Below are positions 1 through 57,469 of a stretch of 57,469 nucleotides of DNA, one piece after another. Source of the DNA: Halorubrum halophilum (lineage in GTDB: Archaea; Halobacteriota; Halobacteria; Halobacteriales; Haloferacaceae); contig NZ_BBJP01000008.1 of NCBI RefSeq assembly GCF_000739595.1, forward strand, positions 1-57,469, written 5' to 3'. The notes under the pieces were generated by a model, which was not told the origin of the DNA, searched no databases, and saw only the letters and a list, made by a program, of their open reading frames with translations. Every line of letters starts with the position of its first letter. Within the stretch, counting starts at the first letter, position 1. Made by a program: the position numbers and the translations under genes.

Positions 1-21
1 ATAAAAACAAACAGAAGGGGG

Positions 22-88
22 GGCGCCCCCCGCGGCGGGGCGCCGCCACGTACCGCCAGTGTAGATACCGCCAGCTATTCTGGAGCAG
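22..88 (-). repeat. 67-bp internal fragment of ISH3 transposase gene
   Basis: Read on the minus strand, this stretch matches 6184-6250 of the ISH3 transposase gene with a single mismatch. It covers the codons for the C-terminal LLQN-SWRYLHWRYVAAPRRGG region. The match stops sharply on both sides, at the GGCGCC palindrome and just after the CTGCTCC. It is an orphan fragment in the opposite orientation to the full copy, so the backbone genes between them sit between inverted ISH3 sequences. Confidence 0.85.
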
Positions 89-224
89 TAGGCTCACATT
101 CGTCTTTAGTTAAGAGCGAAATCGCGGTACAGCGACGGGATCAGTTAGCAGAGAGCAGTTTTCTATTCGCCTAAGGCGGTGGCGATATTAATACAGTCAA
201 TTTGTGATTTCGAATAACGCTCTA

Positions 225-255
225 AGAAGTCCGTGCACTTGGTGCACGGACTTCT
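225..255. promoter_or_regulatory. Hairpin with RHH-type operator, 3' of RHH gene
   Basis: A perfect inverted repeat has 14-bp arms (225-238 and 242-255) around TTG. Its centre, GTGCACTTGGTGCAC (233-247), is the exact reverse complement of the 15-mer upstream of the RHH gene (484-498). It lies directly after the RHH stop codon, so it could act as a terminator, an operator, or both. Confidence 0.65.
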
Positions 256-459
256 CTACGAGTTAGATCGTTTCCGATTGCGGATAACCAGCTCTCGGGT
301 CTTTTCTATTCTCTCTTCATCATTCTGCAAATATGCTGTGAGGATCGCTTCAACGATCTCGGAGCGGCTTGCTCCGAGATCTGAGCACTCATCGACGAGT
401 GTATCGAGTTCTTCGACGAGTTCAGTTCGGACGGAGACACCCATTTTGGTTCGAGTCAT
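256..459 (-). CDS. Ribbon-helix-helix (CopG/Arc-like) DNA-binding protein
   Basis: The 67-residue protein has the RHH layout. A short N-terminal beta strand (KMGVSVRTEL) is followed by a first helix (VEELDTLVDECSDLG), the turn ASRSE and a second helix (IVEAILTAYLQ). A basic tail (RNRKRSNS) ends the protein. I chose ATG at 459; an upstream in-frame ATG at 498 would put the operator-like 15-mer inside the coding region. The gene is flanked by that 15-mer on both sides, in opposite orientations, which suggests autoregulation, as known for many CopG-type plasmid repressors. No toxin gene is adjacent, so an antitoxin role is not supported. Confidence 0.75.
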   Translation of the reverse strand: MTRTKMGVSVRTELVEELDTLVDECSDLGASRSEIVEAILTAYLQNDEERIEKTRELVIRNRKRSNS

Positions 460-483
460 AATCTTAGACGCTCTTAGAAACAT

Positions 484-498
484 GTGCACCAAGTGCAC
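484..498. promoter_or_regulatory. Candidate operator upstream of RHH gene
   Basis: GTGCACCAAGTGCAC lies 25 nt upstream of the RHH start codon. It is made of two GTGCAC palindromes separated by CAA, a spacing that suits a dimer or tetramer of an RHH protein. An AT-rich stretch (about 530-545) further upstream could be the TATA region, which would place this site near the transcription start. Confidence 0.55.
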
Positions 499-673
499 GG
501 TAAGCTTATCGGCTTATCGTAATTCAGATCAAAATATTATCATAATAGATCTCAGCCGCTACTTGCACAGCAAAGTAATCGTCCTGCTGTCTTGCGATTT
601 CTTAACTAAAGACGAATGACTCAGCGTGCGAGCTTCTAGTCACATGATGTTGCTTCACTCGCGGTGTCGATAG

Positions 674-1036
674 CTACTCTTTCAGTTTCCAACCCATCTC
701 TTCTGAAGAAACTTCATGTTCTCTGAGGAAGCGGCGTTTTCGGTCTTCTGGCCACGAATTGCCGTACCTCTCGGCGTATTTCATCCGAGTCGATTTTTCC
801 TGTGAATCTACCGACTCTTTGTCCGACTCAGATGTGTCATTATCACCATGCCGAGTTGATTCACTCTTTTCCTGTTGCTTTGAGTGACTACCAGAGGGTT
901 CGGTTACCTTCACGTCTTCAGGAGTAAACGAAGGCCCATCTTGCCCGTCGTGAGCTGTTCCGTCACTGTCGCCGACAGTCCCTGGCATTGAATCGCCCAC
1001 ATCGTGGTTCTTATCTTTCCGTCGGCGTTTCCCCAT
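674..1036 (-). CDS. Small hydrophilic protein with HDxGDSxPGTVGDS motif
   Basis: The 120-residue protein has no recognised family. I start it at ATG 1036 (MGKRRRKDKN) because the longer reading adds only an unlikely hydrophobic leader. After a basic N-terminus comes the motif HDVGDSMPGTVGDSDGTAHD (residues about 11-30). A Ser/Asp/Lys-rich low-complexity stretch follows, and then a charged C-terminus (RYGNSWPEDRKRRFLREHEV) that could form a helix. The same motif occurs near the N-terminus of the TRAM protein at 4406-4843, although the rest of the two proteins is unrelated. The gene is downstream of the MBL-fold gene on the same strand. Function unknown. Confidence 0.65.
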   Translation of the reverse strand: MGKRRRKDKNHDVGDSMPGTVGDSDGTAHDGQDGPSFTPEDVKVTEPSGSHSKQQEKSESTRHGDNDTSESDKESVDSQEKSTRMKYAERYGNSWPEDRKRRFLREHEVSSEEMGWKLKE

Positions 1037-1209
1037 GCTAAATAGAATACATGTTTGTGTGATAATACTTGTGGGAGAGATCACATCTTATCAGATATTG
1101 TACGTTTATTCATCCGGGAATCCACAGTAACCATACTCAGAGGTATTTTTTCATGACCCAATTAGCAGGTCTGATTTTAACATGTAGTTTGAAATTCAGA
1201 TGTGAATTA

Positions 1210-3600
1210 CTATGTACTCACAACGTACCATCGAACCGCGGTAGCAACGATGTCTTCACGTGATTGAGCAGTCGATGAAGGATGTTCGGTAACGGCGTCG
1301 ACGAGTGCTGGGTTAACGCGGATCGTCACGGTTGGTGTCTGGTTGTCTGTGTCGAGTCCGACAAGATCCCCAAGGAGTTCTCCGTAGGCCGTGGTTTTGA
1401 ACGAATCAAGATCAGTGAACTCATCGGAGTCCGCAACTACACCAGCTAAGGCCTGATCCACTATCGACGAGTGTGAGGAGACACTGGTCTCCGGTTCAGT
1501 CTCTGTTCCACGAAGTCGGTCACCAAGGTATGCTGTCGTCGCGTCGGTAGCAACATCAGCGATGGATATCGGACCTTTGTCAGTCTCTGCTATGAGGTAA
1601 GTGGCAAGTGCAGTTGTTAGCGGCTCTAACACAACAGAGAATGCCCGACTACCTTCCTGCTCAGGCGATATAGTGGGAGATTCTGGTGTGGGTTGAGACT
1701 TGGTCGTTTCCGTTTCCGGAATTTCCGACGTGGATTGAGTGTCGGTTGTTTCCGTTTCCGGCTTCGAATCCGACGACACGGATGGAACATCAGGAGAATC
1801 CACATCCTCCTCACTGTCTGCTGACGTAGTAGCGTCCGAATCATCCGACTCAGCGGTTGAACGAACTGAATCAGATTGTGATGTATTGTGATCGGCATCA
1901 CCAGCGCTATTGACAGTCTCATCATCAGGTGACTCGGTTTCGTCTGCCGATGTCGCTGACTGCTGACTACGCCGTACGATTTCTTTGAGATCGGCTTTTG
2001 AGAGCTCCCCGGATTGTATTGCGGACACAACCCAGTCATCAAGTTGCTTGAATGATGCGCCAGTAGTGCGAACAAGCCCTACGGATTCGGCGGGTGAGCC
2101 TTGCGAGTCGGATTTAGCGGAGTCGTGTTCGTCGTCTGGGGTCGTAGTCATGGCGGGTGAGTCTGATCCGCTGGCGGTTGTTGTCGAGGAGCCGGTATCG
2201 CTATCAGCGGCCTCTGTTGTGGTCGGGCCGGTATACGCCGTCTCCTGGGCCAATACCTGTTTCACGTGCTCGATGTCAATGCCTTCAGCAGGAAGATCGA
2301 CCGTTGGGGAACGTGATAGACTGGGCAAATCGACATCGGAAAAGAGATCTGTTTCAGTTAATGCACCGACGCTTTGCGTCGTGGCTTGTGTTGGGGTCCG
2401 ACCGCCGTTGGGAGCCCACGGCGGTGCGCGCCACTGTCCATTCGCGTACAGCGTGTACTCGCCAGAATCCGATGGTGACCACACGTTACTATTGAGATGA
2501 TTGAACTGGTTACCAGCCCCGCGATGCGTGTGCGTGATAACGGTGTGCTGTGGGTTAGCCGACTCATGTACCGATTCTAGCGCGTCGTATTCCGGATGGT
2601 TCACGATGCGGAAGTCATGAACGGTACACTGTCCGCTCCGAATCGGAGATTGCCCGGACCCAATCAGCTGTACGACACACGCGTCTGGCTGATCCCGTAA
2701 CACGCCATATAGTCGGCCAGAACTACGTTCACTCGGAACATCTGGGCCAGCGATCGTGATTATCCCACGTCCCAGGGCCTCATCAGTATGGGAAAACTCC
2801 GGGACAGGTCGGACAGCGTCAGCCTCGTACTCCAATCGCTCATACAGCTTTGCGGCCTGCCCAACGACGCGTACTCGGACTCCAAGTTCAAATCGCTCAA
2901 TCAACGCGCCCAATAGATACGCAACGTGAACACCCACAATACCGCTTGTCGTGACGAGTGTCTGCATCCCGCTATGTGCTTGCTGTAGCGCAATGCCAAG
3001 CGCCTCAGACAACTCTGAAGAGAAGTTACTGCTCGTCGCCACGGTGAGAAACAAAACATCTACGTCTTGAATTGACTCAAGTGGGAGTCCCGGATAGCCG
3101 CCTGCTCGAGTGAGTGTAAAATCACCCGTCGCAAGAATATACCCGGTGTCGACACCCTGATCTTTCTCAAATCGGAATAGGTACCCCACTGCCCCTGGGA
3201 CGTGGCCGGCAGGAACCGGATGAAACGCTACTTCTGATCCGACCGACGTCCACCCGTCGACCGGTTCGATCGCCGCTACCATCGAATCATCCGCTTCAAC
3301 GCCTGTCTGTTGTGTTGCGATATCGAATACGTCGCCGATGATCTTCGCCGTTGCTGGCGAGGTGTATACTGACGTGTGGGGGCCTACACACTGATTTAGA
3401 GACTGATAATGATCCGAATGAGCGTGGGTGAGACAGACGGCATCAATTGTTTCGCCAGGATTCAGTATCCTATCAAGTTCAAGTTCTGCACCGGCATCGA
3501 CCAAGATGGTTGTCGGAGCATCAGTCTGTGTAGACTGAAATCGCAAGAGAAAGGATTCATTTCCCCCAGTTGGGTTCGCATGATGATAGGATAGATTCAC
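1210..3600 (-). CDS. MBL-fold/beta-CASP-like protein with C-terminal RHH-like domain
   Basis: This is a 796-residue protein. The N-terminal half is a metallo-beta-lactamase fold: HAHSDH at 59-64, a further His at 133 (AGHVPG) and Asp at 160 (ATGDF) give the metal ligands. A beta-CASP-like insert follows (about 195-380), and THTHRGAGN may supply the late histidine. The usual acidic residue of beta-CASP motif A appears to be missing, because the matching segment reads VLFLTVATSS. Residues about 400-680 are Ser/Thr/Asp/Glu-rich and probably disordered. The last 45 residues (VTIRVNPALVDAV...SREDIVATAVRWYV) look like a ribbon-helix-helix. Related MBL/beta-CASP proteins are nucleases, but the substrate here is unknown and the altered motif A makes activity uncertain. 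Confidence 0.75.
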   Translation of the reverse strand: MNLSYHHANPTGGNESFLLRFQSTQTDAPTTILVDAGAELELDRILNPGETIDAVCLTHAHSDHYQSLNQCVGPHTSVYTSPATAKIIGDVFDIATQQTGVEADDSMVAAIEPVDGWTSVGSEVAFHPVPAGHVPGAVGYLFRFEKDQGVDTGYILATGDFTLTRAGGYPGLPLESIQDVDVLFLTVATSSNFSSELSEALGIALQQAHSGMQTLVTTSGIVGVHVAYLLGALIERFELGVRVRVVGQAAKLYERLEYEADAVRPVPEFSHTDEALGRGIITIAGPDVPSERSSGRLYGVLRDQPDACVVQLIGSGQSPIRSGQCTVHDFRIVNHPEYDALESVHESANPQHTVITHTHRGAGNQFNHLNSNVWSPSDSGEYTLYANGQWRAPPWAPNGGRTPTQATTQSVGALTETDLFSDVDLPSLSRSPTVDLPAEGIDIEHVKQVLAQETAYTGPTTTEAADSDTGSSTTTASGSDSPAMTTTPDDEHDSAKSDSQGSPAESVGLVRTTGASFKQLDDWVVSAIQSGELSKADLKEIVRRSQQSATSADETESPDDETVNSAGDADHNTSQSDSVRSTAESDDSDATTSADSEEDVDSPDVPSVSSDSKPETETTDTQSTSEIPETETTKSQPTPESPTISPEQEGSRAFSVVLEPLTTALATYLIAETDKGPISIADVATDATTAYLGDRLRGTETEPETSVSSHSSIVDQALAGVVADSDEFTDLDSFKTTAYGELLGDLVGLDTDNQTPTVTIRVNPALVDAVTEHPSSTAQSREDIVATAVRWYVVST

Positions 3601-3660
3601 CTGAATTTCTAATAACTTAGCAGGTCATAATGATGTGTCGGTGTTGGTGGGCAAAATCGG

Positions 3661-3690
3661 AGGGCTCTGTACTGAACGATCTGTGAGTTC
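3661..3690 (+). repeat. Interspersed repeat CTCTGTACTGAACGATCTGT
   Basis: This short stretch resembles sequences at 54297-54320 (CTTCTGTACTGACCGATCTA) and, inverted, at 56016-56040. A GCGATCTGCGAGTTCCCT variant also occurs near 53264-53283. It is probably a dispersed, decayed mobile-element end. The rest of 3601-3803 shows no gene. Confidence 0.4.
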
Positions 3691-3803
3691 GTTAAACAGA
3701 TCGCTACTACCGAACCGTGCGATTGCTGCGACGCTGAGTTAGAAGCCAACTGACCAAAACGTGGTTATTAGTCCCCATCTTAGGGGAATGTGAGAATACA
3801 CTC

Positions 3804-4196
3804 ATGACCGACAATACTCCACCATTTGAATTCGACGAATTGCACGGACTTCGAGACCATCTTATTGAACAGTTTGATAAGGAACTCGTCACAGCCACGC
3901 TCAATGTGATCGAAGGTAATGGGAACATCACCGAAGCAGAGTACCGTGTCGCCGTAGCACAGGAATTCTGTAAGTTCGTTGGCGGACCACCAAAAAAGAA
4001 AGCGGGCAACCGCTACAGGACTGGGCCCGAAAGCGCTCTTGATCGGGCGTTCACGAGCGTTGCTTCCGCATTCGATATCTCAGAGTCTACCGTCAGAGAG
4101 CGCTGTGTTCATACGCGATACGATGAACCTAGTGCTACAGAACAGTTTAGGGATGATCTCCAAACCATTTGTCGTCAAGTTCAAGATACTGAATAA
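3804..4196 (+). CDS. Hypothetical protein with possible C-terminal HTH
   Basis: The 130-residue acidic protein belongs to no family I recognise. Residues about 85-110 (ALDRAFTSVASAFDISESTV) look like a helix-turn-helix: a helix, then ISESTVRERC as a recognition-like helix. The centre has a basic patch (GGPPKKKAGNRYR) followed by acidic residues. It is transcribed divergently from the MBL-fold gene and converges on the TRAM gene. It may be a regulator of this backbone cluster; that is inference from the HTH-like segment and position only. Confidence 0.6.
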   Translation: MTDNTPPFEFDELHGLRDHLIEQFDKELVTATLNVIEGNGNITEAEYRVAVAQEFCKFVGGPPKKKAGNRYRTGPESALDRAFTSVASAFDISESTVRERCVHTRYDEPSATEQFRDDLQTICRQVQDTE

Positions 4197-4405
4197 AACT
4201 CCAACCACCAGTGGTTCTATGACTGTCCCACCTCCGATTCGCTCAAATGACTCATACCTCGAAACTGGAGCGTAGCGAGACGATTTAAGCTACTATCAGA
4301 ATCATACATTGTACTGAGTAAGAGCGGAAAGATGTCGGCGTTCGCAGAGTTTCGAACAAGTACAGACCCGGAGTAATCGTAGACCCGGTACTCAGCGCGA
4401 TGAGT

Positions 4406-4843
4406 TCAGCTTTGGACCTTGATTTGCTCGCCGATGAAATAGCTATTTTCTGCTTGGAGGCGAACGCGGTATTCTTCGCCCGCGTTTCCGTTTTCAACGT
4501 GGATGTGCCGCCCTTTGTATTCAGCAATCGCGTTCCCGCTTCCGCTGATACGGTCGACAGTGACTGTTACTTCAGTCCCCTCAAGTTCGGACATTGAGGC
4601 GGACTTTGAGCTGTTGGATGTCTTGTTCTGTTTCGACTTTGATTTCGACTCCGACTGCTGGGATGAGCGCTTGTGCTTTTCCTGTGATGTCACTTTCCCG
4701 TCTACGATAACATTCGTCCCTTTGCGGGCCCGGTCATGGAAGGTCCCTTCACTATCACCGACTGTTCCTGGTGCTGAGTCACCGATATCGTGTGCTGGGT
4801 CTTGGCGGTGACCGTAACCGTAGCGGTCCTCATTCGAAGCCAT
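4406..4843 (-). CDS. TRAM-domain protein with N-terminal HDxGDSxPGTVGDS motif
   Basis: This is a 145-residue protein. Residues about 18-37 carry HDIGDSAPGTVGDSEGTFHD, matching the motif in the small protein at 674-1036. A Ser/Lys-rich linker follows (QQSESKSKSKQNK). The C-terminal 60 residues (LEGTEVTVTVDRISGSGNAI...GEEYRVRL) fit the TRAM beta-barrel, an RNA-binding domain common in small haloarchaeal proteins. TRAM proteins bind tRNA or mRNA and some act as archaeal RNA chaperones; a similar role here is inferred. The gene lies beside a helicase fragment on the same strand. Confidence 0.75.
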   Translation of the reverse strand: MASNEDRYGYGHRQDPAHDIGDSAPGTVGDSEGTFHDRARKGTNVIVDGKVTSQEKHKRSSQQSESKSKSKQNKTSNSSKSASMSELEGTEVTVTVDRISGSGNAIAEYKGRHIHVENGNAGEEYRVRLQAENSYFIGEQIKVQS

Positions 4844-4905
4844 AGGAGTAATTATATGTTGTTGAACTTAATGGTATGTGTTAGCAATATGCTGTCGAAC
4901 GGCGG

Positions 4906-5205
4906 CTACAGACTGATGTCCCGGAGTCGCCCCATTTCGTTTAGATACTCGTGAAGTTGAGCGTATACATCAGCAGAACTCTCGTCAGGAGATTTGTGGT
5001 CTGCAACTGTAGAAAGAGTCTCCCAGTTTCCGACGAGCACAAGTCTGCGTCTTGCCCGGGTGAGAGCGACGTTCAGACGGAGTTTACCCTCGTCCGGGAA
5101 GGTCAGAAACCCGCTGCTATTGTAGGGATTCGATCGAACGAAGGAGACAATAATAGCCTCCCGTTCAGAGCCTTGGAAACTCAGTCGATCACATCGGGTT
5201 AGAGT
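4906..5205 (-). pseudogene. C-terminal fragment of SF1 (DNA2/NAM7-like) helicase
   Basis: Only the C-terminal end of a superfamily 1 helicase remains. FQGSEREAIIVSFVRSN matches motif V, and LNVALTRARRRLVLVGN matches motif VI of the UvrD-C/AAA_12 domain. It ends normally (GRLRDISL then stop at 4906). Reading upstream, homology stops around 5195-5210, beside the ISH3 transposase start. The N-terminal helicase part was not found on the far side of ISH3, so insertion was accompanied by a deletion or rearrangement. The exact junction is uncertain. Confidence 0.75.
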
Positions 5206-5226
5206 AAGCGTCTGCTTGAGGAAGGT

Positions 5227-6372
5227 GTGCAACAACCCCAAGCAGACAGCGAGATAGAGGAAGAGCATCTGCTTAATTTTGTCGTTAACAGCCTTGACGA
5301 GGAATTTGCGATAGACCTTGGCGAGAACGTCAAAGTCACCACGGAGAAACTGTACGAGGTCCTCGCCGGCGCCAGCGCCGGCGGGACCTCAATCAACCAC
5401 GTCTGCGAGACGACCGAGGACTCGCCGCACGCCAATACCGTCCGTGGACATCTCACCGATCAGTTCGAGCTTGACTCGGTTGAGGCGGTTGGGGACATGC
5501 TCCTGCAACGAGATGCTCTTGAGACACTTCCAGATCGGCCGGTGGAGGTCTGCGCAGACCTCCACCTCGATCCCTACTACGGCGACGAGGACGAAACCGA
5601 GGCGCTGTACTCCTCACAGGCCAAGCGCGGAACAACAACGTTTCACGCCTATGCGACGCTCTACGCGCGGGTGCGCAACAAGCGGTATACGCTGGCGGTT
5701 CGCCAGCTCGTCGCTGGCGACACCACCAGCGATGTCCTCGCCGAGTTTTTCGAACTCCTCGACGGCCTTGACCTCAGCGTCAAGGCCGTCTACCTCGATC
5801 GCGGATTCTACAACAGCACCTGTCTCGGACTGCTGTACGCGTACAACTACGCCTACGTGATGCCGATCGTCAAGTGGGGGGAGACGATTCAAGACGAACT
5901 CAGCAAAGGCTGGAGCCGCGAGATCGAACACGATCTCGCCGGCGAGGTGACATTTCCTGTGTTCATCGATTGCGTTTACCAGCAGGGGCGATACGACGAA
6001 CATGGGGTGGCGCGTCACGGCTACGCCGCTGACGCGCCGTTTGTCGACACGCCACGGGATGCACGAGAGCACTACAGCAAGCGCTTCGGCATCGAGTCGA
6101 GCTACCGATTAGCCAAGCAGAGTCTCGCTCTGACTAGTTCTCAGGATGCTGGCCTGCGGCTGGTGATGTTTGTGGTGAGTCTGCTGCTCCAGAACAGCTG
6201 GCGGTATCTACACTGGCGGTACGTGGCGGCGCCCCGCCGCGGGGGGCGCCGCCTCTGGAGGTGGCCGTTCACGGAGTTCTGTGAGATGGTGCTGCGGGCC
6301 GCTTGGACAGCGCTTGGCGTACGGAGGGCTGTCCCAGCGAACCAACCACTTGACAACCGGTTCTTCCGGTAG
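5227..6372 (+). CDS. ISH3-family transposase
   Basis: The 381-residue protein is close to the usual ISH3 transposase length and looks intact. Family features visible include the N-terminal EEEHLLNFVVNSLDEEF block, ADLHLDPYYGDEDE with the first catalytic acidic residues, AVYLDRGFYNS with the central Asp, and HYSKRFGIESSYRL with the C-terminal Glu. It ends with the conserved WRYLHWRYVAAPRRGGRR stretch and AVPANQPLDNRF. A DDE transposase of this group moves the element by cut-and-paste. A 67-bp fragment of this gene also lies at 22-88. Confidence 0.92.
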   Translation: MQQPQADSEIEEEHLLNFVVNSLDEEFAIDLGENVKVTTEKLYEVLAGASAGGTSINHVCETTEDSPHANTVRGHLTDQFELDSVEAVGDMLLQRDALETLPDRPVEVCADLHLDPYYGDEDETEALYSSQAKRGTTTFHAYATLYARVRNKRYTLAVRQLVAGDTTSDVLAEFFELLDGLDLSVKAVYLDRGFYNSTCLGLLYAYNYAYVMPIVKWGETIQDELSKGWSREIEHDLAGEVTFPVFIDCVYQQGRYDEHGVARHGYAADAPFVDTPRDAREHYSKRFGIESSYRLAKQSLALTSSQDAGLRLVMFVVSLLLQNSWRYLHWRYVAAPRRGGRRLWRWPFTEFCEMVLRAAWTALGVRRAVPANQPLDNRFFR

Positions 6373-6397
6373 CCGTCCCCCGATCGGAACAGCGGTC

Positions 6398-6453
6398 GTG
6401 AGTGGCGACGCTGTCGCGTCGGCGGCAGTCCGCCGCCGACAGCGACTCCTCAC
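6398..6453. terminator. Strong GC hairpin after ISH3 transposase
   Basis: GTGAG/CTCAC at the base, CGCTGTCG (6409-6416) with CGACAGCG (6437-6444), and an inner CGGCGG/CCGCCG stem form a long hairpin starting 26 nt after the transposase stop. It may terminate transcription or lie within the IS end. Confidence 0.5.
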
Positions 6454-6928
6454 CGAGGAAACTCACCGTCCGTGTCATTTCGAGAACTGATCACGCATCG
6501 AAGATGCGGATTCAAGCTCTACTGGAGGGGGTAGAACGTTCTCGATGTGATCAACTGAGAATAGCTCTGGCGTGTGCTCTGTTGAATCCGATGACGGGAC
6601 GGGCATCACAATTTCCGAAGCCACGAGTATCTCACTCTTCGTCGTCGAGGAGTTGGATCGATTTCCCTAGTGACTCCGATCTCCTCATTCTCTGCAAGTT
6701 TCTATCTCTGAATTCTCTCGACAGCGCTCCTAAAACGAATATGGAGTGACCAGATCCCAACGCTTTCTGCGGATCCAACAGGGCACACCAGTCAGAATCT
6801 TCCCCCATTGAATGGCTGGACTGCGTAGATCTCTAAGGCCGTTAAAGTCTCCTATCAAGTATGCGCTACCGTGGGGGAAAGGAAGTAGAACTTCAGCGGT
6901 TGCAGGGTGAAGTGAACGAAAACAGCCG
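6454..6928. other. Intergenic stretch, no convincing gene
   Basis: No gene with family features is visible. A minus-strand reading without a start codon (about 6490-6680, containing HTPELFSVDHIENVLPPP) could be a decayed coding remnant, but it does not resemble the missing helicase part. The stretch may hold the ISH3 right end. Confidence 0.4.
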
Positions 6929-7417
6929 CTAATCGAGTTCGCCGTACCCGTCTCCTCTCATAAGTTCTGCAACGTCCTCCACATTGTCGAACGCCGCGAG
7001 AAGTGCATACTCACGGGCATCTGTCTTCGCGATATCATCAGCCCCGAGCTCCGTGGCGAGTCGGCTACGAAACTCCGCTTCTCGGGAGACGACTTCATCG
7101 CGAGCGAAGATCTCAAGCCGGTTGTCTCGTTCGTCTCCGACATTACTCCGACGTACGAAGTACGGATACTGGTGTGCTCCGGTATCGCTGGCCGGCGGGG
7201 TAGTCGTCGTGCTCTTCTCGCTGGGACTGTTCGTATTCTTTGTTCCTCGGGAGGTCCGAGATTCATCTACTTCGGCAGAGGTGGCTACCTCGGGCTCCTG
7301 ATCATCCGCCTCCTCGTTCGCGATATCATCGGGTTTCTCTGGTTCGTCATCTGCTTCTTCCTCCTCGTCACCGAAGTTGAGGTTCCCTGACCCAGATTTG
7401 AATGAATCTCCCCCCAT
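6929..7417 (-). CDS. Putative ParA partner (partition/adaptor) protein
   Basis: This is a 162-residue acidic protein. Residues 1-75 are low-complexity Glu/Asp/Ser/Thr. The C-terminal half (about 80-162: YFVRRSNVGDERDNRLEIFA, then alternating helices ending MRGDGYGELD) is probably folded. Its ATG overlaps the parA stop codon by one base (TAATG), which suggests translational coupling. Small, poorly conserved genes directly downstream of parA usually encode centromere-binding or adaptor proteins; that role is inferred from position. The sequence shows no ParB nuclease or HTH signature I can name. Confidence 0.65.
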   Translation of the reverse strand: MGGDSFKSGSGNLNFGDEEEEADDEPEKPDDIANEEADDQEPEVATSAEVDESRTSRGTKNTNSPSEKSTTTTPPASDTGAHQYPYFVRRSNVGDERDNRLEIFARDEVVSREAEFRSRLATELGADDIAKTDAREYALLAAFDNVEDVAELMRGDGYGELD

Positions 7418-8421
7418 TAGTCAGCCACCTCCGGTTCAGTTGCGAGGTTGAACCGCATCGTCTCAGTCCCGTAGTCGTCGATATTTAGGACGAGTTCGTC
7501 GTCTACATCTACACCGAACGTCTCCGTCGCAATGAATCCCGCCAGCTGCCATAGCTTCTCCAGCGTTTCGAGTTCACGGTCGGGCACTCTTCGCTCACCT
7601 TTCTCCGTGATCATCTCGCCGTCCTCCTCGTAGGTCTTCCACCTTTCTTCGACTACTTTGAACGCAGAGCCACGGGCTTCCCACATAGCGTCCATCAGAC
7701 TCTCTCGTGACCCGATAGAGACTGGCGTTGCAAAGGAGTCCGTATTTTCGAACTGATCGCGATACTGCTTGTGGGCGTTCGTCTGCCCGACCCCGGACGG
7801 AACCACGCACGAAAGCCCGATTTCGATGTCCAGCGCAGTCTCCATGTTTCCGACCATCTCCTCGAGACCATCGAGGCTGAGACTTCCCTTCCCAGCTGGC
7901 TTAACGGGTGCTACCAGTGTCCGAAGTGCGTAGATAGCATTGTACAGGAGGTCTTCGGCGCGCGCGTTAGGGTCGATGAGGACTGCGTCGTACTTTTCGT
8001 TCAACTGCTCTCGCTCCCAGAGGAGATTGTATAGAAGCTCGAAGCGGGGGTACTCGTCCCGAGAGATACCCTTCATCCCCGTTTCATAGGAGATTTTCTG
8101 CTCGAGGTTGGAGGTAAAGTCCCCCAGCATGTCGTGGCTCGGAATTATGTCGATGCCCTCTTCAGAGGTCTCGATGAGGTTGTCGAAGTCGCTATCAGGC
8201 ATTTCCAGAATGTGCTTTACGAGATTGTCTGCATCCGGGTTCCCACGGTTCTCTCCGACGTCGAAGAGTGAGGTGAGATTACCTGTCTGTGGGTCTAAGT
8301 CGATCGCGAGGACATCAAGCCCCATCCGCTTGAGCGCGACCGCGAGGTTTGCTGTCATGGTCGTTTTGTACGTCCCCCCGGACTCAGCGTAAATGACAGT
8401 CGTTATCATATACCGACTCAT
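7417..8421 (-). CDS. ParA/Soj-family partition ATPase
   Basis: The 334-residue P-loop ATPase belongs to the ParA/MinD group. The Walker A region is YAESGGTYKTT (residues 11-21): Lys19 is present, but the position of the signature lysine of KGGxxKT is Ser14. Walker A' is AIDLDPQTGNLT (about 39-50) and Walker B is AVLIDPNA. ParA proteins segregate plasmids by ATP-dependent binding of nucleoid DNA. The gene is first in a two-gene unit with the acidic partner. Palindromic TATCTGTAAC-type sites lie in its promoter and about 270 bp upstream, which would suit autoregulation or a centromere. Confidence 0.88.
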   Translation of the reverse strand: MSRYMITTVIYAESGGTYKTTMTANLAVALKRMGLDVLAIDLDPQTGNLTSLFDVGENRGNPDADNLVKHILEMPDSDFDNLIETSEEGIDIIPSHDMLGDFTSNLEQKISYETGMKGISRDEYPRFELLYNLLWEREQLNEKYDAVLIDPNARAEDLLYNAIYALRTLVAPVKPAGKGSLSLDGLEEMVGNMETALDIEIGLSCVVPSGVGQTNAHKQYRDQFENTDSFATPVSIGSRESLMDAMWEARGSAFKVVEERWKTYEEDGEMITEKGERRVPDRELETLEKLWQLAGFIATETFGVDVDDELVLNIDDYGTETMRFNLATEPEVAD

Positions 8422-8430
8422 ATGAGCGCC

Positions 8431-8515
8431 TGTTACATATATCTGTGTCAGACATTCGGGCCTATGATCTGTAACGAATATCTAGACCATCTTTCTGTAT
8501 CAACTATCTGTATTT
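8431..8515. promoter_or_regulatory. parA promoter region with TATCTGT-type sites
   Basis: The region just upstream of parA contains GTTACATATATCTGTGTC (8432-8449), GATCTGTAAC (8466-8475) and TATCTGTATTT (8505-8515). They resemble the palindrome at 8690-8705. The first overlaps the AT-rich box expected for the parA promoter, so the protein binding them could repress parA. Confidence 0.5.
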
Positions 8516-8689
8516 ATTGATGGGTAGTGAGGACACACGGATTCAACTGCAAAGACGCAATCAGTTAGGGAGCTGTGCGCTGGAATTTGTCTGTGATTTC
8601 CAGCTGTTTCGGTTGTGTTGGAACTAGAAGCTGTACTGATGGCGATCTTGAAGCATGCACTTGATAGAACTATCTAGAATAAGTACCTA

Positions 8690-8721
8690 TTACAGATATC
8701 TGTAACAGGTATCTGTAACAG
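8690..8721. promoter_or_regulatory. Candidate centromere/operator: palindrome plus direct repeat
   Basis: TTACAGATATCTGTAA (8690-8705) is a perfect 16-bp palindrome. It overlaps a 12-bp direct repeat, TATCTGTAACAG, at 8697-8708 and 8710-8721 (13-nt period). With the sites in the parA promoter it forms a two-cluster array around an otherwise empty 8422-8781 intergenic region. Confidence 0.6.
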
Positions 8722-8781
8722 TCGTCTGGCATATATGTCAATAATCAAAGCGAGTGCCTCAGAGCAGGACCTAGAGGTGGA

Positions 8782-9348
8782 TCACTCATTCCACGAAAGC
8801 CGGTCTATAGTTGGAAACTCAGCCTTTGCTGTCTGGGGCGGGTTATAGTATCGGGATTTGATATCGTAGTACCCAAATTCAGGAGGGATACGAGCGCACG
8901 CCTTGGCCAGATTTTCGTCCGCTGTGTGGGTGATCACACGGATTCGAGCATTCACATCAAACAATCGAACTGCCAACGCGACTACTGCTGCATCCTGCCA
9001 GTTGTTCGTCTCTGGATACTTGCTTTGCTGATTGAGAAACCCATCTGCAACGAACCGTGCTTTCTCAACCGGTCCAGCGCTACTATCGAATCCCGCTGTG
9101 CGGTTACCGGGAAGTGGTGGGGTTACCCGCAGCCACCCTTCTTCGATAGCCATATCGAGGTATGGATTCGCCGGTGAGTCAGCACTCCCGGTATCCGCCA
9201 GTTCGTGGTAGACTGCTGCTGGCACCCAAATTTCTGTTCCGATTTCCTCTACGGCAGTTTTGAGTGATTGTAGGTGCGGACTGGGGTGCTTTCCCAAGTT
9301 CCGAAACATCACCGTGTCCGCAATATTCGCAGTATAAATCCTCGTCAT
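8782..9348 (-). CDS. PIN-like domain protein, possible toxin or nuclease
   Basis: The 188-residue protein resembles haloarchaeal PIN-fold proteins. It has an early acidic residue after the first strand (TANIADTVMF), VYHELAD (about 47-53), the central WQDAAVVALA and the late THTADENLAKA. PIN domains are Mg-dependent ribonucleases with four clustered acidic residues; the residues above are candidates. Its start lies 5 nt after the stop of the HTH gene, so the two are co-transcribed in the manner of a regulator/PIN pair. A toxin-antitoxin role is plausible but not shown. Confidence 0.65.
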   Translation of the reverse strand: MTRIYTANIADTVMFRNLGKHPSPHLQSLKTAVEEIGTEIWVPAAVYHELADTGSADSPANPYLDMAIEEGWLRVTPPLPGNRTAGFDSSAGPVEKARFVADGFLNQQSKYPETNNWQDAAVVALAVRLFDVNARIRVITHTADENLAKACARIPPEFGYYDIKSRYYNPPQTAKAEFPTIDRLSWNE

Positions 9349-9353
9349 TCGGT

Positions 9354-9977
9354 CTACTTGTCGTCAAATTCCTCGAGGAGATCGCCTTCGTTCTCATCGA
9401 AATCATCTGGTGTGTACGTCGTCGGGCCCGACTCGTCGTCACCAAGATCGAGAATCGAATAGATGGCTTCGACAAGATCATACGCAGTTCCAGAGGAAAG
9501 GTCTGCGAGGCTCGCGATCTGCCGGATTGTGACATCCCCCTTACTGTGTGCTTTCACGAGGTCGTATGCGAGTGCAAACGTGACGATGCCGTGATCTTCG
9601 AGCACCCGCTCGATCGCTGGATATTCGTTCTTCTGTGCGATCACTTCGATAAGTTCAGGCGTAATCGAGACTTCTGTTTCGCGGACTGTCAATGTCAGTT
9701 CGAACTTTTCAGCGGTGTATACGGCGGTTCTGCTATCATGGTCAACTTTGCTGATCAGGCCCGCCTGTTCCAGTTTATGCAGATAGTCGTACACCGTCTT
9801 CTTCGAGACTGTCGTTGTTTCAACGAGTTCAGGGCCCGTCGTAGTCCCGGACCGCCGAATGGATGTATAGAGACTAGCGAGAGACGGGTTCTCGAGTAAT
9901 TCTGCGAACGTAGGGATTCCGGTGATCATCCCCGGAGTGTCACCCGCGTTTCGCACGTGTTCTGTATCGTAGCTCAT
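9354..9977 (-). CDS. HTH regulator paired with PIN-like gene
   Basis: This is a 207-residue protein. The N-terminal winged-HTH core includes LASLYTSIRR, then TGPELVETTTVSKKTVYDYLHKLEQAGLI (about 48-76), a typical recognition-helix and wing arrangement. Residues about 110-175 form a second helical module (DVTIRQIASLADLSSGTAYDL) that also looks like an HTH. The tail is acidic. It resembles haloarchaeal proteins annotated as DUF7437-type; I am moderately sure. A TATA-like AATTATAA at 10002-10009 lies about 27 nt before the ATG, so the mRNA is probably leaderless. It is the first gene of a unit with the PIN-like gene. Confidence 0.75.
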   Translation of the reverse strand: MSYDTEHVRNAGDTPGMITGIPTFAELLENPSLASLYTSIRRSGTTTGPELVETTTVSKKTVYDYLHKLEQAGLISKVDHDSRTAVYTAEKFELTLTVRETEVSITPELIEVIAQKNEYPAIERVLEDHGIVTFALAYDLVKAHSKGDVTIRQIASLADLSSGTAYDLVEAIYSILDLGDDESGPTTYTPDDFDENEGDLLEEFDDK

Positions 9978-10001
9978 CCTGTATAGAGTTACGAAACTAG
10001 A

Positions 10002-10009
10002 AATTATAA
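10002..10009 (-). promoter_or_regulatory. TATA-like box of HTH/PIN unit
   Basis: Read on the minus strand, TTATAATT is centred about 27-28 nt upstream of the ATG at 9977. This is the spacing seen for leaderless haloarchaeal transcripts. The gap 10010-10131 shows no gene. Confidence 0.45.
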
Positions 10010-10131
10010 ACGTTTGCCACGGAACTGAGTCACTATAGTTTGGGTAAGAGGAGGAGAGATGGGGTTTCGCTATGAGTGAGAATTAGTTCTGCTGTGACGC
10101 ATTAGATACGGCAAATGGTTCCACAAGCGCG

Positions 10132-10587
10132 CTAGTCGTCACCAACGCTGAACTGCGTGTATTCACTCACAGTGTTCAAGACGACGCTCGTATTGGATTC
10201 TTGCACATCTGCATCGGCCAAGACGCGCTTGATCTGGTTGTTCATATCGTCGGAATCTGTGAACTTTCCAATCGCGATGATGTCGTAATCACCAGTCGTC
10301 TCATATACACTCATCATCTGTGGTTCATCGCGAAGCGCGTCTGTAATATCCGGTAGCCCGGGGCCATCGACTTTGAGTTGGAGAATGGCAGTCACGTCGT
10401 AGCCAAGTTTGCTGTAATCGACAATTGGCGTGTAACCCTCAATTGCGCCTGCTTCTTCGAGATCTGCCAAATGGTTCGAGACCGTCGTCACAGACACATC
10501 AAGTTCGTCGCTGAGATTACGCAAGCTCTCACGGCCATTTCCCAGAAGTGCGTTTACCAACTCTGTATCAAGGTTTTCGTACGTCAT
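10132..10587 (-). CDS. Lrp/AsnC-family transcriptional regulator
   Basis: The 151-residue protein has the full Lrp architecture. The N-terminal winged HTH is [44 protein letters not shown] (about 6-50). The C-terminal RAM (ligand/oligomerisation) domain starts near [13 protein letters not shown] and includes the [14 protein letters not shown] core. Lrp proteins sense amino acids or related ligands and regulate metabolism. The TATA-like TTATAA at 10611-10616 lies about 25 nt before the ATG, so translation is probably leaderless. It stands alone, and its targets cannot be read from the sequence. Confidence 0.9.
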
Positions 10588-10657
10588 TGTTTGTGTTTTA
10601 ATTTGTAGTGTTATAATTGTTTTACGTATTATACCATATTTGGAATATCCTTTGAGA

Positions 10658-11032
10658 GGCTCTGTTGAAATCCTACTTTTCAGACATATTACCGACTGAA
10701 ACAGCAGGTCACCGAAGAGTACATACCGGGTATCTGATTATTATCTGTTCTGATAAATACGAGCAAGAGTTATTCTATCTCCTGTGCCACATAGGCATAT
10801 GACACAGCGATCTGAGGGGTATCTATTCCACCTTGAGAAAGCTCTAGAAGTCGATACTCGCGAAGAGAAGAACTTCCATATTCGACAGGCTCTCCAGATT
10901 TGTGGCGTTTGCGATGAGTCAGAACAGTCCCTGATAGACTCACAGGACAGCTAAATCATTGAACAAATAATATTTCTTCACTGACCGCAACTGGGTCAGT
11001 ATATGTCACTTCCTGAGGATTTCAACAAAGCC
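10658..11032. mobile_element. 375-bp IS5-derived non-autonomous element (MITE-like)
   Basis: The left end GGCTCTGTTGAAATCCT (10658-10674) and the right end, inverted, CTGAGGATTTCAACAAAGCC (11013-11032) are terminal inverted repeats. They match the left end of the IS5-family element at 56538. The subterminal sequences (TGACCGCAACTGGGTCAG on the right) match those of the larger element at 53662-54900. The element encodes no transposase but contains a 51-codon ORF. No clear target duplication was seen. Confidence 0.65.
10799..10954 (+). CDS. Small hypothetical protein (51 aa) inside MITE-like element
   Basis: ATG at 10799 opens a 51-codon frame, MTQRSEGYLFHLEKALEVDT followed by EEKNFHIRQALQICGVCDES and SLIDSQDS. 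The composition is haloarchaeal (acidic, helical) and a CxxC (GVCD region: ICGVC) is present. The whole frame lies between the inverted repeats of the 375-bp element, so it may be cargo. Function unknown; its small size makes the call tentative. Confidence 0.5.
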   Translation: MTQRSEGYLFHLEKALEVDTREEKNFHIRQALQICGVCDESEQSLIDSQDS

Positions 11033-11191
11033 GGACGGACAGAATCGATCGGCATCTACACGAATGATTTGCCCGCGTTCCGCGGAATTGAGCGCGCCCT
11101 CTCACAGCATGGCTACGAGGACGCAGTTCAACTCGTCAAGGCCTTCGACTTCGTCACGTCCGTCGAAAACCGGTACCAGTTCTCTGGATGA
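11033..11191 (+). pseudogene. 3' gene fragment next to MITE-like element
   Basis: A reading frame runs from the element's right end into TESIGIYTNDLPAFRGIERA and LVKAFDFVTSVENRYQF, then stops at 11191. The composition looks coding, but the only start lies inside the mobile-element repeat, so this is probably the tail of a gene cut by the element. I do not recognise the family. 11192-11255 holds nothing evident. Confidence 0.4.
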
Positions 11192-11255
11192 TCGCTTTCT
11201 GACGGACTGACCACAGAGGATACGGCCACCATTCGTCGTTGATCTCGACAGAGCT

Positions 11256-12557
11256 CTACTGATCACTGACTCGCTGGTCTGTCTGTGAAAACGCCTCTGT
11301 CGCCATGTCGGCGCGCTCAGCCGCCTCGATGTGCTGGTAGGCCTTGCGGACCTGTTCCTCACTATTGTCGAGATACCGGGCTGCAGCGGCGTAGCCGAAC
11401 TGTCGAACAAGCACTTCTCCGACACCCCGACGCCCGCCGTGTAGTTCGAGATAGTCGCCATCGAGTGAGAGGTCCAGTTCGTCGCGACGCTCGGCGAGTG
11501 TGTCGTGTGTCCAGAGCCGTTCCATGATCGACCGGGCACCGTCAGTGGTGAGCGGCTTCGGCGCGTCGAGGTCGTGCTCAGCAGCGACGATCAGGTCAGG
11601 TGCCCCGTTTCGAACACGCTCGATCGCGCTGTCGCGGAGACCGACAGTGGCGAGTCCTTTGGCGACGTGTGAGGCGAGCGAGGGGCGGTGTAGCGTCGTG
11701 AACACCGGCCACGAGTCCGGCACGTCCAGCACCTCAGCGTACCGCTGCAACGGGCCGATAACGGGCTCGGGGAGTGACGCCTCCTTCCACTCACGGCTCT
11801 TTCGGAACACGGTGACGCTGCTGTCTGCGAACGACACGTCACGCCAGCGAATCCCGTTCCGACCGTCGCGGTCTTCTTTCGGTGCCGAGAGGAACTCCGA
11901 GCCGCGCAGGCCCGTGTAGGCGACAACATACACGAGTGCCTGCTCACGACACCGCTGGTAGGCCTTGAACCGAGCGCGCTGTTTAGCCTGCCACGTCTCA
12001 CTCTCCGGGTCCCCTCGATCGGCGTGGGAAACCTCAATCGCGCCGAGCGCGTCGAACGCCTCGGAGACGCGCCGATCGACAAACTGGGTGATCAGGTCGC
12101 GGTGGATCGGTTCCCACGCCTGCTGGTCGCCCGGCCGGCGGCCGTCGTTCTCGGGAAGCGGATCTTCGGCGTCCGACTCGCGGGCGTAGTGCCGCGAGAT
12201 GTACCCCTGCGCGTGCGCCCACCCGCACCACGACGCGACGTGGGCGTAGTAGGTGAGAACGGTGCCGGCGGCGTACCCGGCGGTTGAGAGGTACCGTGCG
12301 TAGTCCGAGAAGACCGTCGTGTCGAGGTCCGCAAACCGGACGGTGTCGCCGTCGACGACGCCAGCCCACGACTCGGGTGGGGAGGCGTTCGCCGGGTCGG
12401 CGGTCTCGCCGAGGCACCAGCGGTGGAATCGATTCAGCTCGCGATCGGCGTCAGTTCGGTACGCACCTTGCTCGCCGGCATCGCCCTTCCCCTTGTCCGT
12501 GAGGTACTTCGTGAATGTGTCCTCGATCGGCGTCTCGACGGAGCGACGACCCGTCAT
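11256..12557 (-). CDS. Tyrosine recombinase (XerC/D-like integrase)
   Basis: The 433-residue protein has an N-terminal SAM-like DNA-binding half (about 1-170, DTTVFSDYARYLSTAGYAAG) and a C-terminal catalytic domain. The box I Arg is in AYTGLRGSEF. The box II region is LELHGGRRG, giving the His-x-x-Arg pair, and the nucleophile is the Tyr in EEQVRKAYQHI. Tyrosine recombinases join DNA at short inverted-repeat core sites. A suitable site (two 14-bp arms, 6-bp spacer) lies 141 bp upstream at 12698-12731. The role could be plasmid dimer resolution or integration; no adjacent tRNA gene suggests an att site. Confidence 0.88.
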   Translation of the reverse strand: MTGRRSVETPIEDTFTKYLTDKGKGDAGEQGAYRTDADRELNRFHRWCLGETADPANASPPESWAGVVDGDTVRFADLDTTVFSDYARYLSTAGYAAGTVLTYYAHVASWCGWAHAQGYISRHYARESDAEDPLPENDGRRPGDQQAWEPIHRDLITQFVDRRVSEAFDALGAIEVSHADRGDPESETWQAKQRARFKAYQRCREQALVYVVAYTGLRGSEFLSAPKEDRDGRNGIRWRDVSFADSSVTVFRKSREWKEASLPEPVIGPLQRYAEVLDVPDSWPVFTTLHRPSLASHVAKGLATVGLRDSAIERVRNGAPDLIVAAEHDLDAPKPLTTDGARSIMERLWTHDTLAERRDELDLSLDGDYLELHGGRRGVGEVLVRQFGYAAAARYLDNSEEQVRKAYQHIEAAERADMATEAFSQTDQRVSDQ

Positions 12558-12697
12558 TGAGCCTCCGAAGTGTAGGGGTTGTGCCGTCGGAACGCCGCTG
12601 CAGACGCGGCATTCCAGCTGGAGCGACAGTATGGGGAAGCGTCGGCCATGATTCTGATTCTGCCTCGTTTGGGGCCACGGGTGGGGGTCACTAAGAG

Positions 12698-12731
12698 TTT
12701 ACTTTGTCTTACCGAGATAAGACAAAGTAAA
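12698..12731. other. dif-like inverted repeat upstream of integrase
   Basis: TTTACTTTGTCTTA (12698-12711), CCGAGA spacer (12712-12717) and TAAGACAAAGTAAA (12718-12731) form a perfect 14-bp inverted repeat with a 6-bp centre. That geometry fits a tyrosine-recombinase core site. It could instead be an operator for the integrase gene or a terminator. The rest of 12558-12860 shows no gene. Confidence 0.55.
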
Positions 12732-12860
12732 GTATTCTGCTAGATATTGGCGCGTCTGTGAGGTTGTCGGCTGATTTCGGACGCGAGAGCGGTTCTACTC
12801 TGACCGAGGCAAGTCTTAAAGTGTATGTCGATATACGTAATTACACCCGCCGCGAAACAC

Positions 12861-12876
12861 CACAGTTTCGGAGGAT
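12861..12876 (+). repeat. IS4-associated 16-bp motif (copy a)
   Basis: CACAGTTTCGGAGGAT lies 174 bp beyond the 3' end of the IS4-type transposase gene. The same 16-mer occurs at the equivalent place (45823-45838) in the sister copy, and inverted relatives occur near two other IS4-type genes. It is a candidate left terminus of this element. Confidence 0.5.
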
Positions 12877-13049
12877 GGGTCATTTTTGGCCAAATTCTTG
12901 CTGATCAGTGGTTCAATTCAACAACCGAAAGCTGCTTTCAAACGTTTGTCGGCATACTGTTGGGTCAGAGGTTGGAAAATACGTGGATTTTAGCGCTGCT
13001 GAATAGGGTTGCCACTCCCGAACCGCAGACTCAGCGAGGGTTCAGCTGA

Positions 13050-14675
13050 TCAGTCGTGCGGGATCAACGCCGAGGCAACGAGCTCAACACACTCACCCGC
13101 AGTCAACACGGGTGCGTAGTCCATCTCACCTCCCACGCCCGCTTTCAGCAAGAAGTCGGTGAGCCGCCAGATATTGTACAAGAGGACCGCGAACACGAAG
13201 TAGAACAAGCGAACGCGGTAGTCTTTCGAGGAGGTCTTGGCGAGAAAGTCACCTTTGATCGATTTGTACTCACTCTCGATCTGCCACCGGCGGCTGTAGC
13301 GCTGACAGAACGCCTCGGCTTCCTCGGGACCAACTCGGAGATTCGTCGCGAAGACGGCCGTTCCCTCTCCACTCGTCGACGGTACGTACAGGAGCCGCAT
13401 TGGATGCGATCCAGATTCCACATGGACAGAAGCTGACTCAACGGCCACCTCTTGATCGTCTTCCTCCATTTGTTTGAGTACATCCTGTTCGGAACTGGAG
13501 ACCCGCTTCGGAATGAGGTAGTTCACATCGAGGTTTGAGAGCGTCTGGAACACTTGTATCGAATCGAACTCTCGGTCACAGAGTACTGTCTCGATCGGAA
13601 CGTGTCTTTTCGCTCGTCGAACGAGTCGCCGAACAGTACGATGGATCTGATTCGACGGGTTCTCATCCCACTCAGAGCTCTCTTGAACCGGTTCAACAGC
13701 TAAGATCAGCGGGATGTTCTGTCCGATGATCGAAAGCGTCGCAAATTTGAACGCTCGACCGTCTCTATCCTTGGTTCCACTGACCATCGGCATCTCTTCG
13801 ACATCCCCGTAGTAGGGAATGGTCGTGATATCGATCGCGGCAGTAACTGGCCTTCGAAAGGATGCTTCTGAGGCGATCACGGAAAGCAAGCGGTCCGTTG
13901 TCTCATCGAAGCCGTTCACGACCTCTTCGGGATCGAACTGCTTGACGGTGCGGAGGTGTGTGTCGCCGTGGGGTCCATACTCTTCACCACGCCGGTACTG
14001 GAAGCGAGTAGCGCCCTGCGCGGTTCCGCACCGAACCATCCCCATGAACGTCTGTAACTCGAAGAATTGCGTGTCCTCGTACGAGGCGTTCGACGCCCGA
14101 TCCGAGTCGAAGTGTCCGAAGGCGTGATCACGTGCGAGGCGCGTCATCTGGATGATCTTCTCCTGTGAGAATGATTCGTCTTCTACTGGGTCTGCGGCTT
14201 CCTCAGTATCGTCGACGATCTCTGCCTTTGGCCGGACTTCGGGCGCTGAGATGTTGCGATCATGGACTTCTTTGACAACGAAGTGGGCGGCAGCGTGGAC
14301 GTACTCGTGAACAGCATCGTCGAACCGGTTCCGCCACGCCCGCGAGAAGGCTGATTCGTCGGGTACTCGGCTGAAGCCGAGGATCGTCGCTACTTCTGGT
14401 TGTCGGATAAGTCGTCGACTGAAGTCGGCGTATGAGTCACCGGTGATCTCCATAAACACGAACGAGAGCACCATCGCGCGAAAAGAGAGAGGAGCAGGAT
14501 GCCACGCTGGATACCCGTCTTCGATCGCGTCTAGCGAATGATCCAGATCCTCTGCCGCTGTGACGAGATTGGAGTTTTTGAGTTCGTTTCGGATACCGAT
14601 TCCAAGCTGATAGGCTTCGCTTAGATACCGCATCCTGGAATTCTCGCTAAGAGATGAATCACCTGAACTGCTCAC
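13050..14675 (-). CDS. IS4-type transposase (copy 1)
   Basis: This is a 541-residue DDE transposase. AAIDITTIPYYGD holds the first catalytic Asp and ETVLCDREFDS the second. YSRRWQIESEYKSIK holds the Y-(2)-R-(3)-E-(6)-K signature of the IS4 group with the catalytic Glu. The start is GTG at 14675 or ATG at 14633. It is intact and very similar throughout to the transposase at 46012-47625, with long identical blocks; the N-terminal 15 residues differ. The two copies are in the same orientation and bracket the metabolic island. The right terminal repeat was not identified. Confidence 0.9.
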   Translation of the reverse strand: MSSSGDSSLSENSRMRYLSEAYQLGIGIRNELKNSNLVTAAEDLDHSLDAIEDGYPAWHPAPLSFRAMVLSFVFMEITGDSYADFSRRLIRQPEVATILGFSRVPDESAFSRAWRNRFDDAVHEYVHAAAHFVVKEVHDRNISAPEVRPKAEIVDDTEEAADPVEDESFSQEKIIQMTRLARDHAFGHFDSDRASNASYEDTQFFELQTFMGMVRCGTAQGATRFQYRRGEEYGPHGDTHLRTVKQFDPEEVVNGFDETTDRLLSVIASEASFRRPVTAAIDITTIPYYGDVEEMPMVSGTKDRDGRAFKFATLSIIGQNIPLILAVEPVQESSEWDENPSNQIHRTVRRLVRRAKRHVPIETVLCDREFDSIQVFQTLSNLDVNYLIPKRVSSSEQDVLKQMEEDDQEVAVESASVHVESGSHPMRLLYVPSTSGEGTAVFATNLRVGPEEAEAFCQRYSRRWQIESEYKSIKGDFLAKTSSKDYRVRLFYFVFAVLLYNIWRLTDFLLKAGVGGEMDYAPVLTAGECVELVASALIPHD

Positions 14676-14798
14676 ATGGTGTGCTCAAATGGATTACGAA
14701 ATTAACCTACTGGATGATCTTGGGATTATATAAATTCAATATAAAACAACGAGATATGTAATCTAGTAATATAGAGCCCGAAGTTGTTCCCTGAAATA

Positions 14799-14806
14799 TT
14801 AATATA
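14799..14806 (+). promoter_or_regulatory. TATA-like box of tupA
   Basis: TTAATATA-type sequence (within GAAATATTAATATAATTG) lies about 25 nt before the ATG at 14827, so the transcript is probably leaderless. The AT-rich stretch 14690-14820 is the gap between the IS4 copy and tupA. Confidence 0.45.
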
Positions 14807-14826
14807 ATTGTTATCAATAACTATGT

Positions 14827-15726
14827 ATGAACCGGCGAACGTGGATACAACTGCTTGGTGTCGGTGGGGCTGTTTCTCTTGCTGGATGTGGTAGTGCCGG
14901 TTCTTCTACTGTTACAGCAGAAATCACTGACGAGCATCTCACACTCGCTACAGCAACGACAGTTCACGATAGCGGACTGCTCACCGAACTAATCACGGGT
15001 TTCCAGCGGGAGTTCGGGGCGGCTGTGGATGCGATCGCGCGTGGGAGCGGTGCAGCGCTCGAAACGGCCCGGAACGGTGACTGTGACATCGTGCTCGTTC
15101 ATGCTCGCCCGTTGGAAGATGCTTTTCTACGCGACGGGTACGGAGTGAATCGGCGGGCGGTCATGGTGAACGATTTTCTCGTGGTCGGCCCGCCGGACGA
15201 CCCTGCGGGGGTAGCTGGTTTAGGCCCGGTCGCCGCGTTTGAGGCTATTGCAACCGCCGACGCGCCGTTCGTATCACGGGGTGATCGCTCGGGAACGCAT
15301 CTCCGTGAACGCAGACTGTGGAGTGAGACCTCCATCGATCCCGATGGTTCGTGGTACACAGAAACTGGCCAGGGAATGGGCGACACGCTCGTGATCGCTG
15401 AGCAGGCGGAGGCGTACACACTCTGTGATCGCGGGACCTTTCTGAACGTCGCCGAAGACCAACTCGTCGCTTACGTTGAGGGCGGTATTGAGGACCCGCC
15501 GCCGCTACTGCGGAACGAATACGGGGTTATCCCGGTGAATCCTGCCCGCCGCGAGGTGGCTTATCGATTGGGGATGGCGTTCGTGGGATATCTCACGGGG
15601 GCGGGCCAAACACGCATTGACGGGTTTCGGATCGGCGGCGAACAGGCATTTCGATCTATGTCAAGTTCTGAGATATCCGCGTTTGAACAGTACGTCCCGA
15701 GAGATTGGAAGCAGAATTCAGCGTGA
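14827..15726 (+). CDS. tupA: Tungstate/molybdate-binding lipoprotein (TupA-like)
   Basis: The 299-residue protein begins with a twin-arginine signal and lipobox (MNRRTWIQLLGVGG...LAGC, Cys21). It is therefore probably a Tat-exported lipoprotein anchored outside the membrane. TupA family motifs are clear: ATATTVHDSGLL, GSGAALETARNGDCDIVLVH, GVNRRAVMVNDFLVVGP, FVSRGDRSGTH and SWYTETGQGMGDTL. TupA binds WO4 (or MoO4) for an ABC importer. The permease and ATPase genes (tupB, tupC) are not in the window, so it must pair with components encoded elsewhere or work alone. Its neighbours are molybdo/tungsto-enzymes and Moco genes. Confidence 0.88.
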   Translation: MNRRTWIQLLGVGGAVSLAGCGSAGSSTVTAEITDEHLTLATATTVHDSGLLTELITGFQREFGAAVDAIARGSGAALETARNGDCDIVLVHARPLEDAFLRDGYGVNRRAVMVNDFLVVGPPDDPAGVAGLGPVAAFEAIATADAPFVSRGDRSGTHLRERRLWSETSIDPDGSWYTETGQGMGDTLVIAEQAEAYTLCDRGTFLNVAEDQLVAYVEGGIEDPPPLLRNEYGVIPVNPARREVAYRLGMAFVGYLTGAGQTRIDGFRIGGEQAFRSMSSSEISAFEQYVPRDWKQNSA

Positions 15727-15801
15727 ACTACCCGACTGCCCGCTTGCTGAGAAAGTGACTTAGCGCCTCTATTCGGCTAAATTTGTTGAGAGTAGACGAT
15801 G

Positions 15802-16956
15802 TCAGCTATCTATTTCCACCCGCCTGTGAATCGTTCCCTCTCGTTCTTTGAGATGTTTGGGATCTCGGTCGTGATGAATTGCCGTGAGCTCGGCGACGAT
15901 GCTTTGTGCGATGTGGAACGGTGTGCCCCCGCCGAGGTCGAGACCGGCCGGCGTGTAAACCCGTTCCAATTCCCTCTCACCGAACGTTCGTCCTTCCTCG
16001 TGGAACTCCTCTTGCATCTCTTCGAAGCGCTTTCGTGGCCCCATCAGCCCGATGTATTCGAGCGGTGTCTCGAGTAGTTCCTCAAGAACAATCCGGTCGT
16101 CGATGAAGTTGTGCGTCATCACGACCGCGTAGGTGTTTTCGTCGAATGCTAGTGTCTCCCTGGTCGCAGCCGGCGATGTCGACACGACGCGATCTGCGGC
16201 GGGGAACCGATCTCCTTCGGCAGCACCCCCACGGAACGACGCCACTGTCACGCGAAAATCGACCTGTTTCGCGAGACTGGCGACTGGTGCCACGTCGTGA
16301 CCGCTCCCGAAAACGATGAGTTCGGGTGGGGCAGTAACGCTGTCGACGAACACCTCGACTGTCTCGCCGTTTCGTTCGAGAGCGACGCTGTCCGATTTGT
16401 CACGACTGATAAGCAGTTCTGCCGTCGGCGACACTTCCTCGATCACCCACTCCGGCCATTCCGTGGTCTCGAAGCGCAGATCCGGATCGTCCGAAGTCGC
16501 GGTCGAGAACCCGAGCGCGCGGTCGCCGACATCGAGTCGGCTGTTGTCCGAGGTAAGGACAGTTAGCACGGCAGTGTCCTCACCGCGCTGGTAGGCGTCT
16601 ACGACGGGACGATACCGGTCGTCAAGCGGTTCGAGAAGTATGTCGATGACACCGTTACAACCCACTCCGAGGCCCCACACGTCGTCGTCGCCAGTTAGAT
16701 CGAACTGTTTGATTCGCGGCTCGCCAACGTCTAGTACTTCTGCTGCCAGCGTTAGCACTTCGTCTTCGAGACAGCCCGCTGTGATCGAGCCGACTCCGTT
16801 CCCGTCATCGACGACAACCATCTTCGCACCGGGACGCCGGTAGGCACTCCCCTCGACTGCGACGACGGTTGCCAGTACCGCATTCTGTTCGTCAAGGCCC
16901 TCGTCGACGGCGTCCATCACTTCTGTCTCAGGAACGCTCCAGTCGCCGGCTGTCAT
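15802..16956 (-). CDS. XdhC/CoxI-family molybdenum hydroxylase maturation factor
   Basis: This is a 384-residue protein from ATG 16956 (a GTG at 16965 is possible). The N-terminal XdhC domain has VVAVEGSAYRRPGAKMVV and GSITAGCLEDEV. The C-terminal Rossmann part has PELIVFGSGHDVAPVASLA and LEYIGLMGPRKRF. XdhC-type proteins bind the molybdenum cofactor, help its sulfuration and insert it into xanthine dehydrogenase/CODH-type enzymes. It is the last gene of the cox-like operon, about 50 nt after coxE, and converges on tupA. Confidence 0.88.
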   Translation of the reverse strand: MTAGDWSVPETEVMDAVDEGLDEQNAVLATVVAVEGSAYRRPGAKMVVVDDGNGVGSITAGCLEDEVLTLAAEVLDVGEPRIKQFDLTGDDDVWGLGVGCNGVIDILLEPLDDRYRPVVDAYQRGEDTAVLTVLTSDNSRLDVGDRALGFSTATSDDPDLRFETTEWPEWVIEEVSPTAELLISRDKSDSVALERNGETVEVFVDSVTAPPELIVFGSGHDVAPVASLAKQVDFRVTVASFRGGAAEGDRFPAADRVVSTSPAATRETLAFDENTYAVVMTHNFIDDRIVLEELLETPLEYIGLMGPRKRFEEMQEEFHEEGRTFGERELERVYTPAGLDLGGGTPFHIAQSIVAELTAIHHDRDPKHLKEREGTIHRRVEIDS

Positions 16957-17005
16957 GCCGAGCACCTCGTGTCCTGTTCGATCCGGTCGTTCGTCGATCG
17001 CTGAG

Positions 17006-18349
17006 TCATGGTTTTGTCTTCGTATCAGGCCGGGTGGTTTTCTGTCGCCGGCGTGGATCGTACTCTAAGCCGATCCGGCCGCCGATCCCGTATTGTTCTA
17101 GTTGCCGCGCGATCTCGAGGATGTCTCTCGAGTCGATGAACGCAAAGAGACCGTTGACGGCTTGGAGCGCAGCCGCCATTCCAGCCGGCGTCGGCTCGTA
17201 CTCTGGGTTGGCGGCGAGCGGATTGAGCCACAGAACGCCCCGAGAACGACTCGCGAGCCACGTCATTTCGCGCTCAAGACCTGCCACATCGCCCATTTCT
17301 AGCCCGTCGCTGACGATGAGTGCGACGGTTCGCCTGTCGATAGCCTCCGAGTGTTCACGCCTGACGGTTTCAACGGCATGACCGATTCGCGTGCCGCCGC
17401 CCCAGCTCGTCTCTGCGCGTTCAAGCGCCCGAACGGCGTCTGCGGTCGTCGGTTCGTCGAACGCCGTCGTTACATCTCGCACGTCGCTGTCGAAAAAGAA
17501 CACACGACTCCGGCGGACTCGTGCCGTGAGTGTCCGGAGAAACCGCAGTAGGAACCCGCGGTCGACGACGTCGAGTACCGACTGCGAGACGTCCGCGAGG
17601 ACGGCCACCTGCACCGCCGTCTCACGGCGGGCCCGTTCGGGTAGCGAGGCGACCGTCCCGCCGGTGGCGACGCTCTGACGGAGGGCACGGCGTGGGTCCG
17701 CCCGTTCGCCGCTCCCCGCGCGCCGCCAGCGACGGCCTCGAAGCGACGCGAGCGACCCGACGAGCCGATCGACCGCGGCATCCAGTGGATCGTCGTCGAT
17801 CAGCGCACCCACGTCGACGGTGACCGTCTCCGGGCGGCCACTGGGGCTGTACGTCGCAGTCGTGCTGTCCGTCTCTTGTCCGTCCGACGCTCCAGGTTCG
17901 ATCGCGCTTCGCACGAGCGGTAGATCACCGTCGTTCCAATCGTCACCCGGCTCCATCTCGGCTGCGGCCGTCTCCGCGGCCTCATCGGATGGCGCGCTCT
18001 CAGCGCCGAGCGGAGCGAGCGCGCCGTCGGGTGCGTCGTCGAGGGCGTCGTTCGCGTCGCCATCGAGGTGTGCGGCGAGCCGCCGCCAGAACTCCCCGAA
18101 CAGTCTGTCGAACGTTTCGACGCCCTCCGCGCGCGTCACGAGCGCCGCTCGGAGCGCGGCCCGAGCGCGGTCCTCGTCGTCGAAGCCGACTTCGACCAGC
18201 GCCTGGGCTCCGACGACGCCGGCGTTCGCGGGGACGTCGACGCCCGCCCGTCGAAGCGCGCGGACGAACATCACGAGAGCCTCGACTACTTCGTCCCGGA
18301 TCCCGGCCGCGTCGGGCACGCCGTCGCCGTCGGTCGGGAGCATCGTCAC
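17006..18349 (-). CDS. coxE: VWA-domain protein, CoxE-like
   Basis: This is a 447-residue protein. The N-terminal helical part (VVEALVMFVRALRRAGVDVP) is followed by an acidic/Ala-rich linker and a C-terminal von Willebrand factor A domain with the MIDAS-like VLADVSQSV (Asp-x-Ser-x-Ser) and ALIVSDGLEMGD. CoxE partners the MoxR-type AAA protein CoxD in maturing the Mo/Cu site of CODH-type enzymes. The start is GTG 18349, overlapping the coxD stop (GTGA), or ATG 18343. The order coxD-coxE is the usual one. Confidence 0.85.
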   Translation of the reverse strand: MTMLPTDGDGVPDAAGIRDEVVEALVMFVRALRRAGVDVPANAGVVGAQALVEVGFDDEDRARAALRAALVTRAEGVETFDRLFGEFWRRLAAHLDGDANDALDDAPDGALAPLGAESAPSDEAAETAAAEMEPGDDWNDGDLPLVRSAIEPGASDGQETDSTTATYSPSGRPETVTVDVGALIDDDPLDAAVDRLVGSLASLRGRRWRRAGSGERADPRRALRQSVATGGTVASLPERARRETAVQVAVLADVSQSVLDVVDRGFLLRFLRTLTARVRRSRVFFFDSDVRDVTTAFDEPTTADAVRALERAETSWGGGTRIGHAVETVRREHSEAIDRRTVALIVSDGLEMGDVAGLEREMTWLASRSRGVLWLNPLAANPEYEPTPAGMAAALQAVNGLFAFIDSRDILEIARQLEQYGIGGRIGLEYDPRRRQKTTRPDTKTKP

Positions 18350-19305
18350 TCGTTTCCCCTCGCTCGCTGTGCCGCCTCCGTGAGCGTCTCCAGCATCGCT
18401 TCGTCGATCCGCTCCACGTCGTCGACTTCTTTCAGGAGACAGCCGATCGTGTGTTCGATCTCCGCCGGTGAGAGCGGCCCCGTTCCGTCGTCAGCTCGGA
18501 GCTGTGCGATCGCTCGCGCCCAATCCAGCGTCTCCGCGACGCCCGGTTGCTTCCGAAGCGGCTCCTGCCGGAGCCGCTGGGTGACGGCACACAGTTCTGT
18601 CGCGATCGCCCCGTCCAACTCCGGGACCTTGCGCTCAACGATCGATTTCTCCTTCTCGAAGCTCGGCGGTTCGACGTGGAGGAAGAGACATCGTCGCTTG
18701 AGCGCGTCGCTGAGTGCACGCGTCCGGTTCGAGGTGATGATAACGACCGGCTGAGTCTCCGCCTCTACCGTCCCGAATTCCGGAATCGAGACCTGGAAGT
18801 CCGACAGCACTTCGAGTAGGAGCGCCTCGAACTCCTCATCGGCGCGATCCACCTCGTCGATGAGCAGAACTGGCGGGCGGTCGCCGCCGGCCGAGAGGAC
18901 CTGTAGGAGCGGTCGTTCGAGCAAGTACTCCTCGTCGAACACCGACGCATCGGGGTCGTCGACGCCGCGTTCGTCGGCCTGAACGGCGAGCAGCTGTTTC
19001 GTGTAGTTCCACTCGTACAGCGCGTTTTCGGCCGCCAGCCCCTCGTAACACTGGAGTCTGATGAGTTCCGTGTCGAAACCCGTAGCGAGCACCTTCGCGA
19101 GTTCCGTTTTGCCCGCTCCGGGCTCGCCTTCGACCAGCAGCGGGCGACCGAGGCGGAGTGCCAACAACACCGTCGTCACGATGTCGTCGTCGGCCACGTA
19201 GTCGGTCGCCTCGAACGCCGCCCGCAGCTCGTCTTCGCTCACGTCGTCGAATCCGGTCGACTCTGTCGTATCTCGGCCCGCCGTCGCGCTCGGTTCGTCC
19301 GTCAT
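18346..19305 (-). CDS. coxD: MoxR-type AAA+ ATPase, CoxD-like
   Basis: The 319-residue protein runs from ATG 19305 (MTDEPSATAG). The frame is open further upstream, but that extension is Arg/Pro-rich and overlaps coxM, so I reject it. Walker A is GEPGAGKTE, Walker B is VLLIDEVDRADEEFEALLLEVL, and sensor 1 is VVIITSNRTRALSDAL with an RRC arginine finger region. CoxD-type ATPases act as chaperones that remodel the hydroxylase for cofactor sulfuration and metal insertion. It overlaps coxE by 4 bp. Confidence 0.87.
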   Translation of the reverse strand: MTDEPSATAGRDTTESTGFDDVSEDELRAAFEATDYVADDDIVTTVLLALRLGRPLLVEGEPGAGKTELAKVLATGFDTELIRLQCYEGLAAENALYEWNYTKQLLAVQADERGVDDPDASVFDEEYLLERPLLQVLSAGGDRPPVLLIDEVDRADEEFEALLLEVLSDFQVSIPEFGTVEAETQPVVIITSNRTRALSDALKRRCLFLHVEPPSFEKEKSIVERKVPELDGAIATELCAVTQRLRQEPLRKQPGVAETLDWARAIAQLRADDGTGPLSPAEIEHTIGCLLKEVDDVERIDEAMLETLTEAAQRARGNE

Positions 19306-19456
19306 GGCGGACCTCTCGCGGGAGGGGCGGTTACTACTGGCGGCCGGGGGCGCGGCTCGCGACAGGGTGGCCCGGTCGCGCTCGGATACCCGTGGTCCGG
19401 GGGACCCTCCGTCCGTGGCTCGGCGCGAGCCGTGGCGCGCGGGTCCGTCGTCCGAG

Positions 19457-20340
19457 TCACGCTGGGACGGTCGCGCCGGCGCGCTCGGCGGCCCGTGCGA
19501 GCGCTCGTTCGGTGTAAGCTTCAAGCAGGTGCGAGCGGTACTCCGAGGACGCTTGGAGGTCATCCATCATCATCGAGATGTCTAGGTTATCGGTCGCCTG
19601 CTCGGCCGCGGCCGCGATGGTGTCCTCGGTCAGAGACTCGCCCTCAATGGCGTCCTCGACGGGACCGAGCCTGACGCCGTGGTCCATCGCACCGTTGGCC
19701 CCGACGCGGGCGCCCGTGACCGCTCCGTCGTCGATCTGAAGCCGGGCGGCGACGCCGATCAGCGCGTACCCCGACGAGGGGCTCGGCTTCTTCACGTACG
19801 CGCCACCTGCCGATCCGTTCAGACGCGGGACCTCGATCCGTGTGAGGAGTTCGTCTTCCCTGAGGTCGGTCATGTACATCGCGATGAAGAAGTCATCGGC
19901 GTCGATCCGTCGTTCTCCGTCTCGCCCTTCGGCGACGAGCGTCAGATCGCTCGCGATGGCCGCACCGGGAAGGTCAGAGGCCGGGTCAGCGTGCGCCAGG
20001 TTGCCGCCGATCGTGCCGCGGTTACGGACCTGCGTGTCGCCGATTTCGCTTGCGGCCTCGGCCAACGCCGTCGCGCCCTCCCACAGCTCGTCCGTGTCGT
20101 CGATCGCCGCGTAAGTCGTCAGCGCGCCGAGGCTGGTGGTGTCGCCGTCGTGCTCGATGCCCTGCATCGACTCGATGTGACCGATGTCGACGACGACATC
20201 CGGGTCCGCCAGCCCGCTCTTCATCGTCGGGAGCAGGCTGTGGCCGCCGGCCAGCACCTCTGCGTCCGGGTGATCGTCCAGCAGGTCGAGCGCGTGTTCG
20301 ACGCTGTCGGCGCGGAGATAGTCGAACTCTCCCGGGTACA

Positions 20341-20341
<1 letters not shown>
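19457..20341 (-). CDS. coxM: FAD-binding medium subunit of molybdenum hydroxylase (CoxM-like)
   Basis: This is a 294-residue protein, a normal family length. FAD-binding motifs are EVLAGGHSLLPTMK (about 29-42) and RNRGTIGGNLAHADPASDLP (about 106-125). The CO_deh_flav_C domain follows (SGYALIGVAARLQ). It would carry electrons from the 2Fe-2S subunit to the acceptor in an L-M-S heterotrimer. Its ATG overlaps the coxL stop by one base (TGATG), so the two are translationally coupled. Confidence 0.9.
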
Positions 20342-22720
<2,379 letters not shown>

Positions 22721-22728
<8 letters not shown>

Positions 22729-23212
22729 CCCCCTGGGTGCTAGCACCCATCTTTTCAGCGGCGTTCTCGACCGCATTAACGATGTTCTGATAGCCTGTAC
22801 ACCGACAGAGGTTTCCCTCGAGTGCATCGCGGATCTCCTCATCGTTCGGGTCCGGATTCTCCTCGAGAAGTTGCGTCGCCGTCATCATCATGCCGGGCGT
22901 ACAGTAGCCGCACTGGAGGCCGTGTTCCTCCTGGAACCCCTCCTGAATCGGGTGGAACTCGCCGCCCTCGGCGAGCCCCTCGACGGTGGTGACCTCTTGA
23001 CCGTCGGCCTGTGCGGCCAGAACGGTGCAGGACTTGACGGCGTCACCGTCGAGGTGGACCGTACAGGCCCCGCACATCGTGCTTTCACACCCGACGTTGA
23101 GCCCCGTGTATCCCAGCTCCTCTCGCAGGGCGTGTACCAGCAACTCCCGTGATTCGACTGTCAGTTCGTGGTCGGTCCCGTTTACCGTGAGCGTGATCTC
23201 GTGTTCTGCCAT
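22721..23212 (-). CDS. coxS: 2Fe-2S small subunit of molybdenum hydroxylase (CoxS-like)
   Basis: This is a 163-residue protein. The N-terminal plant-type 2Fe-2S cluster uses Cys42, 47, 50 and 62 (GCESTMCGACTV). The second cluster in the helical domain uses Cys101, 104, 136 and 138 (QCGYCTPGMMM and NLCRCTGY). It passes electrons from the molybdenum site to the FAD subunit. Length and both clusters are standard for the family. It is followed by the large subunit with an 8-bp overlap. Confidence 0.92.
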
Positions 23213-23308
23213 GTTGTCTGCGGTCCGTGGGCCCGTGATCGTCGTCGATCAGGGCGAGTTCTGATTCGGCCGCCGCGGCCGGACTGTCCGACTGACCGGC
23301 ACCTCGGG

Positions 23309-23911
23309 TCACAGCAGGTTCCGGACCCGATCGCGAAGCCCCTCCGAGTCGTCCTCCTTGGCAACCTCGGTCAGGCGGTCCTCGACGCTGCCAAAGAACC
23401 GACTGACGACTCGGTTGGCCACTGGACTGATAACTCGCTGTCCCATCTGGGCGATCTTGCCGAACACGTCCGCCTCGGCCTCCCACTCGATGTCGACGCC
23501 CCCGTCGGTCTCTACGAGGGTCATTCCCGACGACATCTCGAACGAGGAGTCGGTCGCGCTCCCCTCACCGGAGGCGTTCATCGCCGGGAACTCCCGTTCA
23601 TCGATCGTGACGACCGTCCGGAAGGTCGGCTTGACGCTGCCGACGCCGATCTGCATGAGCGCCGCGTAGTGGCCGCCCTCCTCGAAGGCTCGATCCGAGA
23701 TGTCTTCCGGTGCAGCTTCGGGCAGCGTCGGCGGATCCTCGTCCGGCTCCTGCTCCCCGAGCGCCTCGAAGTCCACGTCGTCTGGGTCTTCGACCCGCGT
23801 CAGGAACTGACATCCCGGCAAGCACTGTTTGATGAGGAACGGGTCGGACAGCGCCAGCCACACCTCTTCTGTCGACACCTCTTCGATTGTAAACGTCCCT
23901 TCGAACTCCAC
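23309..23911 (-). CDS. coxG: CoxG-like SRPBCC protein
   Basis: The 200-residue protein starts at GTG 23911 (no better start is in frame). It has the CoxG layout: EFEGTFTIEEVSTEEVWLAL and LIKQCLPGCQFL at the N-terminus, and the C-terminal helix VSRFFGSVEDRL. A roughly 25-residue acidic insert (DVDFEALGEQEPDED) is longer than usual. CoxG proteins of the SRPBCC fold help membrane or quinone contact of CODH-type enzymes. It is first in the operon, 96 bp before coxS. Confidence 0.82.
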   Translation of the reverse strand: MEFEGTFTIEEVSTEEVWLALSDPFLIKQCLPGCQFLTRVEDPDDVDFEALGEQEPDEDPPTLPEAAPEDISDRAFEEGGHYAALMQIGVGSVKPTFRTVVTIDEREFPAMNASGEGSATDSSFEMSSGMTLVETDGGVDIEWEAEADVFGKIAQMGQRVISPVANRVVSRFFGSVEDRLTEVAKEDDSEGLRDRVRNLL

Positions 23912-24138
23912 AATTCAGTCGACCTCGGTTCGTCCCGTAGTTCTTATCAACATGGTGAGTGTTACCATTTTACTGTGATGGGGATCAAGAACGCTTACAT
24001 AATAAAATATAGTGATGGTTATGTAGCCGTTGTTAGTTACGCCACCGCGGAATGTGTAACTTATTTTGATCAATCGCCGGGTCGGTGGACGCGCTGGCGG
24101 TCAACGGGCGGGCCTCCCAAGACCACAGAGGTAACTAC
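23912..24138. promoter_or_regulatory. Divergent promoter region between cox-like operon and moeA
   Basis: This AT-richer spacer serves two divergent units. TATTTTATTATG-type sequence on the minus strand and ATAAAATATAG on the plus strand (about 23998-24013) are TATA candidates. Two GTGATGG-T/G stretches lie at about 23975 and 24013. A molybdate-responsive regulator would be expected here, but no known operator can be named. Confidence 0.45.
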
Positions 24139-25353
24139 ATGACCGACCGCGAACTCTCGAGCCGGACTGAAGCGACACGCCGACTGCTCGCCGAACGAAC
24201 GCGGCTGCTCAACGACGCTCCATCGGAGGGGGTCCCGCTGACGAAGGTCGACGGGCGGTCGCTCGCCAAACCAATCGTCGCCGGAGCCGATGTTCCGGCT
24301 CACGACGTGGCGACGATGGACGGGTTCGCGTTCGCGGCCGACGACGCGTACCCGTTACAGATCGTCGACGACGCCGTCGCACCGGAGGATGACCCGCCGT
24401 CGCTCGATCCCGGGAAAACCGTTCCGGTCGCGACCGGGGCACCGCTCCCGCCGAGCGCGACGGCGGTACTGAAACGCGAGGAGGCCGACTGCGACGGGAC
24501 CGCCCTCCGCGGGCCGCCGATCGAGGCCGGAGCGAACGTCTACCGGCAGGGGAGCAGCGTCACCGCCGGCGAGATCCTCGCTGAGCGCGGCGAAGTGCTC
24601 ACTCCGAAGGACGCGGCGCTGCTCCGAGATATCGGTCGGGAGACAGTTCCCGTCGCCGAGCGGTTCGCGGTCGCCGTACTGGCGACCGGGACGGAGATCC
24701 ACGAGGGCGTTCAGCCCGATCGGGACTCCGAGATGCTCGCCGGACTCGTCGACGAGTGGGGGCACGAGCCGACGCTCGTCGGGAGCGTCCCGGACGAATC
24801 GGAGCGCGTCCGCGACCGGATAGACGACCTCGCGGGCAGCTATGACGTGGTGGTGACGACGGGCGGGACGAGCGTCGGTCGCGGAGACCACGCGGTTGAC
24901 GCCCTCGGCGGGCTCGGCGAGCTCCTGTTCCGCGGCGTCGCGCTCCGTCCCGGACGCCCGGTGACGGCCGCCCGCCTCGACGACGGCACGGTCGTCGCCG
25001 CGCTGCCCGGCAAACCCGTCGCCGCCCTCTTCGCCGCCACGCTCGTCTGCCGCCCGCTCTTCGAGGGGGCGGACGCGACGGAACCGCTCCCCACGCTGAC
25101 GGCGACGCTCCGGCGCGACCTCGGCGTCCCCGACGACGCCATGAAGTACGCCGTCCCCGTCTCGCTGACCGGCGAGGGAGCGATGCCGCTTGGTCACGTC
25201 GACTCGGGGATCCGTATCTTTCGGCGGCGGTACCGGCCGGGACGGCTCGCCGCGAGCACCCGAGCCACCCGTGCCGACGCCGTTTGGATCACGGATCAGG
25301 GCGGTGAGAAGGGCGATTCGATCGCCGTCGTCCCGACGGAGGTCGTCCAGTGA
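24139..25353 (+). CDS. moeA: Molybdopterin molybdenumtransferase MoeA
   Basis: This is a 404-residue protein from ATG 24139 (MTDRELSS); an upstream in-frame start would add a non-conserved leader. Family motifs are LTKVDGRSLAKPIV, PAHDVATMDGFAFA, VPVATGAPLPPSATAVLKRE, GREVLTP-type GEVLTPKDAALL, the MPT-binding VVVTTGGTSVGRGDH and AALPGKPVAAL. MoeA inserts Mo or W into adenylylated molybdopterin, completing the basic cofactor needed by the Cox-like hydroxylase and formate dehydrogenase. It overlaps mocA by 4 bp. Confidence 0.9.
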   Translation: MTDRELSSRTEATRRLLAERTRLLNDAPSEGVPLTKVDGRSLAKPIVAGADVPAHDVATMDGFAFAADDAYPLQIVDDAVAPEDDPPSLDPGKTVPVATGAPLPPSATAVLKREEADCDGTALRGPPIEAGANVYRQGSSVTAGEILAERGEVLTPKDAALLRDIGRETVPVAERFAVAVLATGTEIHEGVQPDRDSEMLAGLVDEWGHEPTLVGSVPDESERVRDRIDDLAGSYDVVVTTGGTSVGRGDHAVDALGGLGELLFRGVALRPGRPVTAARLDDGTVVAALPGKPVAALFAATLVCRPLFEGADATEPLPTLTATLRRDLGVPDDAMKYAVPVSLTGEGAMPLGHVDSGIRIFRRRYRPGRLAASTRATRADAVWITDQGGEKGDSIAVVPTEVVQ

Positions 25354-26066
25354 CCGGGGATCCCGACGGTGATCCTCCAGCTTCCGGGGATCTCCCGGTC
25401 GTCGAGCCTCCCTTCGACGGCCATGCCTGGGATGGCTCGGGGGGCTCGGCTACGCCCGCGTCGCAGGTCGAGGAGTCGCCAATTGTTGGGGTCGTCCTCG
25501 CGGCCGGGACGAGTTCTCGCTTCGGCGACCAGAACAAGCTCCTCGCGACGTGGCGAGGCGAGCCGCTCGTCCGTCACGCGGCTCGCACCCTCCGTGAGTC
25601 CGCCGTCGACGGCGTCGTCGTCGTGACCGGTCACGACCGCGAGCGCGTCGGAGCCGCCGTCGCGGACCTCGACGTGACCGTCGTTCACAATGACGCGTAC
25701 AAGACGGGACAGGCGACGACCGTCCGGCGAGGCGTGGCGGCTGTCCGCGACCGGAACGGCGCGGCCGCCCTCATCGCGCTCGGCGACATGCCGTTCGTCG
25801 CCGTCGAGAGCGTCGATCGCCTCGTAGCGGCCTATCGAGCGAGCGTCGGAGACGCGCTCGCCGCCTGTTGTGAGGGTGTTCGGGGAAATCCGGTGTTGTT
25901 CGGCGATCGACACTTTGACGCCCTCTCCGACGTCGCCGGCGACACCGGGGGTCGCGAGATACTGCTGACCGACAACCGGTCCGTGCTCGTCGAGACGGGT
26001 GACGATGGCGTTCTTGCTGACGTCGATCGGCAGGAGGAGCTGGAGAGACTGCGAGAGCGGCGGTGA
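25350..26066 (+). CDS. mocA: Molybdenum cofactor cytidylyltransferase (MocA-like)
   Basis: This is a 238-residue protein from GTG 25350, which overlaps the moeA stop (GTGA). After a 45-residue Pro/Asp-rich leader comes the nucleotidyltransferase core: GVVLAAGTSSRFGDQNKLL (about 47-65), VVVVTGHDRE, GQATTVRRGV and ALIALGDMPFV with the metal-binding Asp. MocA converts Mo-MPT to molybdopterin cytosine dinucleotide, the form used by xanthine oxidase-family enzymes such as the adjacent Cox-like enzyme. The leader may be a start-site artefact. MobA-type (guanylyl) specificity cannot be excluded. Confidence 0.82.
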   Translation: MTGDPDGDPPASGDLPVVEPPFDGHAWDGSGGSATPASQVEESPIVGVVLAAGTSSRFGDQNKLLATWRGEPLVRHAARTLRESAVDGVVVVTGHDRERVGAAVADLDVTVVHNDAYKTGQATTVRRGVAAVRDRNGAAALIALGDMPFVAVESVDRLVAAYRASVGDALAACCEGVRGNPVLFGDRHFDALSDVAGDTGGREILLTDNRSVLVETGDDGVLADVDRQEELERLRERR

Positions 26067-26120
26067 GCTTCGCACCGATATGAGAGGAGCGATACCGCAC
26101 GCGGTCGGTCTGCGGCGACG

Positions 26121-26552
26121 TCACTCCTCGGAGTGTGTCACCATGACGGGCCGATTCGCGTTCCTCACGACCGTCTCGGCGACGCTTCCGAGTAGGATTC
26201 GATCCATCCCGGAGTGTCCTCTCGTACCCATTATTATCAAATCAATTGAATTTTCGTCGGCGTAGTCGAGGATCTGCTGCGCCGGGGAGCCCCGCCGTAT
26301 CGCCGTCCGAACGTCTACTCCCCGTTCGGAGGCTCGATCCGCGACCCGATTGACCGCCTCGCTGCCGGCGCCCTCCAACCCCTGTTCGATCTCCGCGAGC
26401 TCCACGTCGTGAGCAACCGATATCTCCGCCGTATCGACGACGTTAATAGCGTGAACGGTGGCATCACAGAGATCAGCGACGCCGATGGCTTCACTGATCG
26501 CCTCCGCTACCGATTCGCTCCCGTCTGTCGGAACGAGTATGCTTTCGTACAT
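26121..26552 (-). CDS. Universal stress protein (UspA family)
   Basis: This is a 143-residue protein from ATG 26552 (MYESILVPTDGS). It has the usual Usp fold: ESILVPTDGSESVAEAI at the N-terminus and the ATP-binding GTRGHSGMDRILLGSVAETVVRNANRPVMV at the C-terminus (G-2x-G-9x-G-S/T pattern). Usp proteins bind ATP and respond to stress. It converges on mocA and lies just after the end of the formate dehydrogenase operon, with its own start. Confidence 0.9.
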   Translation of the reverse strand: MYESILVPTDGSESVAEAISEAIGVADLCDATVHAINVVDTAEISVAHDVELAEIEQGLEGAGSEAVNRVADRASERGVDVRTAIRRGSPAQQILDYADENSIDLIIMGTRGHSGMDRILLGSVAETVVRNANRPVMVTHSEE

Positions 26553-26624
26553 CGCCGTGTGTCGTTTGTCTGCCAATGTAATTATTTGTAATGCTATTCG
26601 ATCGCCTCGAAACGGACCTGACGT

Positions 26625-28649
26625 TCACTTTCCGCAACGCTCGGCCCCGGCTGATTCGTCCCCGTTTCGCCTCTCTGGGCGGTCCCTCTCCGCTGATGGT
26701 AACGCGACCGACACGGTCGTGGCCCCGTGTCGGAGAAGCGGATCAGCCACGTTCGCCGGGAGGTAGACGGCCCCACAGCGAATGCCGTCGTCGAGCTGTA
26801 CCCTCGTTCGAACGGCGGTGCCGTCGCTCGAAACGTCGACAGTTGCGCCGGGATCGACGCCGAGCTCCCTCGCGTCGGTGGGATTGATACGAAGCGTCGG
26901 ATCGCCCGAAGACGCGTCGTCGTGAAATTCGCTCATGCGTCCCCCCGTCACTAACCAGAAGCCGTCGTCGGATCCGGGAGAGATGAGCGGCTGTGCCGAG
27001 CCGAACCGAGCGCGACTGTCGGCGGTCTCGAACTCGTCCCGGTACAACACGTCTCCGCAATCCACGGGCCACTGACTGCCCTCGCGTCCGATCTCGTCGT
27101 ACGACATTCCCACGTGAGTCGGCGCCACGCGGCTCAGCTCGTCGAACACGTCCGCGACGCTCGCGTAGTCGAATTCGTCTGGACGGTCAGTTACTCTGGC
27201 TCCGATATCGCTCAGTATTTCGAAGTCCGAGCGTGCCCGTTCCGGCGGTGTCTGCACCTGCTGCAGCCTCTGAACGCGGCGCTCAAGGTTGGTAACGGTG
27301 CCCTCCTTCTCCGCACCAGTCATAGCCGGGAGGACGACATCGGCGTGCTGCGTCGTCTCGTTCGACATGACGTCGACGACGACCAGCGTGTCGAGCGCAT
27401 CCAGCTGCTGTCGAACCCAGTCCGGATCGCGCTTGGAGATCGCGGGGTTTTCGCCGACCGCGAGCGCGCCGCGAATTCCGTCCCCGAACGACGTGAGCAT
27501 GTCCTTCGCGTGTGTTCCGGGATCCGAGGGCGGGGTAGTCCCCCATTCGGCAGCGACTCGCGCTCGGGCCGCCGAGTCGGTCACCGGCTGATGTCCGGGA
27601 AGTTTATCGGGGACGCAACCGGCGTCCGTCGCCCCCTGTTCGTTGGCGAGCCCGCGAAGGATGTAGAGGCCGGTTCCCGAACGGCCGACGTTTCCGGTCA
27701 ACAGCAGGAGATTGAGGAGCGCCGCCGAGGCGTTCGCGTCGCCCGGCGAGCCCTCGATTCCCGTTCCGACGAGTCCCGCGACGCGGTTGGCGTCCGCGAT
27801 CAGATCCGCCACTCGCTCTACGGACGTCTCCTCGACCCCCGCGGCAAGGAGCGTTTCGTCGGACGCGATGTCGCCGAGAGACGCCGCGAACCCCTCGTAC
27901 CCGCTGGTTCGTTCGTCGACGAACGTCCGATCGACGCCGCGCTCGTCTGCGTGTATTCGGGCGCTCAGGAGGTCGAACAGGAGCGCGTCCGTCCCCGGAC
28001 GCGGCTTCACGTGGATATCGGCGAGGCGCGTCGTCCGGTTCCCCGCCGGGTCGACGTGGACGAGCGTGGTGCCGTCGTTGACGGCGGGGCGAATGAAGCT
28101 ATTGAACGCGATCGGCTGGCGTTCCGCGGGGTTGGCACCCGCGACGACGATCACGTCCGCGTCCGGCAGGCTCGAAAGGCTGTTCGTCGTCGCCGGCCAC
28201 CCGACCCGCTCGGAGAGCGCACGAGCGGTCGATACGTGACAGAGTCGGGATCGGTTGTCAACGTTGTTCGTCCCGAGGATTCGGGCAAGTTTCTGGAGGA
28301 GGTAGTTCTCCTCGTTCGTCGAGTGGGGGGCGCCGAGAAACGCCAGCGCGTCGGGGCCGCCGCTCGCCAGTATCTCCCGAAACGACTCGACGACGCGATC
28401 GTACGCGGTCGCCCACGACACCGGCGTCAGCTCTCCGCCGCGGCGGACGAGCGGGCGTTCGAGGCGATTTTCCGGTGACTCGAACGCCCGTACTCCCTTC
28501 TGGCAGAGCCGGCCGTTCGGGTTCGCGGGACCGGCGACGCCGCGCGCTCGCGGCGGATCGCCCGGCTCCAGCCGGCAGCCGACCCCACAGAGAGAACACA
28601 CCGTTTCCGACCCCGTCGGCGACCGATCTCTCGCGTCGTCGCCCGTCAC
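26625..28649 (-). CDS. Second molybdopterin oxidoreductase (FdhA/nitrate reductase-like)
   Basis: This is a 674-residue protein from GTG 28649, overlapping the DUF1641 gene (GTGA). The N-terminal 4Fe-4S site uses Cys18, 21, 25 and 49 (CSLCGVGC and RLCQKG). The molybdenum-site motif is RLCHVSTA with candidate ligand Cys137 and His138, the CH pair seen in formate dehydrogenases. It has Molybdopterin and Molydop_binding domains and is about 85 residues shorter than FdhA. It could be a second catalytic subunit of a formate dehydrogenase complex, or an assimilatory oxidoreductase. Being last in the operon it is probably co-expressed with FdhA. Confidence 0.82.
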   Translation of the reverse strand: MTGDDARDRSPTGSETVCSLCGVGCRLEPGDPPRARGVAGPANPNGRLCQKGVRAFESPENRLERPLVRRGGELTPVSWATAYDRVVESFREILASGGPDALAFLGAPHSTNEENYLLQKLARILGTNNVDNRSRLCHVSTARALSERVGWPATTNSLSSLPDADVIVVAGANPAERQPIAFNSFIRPAVNDGTTLVHVDPAGNRTTRLADIHVKPRPGTDALLFDLLSARIHADERGVDRTFVDERTSGYEGFAASLGDIASDETLLAAGVEETSVERVADLIADANRVAGLVGTGIEGSPGDANASAALLNLLLLTGNVGRSGTGLYILRGLANEQGATDAGCVPDKLPGHQPVTDSAARARVAAEWGTTPPSDPGTHAKDMLTSFGDGIRGALAVGENPAISKRDPDWVRQQLDALDTLVVVDVMSNETTQHADVVLPAMTGAEKEGTVTNLERRVQRLQQVQTPPERARSDFEILSDIGARVTDRPDEFDYASVADVFDELSRVAPTHVGMSYDEIGREGSQWPVDCGDVLYRDEFETADSRARFGSAQPLISPGSDDGFWLVTGGRMSEFHDDASSGDPTLRINPTDARELGVDPGATVDVSSDGTAVRTRVQLDDGIRCGAVYLPANVADPLLRHGATTVSVALPSAERDRPERRNGDESAGAERCGK

Positions 28650-29383
28650 CGCTCTCTGATCCGGCGGCCCTGCGCTTTGAGCAGAGCGAGGAGGTAGCCG
28701 AGGCCGGCGCGGGCGTCACGGCTCCTGAGCCCGCCGAGCATGCCGAGAATGCCGACCGGCTTCGACTCGCGCTGCGCCTCGCCGACGCTCGCGAGGAATG
28801 CGTTCATCCCCCGAGCGGCGTCATCGTCCACCTCGAGGTCGGAGAACGTCTGCGCGAGGCCGACGAGGTTCTCGAGCTGTCCCTCCCGCTGGAGGTCCAA
28901 GACGAGGTCGAGCGCCTCGACGAGTTCGGTGCCGCTCTCTTCAAGCATCGTTGACAGCTCTTCAAGCTCTTCGGCGGACAGCGACTCGGTGAACGCCGTC
29001 GTGAGCTCCACCAGATCGTCAAGGTGTCCCTCCCGTTCGAGTTCGAGAACGGTGTCGAGCGACGCCGACAGGTCGTCGGCGTTCTCGCCGAGGTCGGTCG
29101 CCAGATCCGCCGCCCCGTCGGTCGAGAGCCCGTCCGCCGCCTGTACGAGGTTCGCGGCCGAGCCGGTGAGATGTTCGAGCTCTTCCTCGTCGGCGCTGGC
29201 GGCGACGATGATCGCCGTCGTGAGCGCGTCCTCCAGCTCGTCGCTCCTCTCGACCGCCTCCGCGAGCGCCGCTCCGTGGTCGTCGAGCGCCGCTCGGAGC
29301 GCCGCCTCCCCGTCGCCGTTCGTGCGCCGCTTGCTCGCGGCGTTCGTCGCCGTCTCCGGGTAGGAATCCTGTGGCTGCGCCAT
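28646..29383 (-). CDS. DUF1641 protein, formate dehydrogenase-associated
   Basis: This is a 245-residue, strongly acidic helical protein. Repeated Leu/Glu/Asp-rich helices (LDTVLELEREGHLDDLVELTTAF and LDLVLDLQREGQLENLVGLAQTF) form two similar units, and the C-terminus (SKPVGILGMLGGLRSRDARAGLGYLLALL) is the recognisable DUF1641 part. DUF1641 genes commonly sit with formate dehydrogenase genes in archaea and bacteria; the biochemical role is unknown. The gene is 1 nt after fdhA and overlaps the next gene by 4 bp, so it is inside the operon. Confidence 0.85.
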   Translation of the reverse strand: MAQPQDSYPETATNAASKRRTNGDGEAALRAALDDHGAALAEAVERSDELEDALTTAIIVAASADEEELEHLTGSAANLVQAADGLSTDGAADLATDLGENADDLSASLDTVLELEREGHLDDLVELTTAFTESLSAEELEELSTMLEESGTELVEALDLVLDLQREGQLENLVGLAQTFSDLEVDDDAARGMNAFLASVGEAQRESKPVGILGMLGGLRSRDARAGLGYLLALLKAQGRRIRER

Positions 29384-29384
29384 C

Positions 29385-31661
29385 TCAGTCGTCCCCCGTT
29401 GCTTCCGCGTCCGTCACCTGAACCGATTCCGCCTCACCCTCGTAGGGACCGATGCGAACGGCGGACACCTTGAACTCGGGCGTCGCCGCGGCCGGGTCGA
29501 GGTGTTCCTCGTCGGTGAGTCGGTTAACCGCGCTCTCGGCGAAGTGGATCGGGACGAAGACGTTGTCGGGGCCGACGCGGTCCGTCACCTGCGCCGGCAC
29601 GACGATCTCCCCGCGGCGCGACTCCACCTTGACCATGTCTCCGCTTTCGATCCCGTGATTCGCAGCCGTCTGCGGGTGGATCTCGATGAAGTCGCTCGGC
29701 GTGTACTGCATGATCCCCTCCTCACGGTGGGTCATCGTCCCGGTGTGGTACTGGTAGAGCACCCGCCCGGTCGTGAGGGTGAACGGGTACTGGTCGTCGG
29801 GCGTCTCCGCGGGTTCGCTGTACCCGACCCCCTGGAGGTTCGCTTTCCCGTTCTCCGTGTTGAACTCCTCGGCGTATAACCGCTCGGTGCCGGGATGGTC
29901 CTCGTCCCAGCACGGCCACTGGAGCCCGCCTTCTTCTTCGACGCGCTCGTGGCTGACACCGCCGTACAGCGGCGTCAACGAGTTCACCTCCTCCATGATC
30001 TCCGCCGTGTCGTCGTAGTCCCAGTCGCGGCCCATCCGGTTGGCGAGATCCTGGAGGATCTTCCAGTCTGGACGGGAGTCTCCCTTCGGCTCCATCACCT
30101 CGTTGACCATCTGGACGGTCCGGTCGGTGTTGGTGAACGTGCCGGTCTTCTCGACGAACGAGCACGCGGGGAGCACGACGTCCGCGTACTGGGCGGTCTC
30201 GTTGACGAAGAGATCCTGTACGACGAGGAACTCCAGGTCCTCGAGGACCGCCTCGGCGTGGTTGACGCCGGGCTCCGAGAGCGCGGCGTTCTCGCCGATG
30301 ATGTACATCCCGCGGATGTCGTCGTCGTCGGCCGCGAGGAACATCTGCGTCGTGTAGTAGCCGTACTCCGGCGAGATATCGCAGTCCCAGGCGTCCTCGA
30401 ACTTCGCGCGGATCTCGTCGTCGGCGATGTCCTGATAGCCGGGGAAGTTGTCTGGCAGCGGGCCCATGTCGCCACCGCCGCCCTGGACGTTGTTCTGTCC
30501 GCGGAACGGCGACACGCCCGTCCCCGGCTTGCCGAGGTTTCCGGTGATCGCCGCGAGGTTGGCCATCGCCAACACGTTCTCGGTCCCGTGGGAGTGTTCC
30601 GTAAGTCCGAGCGTCCAGCCGAAGACGCACCGGTCGGCGTCGGCGATGGTCTCGGCCGCCGAGACGATCTCGTCGTGGGGAATCCCCGTCACCTCCTCGA
30701 CGCGCTCGGGCGTGAACTCTTGGACCGACTCTTTCACGTCCTCGAACCCGGTCGTCCGCTCCTCGACGAACGCCTCGTCGTAGAGGTCGTTATTGATGAT
30801 GTGTCGCGTGATCGCGTTGATCCAGACCGCGTCGTATCCCGGGTTGACCTGACTGTACTGGGTCGCGTACTCGGCGATCTGGATCTCTCGCGGGTCGAAG
30901 ACGAGGAGGTCGGCGCCGTCCCGAACGTTCTGTTTGATCCGCGTCGCGAGCACCGGATGTGCCTCGGTGGTGTTCGATCCCGTGAGCAGGATACAGTCGG
31001 CGATCTCGAGGTCGTCGGTGCTGATCGAGGCCGCGCCGTAGCCGTACGTCTTGGCGAGGCCGGCGACAGTCGAAGAGTGACAGAGTCGATTGCAGTTGTC
31101 GACGCTGTTAGTGCCGAGCACCTGCCGGGCGAACTTCCCCATCAGGTAGTTCTCCTCGTTCGTCGCCTTCGACGAGGCGATCACCGACAGCGCTTCACCG
31201 CCGTGCTCCTCTTTGATCGAACCGAGGCCCTCCGCGACGCGTGTGAGCGCCTCGTCCCACGTCGCCTCGCGGAACTCCCCGTTTTCGTCTCGGACGAGCG
31301 GCGCCGTCAGCCGGTCGTCGGAGTTGATGAAGTCGTAGCCGAACTTCCCCTTCACACAGGTCGAAATGCCGTTGACCGGCGCGTCCTCTTCGGCGGTCGG
31401 TCGTGCGGCGAGGATCTCCTCGCCGTCCGAGTAGAGGTCGAACCGACACCCGACCGCGCAGTAGCCGCAGGTGGTGTCGGCGACGTTGAGCTCTTCCAGC
31501 CGCTTGTCGCCGATCGACTGGGCGATCTCGAACAGTTTCCCCTCCGACAGCGTCTCCGCGGCCACCCCCTCGGCGACGTGTTCGACGTTCTGTAACGCCT
31601 CCCGTTTCGCTTCCTGCATGTAGCCCGCGACGCCGTCGAGCTCGTCGTCGCTCACGGCCAT
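29385..31661 (-). CDS. fdhA: Formate dehydrogenase catalytic subunit
   Basis: This is a 758-residue member of the bis-MGD (DMSO reductase) family. An N-terminal extension (1-60) is followed by the 4Fe-4S site Cys65, 68, 72 and 102 (CGYCAVGC and TCVKGK). The active site NRLCHSSTVAGL has ligand Cys194 (Cys rather than Sec) and His195. Further motifs are TEAHPV, the GQNNVQGGGGDMG loop and the C-terminal Molydop_binding domain. It oxidises formate to CO2 using Mo or W. It overlaps the NuoG-like gene by 10 bp. A Tat signal is absent, so the enzyme is cytoplasmic. Confidence 0.92.
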   Translation of the reverse strand: MAVSDDELDGVAGYMQEAKREALQNVEHVAEGVAAETLSEGKLFEIAQSIGDKRLEELNVADTTCGYCAVGCRFDLYSDGEEILAARPTAEEDAPVNGISTCVKGKFGYDFINSDDRLTAPLVRDENGEFREATWDEALTRVAEGLGSIKEEHGGEALSVIASSKATNEENYLMGKFARQVLGTNSVDNCNRLCHSSTVAGLAKTYGYGAASISTDDLEIADCILLTGSNTTEAHPVLATRIKQNVRDGADLLVFDPREIQIAEYATQYSQVNPGYDAVWINAITRHIINNDLYDEAFVEERTTGFEDVKESVQEFTPERVEEVTGIPHDEIVSAAETIADADRCVFGWTLGLTEHSHGTENVLAMANLAAITGNLGKPGTGVSPFRGQNNVQGGGGDMGPLPDNFPGYQDIADDEIRAKFEDAWDCDISPEYGYYTTQMFLAADDDDIRGMYIIGENAALSEPGVNHAEAVLEDLEFLVVQDLFVNETAQYADVVLPACSFVEKTGTFTNTDRTVQMVNEVMEPKGDSRPDWKILQDLANRMGRDWDYDDTAEIMEEVNSLTPLYGGVSHERVEEEGGLQWPCWDEDHPGTERLYAEEFNTENGKANLQGVGYSEPAETPDDQYPFTLTTGRVLYQYHTGTMTHREEGIMQYTPSDFIEIHPQTAANHGIESGDMVKVESRRGEIVVPAQVTDRVGPDNVFVPIHFAESAVNRLTDEEHLDPAAATPEFKVSAVRIGPYEGEAESVQVTDAEATGDD

Positions 31662-32641
31662 TCACCCCCGCGCTCGGAGGCGTCTCCCCAGTCGTCGCCG
31701 TCCGCATGGCTCGTTTCGGTCTCGGTCTTCGTACCGGCCGATCTGTCGCCGCCGTCCGTCAGCGAGCGCTCGTCGGAAGAGTCCTCCGTCCGCTTTTTGG
31801 GTGTCATCGGTCCTTTCGTCTTCCCCGTGTTCTCGTGTGTCTTTCCGACGCTGTTCGTCTGTGTGAATCCCGGAAGCGGGATCGTCGTCGCGTCCTCGAT
31901 CCCCTTTTCCACGAGCGACCCCGTGGGGCAGACGGTCGCACAGTGCCCGCAGGAGACGCACGTCGAGTCTTCCATCGTCTCCGCGTCGCTCTGGAAACCG
32001 ATACGCGTGTCTTGACCGGAGCCCTCCATCCGGAGCACGCCCTCAACCTGGACGTCGTTACAGGCCTCGACACACCTGTTACAGAGGATACACTTGTTGC
32101 GGTCGATTTGGATGAACGACGAGGAGTCGTCGATCGGTTCGTACTCGTCGCGGTCGTCGAGCACGCCGTACCGCGGCTCCTCGACCTCCGCGTCGATGGC
32201 GGCGTCTTGGAGCTCACACCGACCGTTCTTCCCGCAGGTCGTACACCGGAGGTTGTGGTCCGATAAGACCAGATCGAGGTTCACGTCTCGCGCCTGCGCG
32301 GCGTCGGTCGCGTCGGTTCGGACCGTCATCCCGTCCTCGGCCGGGAAGCTACAGGCCGGGACGACGCCGTGCTCGTCGGTCTCGACCATACAGGTCCGGC
32401 ACTCGCTCCGAGGGCCGATCTCCTCCCGGCCGTAGTGACAGAGGGCGGGGACGGACTCGGCGGGCTCGATCGCCTCGACGGCGTCGATCAGCGTCGCGCC
32501 GGCCTCGACCGACACCTCGATCCCGTCGACTGTCACCGTCGCCGGCGCGTCACCCCCTACCGGCGGATCCGACGCCGTTCCCGGCGCGATTTCCTCTGTC
32601 AGTGGCGGTGCGTCGACTGCCTGCTGCTGTTCTGAACTCAT
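31652..32641 (-). CDS. NuoG-like Fe-S subunit of formate dehydrogenase
   Basis: This is a 329-residue protein from ATG 32641 (MSSEQQQ). Clusters in order: 2Fe-2S with Cys68, 81, 84 and 97; His129-Cys133-136-142 (DHNLRCTTCGKNGRC), the 4Fe-4S His motif of NuoG; then two ferredoxin 4Fe-4S clusters, Cys184/187/190/194 and Cys228/231/234/238. The C-terminal 75 residues are low-complexity charged. It would relay electrons from FdhA to the flavoprotein-like subunit, as in NAD-dependent formate dehydrogenases and hydrogenases. It follows the NuoF-like gene by 4 nt. Confidence 0.9.
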   Translation of the reverse strand: MSSEQQQAVDAPPLTEEIAPGTASDPPVGGDAPATVTVDGIEVSVEAGATLIDAVEAIEPAESVPALCHYGREEIGPRSECRTCMVETDEHGVVPACSFPAEDGMTVRTDATDAAQARDVNLDLVLSDHNLRCTTCGKNGRCELQDAAIDAEVEEPRYGVLDDRDEYEPIDDSSSFIQIDRNKCILCNRCVEACNDVQVEGVLRMEGSGQDTRIGFQSDAETMEDSTCVSCGHCATVCPTGSLVEKGIEDATTIPLPGFTQTNSVGKTHENTGKTKGPMTPKKRTEDSSDERSLTDGGDRSAGTKTETETSHADGDDWGDASERGGEWP

Positions 32642-32645
32642 TCTG

Positions 32646-34124
32646 TTAGGCCTCCAGTGGCTCAAGGCAGCTGCCGGCCGGACACCGGCCGTCGGCGTGC
32701 GCCTCGAATTCGGATTCGAACGCCGAAAGCGCGGTTCGGGTCGGCCGCCCGGCCTGGACCCCGAACGCGCAGATGCTCGACGTGGTCATCACGTCGATCA
32801 GTTCCTCGATCGCCTCCGGGTCGTATCCACCGTCGTACACGTCACGGAGCAGCCCGGCGAGCTGTGTCGTTCCCTCGCGACAAGGCACACAGCGGCCGCA
32901 GTTCTCGTCGGCGGCGAACTGCGCCCGCTGGCCGACGAACTCGACCAGACACCGATCGTCGGCCAACACGCGGACGACGCCCTCCGATCCTAGGTCGTTG
33001 GCCGCCAGCGCGTCCGGCTTCACGCCGACGGTCAGGTCGTCCGTCACGCCGCCGAACCGTCCGCCGACCGACGCCGCCTTGAACGCTCCCGTCATCTCGG
33101 CCGCGTCGACGACCGTCTCCAGCGTCTCGGAGGCCGGTACTTCGACCGTTACGGGGTCCGCGACGTCTCCCGTAACGGTCATCACTCGCGTTCCCGCGGG
33201 CTCCCCCTCCCGAAGCGCCACGGAGAGATGCGCGAGCGTTCGGGGGGTGTGAACGAGGGTCGGCCGGCCGTGGAGGCCGACCGCGTCGAGGTCTGGCGGG
33301 CGGATCCGGGCCTCCAGCCGGTGGTTCCCTTCGAGGGATTCGATCGCCATCGACGGCTCGGCCGCCCGATACTCAGCGGGACCGGTCTCGACGTCGACGG
33401 TGATCGGCGAGTCCGGGTAGTTCGCCGCCGCGTCCCGCACCGTCTGAACGGCGCGCTCGTCGTCGGCGGACGCGTACACGATGACCCGTTCGGCGCCCAC
33501 GGCGTCGGCGAGAGCCACGGCCCCGTCCAACGCCTCGAACGGCGCGCTCTCGAGTAAAAGCGTATCCGCGGCGTTCCCATGCGCGTTCACCACGACGACC
33601 GGGTCGCCCGCGGCGCTCCGGACGGACTCCCACGTGTCGGCGAGCGGCGCGTCGTGACAGAGGTCTCTCCATCCCCGCCCGTCGAGCGTCCCTCCAAGAT
33701 CGATCACGGCGTCCGGGTCCGGATCGACGAACCCGCCCACCGCCTCGTGGTCTGCCGGGTCCGTCGGCCGACGCCATCCACAGCCATCGAGGATCTCGCG
33801 TACACCGGTTCGTAACCCGGATAACTCCGGAGTCGGAAACGTCGTCTGGCCCGGCCCGTGATCGACGACAGCGTCAGGATCGGCTGCCGTCACGTCACCC
33901 GTCTCCTCGAACGCCCGTACGATCGCTTCGATCCGCTCGAGTGAACACCCCGTATGGAACCCCGTCTGACCGTCGAGCGTGACCATGACGAGCGGCTCCG
34001 CCGATACCACTCCAGTGGATCCGACCGCTACAACCGGTGTCTCGCCACCTGAAACCGATTCAGGGACTCGTTGTCGTCCGGAAATCCGGATCACTGGGCC
34101 ATCATCAGGTGAGTGTATTGTCAT
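32646..34124 (-). CDS. NuoF-like subunit with eroded NADH/FMN motifs
   Basis: This is a 492-residue protein resembling the NuoF/HoxF 51-kDa subunit. The C-terminal 4Fe-4S site (Cys409, 412, 415, 452; NCGRCVPCREGTTQL and SSICAFG) is conserved, as is the SLBB-like part. But the N-terminal glycine-rich NADH/FMN loop (GLRGRGGAGFP in canonical proteins) appears only as GGTLDGRGWRD, and the GEETALLNS-type motif reads AAEPSMAIESLEG. So NAD binding may be lost or altered. It is first in the Fdh operon and transcribed away from the OFA transporter. Its electron acceptor is uncertain. Confidence 0.8.
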   Translation of the reverse strand: MTIHSPDDGPVIRISGRQRVPESVSGGETPVVAVGSTGVVSAEPLVMVTLDGQTGFHTGCSLERIEAIVRAFEETGDVTAADPDAVVDHGPGQTTFPTPELSGLRTGVREILDGCGWRRPTDPADHEAVGGFVDPDPDAVIDLGGTLDGRGWRDLCHDAPLADTWESVRSAAGDPVVVVNAHGNAADTLLLESAPFEALDGAVALADAVGAERVIVYASADDERAVQTVRDAAANYPDSPITVDVETGPAEYRAAEPSMAIESLEGNHRLEARIRPPDLDAVGLHGRPTLVHTPRTLAHLSVALREGEPAGTRVMTVTGDVADPVTVEVPASETLETVVDAAEMTGAFKAASVGGRFGGVTDDLTVGVKPDALAANDLGSEGVVRVLADDRCLVEFVGQRAQFAADENCGRCVPCREGTTQLAGLLRDVYDGGYDPEAIEELIDVMTTSSICAFGVQAGRPTRTALSAFESEFEAHADGRCPAGSCLEPLEA

Positions 34125-34220
34125 TTGGTACCGTCTCTTAGGAGGATCAGACTACAATATCATAAATGATCGGGGCGTTTGAGTGTTAGTTAATTGAATC
34201 CGGTTAACAAAACCGTCAAA

Positions 34221-34230
34221 GAATATAAAA
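34221..34230 (+). promoter_or_regulatory. TATA-like box upstream of OFA transporter
   Basis: GAATATAAAA lies in the AT-rich spacer (34125-34294) between the divergent Fdh operon and the transporter gene. The distance to the chosen ATG (34295) allows a leader of about 45 nt. A second AT-rich box, ATTATAAT, lies closer (34275-34282). Confidence 0.35.
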
Positions 34231-34294
34231 CCTATGGAATAAGCAATTGGATACTCTATACATATCATTAAATCATTATAATCTTCCTTGGTTG

Positions 34295-35584
34295 ATGATG
34301 TCTACCGCAAACGCTGACAAGAACCGCTGGTTGATCGCAGTTTCGGCCGTTGCGATCCACCTGTCCATCGGAAGCATCTACGCGTACAGCATCTATCAAA
34401 TACCGCTGAACGAAACGCTCGGCTGGGAGACCGGCAGCGTCACGCTGGCGTTCTCCATCGCGATTCTCGTTCTCGGTTTCACCGCCGCCTTCCTCGGAAA
34501 GTACGTCGAGAAGTACGGTCCGCGGGCGGCAGCCCTCTCTGCGGCCGTCTTGTACGGGATCGGTATGGTAGGGTCGGGGCTCAGCGTCCAGCTCGGAATC
34601 CTCCCTCTGTTTCTCGCCACATTCGGCGTCATCGGCGGCATGGGGCTCGGTATCGGCTACATTTCACCTATCGGAACTCTCGTCGAGTGGTTCCCCGATC
34701 GGCGGGGTATGGCGACGGGCCTCGCCGTGATGGGGTTCGGCGCCGGCGCCCTTCTGACGGGGCCGCTGGGTAACTATCTGATCCAGAACTTCAGCGTCGC
34801 GATGGCATTTTACGCCCTCGGCGCCCTCTACTTCGTCCTGATGTCGCTCGGGGCGAGCTACCTCGAGAAACCGCCGGACGGGTGGCTTCCCGAGGGGATG
34901 CAAGACGAGGAGGATGCCCAAGAAAAGGCCGAAAGCGCGCTTCCGGGGCTCGATAATCTCACCGCCGTGGAGGCGCGCACGACGGCGCGGTTCTGGATGG
35001 TCTGGCTCATCATCTTCATCAACGTCTCCGCGGGTATCATGCTGCTCGCGTTCGCGTCGCCGATGCTCCAACAGATCGCCGGCGCGACCGCCTCGACGGC
35101 CGCGTTCATAACGGGCTACATCGGCATCTTCAACGGCGGCGGCCGGATCTTCTGGGCGTCCCTGTCGGACTATATCGGTCGGACGACCACGTACGGGGCG
35201 TTCTTCGGCATCCAGATCGTCGCCTTCCTCGCGATGCCGCAGCTCGCGGGCGTCTGGATCCTAGCGGCCACGATGTTCCTCGTTATTACTTGTTACGGCG
35301 GCGGGTTCGCCTGTCTCCCCGCGTACCTCAGTGACCTGTTCGGAACCAAAGAAGTGAGCGCGATCCACGGGTACTCCCTCACGGCGTGGGGGATCGCCGG
35401 CGTCGCCGGCCCGCAGCTCGCGTCGTTCATCCTCGAGTCGACAGGGAACTACACGAACGCGCTGTACGTGATGAACGGCGCGCTCGTCGTGGGGCTGATC
35501 ACGGTGCTCGTGCTTCGGTGGCGGATTGGCAAGCTCCAAGATACCAGCAGCCTCGACACGGGCGCCGCGGCAACAACCGACTGA
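34295..35584 (+). CDS. MFS transporter, OFA (oxalate/formate antiporter) family
   Basis: This is a 429-residue protein with about 12 hydrophobic segments. I start it at ATG 34295 (MMSTANADKNRW), or 34298, because upstream residues are not family-like. OFA/MFS features include HLSIGSIYAYSIYQIPL in TM1, the LGKYVEKYGPR loop, GIGMVGSGL, LVEWFPDRRGMATG, and DLFGTKEVSAIHGY. A cytoplasmic acidic linker (EDAQEKAES) separates the halves. Position beside the formate dehydrogenase operon suggests formate or oxalate as substrate, but OFA members also carry other small carboxylates. Confidence 0.85.
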   Translation: MMSTANADKNRWLIAVSAVAIHLSIGSIYAYSIYQIPLNETLGWETGSVTLAFSIAILVLGFTAAFLGKYVEKYGPRAAALSAAVLYGIGMVGSGLSVQLGILPLFLATFGVIGGMGLGIGYISPIGTLVEWFPDRRGMATGLAVMGFGAGALLTGPLGNYLIQNFSVAMAFYALGALYFVLMSLGASYLEKPPDGWLPEGMQDEEDAQEKAESALPGLDNLTAVEARTTARFWMVWLIIFINVSAGIMLLAFASPMLQQIAGATASTAAFITGYIGIFNGGGRIFWASLSDYIGRTTTYGAFFGIQIVAFLAMPQLAGVWILAATMFLVITCYGGGFACLPAYLSDLFGTKEVSAIHGYSLTAWGIAGVAGPQLASFILESTGNYTNALYVMNGALVVGLITVLVLRWRIGKLQDTSSLDTGAAATTD

Positions 35585-35647
35585 TCGGTCGCACGGCGGA
35601 TTTCGATCGACCGCGAAGCGATTCTCCGTCTCGGGTAGACCCGCGAA

Positions 35648-37009
35648 CTACTGCACCCAGACCGTCTTCCGGTTCACGAACTCCTTGATGCCCGCCTCCG
35701 AAAGTTCGCGGCCGAACCCGGAGATCCCGACGCCGCCGAAGGGGACCCGCGGATCGGACGCGACGACGCGGTTTACGTACACACAGCCCGCCTCGATGTC
35801 GTGGGCGAGCCGCTCGCCACGCTCCCGATCGGTCGTCCAGACGCTCCCGCCAAGTCCGAACCAGGTGTCGTTGGCTCGCGTGATGGCCTCCTCCTCGTCG
35901 TCGACGCGGAAGACGGCCGCGACGGGTCCGAACAGCTCGTCCTGGGCCGCCGGGGCGTCGTCCGGAACGTCCGTCAACACCGTGGGCGGGTAGAAGGCGC
36001 CGTCCCGATCGAGGGGCTCCCCGCCAGTCTCGAGGGTCGCGCCGGCCTCGATGCTCCGTCCGACCTGACTGTGGAGATTCTCCATCAGGTCGGGGCTCGC
36101 CTGCGGGCCCACGTCCGTGTCCGGGTCCATCGGGTCACCGACCGTCAGCGACTCGGCCCCCTCCACGAGCCCCGAGACGAACTCGTCGTACACCTCGTCG
36201 TGGACGACGAACCGCTTCGCGGCGATACACGACTGCCCGGAGTTCTGGTTGCGCGCCCAGACACCCTCCTCGATTGTCGTCTCCAAGTCGGCGTCGTCGA
36301 GGACGACGAACGGGTCGCTGCCGCCGAGCTCAAGGACGGACTTCTTAATGCGCTCGCCGGACGCGGCCGCGACCGCGCTCCCCGCGGGGCCGCTGCCCGT
36401 CAGCGTCGTCGCTTTTACTCGCTCGTCGTCGATGACATCCTCGACGAGATCCGAGGAGACGAGGAGCGTCTGGAAGGCGTTCTCGGGGAAGCCGGCGTCG
36501 CGGAACACCTCCTCGATGGCCAGCGCACAGCCCGGGACGTTCGAGGCGTGTTTGAGGAGGCCGACGTTGCCGGCGACGAGGTTCGGCGCCGCGAACCGGA
36601 ATACCTGCCAAAACGGAAAGTTCCACGGCATCACTGCGAGGACAGGACCGAGCGGTTCGTAGGAGGTCTTGACCTCTGTACCGGCAGGACTGGGGTGATA
36701 CTCGTCCTCGAGGTAGTCGCTCGCGTACTCGGCGTAGTGTTCACAGACCCATGCGCACTTCTCGATCTCGCTTTCTGCCTGAGCGAGTGGTTTCCCCATC
36801 TCTCGGGTCATCAACTCGGCGTACTCCGACTGCCGCTCACGAAGGAGCTCTGCCGCCGAGGCGAGCAGCTCTTCGCGCTCACGGCGGGGCCGATCCTGCC
36901 ATGTCTCGAACGCGGTCTCCGCGTAATCTAGCGCGTCTGCGACATCTGATGGGTCGTCTTCCTCGTACGTCTCAACTATCTCACCGGTCGCAGGATTGAC
37001 CGCGTTCAT
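35648..37009 (-). CDS. NAD(P)-dependent aldehyde dehydrogenase (succinate-semialdehyde type)
   Basis: This is a 453-residue protein from ATG 37009 (MNAVNPATGE); an upstream ATG adds a non-family leader. It is an aldehyde dehydrogenase with the N-terminal NAD fold (LGPVLAVMPWNFPFWQVF), the catalytic Glu in VLELGGSDPF and the nucleophile Cys in NSGQSCIAAKR. The RVPFGGVGISGFGRELSEAG stretch is typical of the YneI/GabD succinate-semialdehyde dehydrogenase group. Substrate is inferred from that likeness only. It converges with the OFA transporter. Confidence 0.85.
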   Translation of the reverse strand: MNAVNPATGEIVETYEEDDPSDVADALDYAETAFETWQDRPRREREELLASAAELLRERQSEYAELMTREMGKPLAQAESEIEKCAWVCEHYAEYASDYLEDEYHPSPAGTEVKTSYEPLGPVLAVMPWNFPFWQVFRFAAPNLVAGNVGLLKHASNVPGCALAIEEVFRDAGFPENAFQTLLVSSDLVEDVIDDERVKATTLTGSGPAGSAVAAASGERIKKSVLELGGSDPFVVLDDADLETTIEEGVWARNQNSGQSCIAAKRFVVHDEVYDEFVSGLVEGAESLTVGDPMDPDTDVGPQASPDLMENLHSQVGRSIEAGATLETGGEPLDRDGAFYPPTVLTDVPDDAPAAQDELFGPVAAVFRVDDEEEAITRANDTWFGLGGSVWTTDRERGERLAHDIEAGCVYVNRVVASDPRVPFGGVGISGFGRELSEAGIKEFVNRKTVWVQ

Positions 37010-37492
37010 GTGAGGTGACTCTGATCGAACCACGTATGTTTTTCCATAATCGATTAACGTGATAATCTCTCGTGTATAAGTTGTAGGTGGTATAGTAATG
37101 GAAATTAGGCTAGATAAGTAATCCAATCTAGCGGTTTACGGAACTAATTGTGGAATAAACAGTGAATTTTCTACGAGGGCAAGTCGTACTGATGGACTGG
37201 ACGATCTCCGAGTGGCAAAAACGGATAGTCCCTACAGTATTATTTGTCTCCTAAACGGTAGGAAATGAAGGCACGCATCAGATCTATCCTCCGAGGTTGT
37301 GGGAAGTTGAGACTACGGCGGGTTTAGAGGGGCTGTAATGCGTGGTTTCGACCAAATTCTCGAGGCGAAGCTACTTCGAATCTTCTCTCGTTGGTCTTCT
37401 CGTGTAGTACTACCAACTAGAACGGTGAATTTCCAAGATTCACGACAGCGTTGCCACTCAGGAATCCGCTTTGCCCCGGACAGAGTACCTCC
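37010..37492. other. Intergenic stretch with IS4-associated motif
   Basis: No gene is visible. AT-rich sequence follows the aldehyde dehydrogenase start (about 37040-37120) and may hold its promoter. ATCCTCCGAGGTTGTG at 37286-37301 is an inverted relative of the motif near the other IS4-type genes. The sequence before it (CACGCATCA) is shared with the copy at about 49978. Confidence 0.5.
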
Positions 37493-39169
37493 CTATCCAA
37501 TTCCGGTCTCCTTCTTCAGCAGCGTAAGCGTATTGTCGGCCGTCACAATGGGTGAGTGTTCGTACTCACCCGTCAGCTCGACCTGCACGAGCAGATCAAC
37601 CGCTCGCCAGATCGAGTAGAGCAGACACGCGAACGCGAAATAGAAGAATCGCAGCCCGAAATTCTTCGATGTAGTGGCGGCCATGAACCGCTTTATCGAC
37701 CTATAGCCGCTCTCGATCTCCCAGCGATAGCCGTACTCCGCGAGATGACCACTCCCCCGATTCGTCATGAACACCGAATACTGCCGATGATCGTGGTGCT
37801 CGGAGTCCTCTTTCCGTCGGTAGATCAGCGTCGTCTCGTGCCACTCGTTCTTGCCGAGATGGAGCTTCCGGTCGGTCTCGTACCGGTCCTGGCTCTGTTG
37901 GAGTAACCGCTTCGCCTGAGCTTTCTCGCTGGTCTGCATCCGTTTCGGAACGACGTAGGACAGTCCACGCTGGCTGATCATCTCCAGAACGTGCTGGCTG
38001 TCGAACTCCCGGTCCATCAGGACGTTATCGACGTGGACGAGCCCTTCAGCCGAATCCAGCAAGTCCTCAACGATTTCCTTGCGTGACTTACCTCGTCGAA
38101 CTGGCCGCGCATCGAGCACAAGTGGGACAGCATTACCGACCAGCTGGACTGTCGCCCACTGGTAGGCGTACTCGTCGGTGTTCTCTTTCGTTCCGAGAAT
38201 CTCGTCCTTGTGCCCACTTCGGTCACCCGTGAACGGGTCAGCTTCCGTGATATCGATCGCGATGATTCCCGCTCGAAAGAACTGCTCTGTCTCCGCGACT
38301 TCATCCAGTAGACGTTTCACTGCTTGGCGGTACATCTCGCGAATCTCCGCGATCGAGAGGTCACGAATATGCTCGCGATGGGCGTGCCCGAGTGGTGTCC
38401 GATCACGCGTTGACTCGCAAATGAAGCTCCGAGCCCCCTCGTTGGCAGCCAAGTTCTCGCGGAGACCGAGATAGGTCTGTAAGTCCCAGTAGGCGTTCTC
38501 ATGGATCTCACAACCCTCACCACGGTCCAATGAGAACGCCGGGAAAACGACGCGGCTGATGTGATCTGTGATCGCTTCCGCCTGTTCCAGTACAGTCTGA
38601 CCGTCTAGGTCGGACTCATCGGTGTCGTTACCTCGTTGGGGGAGCGTCCGTTTTGGGTCACGCGGAACGCTTACACCCGCGTTCTGGGCATTGATCAGGA
38701 TTGTCCGGGCGGCTGTCTCAACCGTCTCACGCAACTCACCCGTGAAGCGCTCGTGCCAGCTGCGCCACAGCGTCGACTGATTCGGAATTCTATCGAGCTC
38801 GAGTTGCTCGCGAAGTTCAGGGTGGCACTCGAGGAATTCGACGAGTGCCGTCTCGTGGTCCCATCCATGGAGTTCTTTCAGCACGAACACTCGAAAGAGG
38901 GTGTTCATCTCGTAGCGCGTCGACTCCGTGTAGCGGTCGTGGGCCTCGAATCTGAAGTAGGCTATTGGGAGTGTGCAGATGAACTGCTCCAGTGAGTCGT
39001 GTTCGTGGTGAGTAAACCAGACTTCCGAGACGATTTGAATATCCGATTCTAATCCGGCGAGTGAGGTTTGATCGTACAACGGCGTCGAATCATAGACTGG
39101 CCACTGGACGTACGGCTGTTGAGCGATTCGTCGAAAGACCGTGCGCTGTGACTCCCAGGTCGCAACCAC
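37493..39169 (-). CDS. IS4-type transposase, second subgroup
   Basis: This is a 558-residue DDE transposase, distinct from the copies at 13050 and 46012. The first Asp is in IIAIDITEADPF, the second in NVLMDREFDSQ, and the Y-(2)-R-(3)-E-(6)-K signature is YGYRWEIESGYRSIK with the catalytic Glu. It is intact by eye and lies inside the metabolic island between the aldehyde dehydrogenase and thiC. Terminal repeats were not resolved. It may separate the formate/Cox genes from the vitamin genes as a later insertion. Confidence 0.88.
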   Translation of the reverse strand: MVATWESQRTVFRRIAQQPYVQWPVYDSTPLYDQTSLAGLESDIQIVSEVWFTHHEHDSLEQFICTLPIAYFRFEAHDRYTESTRYEMNTLFRVFVLKELHGWDHETALVEFLECHPELREQLELDRIPNQSTLWRSWHERFTGELRETVETAARTILINAQNAGVSVPRDPKRTLPQRGNDTDESDLDGQTVLEQAEAITDHISRVVFPAFSLDRGEGCEIHENAYWDLQTYLGLRENLAANEGARSFICESTRDRTPLGHAHREHIRDLSIAEIREMYRQAVKRLLDEVAETEQFFRAGIIAIDITEADPFTGDRSGHKDEILGTKENTDEYAYQWATVQLVGNAVPLVLDARPVRRGKSRKEIVEDLLDSAEGLVHVDNVLMDREFDSQHVLEMISQRGLSYVVPKRMQTSEKAQAKRLLQQSQDRYETDRKLHLGKNEWHETTLIYRRKEDSEHHDHRQYSVFMTNRGSGHLAEYGYRWEIESGYRSIKRFMAATTSKNFGLRFFYFAFACLLYSIWRAVDLLVQVELTGEYEHSPIVTADNTLTLLKKETGIG

Positions 39170-39573
39170 TACGAGATACTGGCCACGACCCGGCCAAGAA
39201 TCCGTCTAACTGATCAGTATAGAGGATCTAGTTACCGCAGCTGTCCGGCGACCGAGCGGTCCGGAGGACCCGGAAGGTCGCCGGTTCGCTCGCCGAAGGC
39301 GAGGCCAAGAGCCGACCATCGGGAGGCTCGCAGGCTTTTGGTCGAGCTTTTGCCAAGGAGCGAGCAACGCGAGCGACTGCAGCAAAAGGTCGGGGTGCGG
39401 GAGAGTTTAGCAGGAGATTCGCTAGTTACTACCCCGAAAGAAACTGTGCGTGAACTTTTCTATGACACGCTCGCAGAAAGTAGTTTTACTCAAATCTCAC
39501 TCCGCTACAGAGTGGCGAATACAAGTCGTCCTTCCCATAGGCTATATTACTTAGTAGTATAACTTGGTTATTG
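39170..39573. other. Intergenic stretch before thiC with GC-rich inverted repeats
   Basis: AGCTTTTGC (39345-39353) and GCAAAAGGT (39382-39390) form an inverted repeat around a GAGCGAGCAACGCGAGCGAC segment, and a CCGGCGACC/GGTCGCCGG pair lies at about 39245-39281. These GC-rich repeats are common in haloarchaeal intergenic DNA. A TATA-like TATATTAC (39543-39550) lies about 27 nt before the thiC ATG. No THI-box (TPP) riboswitch is recognisable. Confidence 0.5.
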
Positions 39574-41022
39574 ATGGCAGAGACTCAGCTTCAGCGGGCC
39601 AAAGCAGGCGAAATCACATCTGCTATGAAACGAGTTGCCGAGCGCGAAAACTGTGATCCGGACTTTGTTCGACAGCAGGTTGCCGACGGACAAGCCGTCA
39701 TTCCGAACAATCATGCGCACGAATCGCTTGACCCGATGATTATCGGACGGGAATTTTCTACAAAGGTCAACGCGAACATTGGCAATAGCGACACGACTAG
39801 TGGTATCGAAGGCGAACTCCAGAAACTCCACACTGCGGTCCACTATGGTGCCGACACTGTGATGGACCTTTCAACCGGCGAGGATCTTGATGACATCCGT
39901 AGCGCTAATATCGAGCATTCACCAGTGCCGGTCGGAACCGTCCCGATTTACGAGGCTGTCAAGCGTGTTGACAGTCCCGCCGAGATCACCCACGAACTGC
40001 TGCTCGACATTATCGAGAAGCAAGCCAGGCAGGGCGTCGATTATATGACTATCCATGCAGGCGTGCTGATGGAACATCTTCCACTGACAGACGGCCGAAA
40101 GACTGGAATCGTCTCGCGAGGGGGGTCTATATTAGCCCAGTGGATCGAAGAGAATGGGATGCAGAACCCGCTGTACACGAAATTCGAGGAAATCTGCGAA
40201 ATCTTCGCGGAACACGACGTGACGTTCTCATTGGGCGATGGCCTCCGTCCCGGTTGTCTCGCAGATGCGAGCGACGAAGCCCAGTGCGCCGAACTCGACA
40301 CACTCGGCGAACTGACTCGGACCGCATGGGACCACGGCGTTCAAGTCATGGTTGAAGGCCCCGGTCACGTCCCAATAGACGAGATCGCCGATAACGTCGA
40401 ACGCCAACAAGACGTCTGTGACGGTGCACCATTCTACGTCCTCGGCCCGCTAGTCACCGATGTCGCGCCGGGCTACGATCATATCACAAGCGCGATTGGG
40501 GCGACCGAGGCTGCTCGTGCAGGAGCGGCGATGTTGTGTTATGTTACACCGAAGGAACATCTCGGTCTCCCTGACGAAGAGGACGTGAGAGACGGTCTCG
40601 CAGCCTATCGGATTGCAGCCCACGCTGCTGACGTCGCGAATGATCTTCCGGGTGCACGTGACTGGGATGATGCACTTTCCGAAGCGCGCTACGAGTTCGA
40701 TTGGCGCAGGCAATTCGAACTCGCACTGGATCCCGAGCGTGCCCAAGAATACCACGATCAGACATTGCCTGGCGACAACTACAAGGAAGCTCGTTTCTGC
40801 TCGATGTGTGGTGTCGAGTTCTGCTCGATGCGAATTGATCAGGACGCACGGGATGCCGACGGTGAGATGTCTTCGATTGATGACGAGACTAACCTTGACG
40901 CTTCGCCTGCTGCGGATGTGAATCTCCCGCCGGTTGGAACCCATGACACGAGTCGCGTTCCTGATGAAGTCGAAATCAATGGTGTCACATTTACTCCTGC
41001 AGAATCACACGCAGACGATTAA
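39574..41022 (+). CDS. thiC: Phosphomethylpyrimidine synthase ThiC
   Basis: This is a 482-residue radical-SAM enzyme that converts aminoimidazole ribotide to HMP-P in thiamine synthesis. Start ATG 39574 ([10 protein letters not shown]). The family core is complete: [57 protein letters not shown] and the C-terminal cluster motif CSMCGVEFC (CxxCxxxxC) followed by SMRI. The C-terminal extension after it (about 60 residues) is acidic and low-complexity. It stands alone upstream of the bio genes, probably as a leaderless transcript. Confidence 0.95.
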
Positions 41023-41163
41023 CCTTCAACAGTTCTGAAATTTATTTTTAGGCCACTCAATACGAGTGATCGCGACTTCGAAACCTGTGCTGACTATGTA
41101 TCCTGTACTTACCGATTCTTCTCGGTCTATTTCAACCATTGTAGCGTGACCGACTCAGAGCGT

Positions 41164-41585
41164 CTATCTATCAGTCTGGACACTAGTGATTTCGAATCGT
41201 GCGCCTTCCTCGTCGCTGTCGGTCACGGTGATCTCCCACCCGTGAGCGTCAACGAACTGCTTGACGATATACAGCCCAGGCCCTCACCGTTGGTTGAGTC
41301 CTCCAATTCAAACACCTGCTCACCCACGTCTTCAGGGATACTCGGCCCATCGGCAGCCACGTTGAAGCCGTCCTCCAACTCACCAATCGTCACGGTCACG
41401 TCCGCACTCCCGTATTCGACCGCATTCCGAATCAAATTCTCCACTACTTGTCGGAGCCGACTCGCATCAGACTGAATCGTTTGCTCTGTGTCGGTGACCA
41501 GCGTCGTATCGGCTGTTGGAATGGTCTGCCAGCACTCACTCACTGTCTCCGCAAGATCAACCGCCTCAACCTCGCTCCGCCTCAC
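41164..41585 (-). pseudogene. Histidine kinase C-terminal fragment, frameshifted
   Basis: A HATPase domain is recognisable: SRLRQVVENLIRNAVEYG (N box), DGPSIPEDVGEQVFE (G1 box) and GEGLG (G2 box). At about 41280 one base is missing; in the next frame the reading continues as YIVKQFVDAHGWEITVTDSD and ARFEITSV, ending at 41164. The sensor, dimerisation and phospho-acceptor parts are absent upstream. Both truncation and frameshift make it a pseudogene. It lies between convergent thiC and the divergent bio operon. Confidence 0.8.
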
Positions 41586-41627
41586 CCTTCATCCTTATCT
41601 GAACACTGCCGTAAATGGAAGCCCAAG

Positions 41628-41634
41628 AATTATA
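41628..41634 (+). promoter_or_regulatory. TATA-like box of bio operon
   Basis: AATTATA lies about 27 nt upstream of the GTG at 41659. This spacing fits a leaderless transcript and supports GTG 41659 as the bioB start. Confidence 0.5.
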
Positions 41635-41658
41635 CTCTCGTCAACTGAGTTGGATAGT

Positions 41659-42774
41659 GTGGTTTACGAGACAGGGTATCGCACCGTCGATGACGCTGTC
41701 GCCCGCGTACTCGACGGCGAGACGCTCGACCGCCGGGATGGACTCGCGCTGATGGCCCAGCCGGTCGAGCCACTCGCCGAGGGGGCGGATTACGTCCGCT
41801 CCCAGCTTGGCGACGACACTGTCGACGCGTGTTCTATCGTGAACGCGAAGGCGGGCAACTGTGCAGAGGACTGTGGGTTCTGTGCGCAGTCAGTCCACTT
41901 CGACACTGGTATCGACACCTACGGCTTTCTCGACCCCGAAGAAATCCTCAAGGCGGCCAAGCAGGCCGAACGCGACGGCGCCCAGCGCTTTGGTATCGTC
42001 GTCGCCGAGAAAGGCGTCTCCAAGGAAAAACGCCCCGACGAGTGGGACGACGTCATCCGCGCAATCCGCTTAGTACGAGACGAAACCGACGTCGAAGTCG
42101 ACGCATCCCTCGGGATTCTCACCGAGGAAGAGGCCGCGATTCTCGCGGACGAAGGACTTAATCACTACAACCATAACATCGAAACCTCGCCGCGTTTCTT
42201 CCCCGAAATCGTCGGGACCCATGACTTCGAAGACCGCGTGAAGACGCTCGAAGTCGCCAAGGAAGCCGGCATGGACCTCTGTGCCGGAGTCATCCTGGGC
42301 ATGGGCGAATCGCCCACCGACCGCGTGGACGCGGCCATCGCGCTCCAGGATCTCAGCGTCTCCTCGCTCCCTGTCAACATCCTCAACCCGGTCGCCGGGA
42401 CGATGTTCGACGACCGGGAGGAAGCACTCATCTCCACGACGGAGACCGTCAAGACCATCGCGGTCTACCGACTGCTTCACCCGCACGCGAGAGTGCGACT
42501 CACCGGCGGCCGCGAGGTCAACTTCGCTGAGGACGAACAACACCTCCCCTTCGAGGCCGGTGCGGATGGCATCCTCACCGGGAATTACCTCACCACCGAG
42601 GGCCAGTCGCCCGGCGACGATATCGAGATGATAGAGCAGGCTGGCATGGAGCCCAATACCGAGGTCAACGATTTCGACCCGGAAGAAGTAAAATCCCGTG
42701 GCGACGACTCGGCCGACCCCGCGGACACGGCGGTCGGGACGGCCACGAGCAAGGCGGAACCGTCTGATGACTAA
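41659..42774 (+). CDS. bioB: Biotin synthase BioB
   Basis: This is a 371-residue radical-SAM enzyme that inserts sulfur into dethiobiotin. The start is GTG 41659 (MVYETGYRTVDDAV), chosen by family length and the TATA spacing. The radical cluster is CAEDCGFC (CxxxCxxC) after the VDACSIVNAKAGN stretch. Other motifs are AQSVHFDTGI, LNHYNHNIETS, CAGVILGMGES, LPVNILNPVAGT and FEAGADGILTGNYLT. The C-terminal 50 residues are an acidic extension. It is first of four tightly spaced bio genes and would need a second Fe-S cluster as sulfur donor. Confidence 0.94.
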   Translation: MVYETGYRTVDDAVARVLDGETLDRRDGLALMAQPVEPLAEGADYVRSQLGDDTVDACSIVNAKAGNCAEDCGFCAQSVHFDTGIDTYGFLDPEEILKAAKQAERDGAQRFGIVVAEKGVSKEKRPDEWDDVIRAIRLVRDETDVEVDASLGILTEEEAAILADEGLNHYNHNIETSPRFFPEIVGTHDFEDRVKTLEVAKEAGMDLCAGVILGMGESPTDRVDAAIALQDLSVSSLPVNILNPVAGTMFDDREEALISTTETVKTIAVYRLLHPHARVRLTGGREVNFAEDEQHLPFEAGADGILTGNYLTTEGQSPGDDIEMIEQAGMEPNTEVNDFDPEEVKSRGDDSADPADTAVGTATSKAEPSDD

Positions 42775-42795
42775 CACAGAGATACAGCAACAGCT

Positions 42796-43842
42796 ATGAC
42801 CGACATCAATTTCGCCGTTCTCGGCACTGGTGGTATCGGGCGTCGCGCACTCGAAGTTTCCGCGGACAAAGACGAACTCACTCCCATCGCAGCTTGCGAC
42901 CGCCACGGGGTCGCCGTCGACCACGACGGCCTCGACGTGGACGAACTGCTGGCCGCGACCGAGGGGAACATCGCTTCCGACGGCGGGACTGCCGCCGAAG
43001 TCGGCGGTGGCGGCATCAAGGAACACGGCGACGACAAGGGCGTCGTTGCCTCCGCACAGGCAGTGCCGACGGAGACGCCTATCGAGGACATCATCGCTGA
43101 ACACGAGGCCGTCGACGCGGTACTCATCGCGCTGCCGAACCTCGAACACGACTTCATCCCCAACGTCGCCGAGCGCTTCGCGAACGCGGGCTACGAGGGC
43201 GTCCTCGTCGACGTGCTCAAGCGTTCGCGCGTCATCGGCATGCTCGATGACCGCGAGGAACAACTCAAAGAGTCAGGCATCACGTTCGTCTGCGGTGCGG
43301 GCGCGACGCCCGGCTTCCTCACGGGCGCGGCGGCACTCGCCGCCCAGTCGTTCGTCGATGTCGAGGCGGTCGAAATCTGGTGGGGCGTCGGCCTCAAGTC
43401 CGGCTACGAGGACAACCGTGGCACCGTGCGCGAGGACATCGCCCACCTCCCCGACTACGACATCGAGTCGGCACGCGCCCTTCCGGACGAGGAGATCGAG
43501 GAAATCGTCGACGCCCACGACGGTGTCATCGAGTTCAACGACATGGAGCACGCCGACGACGTGCTTCTCGAACGGGCGGGGATCTGCGACGCTGAGGACG
43601 TGACCGTCGGCGGCGTCCTTGACCTCCGCAACGACGAGAAGCCCACAACGACGACCGTCAAAGTCACAGGTCGCACGTTCGATGGTGAGGTCGGTACCAA
43701 CACGTTCGAACTCGATGACGACACGAGCATGGAAGCCAACGTGAACGGCCCTGCACTCGGCTACCTGAAGGCTGCCGTCCGCCGCAACTGGACCGGCGAT
43801 TACGGCGTCTACGGGCCTGCCGAGCTCATGCCCGGGTTTTGA
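42796..43842 (+). CDS. BioU-like / saccharopine dehydrogenase-like oxidoreductase
   Basis: This is a 348-residue Rossmann-fold protein (INFAVLGTGGIGRRALE at the N-terminus). The later core has AVLIALPNLEHDF, GVLVDVLKRSRVIGML and VCGAGATPGFLTGAAALA. Its place between bioB and bioF, 21 nt after bioB and 3 nt before bioF, points to a biotin role. Cyanobacterial BioU, annotated in the past as saccharopine dehydrogenase-like, makes DAPA from KAPA in place of BioA, using a lysine of its own as amino donor. No bioA is visible here. Lys142 (VLKRS) is a candidate for that residue, but alignment is needed. Assignment is by context and fold. Confidence 0.7.
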   Translation: MTDINFAVLGTGGIGRRALEVSADKDELTPIAACDRHGVAVDHDGLDVDELLAATEGNIASDGGTAAEVGGGGIKEHGDDKGVVASAQAVPTETPIEDIIAEHEAVDAVLIALPNLEHDFIPNVAERFANAGYEGVLVDVLKRSRVIGMLDDREEQLKESGITFVCGAGATPGFLTGAAALAAQSFVDVEAVEIWWGVGLKSGYEDNRGTVREDIAHLPDYDIESARALPDEEIEEIVDAHDGVIEFNDMEHADDVLLERAGICDAEDVTVGGVLDLRNDEKPTTTTVKVTGRTFDGEVGTNTFELDDDTSMEANVNGPALGYLKAAVRRNWTGDYGVYGPAELMPGF

Positions 43843-43845
43843 ACC

Positions 43846-45060
43846 GTGCAGCAGCAGATGGATCGAGGGTTCGACCTCGAAGCACGCCTCCAGTCCCGGG
43901 AAGAACGTGGGCTCCGTCGCGACCTCGCTCCTGTCGACCGTGTCGAGCCGAGGGCTCGCCGGGTGCCCGACCCCGGTGCCGACGTACCGGCCTTCGACGC
44001 CGATGCCGAGGAAATGCTGGTGTTCGCAGCCAACGACTACCTCGGACTCGCGGGAGACGCCAGACTGGCCGAGGCAGCCGCACGGACAGCCCATGAAGTC
44101 GGCACTGGCGCGGGCGCCAGCCGGCTCGTCGTGGGCGATACATCCGCTCACCGCGAGCTCGAACACGCACTGGTCAAATCGAAAGAAACCGAGCGTGCGC
44201 TGGCGTTCTCCTCGGGGTACGCCGCCAACATCGGGACGATTACGGCGCTCGCCCCCGACGCGATCTTCTCCGACGAACTCAACCATGCCTCCATCATCGA
44301 CGGCTGCCGGCTCTCCGGCGCCGATATCGAGGTGTACGACCACTGTGACGCCAGCGACCTCCGGACGACCATGGACCGCCGTGCCCGCGAAGCAGATGGG
44401 GAGGAATCCTGGCTGGTCGTGACAGATTCGGTATTCAGCATGGATGGCGACATCGCTCCACTCAGAATGATATGTTCGGCCACCGAGCGCCACGGCGCGT
44501 GGGTGATGGTCGACGAAGCCCACGCGACGGGCGTGTACGACGGCGGCATGGTCGGTCAGCTGGGACTCGAAGATCGGGTTCATGTCCAGTTGGGGACCCT
44601 CTCGAAGGCGCTTGGTGCCCAGGGCGGGTTCGTCGCCGGGAATGAGATGCTCATCGAGTACCTGGCGAATGCGGCCCGTTCGTTCGTCTTCTCGACCGGG
44701 CTCTCCCCGCCTGCGGCGGGTGCCGCACAGGAGGCGCTACGTATCGCACGGGAGACGGACCGCCCCCAGACGCTCCAGGATCACGCCGATTACCTCCGGT
44801 CGGGGTTTGAAGACCTCGGCTTCAGGGTGCTCGGTGAGACCCACATCCTGCCCGTGCTGGTCGGAGACCGGGAGGATGCGGTTGCGCTCGATGAAGCGCT
44901 CCGGGACCGCGGGGTGCTCGCCCCTGCCATCCGCCCGCCGACCGTTCCCGTGGGGATGTCACGGCTGCGCGTCGCTCCCACAGCCGCACACACGCGCGAG
45001 CAACTCGACCGCTGTCTCGACGCGTTCGAGGCCGCCGGCGAGGAGGTGGGGCTGCGATGA
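43846..45060 (+). CDS. bioF: 8-amino-7-oxononanoate synthase BioF
   Basis: This is a PLP-dependent alpha-oxoamine synthase. It runs to 404 residues from GTG 43846, or 400 from ATG 43858. Motifs: FAANDYLGLAGDARL, GTGAGASRLVVG, FSDELNHASIIDGCRL, VMVDEAHATGVYD and the PLP-lysine motif GTLSKALGAQGGF. It condenses pimeloyl thioester with alanine to give KAPA. It follows the BioU-like gene by 3 nt and overlaps bioD by 4 bp, as expected for coupled translation. Confidence 0.93.
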   Translation: MQQQMDRGFDLEARLQSREERGLRRDLAPVDRVEPRARRVPDPGADVPAFDADAEEMLVFAANDYLGLAGDARLAEAAARTAHEVGTGAGASRLVVGDTSAHRELEHALVKSKETERALAFSSGYAANIGTITALAPDAIFSDELNHASIIDGCRLSGADIEVYDHCDASDLRTTMDRRAREADGEESWLVVTDSVFSMDGDIAPLRMICSATERHGAWVMVDEAHATGVYDGGMVGQLGLEDRVHVQLGTLSKALGAQGGFVAGNEMLIEYLANAARSFVFSTGLSPPAAGAAQEALRIARETDRPQTLQDHADYLRSGFEDLGFRVLGETHILPVLVGDREDAVALDEALRDRGVLAPAIRPPTVPVGMSRLRVAPTAAHTREQLDRCLDAFEAAGEEVGLR

Positions 45061-45716
45061 GTTTCTTCGTGCTTGGCACCGGGACAGGTGTCGGCAAGAC
45101 TGTCATCACTGCTGGCCTCGTGGGCTGGCTCCGCGACCGCGGCCGCGATGCAGTCGGTATCAAGCCCGCACAGACTGGCTTTCCACCGGACGACGACGCT
45201 GGCTTCGTCGCCGAAGCCGCGGGAAGCGAGGACGCCAGTGTCTGCCTGCGCTATCTCGAACCCGCGCTTGCCCCGGCAGTTGCCGCAGACATAGAAGATG
45301 CTGCCCTCTCTTATGACGAGATCCTACAGGGTTGTCGGAGCGAACTAGAGGCTGCCGACCCGGGTGTCGTCGAAGGGATTGGTGGTCTCCGGGTGCCGCT
45401 CGCTGAGGGGAAGGAGGTCGTCGACCTAGCCGCCGATCTAGGATTACCGACGCTCGTAGTCGCACGCTCGGGACTCGGCACGCTCAATCACAGCGCGCTG
45501 ACCGTCAAGGCTCTCGAACGGCGCGGCCTTGACGTGTGCGGTGTGGTCCTTAACGATTACGCTGGCGAAACGCTCGCCGAGCGGACGAACCCCGACGTAC
45601 TCGAATCGATGGTCGATCGGCCTGTGTACACAGTGCCGGGACTCGACCTTGACACGCCGGGCAAGGCGGTGACAGCGGTAAAGGAAAACCTTCCGCCGAG
45701 CGTATTACCTGAATAG
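45057..45716 (+). CDS. bioD: Dethiobiotin synthetase BioD
   Basis: This is a 219-residue P-loop enzyme that closes the ureido ring of DAPA with CO2 and ATP. GTGTGVGKTV (8-17) is the P-loop, GIKPAQTGF (about 35-43) the substrate loop, and VEGIGGLRVPL (about 104-114) the GG-containing active-site loop. The last part LDVCGVVLNDYAG matches the family. It overlaps bioF by 4 bp (ATGA) and ends the bio operon. Genes for pimelate supply and for BioA are not in the window. Confidence 0.93.
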   Translation: MSFFVLGTGTGVGKTVITAGLVGWLRDRGRDAVGIKPAQTGFPPDDDAGFVAEAAGSEDASVCLRYLEPALAPAVAADIEDAALSYDEILQGCRSELEAADPGVVEGIGGLRVPLAEGKEVVDLAADLGLPTLVVARSGLGTLNHSALTVKALERRGLDVCGVVLNDYAGETLAERTNPDVLESMVDRPVYTVPGLDLDTPGKAVTAVKENLPPSVLPE

Positions 45717-45822
45717 CGCCTACGACGGACGCAGATGAATTGACAGATTCCGGGATTGATCCGCCTCAAAGCCGTATGCATTGAGACAACCAGTCTCAAC
45801 TTCTGTGCCTCCTGTAGTTGCT

Positions 45823-45838
45823 CACAGTTTCGGAGGAT
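45823..45838 (+). repeat. IS4-associated 16-bp motif (copy b)
   Basis: CACAGTTTCGGAGGAT is identical to the motif at 12861-12876 and lies at nearly the same distance (174 bp) beyond the transposase 3' end. Sequence between motif and gene is diverged, apart from the shared CGTGGATTTT-GCGCTGCTG block about 122 nt in. The stretch 45717-46011 has no gene. Confidence 0.5.
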
Positions 45839-46011
45839 AGGCTAGTTTCAGGTCGAATTAGCATCAATTCGTGGTGATTTTCAGCGTACTGGGATCAATT
45901 TTGAATTATTACTCTCGAACTACCAGACGAGCGTGCGTAATTGCGTGGATTTTGGCGCTGCTGGATACGGTTGTCACTCTTGAGCGGCGGACCCAGCAAG
46001 ATCTCAACGGG

Positions 46012-47625
46012 TTAGTCGTGTGGAATCAACGACGAGGCAACGAGCTCAACACACTCACCCGCGGTCAACACTGGTGCGTAGTCCATCTCTCCGTCGACAC
46101 CTGCTTTCAGCAGGAAATCGGTGAGCCGCCAGATATTGTACAAGAGTACGGCGAACACGAAGTAGAACAGGCGAACGCGGTAATCTTTCGAGGAGGTCTT
46201 CGCGAGAAAGTCGCCCTTGATGCTCTTGTACTCGCTCTCGATCTGCCACCGGCGGCTGTAACGCTGACAGAACGCCTCAGCCTCACCAGGTCCAACTCGA
46301 AGATTCGTCGCGAAGACGGCCGTTCCCTCCCCACTCGTCGACGGCACGTACAGGAGCCGCATTGGATGCGATCCAGATTCCACATGGACAGAAGCCGACT
46401 CAACAGCCACTTCTTGGTCGTCTTTGTCCATTTGTTCGAGTACATCCCGTTCGGAGCTGGAGACCCGCTTCGGAATGAGGTAGTTCACATCGAGGTTTGA
46501 GAGTGTCTGAAACACGCGTATCGAATCGAACTCCCGGTCACACAGCACTGTCTCGATTGGAACATGCTCTTTCGCTCGTCGAACGAGCGGTCGCACAGTA
46601 CGATGGATCTGATTCGACGGGTTCTCATCCCACTCAGAACTCTCTCGCACTGGTTCGACCGCGAGAACGAGCGGAATGTTCTGCCCGATGATCGAAAGCG
46701 TCGCAAATTTGAACGCTCGACCGTCTCTATCCTTTGTCCCGCTGACCATCGGCATCTCCTCGACATCCCCGTAGTAGGGAATAGTCGTGATATCGATCGC
46801 AGCGGTAACTGGTCTCCGAAAAGATGCTTCAGAGGCGATCACGGAGAGCAAGCGATTCGTTGTCTCATTGAATCCGTTCACGAGCTCTTTGGGATCGAAC
46901 TGCTTGACAGCGCGGAGGTGCGTGTCGCCGTGGGGACCGTACTCTTCACCACGACGGTATTGGAAGCGAGTCGCTCCCTGCCCGGTTCCACAGTGGACCA
47001 TCCCCATGAACGTCTGTAGCTCAAAGAATTGTGTGTCCTCGTACGAGGCGTTCGACGCCCGACCAGAGTCGAAGTGTCCGAAGGCGTGATCACGCGCGAG
47101 GCGCGTTGTCTGAACAATCTCTTCCTGTGAGAAGAATTCGTCTTCTACTGAGTCTGCGGCTTCCTCAGTATCGTTGAGGATCTCTGCCTTTGGCCGAACC
47201 TCGGGCGCTGAAATGTCGCGATCGTGGACTTCCTTGATGACGAAGTGGGCGGCAGCGTGGATGTATTCGTGAACGGCGTTGTCGAATCGATTTCGCCACG
47301 CACGCGAGAACGCTGATTCGTCGGGTACCCGGCTGAAGCCGAGAATAGTAGCGACTTCCGGTTGTCGGGTAAGTCGTCGACTGAAGTCGGCGTATGAGTC
47401 ACCCGTTATCTCCATGAACACGAACGAGAACACCACCGCGCGAAAGGAAAGTGGCGCAGGATGCCACGCTGGATACCCGTCTTCGATCGCGTCTATCGCG
47501 TGATCGAGATTCTCGAACGCGGTGACGAGATCGAACCCTTTGAGTTTGTTTCGGATGGTGATCCCGAGCTGGTATCCTTCACACAAAGGGCCCATGTCCT
47601 GATTTATATCGAAGGAGTGAACCAC
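46012..47625 (-). CDS. IS4-type transposase (copy 2)
   Basis: This is a 537-residue sister of the transposase at 13050-14675, in the same orientation and apparently intact. It has the same DDE residues (AAIDITTIPYYGD, ETVLCDREFDS, YSRRWQIESEYKSIK). Differences are scattered substitutions plus a different first 15 residues (MVHSFDINQDMGPL). It forms the right border of the metabolic island. The start region runs into a gene remnant at 47635-47784, so the element's right end lies within the short spacer or has been lost. Confidence 0.9.
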   Translation of the reverse strand: MVHSFDINQDMGPLCEGYQLGITIRNKLKGFDLVTAFENLDHAIDAIEDGYPAWHPAPLSFRAVVFSFVFMEITGDSYADFSRRLTRQPEVATILGFSRVPDESAFSRAWRNRFDNAVHEYIHAAAHFVIKEVHDRDISAPEVRPKAEILNDTEEAADSVEDEFFSQEEIVQTTRLARDHAFGHFDSGRASNASYEDTQFFELQTFMGMVHCGTGQGATRFQYRRGEEYGPHGDTHLRAVKQFDPKELVNGFNETTNRLLSVIASEASFRRPVTAAIDITTIPYYGDVEEMPMVSGTKDRDGRAFKFATLSIIGQNIPLVLAVEPVRESSEWDENPSNQIHRTVRPLVRRAKEHVPIETVLCDREFDSIRVFQTLSNLDVNYLIPKRVSSSERDVLEQMDKDDQEVAVESASVHVESGSHPMRLLYVPSTSGEGTAVFATNLRVGPGEAEAFCQRYSRRWQIESEYKSIKGDFLAKTSSKDYRVRLFYFVFAVLLYNIWRLTDFLLKAGVDGEMDYAPVLTAGECVELVASSLIPHD

Positions 47626-47634
47626 TACAACTGC

Positions 47635-47784
47635 TCATATCTCAAATGTCTTAATTAGAGCACTCTCGGTCGTTTCACGAACGTACAGCTCGACCGGAAC
47701 GCCGACCGCGAACAGCGGAACCGCGATGGCCATCGAGTACGTTGCCGTCTCCAGTGCCGAATACTCGCAGATCAGCGGTGCGAC
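47635..47784 (-). pseudogene. C-terminal remnant of a membrane transporter-like gene
   Basis: In one minus-strand frame this codes VAPLICEYSALETATYSMAI followed by AVPLFAVGVPVELYVRETT and ESALIKTFEI, then stop at 47635. It has one strong hydrophobic segment and a transporter-like end. A stop codon directly precedes it, so only the 3' tail of a gene survives beside the IS4 copy. The family is not recognisable. 47785-48042 shows no gene. Confidence 0.45.
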
Positions 47785-48042
47785 TCAGATGACTCCAATT
47801 CATTCAAAATAAGAATGACCGAGAGAACAGTCGAAGCGTAACCGATTTCCTGTTTGGTGGTGGCTCATAGATGGATGTAGCCTTCGTGTAGTAGACCTTA
47901 TTTGCCGGTCAGTCCGCACTCTTCGGCACCCAGATATTTCAGGCAAGGTTATGTATGGATAAAAGAAAACCGACAGATTCGGTAGAACTATCACGGTCAA
48001 GGAGATGATTAGTTTTATTAAATAACCAGTGAATTCATTTCC

Positions 48043-48552
48043 GTGAACCAATTTGATATTTTGTCAGGGAATTGTACAATACGTAATGATCATATAGAGA
48101 TCAATAGCAGTAAGATGACTAGAGCTAAACGTCTATTAACAAACAGCTATACACTCCAAATTATTCTGTCAGCGACAATTCTATACATCACACTATCGAT
48201 ACTTCTTAATAATGGTATTTTCATCAGAAGTATAGCATTAGGTGGTTTGTTTAGTGGTTTATTTTTAGCTGCCCTGTTATTGTTAGGAAAATCAGTGTAT
48301 AATAGGTATTTTAATGTCTCTGACGATAGTAAAATTCTGATTGAATCAATTGAGCAGATCATCCTGTCCAAACCAAATAAGATTGGGCACCCACAGATAA
48401 TTATACGATACCATGAAGATGGTTCCGAGAAACTCAGAGTCTTACAACTAATGCCTACCTATTCAAAAACTGAGAGGGATAGTATATCAGATGTTGAGGA
48501 TATTTTAGTCCAAAATAATTTGAATGTCAAATATCGTGACGAAATTGGGTAA
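48043..48552 (+). CDS. Membrane protein of unknown function, AT-rich
   Basis: This is a 169-residue protein from GTG 48043. Two transmembrane segments (LQIILSATILYITLSILL and IALGGLFSGLFLAALLLLG) are followed by a soluble domain (NVSDDSKILIESIEQIILSK to the C-terminus) with mixed beta/helix character. The gene is clearly more AT-rich and more Ile/Asn/Lys-rich than its neighbours, which suggests recent transfer from a different host. A TATA-like TTTTATTAAATAA (48012-48024) lies about 25 nt before the start. Function unknown. Confidence 0.65.
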   Translation: MNQFDILSGNCTIRNDHIEINSSKMTRAKRLLTNSYTLQIILSATILYITLSILLNNGIFIRSIALGGLFSGLFLAALLLLGKSVYNRYFNVSDDSKILIESIEQIILSKPNKIGHPQIIIRYHEDGSEKLRVLQLMPTYSKTERDSISDVEDILVQNNLNVKYRDEIG

Positions 48553-48734
48553 TAGCCTCCAAGTATCGTGTGTCGTCAACTCGTGACTCTCATTGACCAT
48601 CTGTTTCCGCCGATAGTATATTCGAAAAATATTTCAACATATCTGTACACTGTCGCGCATTACACGCCTTCTGGCGCTGAGAAACAACTCAGTCGGAGGG
48701 AGTCAGTCTAGTCGTGGATCGCGATAGCCGTTGA

Positions 48735-48905
48735 CAGCTACGTCGTCGATGTCGGCGGCTTTGAACTTGAAGCTAACCATCAGGTCCGGTTCCGCCAATT
48801 TTTGTTTTCAATAAGAAATCTGTCATTCGCTAAATATTGTGTAACAGCGCACCGAACATGAAGTAGAACAACTTGACGCAGTAATCCTTACCAGACTGTA
48901 CGAAT
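48735..48905 (-). pseudogene. Decayed IS4-type transposase 3' remnant
   Basis: On the minus strand, KDYCVKLFYFMFGALLHNI, an internal stop, then RMTDFLLKTKIGG match the KDYRVRLFYFVFAVLLYNIW and RLTDFLLKAGVGG end of the IS4-type transposases at 13050 and 46012. A frame change then leads to a different tail (VSFKFKAADIDDVAVNGYRD). Only this C-terminal fragment survives, butted against the htpX stop codon. The rest of 48553-48734 has no gene. Confidence 0.7.
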
Positions 48906-48906
48906 C

Positions 48907-49902
48907 TCAGTGAAAATGATTTTCGTATTCTGCTTTGAGCCGTTCTATTCGTTTCCCTGTCGGTGGATGTGTCGAAAACAATCGATGTTTGAATCGGGTA
49001 AACGGTACAACATCTCTAACAGAATCAGCTGTATCCGGTTCAACGATTGCGAAGGCTGATATAGACGTTCGCCGGAAATCAGTAGTGGGGCGCTCATCGA
49101 ATGAGCTATCGATTGTTTCGAGTGCCGACACAAGGGCTGCTGGTTCACCAGTGATCGCAACCGCCCCACGGTCGGCGGCAAATTCACGCGTACGGGCGAA
49201 GGAGGATGATAGTAACCAAGAGAATATCCAAAGAGGAAAGACAAGTACAAGACCGACAAAGAGGATGGCGTCGGTATAATCTGCACGACTGACGACACCA
49301 TGTTTGATTCCGGCCGTTGGACCGCTAAGTAATTCTTTAATGCGTTCGGCAGCGGCTACTGGCTGGGTTGAGAAAGTCATGACTGCTGTATCGTGATTTT
49401 TAATGTGAGCAACTTCATGTGCAACAACCGCACGTAGTTCTGACTCCTCAAGTGCGTTCAACAGCCCTTCACTGACGACTAACCGAGATGTACGGGCAGT
49501 AAAACCCGTTGTCAACGATATCGGCGTCTCTGTCGGTGCCACGTAGATTGTAGGGGCTGGGACGGCCACCTGATGTGCAATGTTACGAACTGTCGAAAGT
49601 AGCTCTGGATACTCAGCTTCCGACGCTCGCTGAGCACCGATGATTGCGATTACGTGGTCGGGTGCGTTACGCTCACCCCACAACACGATACTCAAAATAA
49701 TTCCTGATATAGAGATGACCAATATATTAACTTTATCTCCGGTGAAGAGGTCGACTCCACTGCCAGCGACGATCCACAGAGACATTGTGATGAAGAACAC
49801 TACGATTCCACTCACAAGTGCAGCTGCGAGCGTTGTCAAGACTAACACCGACAGCGAAAGCACGATCCACAACTGTAACCGCCTATTTGGGGACCAGTCC
49901 AT
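48907..49902 (-). CDS. htpX: HtpX-like M48 membrane metalloprotease
   Basis: This is a 331-residue protein. Two N-terminal TM segments (LWIVLSLSVLVLTTLAAAL; ISISGIILSIVLW) precede the catalytic zinc motif HEVAH (162-166). A hydrophobic segment (AILFVGLVLVFPLWIFSWLL) and the third ligand Glu (REFAADRGAV) follow. HtpX proteases degrade misfolded membrane proteins. A TATATAA-type box (about 49923-49929 on the minus strand) lies about 25 nt before the ATG, so the transcript is probably leaderless. It appears intact among mobile elements. Confidence 0.9.
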   Translation of the reverse strand: MDWSPNRRLQLWIVLSLSVLVLTTLAAALVSGIVVFFITMSLWIVAGSGVDLFTGDKVNILVISISGIILSIVLWGERNAPDHVIAIIGAQRASEAEYPELLSTVRNIAHQVAVPAPTIYVAPTETPISLTTGFTARTSRLVVSEGLLNALEESELRAVVAHEVAHIKNHDTAVMTFSTQPVAAAERIKELLSGPTAGIKHGVVSRADYTDAILFVGLVLVFPLWIFSWLLSSSFARTREFAADRGAVAITGEPAALVSALETIDSSFDERPTTDFRRTSISAFAIVEPDTADSVRDVVPFTRFKHRLFSTHPPTGKRIERLKAEYENHFH

Positions 49903-49991
49903 GAAGGTACGTACGGATGGGTTTATATAAGACTTCAGTTGGCTCTATAAACTCGATCAATAGATGTGAAAATAAGCCACGCATCAAACAC

Positions 49992-50007
49992 ATCCTCCGA
50001 GATTGTG
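49992..50007 (+). repeat. IS4-associated 16-bp motif (inverted form)
   Basis: ATCCTCCGAGATTGTG lies 195 bp from the 3' end of the transposase at 50203. With the preceding CACGCATCA it matches the copy at 37286-37301, and its reverse complement resembles CACAGTTTCGGAGGAT. The stretch 49903-50202 holds no gene. Confidence 0.45.
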
Positions 50008-50202
50008 AGTTGCTAATACCGGGTATTTGCTGTACGGGATTCCCAGTTTTTGGGCAAATTAATCACGCTTCATCTGCTAATCTCGGGGAAAAGCCCGCTA
50101 CATAACTATCAAAAAGTCATCTACACACAAAATCCGGTAAATTTGAAGAACAGCGTACTGATGGCTCTACGCGAACGGGCGAATGCGAAAGTCAGAGAGC
50201 GG

Positions 50203-51924
50203 CTATATCAGCCCGGTCAGCTGCCGATCGATAAACGCAATGAATCGCTGTGCAGTTATCCGCGGCTTCGACCGGAAATCCACGTCAAGCCCAGCCTGAA
50301 CGAGAAAATCGACCATCAACCAGGCGTTGTACAGGAGGACTGCGAATCCGAAATGGAACAGTCGGACGCTGAAATCCTTCGACGTCGTCCACGCGGTGAA
50401 CTCCTTGATCTTCTTGTACGCCGTTTCAATCCCACCACGACGATTGTACTGCTCGACCTTCCGCTTCGTCTGTCTGCGGTCAAGCGCGATTTCATCCTCT
50501 GCGTGCGTGTTCGTATAGAACGGAACCGCAGCCTGATCCTCTTCAGGAATGAGTTCTTCGCCCTCATCAGCTGTCTCACCGTACCCGTACTGGTCGTCGT
50601 CAGGGTCACCGGGTAATCCGATGAGCGTTGTCGTGACGCGCTCGTTCGACACGCCGTGTTTCACCGCGCCACGTAATGCCCATTCTTGCTCGACGGACAC
50701 GATTCCGCGCTCCATGTCCACGTTCCTATTGAGCCAGCGTTTTGTTCGGTCATTCCGTGGAGCTGGCATCAAGTACCTCATGTTGTGCTGTTCAAACGCT
50801 GAAATTGTATCTGCGGATGCGAACTCTCGGTCAGCGTACACGCATCGCGGTGTCACGTAGTGTTTCGTCATGGAGAGGAGTTCTCGAACGACATCCCCAA
50901 TTACGTACGATTTCTCTTTATTACCTGGGTACGCTTGATTGTCGGTGAAGTCTGGGTTGCCGACCGGCAGCATCCCGACGACCATGTGGACGCCGTCTCC
51001 AACGAGTGTTGCAGTAGCGAATTTATGACACCACTTGTACTGCTTATGATCGGGTGTGCCGGTCACCCATTCTAGTCCGTCGCGTTCACCATAGTACGCG
51101 ACGTATGTGATATCAATCGCCATGAAAACGGGGTCTGGGAAGTCAGCGTACGGTTTGATGCGGGTCAACGCACGGCGCGCTGCGTTATTCACCATATCGG
51201 TGATTCCCTGAACGGAAAGTTGGTGAATTGCGTTCAACAGCGTTTCTCCTCTCATTCCGTCCTCATAGAACGGGTCTTCAGTCGGGTGAATATCTTTGTT
51301 CTCCGCGAGTTTATCGCCGTGGATGTCCGCACCGCCATTCGCGGCTTCACCCTCCATTCCCATGACGGCCATCAACTCTAGAAAATCGTCTTGGTCGTAA
51401 ATGGCATGCTCAGGACGAGGGATATCAAGCTCGGGAAACACGACACCAGCCATTTCGTCTAGCACTTCTTTCGTTTTCTTCCGAAGGAGACGTTGCTCTG
51501 TGCGTTTCGATTTCCCATCTGTTTCTTCGATTTTTAGCCCGGTGTGTCCGCCGATTGGACTGTCGCGTTCCGTGGCGATCTCGTCGATTGTTTTCGCTGT
51601 CGGTTCGATAGTCTCCTGTAGAGACTCGAATCGTTCTCGCCATGCACGAGCGAACGTGTCTCCGTGCGGGATTTCCTCCTCGTTGAATCCGAACGCTTCA
51701 GCGATCTCTGGGTTCGATTTGAGACGGTCGGACAGCCCAGTAACGGATTCATCCTCGGTTTTTGCCCACAACATTGCCAAGAACATCGGCTCGAAAGCGG
51801 TTGTTTCAGCGTGCCACTCAGGGTACGAGTCATCACGCTGGTACATTGAGACATCAAGTTCCTGACCGAGCTCCGCCCAATCAGTACCATGCTCTATGAC
51901 CTCGTCAGCTTGCTTTGAGATCAT
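50203..51924 (-). CDS. IS4-type transposase, third subgroup
   Basis: This is a 573-residue DDE transposase from ATG 51924 (MISKQADEV). An upstream in-frame Met at 51975 lies in the neighbouring IS5 element and is not the real start. The catalytic residues are in MAIDITYVAYYG, RCVYADREFASAD and YNRRGGIETAYKKIK (Y-(2)-R-(3)-E-(6)-K). It appears intact, but the IS5 element inserted 8 bp upstream of its ATG has removed its promoter or terminal repeat, so it may be silent. Confidence 0.87.
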   Translation of the reverse strand: MISKQADEVIEHGTDWAELGQELDVSMYQRDDSYPEWHAETTAFEPMFLAMLWAKTEDESVTGLSDRLKSNPEIAEAFGFNEEEIPHGDTFARAWRERFESLQETIEPTAKTIDEIATERDSPIGGHTGLKIEETDGKSKRTEQRLLRKKTKEVLDEMAGVVFPELDIPRPEHAIYDQDDFLELMAVMGMEGEAANGGADIHGDKLAENKDIHPTEDPFYEDGMRGETLLNAIHQLSVQGITDMVNNAARRALTRIKPYADFPDPVFMAIDITYVAYYGERDGLEWVTGTPDHKQYKWCHKFATATLVGDGVHMVVGMLPVGNPDFTDNQAYPGNKEKSYVIGDVVRELLSMTKHYVTPRCVYADREFASADTISAFEQHNMRYLMPAPRNDRTKRWLNRNVDMERGIVSVEQEWALRGAVKHGVSNERVTTTLIGLPGDPDDDQYGYGETADEGEELIPEEDQAAVPFYTNTHAEDEIALDRRQTKRKVEQYNRRGGIETAYKKIKEFTAWTTSKDFSVRLFHFGFAVLLYNAWLMVDFLVQAGLDVDFRSKPRITAQRFIAFIDRQLTGLI

Positions 51925-51932
51925 ATTCAAAG

Positions 51933-52861
51933 TGCTGTGTTGAATAGATGCTGAGTCACGGTTACAGCGGCTCACACAGTGGTTCTATGTTGGTGATGGC
52001 GAACATCAAGACGATTTCACGGAACTGCCGATACCAGCCCAGCGCTCGCACGGCATCGCCGAGCGAGCGCTTGGTTGTTGAGTACGATGTTTCGGCCATC
52101 CACCGCTGAGAGTAGCCCTTCGCTCGGTTGAGTGCGTTATTCGCAGCTGCTTTCGCTGACGACCCGCGGTAATGAACGAGGTACTCAACGTCATATGCGG
52201 CGATTTCGTACTCGGTATGCCAGTCTTGGAAGCCGTTGTCGGCGGCGACGGACTGCAGGTCGTCCGCGTTTCGGCGGACGACCTGCGGTCCGGTCTTCGT
52301 ATCATGCTTCCACCGTGCGTTGATGTGAACGTCGAGAACAGCAAGCGATTCCACATCAGTCAATGTCGTCACTTTCAGCGTCTGTATCGTCCGTCCTGCC
52401 CGCTGACGAAAGTACGATGACGCACGTCGGCGATCGAAGAACGTGCTGTCGAGCGCAGCGTGGCCAGACTGCGGGTGCTGCTGCGCGGAAACGCGCAGCA
52501 GCGCCCGCCACACCCACATTTTCAGCCGGTCAAACGACTTGTAGATCGTCGTGTGATCGGGGAGATCGTCCCGGTCTAGGTCGAGAGCGTCACGAACTTC
52601 ATCCATATACTTCAGCCGATTCGGCGTTTCACGGTAGCTGTGGGTCTCTTCGACCCGAAAACAGTGAAGAACAACGTGGACCCAGCGGGCGAACCCGCCG
52701 CTGGCGGGCTCGCCCGCGTGCTTCCCCAACGCTTGTTTAGCTAGGTGACGACACTGCTCGATGAAGTCGAGGATATCGATTTCCATGGTAGGTTCGATTT
52801 CCTCGGCTTCACCCTTCTAAACCGGTGATATCGGCTAATAAGATCGCTCTTCAACAGAGCA
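51933..52861 (-). mobile_element. 929-bp IS5-family insertion sequence
   Basis: The terminal repeats are TGCTGTGTTGAA (51933-51944) and, inverted, TTCAACAGAGCA (52850-52861), with one mismatch. The element contains one transposase gene. No target duplication was obvious. It abuts an IS4 transposase on one side and ends inside the 3' end of a membrane protein gene on the other, so it has affected both. Confidence 0.75.
51962..52786 (-). CDS. IS5-family transposase
   Basis: This is a 274-residue DDE transposase, a normal length for the haloarchaeal IS5 subgroup. It has HAALDSTFFDRR with the first Asp, SVAADNGFQDW with the second, and SQRWMAETSYSTTKRSLGD with the catalytic Glu. A helical N-terminal DNA-binding part begins MEIDILDFIEQCRHLAKQAL. 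It is intact and sits inside clear terminal repeats. It differs clearly from the IS5 transposase at 56590. Confidence 0.9.
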   Translation of the reverse strand: MEIDILDFIEQCRHLAKQALGKHAGEPASGGFARWVHVVLHCFRVEETHSYRETPNRLKYMDEVRDALDLDRDDLPDHTTIYKSFDRLKMWVWRALLRVSAQQHPQSGHAALDSTFFDRRRASSYFRQRAGRTIQTLKVTTLTDVESLAVLDVHINARWKHDTKTGPQVVRRNADDLQSVAADNGFQDWHTEYEIAAYDVEYLVHYRGSSAKAAANNALNRAKGYSQRWMAETSYSTTKRSLGDAVRALGWYRQFREIVLMFAITNIEPLCEPL

Positions 52862-53213
52862 GTCCGATCGAGTATCCAACTACGGTAATCACTCCAGAGA
52901 TGATTGCTCCGCTTCCAACTGGGAATATGAAAGCGCCCGGACCTGCCGCGACTGGGATAAACAAATTGAGTGTGAAAGCGAAACTCGGGCCGAATGCGAG
53001 TATCCAATTCCCAACGAGATCTGTACCCTGAAACGCCCGGAAGACAACGATGGCGGTAATAAGGAGCGCGCCCACCCAAACAATAGCCGATTGTACTGAA
53101 GTTGACGGCTCCAAGTCCCAGACCCGCAGTCCAGTCAACGTCCCGAAAACAAAGAGAAAGGCGGCCGTAGCCACTAAAATTTCACTTGTTCCCTTGTTCA
53201 AGAACATACACAT
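52851..53213 (-). CDS. Membrane protein, C-terminus altered by IS5
   Basis: This is a 120-residue protein with about four hydrophobic segments (ILVATAAFLFVFGTLTGL, AIVWVGALLITAIVVF, LAFGPSFAFTLNLFIPVA, AIISGVITVVGYSIGLLC). Its last codons and stop come from the IS5 terminal repeat, so the original C-terminus is lost. The start is ATG 53213 or 53207. I do not recognise the family, and function is unknown. Confidence 0.6.
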   Translation of the reverse strand: MCMFLNKGTSEILVATAAFLFVFGTLTGLRVWDLEPSTSVQSAIVWVGALLITAIVVFRAFQGTDLVGNWILAFGPSFAFTLNLFIPVAAGPGAFIFPVGSGAIISGVITVVGYSIGLLC

Positions 53214-53281
53214 TTATTTTATCCTCCATTACGTGTACTTTGCGGGTCAAACCGGGATGATCTAAGCGATCTGCGAGTTCC

Positions 53282-53593
53282 CTACTTTGAGGGGACTGCC
53301 GTTTCGTTCTTTGTCATTCTCGGGGTTAGGACCAACCCGGCTCCCACGATGATGAGTCCGATCGGGGTAAGGATCGCTGGGAGTGGGGTACTACATTCGT
53401 TCACTCCGTCGGGCGTGTACAGGAAGTTTCCATCTTCCACACCGATTATGCCGACTCCCTGCCCCTCTCCTTCTGGAACACCGACGTCTGTACAACCCCC
53501 GAACATCATGCTGGGGAACGACATCAATAGTGCGAGAGAGATAGTAATCCCGACAGAGAGTAAAACGGTGCCGAGGAGGGCTATTCGGTTCAT
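53282..53593 (-). CDS. Small two-TM membrane protein
   Basis: This is a 103-residue protein with an N-terminal TM segment (LLGTVLLSVGITISLALLM), a Gly/Cys-containing external loop (GGCTDVGVPEGEGQGVGI and NECSTPLP) and a second TM (AILTPIGLIIVGAGLVL). The two Cys in the loop could form a disulfide. The family is not recognised. It is separated from the next gene by the left end of the IS5-derived element at 53662. Confidence 0.6.
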   Translation of the reverse strand: MNRIALLGTVLLSVGITISLALLMSFPSMMFGGCTDVGVPEGEGQGVGIIGVEDGNFLYTPDGVNECSTPLPAILTPIGLIIVGAGLVLTPRMTKNETAVPSK

Positions 53594-53809
53594 ATCAAAT
53601 CCTATCCGCTGTTAAACAAGTGTTTTGTGGGGATTAGGAGTGATTGCGTATATTGGGCTCAGGTTCTGTTGAAACCCTTCAGACAGATTCTCACCTGAAA
53701 CAGCTGGTCGCTGAAGGCTGCTTATTGAACCCGGTCATAGAGTACCTGCCCGTTTTGGAATTTTATTTCACCCGAAAGCACTTATTCTCAGTCAAGTCAT
53801 TTTGAACTA

Positions 53810-54268
53810 ATGAAAAGACGCCAATTCCTCGCCGGAACCGTCCCCACGGCATCCGTAGCTTTGGGCGGATGCCTTGGGACCGGTCCGTCTTGTTCGGGAG
53901 AGGATAACTGGCCACCGAATGTCCAAGTGGAGGAATTGGAACTCACACCGGGCGACTCGGAATCCTTCGAAATACAGGTAGACGGTATTACTGGATTCTC
54001 GTTCGACTCACGGTTGTATTCATGCGGTACGGATGCGCCAGTCAGATTTGGGGATGTCGACACCTCACCAGCGATAGATGCTCAACTTGACTCGTGCCCG
54101 CCAATATGGATATGGGATGACTGTACACGTGTGACGGTAGATGTGCCGGTTCATCTTGATCCTGATGCCGAAACCGGAACCTACGAATACGGTTTCAGCG
54201 TTAGGGAAACGATCAGCGATCGGAACTCACATGACTACGAATATGCGATCACGGTGACTGAGAACTGA
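53810..54268 (+). CDS. Tat-exported lipoprotein of unknown function
   Basis: This is a 152-residue protein starting MKRRQFLAGTVPTASVALGG, a twin-arginine signal with a lipobox (LGGC). The mature part is a predicted beta-rich domain with six further Cys (for example PSCSGED, YSCGTD, LDSCPP, DDCTR), possibly disulfide-linked outside the cell. No named family is recognised. It lies within the IS5-derived element, so it may be cargo. Confidence 0.7.
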   Translation: MKRRQFLAGTVPTASVALGGCLGTGPSCSGEDNWPPNVQVEELELTPGDSESFEIQVDGITGFSFDSRLYSCGTDAPVRFGDVDTSPAIDAQLDSCPPIWIWDDCTRVTVDVPVHLDPDAETGTYEYGFSVRETISDRNSHDYEYAITVTEN

Positions 54269-54422
54269 AACCTGACTGAGAAGCACTAAGCGTACCTTCT
54301 GTACTGACCGATCTACAGTCGATACTTCTGGAGTTGTGTGGCAGAATCAACGGCAAGATCGCGCTTGCGAATCAGTCACATCGTAATTTCTTAGTTTTCA
54401 AGGCGTAAAACGCGGATTGTGT

Positions 54423-54839
54423 ATGGTTCCCGTTGACACTCAAACCCTCCTACTGGGTGAGGATCGAAAACGAACAAGACAGTGGAGTATCGGTGCTGGA
54501 ATACTCTTTGTTGTGTCGCTGTTCTACTTCGCGGTAGTAAGGACAGTAGACGTTCCCCTGCTTGATACGGTTCTGTGGTGGCAGGGGTACGCTGTTCTAC
54601 TCACGGGTTTCGTTGCGGTCCAAGCGTACTCCAACGGTGGGATCGGAGTGAGTTGGTTGCTCGTGTTCGCTGCGGTTGCTGGAGTTATCCTGAACTTCGG
54701 TGGTATCGCATTAACTGGGGCCAAGCCGGGGCTATTGCTGCTTATCGGATACGCATTTGTCGGAAGCGCAGTTGTTGCGGCGATCCTAGGGACGCTCGGC
54801 TTTGGCATCGGAACTGTAGTCCGACGAATTACTAGATAG
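54423..54839 (+). CDS. Membrane protein of unknown function
   Basis: This is a 138-residue protein from ATG 54423 (MVPVDTQT). Four TM segments are visible: SIGAGILFVVSLFYFAVV, LWWQGYAVLLTGFVAVQAY, WLLVFAAVAGVILNFGGIAL and LLLLIGYAFVGSAVVAAILG, with a short basic C-terminus. It is the second possible cargo gene between the IS5-like repeats. No family recognised. Confidence 0.6.
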   Translation: MVPVDTQTLLLGEDRKRTRQWSIGAGILFVVSLFYFAVVRTVDVPLLDTVLWWQGYAVLLTGFVAVQAYSNGGIGVSWLLVFAAVAGVILNFGGIALTGAKPGLLLLIGYAFVGSAVVAAILGTLGFGIGTVVRRITR

Positions 54840-54841
54840 GC

Positions 54842-56016
54842 TCCCTGTATTGACCGTAGCCGGGTCAGAATATTCACTTGCTGAGGATTTCAGCAAACCC
54901 GTTTGAGTCGATAGATTCGTCCTTTCGTTTGGCCTTCAGAGACGATCAGATTGTAGTGTTCAAGCTTGGCGAGATAATTCCGAACCATGCGCTTCGACTT
55001 CGCATCGTCGACCCGATCGGTGTACTGATCGTAGAGTGTGGCCGGATCAATCTCTTCGTCCTCTGTGAGTATCTCGTAGAGCACACGCTGGTCATCGGTG
55101 AGCTTGTCGATAGTCTTCTGCTGAATTTCCGATTTCGTTTCCGAAACAGAATCTTCAATGACTGAGTGCGGAATCGCGTCGAGATTATTGTAGCTAGCAG
55201 TCTGAGCGGCATTACGGAGGATACCGATAGCTTTGCGTGCATCGCCTGCGGCCTTATCCGCGATCAACTCCATCCCCTCTTGATCAAGAGCGCCGTCGAC
55301 GAGCCCCCAGTGAACACGATCTTCGAGGATGGCGGTTAATCCGGTGAGGTTGTAGCGTCCGAAGCGAATTCGAACACTACTACTAAGACGGCTGTTGAGT
55401 CGGTCATCTAGGTGTGCAAAGACGTCTTCCTCACGGTTCGCAATGAGAATCATCGCAAGGTTTGGAATCCGATACAGGTCGTATAGCAGGCTCTTATCCT
55501 CGAGCTGGTCGACCTCATCTAGGATGACAATATAGGGATCATCGACATTCCTGCGGAGCCGCTCGAGGAGCTCGTCTTTGGGGGTTGACTTCCGATGAAT
55601 ATCGACTGTACTGCTAATCCCATCGAGAATCCGGTAAAGCGTCTTGAAGCGGGTGTAGTCCTCCCAGCAGTTAACGTACTGATGAGTAAGGTCAAACGTG
55701 TTCTCGCGTAGCCGTTCGACCGTGTACTGAGCGATGCAGGTCTTTCCCGTACCTGACGGGCCGTAGAGAAACGATGTCTCAGCATGGTTACCGTCCATCA
55801 CCGGCCGTAGCGTGTCTGAGAGGTGGCCGACTTCAGCGGAGCGGTGCTTCACCTCTTGAGGAATGAATTCAGGTTGTAACACCCGTGCATCCAGTATCAT
55901 ATGCCCGGAATGCGGCTGGAGAATATTAAACGGAAGTGTGTAATTTCCGAATTTCCGGCTCTGGTGAAGTCCTCAGTAGGTACTATTTGTTACTCCCGTT
56001 CCGGTCAATACAGGGA
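54842..56016. repeat. 15-bp inverted repeat flanking orc1/cdc6
   Basis: TCCCTGTATTGACCG occurs at 54842-54856 and, inverted, at 56002-56016, just outside both ends of the orc1/cdc6 gene. Beyond the second copy, 56016-56040 reads CTGTACTGAGCGATTCGTGAG on the minus strand, a relative of the repeat at 3661. It may be a mobile-element end or an origin-related repeat. Confidence 0.5.
54890..55900 (-). CDS. Orc1/Cdc6 replication initiator
   Basis: This is a 336-residue AAA+ protein: Walker [12 protein letters not shown] (about 44-54), Walker [15 protein letters not shown], sensor 1 [11 protein letters not shown], and an arginine in [14 protein letters not shown]-terminal winged helix follows ([20 protein letters not shown] to the end). 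Orc1/Cdc6 proteins bind origins and load MCM. The final RLKRVC and stop lie in the IS5-like terminal repeat, so the native C-terminus is slightly altered. It is shorter than chromosomal Orc1, as typical of plasmid-borne paralogues. A TATA-like box (55921-55930) precedes it. Confidence 0.87.
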
Positions 56017-56075
56017 ACTCACGAATCGCTCAGTACAGATGGTTAATTAAGTGCCTCGAATAAGAATAATGAGAT

Positions 56076-56480
56076 ATGCCAGATGGAAATCCTTCTACAC
56101 TTTTTGAAAAGAAACGTGAGGGACGCCCACCAATAGATGTTCTCGGTCTTGTAGCCGGATTAGCGGTGTTCGCAGCCCTCTCATTCTTGTTTGCCGCATT
56201 GTCCCAGTTATCGGGGCCAGCTGTTGAAACTGGGATCAGTCCTCAAACGGTCGCTGCTCTCCGATGGAGTGCGATAGGGATTGTACTGGGTGTACTGGCG
56301 GTCTTTGTATATCAAGGAAGGCTCATCGGCTGGTATGGAACACTCGTAGCGGCGGTGATTGGTGCGATTCAGGCTGTGAGGATAGATATTCCATTAATGA
56401 TATTGATTATCTACCTATCACTTCCGCTGATCGTGCTCACTCTCCTGTTGGTACGTCGTGACACATTTTTGGGTCGTTAG
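56076..56480 (+). CDS. Membrane protein of unknown function
   Basis: This is a 134-residue protein with a soluble N-terminus (MPDGNPSTLFEKKREGRPP) and about four TM segments (VLGLVAGLAVFAALSFLFAAL, WSAIGIVLGVLAVFVY, WYGTLVAAVIGAIQAV, LMILIIYLSLPLIVLTLLLV). TTAATTAA (56043-56050) lies about 28 nt before the ATG. It lies between the orc1/cdc6 gene and an IS5 element. Function unknown. Confidence 0.6.
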   Translation: MPDGNPSTLFEKKREGRPPIDVLGLVAGLAVFAALSFLFAALSQLSGPAVETGISPQTVAALRWSAIGIVLGVLAVFVYQGRLIGWYGTLVAAVIGAIQAVRIDIPLMILIIYLSLPLIVLTLLLVRRDTFLGR

Positions 56481-56537
56481 ATACGCACTCTTCAGCGAAC
56501 AGCGGTTTCAGACGAAAACGCCTCTACAGAAAGTATC

Positions 56538-57469
56538 GGCTTTGTTGAAATCCTCAGAGAGTTACATGTTCACCGTATAATTCCACGAGATGAAGGCCCT
56601 CCCGAAGTCACAGATTCTCCGGTTTGCTGAGAAGGCGATCCATCTGGCCCGTCGAGCCGTTTCTCGATACTCCTCGAAATTCTCCAAACACCGCTATACA
56701 CTTCCGCAGCACGTCGTTCTGCTGTGTCTCAAAGTTCGGAAGAACACGACCTATCGTGGCCTGCTTGACGAACTGATCGAGATGCCACGCATTCGTCACG
56801 CCCTCGGATTAGCTGAACTTCCTACGCCATCAACGCTTTGTAAGGCGTTCAACCGGCTTGATATGACTGTATGGCGTGCTATATTGACTCTCTCAGCGAC
56901 GCTACTTCCGACGAGCGGTGTCGTTGGAGTTGATGCGTCAGGATTCGACCGCAGTCACGCCTCAAAACACTACACGAAACGAGCCGAACTCACGATTCAG
57001 CAGCTCAAAGTGACGCTGTTGGTTGATGCGAAGGTTAACGCAATCCTCGATCTCCACGTGACGACGACACGAAAACACGATAGCCAGATCGCTCCATCGT
57101 TGATCAAGCGCAACCTCAAAGATATTGACATTCTCCTCGGTGACAAGGGCTACGACGACCAGAAGATCAGGCGACTTGCTCGTCAACACAAGGTTCGGCC
57201 ACTGATTAAGCATCGTGAGTTCACGCCACTCCACCGGGCATGGAACGCACGCTTAGACACTGATCTCTACGGCCAGCGGAGTCAATCAGAAACTGTCAAC
57301 TCAACACTCAAGCGGAAGTATGGTGCGTTCGTGCGCTCACGACGGTGGTGGAAGCAATTCCGTGAACTCACTATTGCCTGTCTCAGTCACAACATCGACC
57401 GATCACTCTGAGTGGCCAAGAAACGTGAAGGAAAGATCGCTCAATATAGATGAAGGACGTACCACTTAG
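56538..57469 (+). mobile_element. IS5-family element, right end beyond the window
   Basis: The left terminal repeat is GGCTTTGTTGAAATCCTCAG (56538-56557). No matching right end appears before 57469, so the element probably runs past the window. Its left repeat matches the inverted repeats of the two transposase-less elements at 10658 and 53662 and could mobilise them. Confidence 0.7.
56590..57411 (+). CDS. IS5-family transposase (end-of-window element)
   Basis: This is a 273-residue DDE transposase from ATG 56590. VVGVDASGFDRSHASKHY holds the first Asp, DILLGDKGYDDQ the second, and LYGQRSQSETVNSTLKRKYGA the catalytic Glu. The N-terminal region (RYTLPQHVVLLCLKVRKNTTYRGLLDEL) is the usual helical DNA-binding part. 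It is intact by eye. It is related to the IS5 transposase at 51962 but clearly a different subgroup. Confidence 0.9.
   Translation: MKALPKSQILRFAEKAIHLARRAVSRYSSKFSKHRYTLPQHVVLLCLKVRKNTTYRGLLDELIEMPRIRHALGLAELPTPSTLCKAFNRLDMTVWRAILTLSATLLPTSGVVGVDASGFDRSHASKHYTKRAELTIQQLKVTLLVDAKVNAILDLHVTTTRKHDSQIAPSLIKRNLKDIDILLGDKGYDDQKIRRLARQHKVRPLIKHREFTPLHRAWNARLDTDLYGQRSQSETVNSTLKRKYGAFVRSRRWWKQFRELTIACLSHNIDRSL

Follow-up and report, generated by a model that had tools for sequence, protein, structure and literature searches.

The NuoF' operon

The window analyzed here, a stretch of 57,469 nucleotides from the 3.68 Mb genome of the haloarchaeon Halorubrum halophilum, carries five minus-strand genes that overlap or almost touch one another (Table 1). 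The first is an intact reading frame starting with ATG and encodes a NuoF-like protein, called NuoF' here. It is followed by genes for a protein resembling the N-terminal part of NuoG (NuoG-N), the catalytic subunit FdhA, a DUF1641 protein and a second FdhA-like molybdenum protein (Mo2). Two Mo-cofactor genes and a transporter gene lie nearby on the other strand. The transporter, also present at several other loci of the close relatives described below as group A, is a possible substrate importer, and its membership of the operon is uncertain. Elsewhere in the window, a transposase gene with a partial ISH3-family match (NF033541, under the cut-off) lies between aldehyde dehydrogenase and thiC genes (37493-39169, minus strand), and a biotin cluster runs from bioB through a BioU-like gene (NF047886, under the cut-off) to a bioF-like gene (41488-45060, plus strand).

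Table 1. Features of the NuoF' operon and its surroundings in the window.
Feature	Position	Strand	Basis
NuoF', predicted flavin-less NuoF/HydB-type subunit, 492 aa	32646-34124	-	PF10589, weak PF01512, hhalign to canonical NuoF
Remodelled Gly-rich FMN loop, residues 149-154, GRGWRD (canonical GRGGAG)	33663-33680	-	W/R in fourth and D in sixth position, 79/79
Former NADExEPG loop, residues 180-187, NAHGNAAD, 4-residue deletion	33564-33587	-	alignments
Former YICGEETALIN motif, residues 252-262, YRAAEPSMAIE	33339-33371	-	alignments
Former NNVET motif, residues 292-296, HTPRT	33237-33251	-	R in fourth position, 79/79
N3 [4Fe-4S] ligands Cys409, Cys412, Cys415	32880-32900	-	conserved in group A, 30/30
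Fourth N3 ligand Cys452	32769-32771	-	conserved in all group A and B sequences
NuoG N-terminal-like Fe-S subunit: 2Fe-2S, His-Cys N5-type, two 4Fe-4S motifs	31652-32665	-	PF13510, PF10588, Fer4 families; motifs kept across loci
FdhA catalytic subunit, Mo ligand motif CH...RGQ	29385-31661	-	TIGR01591 (Fdh-alpha), 830 bits vs 666 cut-off
DUF1641 protein, ForE-like candidate quinone-linking subunit	28646-29383	-	PF07849, E 3.7e-9; adjoins fdhA in 29/29 of clade
Second FdhA-like Mo protein (Mo2), motif CH...RGL	26625-28649	-	in 26/29 clade loci
Divergent monocarboxylate (lactate/oxalate-formate type) MFS transporter	34247-35584	+	NF049980, 407 bits vs 320 cut-off
MoeA-like Mo-cofactor gene	24085-25353	+	neighbour
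MocA/MobA-like nucleotidyltransferase gene	25350-26066	+	neighbour; Mo-cofactor genes span 24085-26066

The NuoF ancestry of the protein is clear from profile comparison (hhalign against canonical NuoF, 100%, E 2e-54, 455 columns), and its best match in the PDB is the bifurcating hydrogenase subunit HydB 8a6t (phmmer, E 1e-33). Pfam finds the NADH_4Fe-4S domain (PF10589, E 6e-21) and, weakly, the Complex1_51K FMN domain (PF01512, E 2e-10, 41.1 bits against a cut-off of 31.2), the latter beginning at profile position 21. The NuoF equivalog model TIGR01959 gives 107 bits, below its cut-off of 559. NuoF' is the only PF10589 protein of the genome, and a member of its family from Halorubrum persicum shares 72% identity with it. 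No NuoE-type partner was found in the operon and no complete NuoE in the genome, where the sole match to the 2Fe-2S thioredoxin family (PF01257) is partial and lies elsewhere, in a 545-aa frame.

The FMN and NADH pocket

Residues were mapped onto E. coli NuoF by MAFFT alignment. The E. coli stretch GRGGAGF reads GRGWRDL in NuoF', NADEMEPG has become NAHG followed by a four-residue gap that covers MEPG, and YICGEETALIN and NNVET have been replaced by the motifs given in Table 1. At single positions, Gly64 corresponds to Trp152, Gly66 to Asp154, Lys72 to Thr164, Asp92 to His182, Glu93 to Gly183 and Glu183 to Pro257, while NNVE has changed to HTPR (residues 292-295). Independently of MAFFT, hhalign placed the same NuoF' residues in the same columns.

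In the structure of the NiFe-HydABCSL hydrogenase, Lys177, Asn194 and Glu197 bind FMN and Glu287 binds the NAD ribose (PMC8880783); the active site of Aquifex NuoF includes E184 and the E95-S96 peptide (PMC6560083). When the HydB numbering was carried to E. coli NuoF by motif, Lys177, Glu197 and Glu287 corresponded to Thr164, Gly183 and Pro257 of NuoF', and only the Asn of these four HydB residues persists. NuoF' also lacks the N-terminal, thioredoxin-like cysteines seen in the HydB type. As judged from these alignments, the FMN and NADH residues are nearly all gone from NuoF'. An AlphaFold2 model of NuoF', made with three relatives in the alignment, reached a pLDDT of 44 and a pTM of 0.33.

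Loss of the FMN and NADH residues across the family

Searches of 391 Halobacteria genomes with NuoF' gave matches in 180 at E <=0.001, a count that includes FMN-intact and very weak matches. We aligned 30 close relatives (group A), 49 more distant ones (group B) and 11 remote haloarchaeal sequences together with E. coli NuoF. The FMN/NADH residues are replaced in all 79 group A and B sequences and present in 23/23 outgroup NuoF proteins. Moreover, the replacements are uniform: at the E. coli positions, Trp or Arg stands at G64, Asp at G66 and Arg at E220 in every one of the 79, and His at N217 in 78. Nine of the 11 remote sequences (group C) have intact FMN/NADH motifs, and the genes around them encode NuoE, a NuoG-like protein and NiFe-hydrogenase subunits.

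In other Halobacteriota, all 13 homologues, from 12 loci, are of the FMN type; a pattern match finds GRGGxGF in 12 of them, and GEETA and NADE are retained in the remaining one. No FMN-less NuoF was thus seen outside Halobacteria among these 13, with bacteria represented by E. coli only. In a tree of 104 sequences (quick search, with SH-aLRT support only), all 23 FMN-type sequences fall on one side of a single branch with a support of 100, which points to one loss of the FMN site. The relatives' sequences and the tree also rule out a sequencing error or a single-strain accident. On this sequence evidence, a flavin-free NuoF subfamily attached to formate dehydrogenase-type operons is widespread in Halobacteria. 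Most of the haloarchaeal megaplasmid copies listed carry the label 'NADH-ubiquinone oxidoreductase-F iron-sulfur binding region' protein, and a literature search that covered few subscription journals returned no paper that describes a NuoF lacking flavin or the haloarchaeal operon itself.

The other two remote sequences come from solitary, more degenerate NuoF' genes without fdhA beside them (L132:2946-4496 and L133:8271-9860); most of their FMN-domain motifs are gone, and cysteines are present at the four N3 positions. The group C loci (L122-L131) hold an FMN-intact NuoE-NuoF-NuoG set by Oxidored_q6 and NiFe-hydrogenase large-subunit genes, a candidate NAD-linked hydrogenase.

Has the pocket simply decayed? 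We compared the per-column entropy of the FMN/NAD-lining stretches with that of the rest of the core, using 5000 random column sets. In group A, the pocket averaged 0.51 against 1.08 for the rest, and none of the 5000 sets was as low; in group B, the values were 0.93 and 1.28 (p 0.013). The former NADExEPG loop is an exception to this raised conservation. The pocket columns hold a new set of residues, GRG-W/R-GD, GPxEYRAAEP and HTPRT. Core positions are often conserved for folding alone, and the raised conservation therefore speaks against mere decay but is no proof of a new ligand. Pairwise dN/dS was 0.11-0.40 for NuoF' and 0.02-0.10 for FdhA, and NuoF' is kept by purifying selection. Pseudogene decay is ruled out by the intact reading frame, the dN/dS below 1 and the 79 relatives.

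These results bear on the sequence-only reading of the gene, which had described the nucleotide-binding motifs as eroded and the Gly-rich and GEETALL-type motifs as unreadable, with GGTLDGRGWRD (residues 144-154) and AAEPSMAIESLEG (residues 254-266) in their place. The motifs are indeed replaced, alike in all 79 relatives, but the GRG triplet, Asn180, Tyr252 and E256, the first Glu of GEE, are retained, so that part of the Gly-rich/GEE loop can still be read. 'Eroded' does not fit a pocket that is remodelled in 79/79 relatives, more conserved than its background and under purifying selection. On the other hand, the alignment with haloarchaeal FdhA-associated homologues, which that reading had proposed as a check, showed the FMN/NADH contacts not to be conserved (79/79), and its suggestion that the subunit does not reduce NAD is supported: judging from the residues lost, NuoF' very probably does not.

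The N3 cluster

The same reading had placed a conserved C-terminal 4Fe-4S site at Cys409/412/415/452, and the alignment bears this out at exactly these positions. All four N3 cysteines are kept in group A (30/30). In group B, Cys2 and Cys4 are kept in 49/49, and one clade of 14 sequences (SH-aLRT 100; L065, L066, L074, L076, L079, L080, L084, L134-L137, L143, L151 and L153) has Ser in place of Cys1 and Gly in place of Cys3. Two further group B sequences elsewhere in the tree also have Gly at Cys3. The four-cysteine N3 site is thus dispensable in some of these enzymes. The FdhA partners of the depleted proteins still have their Fe-S and Mo motifs in the loci where these are readable; wherever the motifs could be read, neither the upstream clusters nor the Mo site were seen to disappear along with FMN. 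Consequently, the earlier proposal of an Fe-S relay stands in part: the retained N3 site suits a relay, but such a role would not be family-wide, as the sister clade is without two of the four cysteines.

The formate assignment

FdhD has been described as crucial to the activity of formate dehydrogenases (PMC8808070). Many of the 391 Halobacteria carry fdhA, and no FdhD was detected in any of them with PF02634 at E <=0.01, a search that did recover it in control archaea and bacteria; in the 12 Halobacteria genomes tried with TIGR00129, no match exceeded the cut-off. We therefore treat the formate activity of the window's FdhA as putative. Halodesulfurarchaeum nevertheless grows on formate (PMC5437934), so that a different sulfurtransferase may be at work in Halobacteria. 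FdhD may be replaced by a diverged or unrelated enzyme of this kind, or the haloarchaeal FdhA enzymes may need none.

The electron acceptor

If NAD is not the acceptor, where could the electrons go? The window's clade comprises 29 sequences (SH-aLRT 100), and the DUF1641 gene directly follows fdhA in all of them; Pfam confirmed the family (PF07849) in the window and in eight orthologues. Group B loci have a different layout, mostly of two genes, with NuoF' beside an FdhA fused to NuoG-N domains. A profile made from the window's own DUF1641 protein detected none near group B loci (0/42), the PF07849 matches listed for group B-type genomes being located elsewhere in the genome, and no conserved extra partner gene beside these loci hinted at an acceptor. 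DUF1641 proteins occur in 221 of the 391 Halobacteria; they must have other partners too and are not specific to this enzyme.

In Bacillus subtilis, the DUF1641 protein is ForE, which is required for the formate:menadione activity and the menaquinone binding of ForC, a single chain with five Fe-S clusters and a Mo site, and ForCE has no NuoF (PMC8808070). Haloarchaea use menaquinones (PMC5437934), and the window's genome encodes MenA. The role of ForE, the haloarchaeal menaquinones and MenA together give quinone the strongest support of the acceptors considered for the window's enzyme. Among the acceptors put forward earlier (ferredoxin, quinone or the second Mo protein), quinone is thus favored by the gene that adjoins fdhA in 29/29 loci, and the second Mo protein, found in 26 of the 29, is dispensable.

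By this analogy, the enzyme is probably an NAD-independent, quinone-linked formate dehydrogenase in which NuoF' serves as a flavin-free Fe-S relay or scaffold. The full account, which we hold with slightly better than even confidence, is of a Mo/W formate dehydrogenase consisting of NuoF', NuoG(N), FdhA and DUF1641, together with Mo2, with a flavin-free NuoF' and a menaquinone exit. Formate would be oxidized at the Mo site of FdhA, and the electrons would pass along the clusters of FdhA and of the NuoG-like subunit, with no reduction of NAD, and exit to menaquinone at the ForE-like DUF1641 interface, as in Bacillus ForCE. NuoF' with its N3 cluster would act as a side relay, or else cap the NuoG-like subunit in a structural role. 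The quinone route alone does not account for the strict conservation of N3 in the window's clade, since ForCE works without NuoF.

Other roles for NuoF'

Could the old pocket have been rebuilt into a new site that takes up the head group of a quinone, a docking partner or some other ligand? NuoF' would then be an FMN-free electron exit, new to the literature found, and two N3 cysteines would have been lost later in one clade. We regard this as a tentative proposal, doubtful on present evidence and consistent with the conserved new residues described above.

An unlikely alternative is that N3 passes electrons to a soluble ferredoxin docked at the old NADH site, and that this ferredoxin feeds the haloarchaeal complex I, which lacks an NADH module. 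N3 is invariant in group A and present even in the solitary genes, and a complex I that lacks the NADH module, with ferredoxin as its proposed electron donor, has been described in sulfur-respiring haloarchaea (PMC5437934). However, no conserved ferredoxin gene was found next to the operon, and the proposal leaves both the constant DUF1641 neighbor and the sister clade's loss of two N3 cysteines unexplained.

Slightly less likely again, NuoF' could lie off the main electron path and merely stabilize or cap the NuoG-like clusters, N3 being a remnant on its way to loss. The N3-depleted group B sequences, whose FdhA partners keep their clusters where these are readable, fit this, as does the activity of B. 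subtilis ForCE without a NuoF (PMC8808070). The four invariant cysteines of the window's own group (30/30), the purifying selection and the raised conservation of the pocket columns speak against it.

That NuoF' still binds FMN and NAD(P) in a diverged pocket is improbable. The residues retained, the conserved pocket columns and a PF01512 score above the gathering threshold would allow it, but the Lys and the acidic FMN/NAD residues disappeared together with the EPG loop, a bulky Trp or Arg and an Asp stand where glycines line the flavin, and the genome has no complete NuoE that we could find. Least probable of all is electron transfer between FdhA and Mo2, coupling formate to a reduction or oxidation there: in most sequences, Mo2 retains the cysteines for its Fe4S4 cluster, the catalytic Cys-His and the Arg-Gly pair (with RGL in place of RGQ), and it is present at most loci of the clade, but it is absent from L002/L110 and L109, unseen in L100, where the record starts nearby, and by dN/dS the fastest-evolving operon protein in most pairs compared.

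Comparison with known enzymes

With NuoF, Nqo1, HydB and FdsB, NuoF' shares the fold family (455 columns), the N3 cysteines and a place beside a NuoG-type Fe-S protein and a catalytic subunit; it differs in its replaced FMN/NADH residues, its shorter NADExEPG loop, the missing thioredoxin-like N-terminal cysteines and an operon without NuoE. B. subtilis ForCE (YjgCD, YrhED) has the same NuoG-N and FdhA cluster set and an adjoining DUF1641 subunit (PMC8808070), whereas the haloarchaeal unit has NuoG-N as a gene of its own and additionally NuoF' and Mo2. The active sites differ too, CH...RGQ in the haloarchaeal FdhA and CQ...RGH in ForC (PMC8808070), and for this reason we do not class the window's enzyme as ForCE. 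The NAD-dependent cytoplasmic FdsABG enzymes likewise combine an FdhA with NuoG-type clusters, a NuoF-type subunit and the CH catalytic motif, but the haloarchaeal operon is without FdsG/NuoE and its NuoF-type subunit without the FMN/NAD site. Within the same archaeal class, the hydrogenase-linked NuoEFG sets of group C include a NuoF homologue; unlike the NuoF' operon, they have intact FMN/NADH residues, NuoE, and hydrogenase subunits instead of FdhA.

Implications

In complex I, hydrogenases and formate dehydrogenases alike, the NuoF-type module is taken to be the port for NAD, and genome annotation follows this view. With a flavin-less subfamily, metabolic reconstructions that derive NADH from formate through NuoF' would be wrong. 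Furthermore, the graded series of proteins with FMN and N3, without FMN and with N3, and without FMN and two N3 cysteines would make the dispensability of each cofactor testable in the cultivable Haloarcula hispanica and Haloterrigena turkmenica, in both of which members of the NuoF' family are present.
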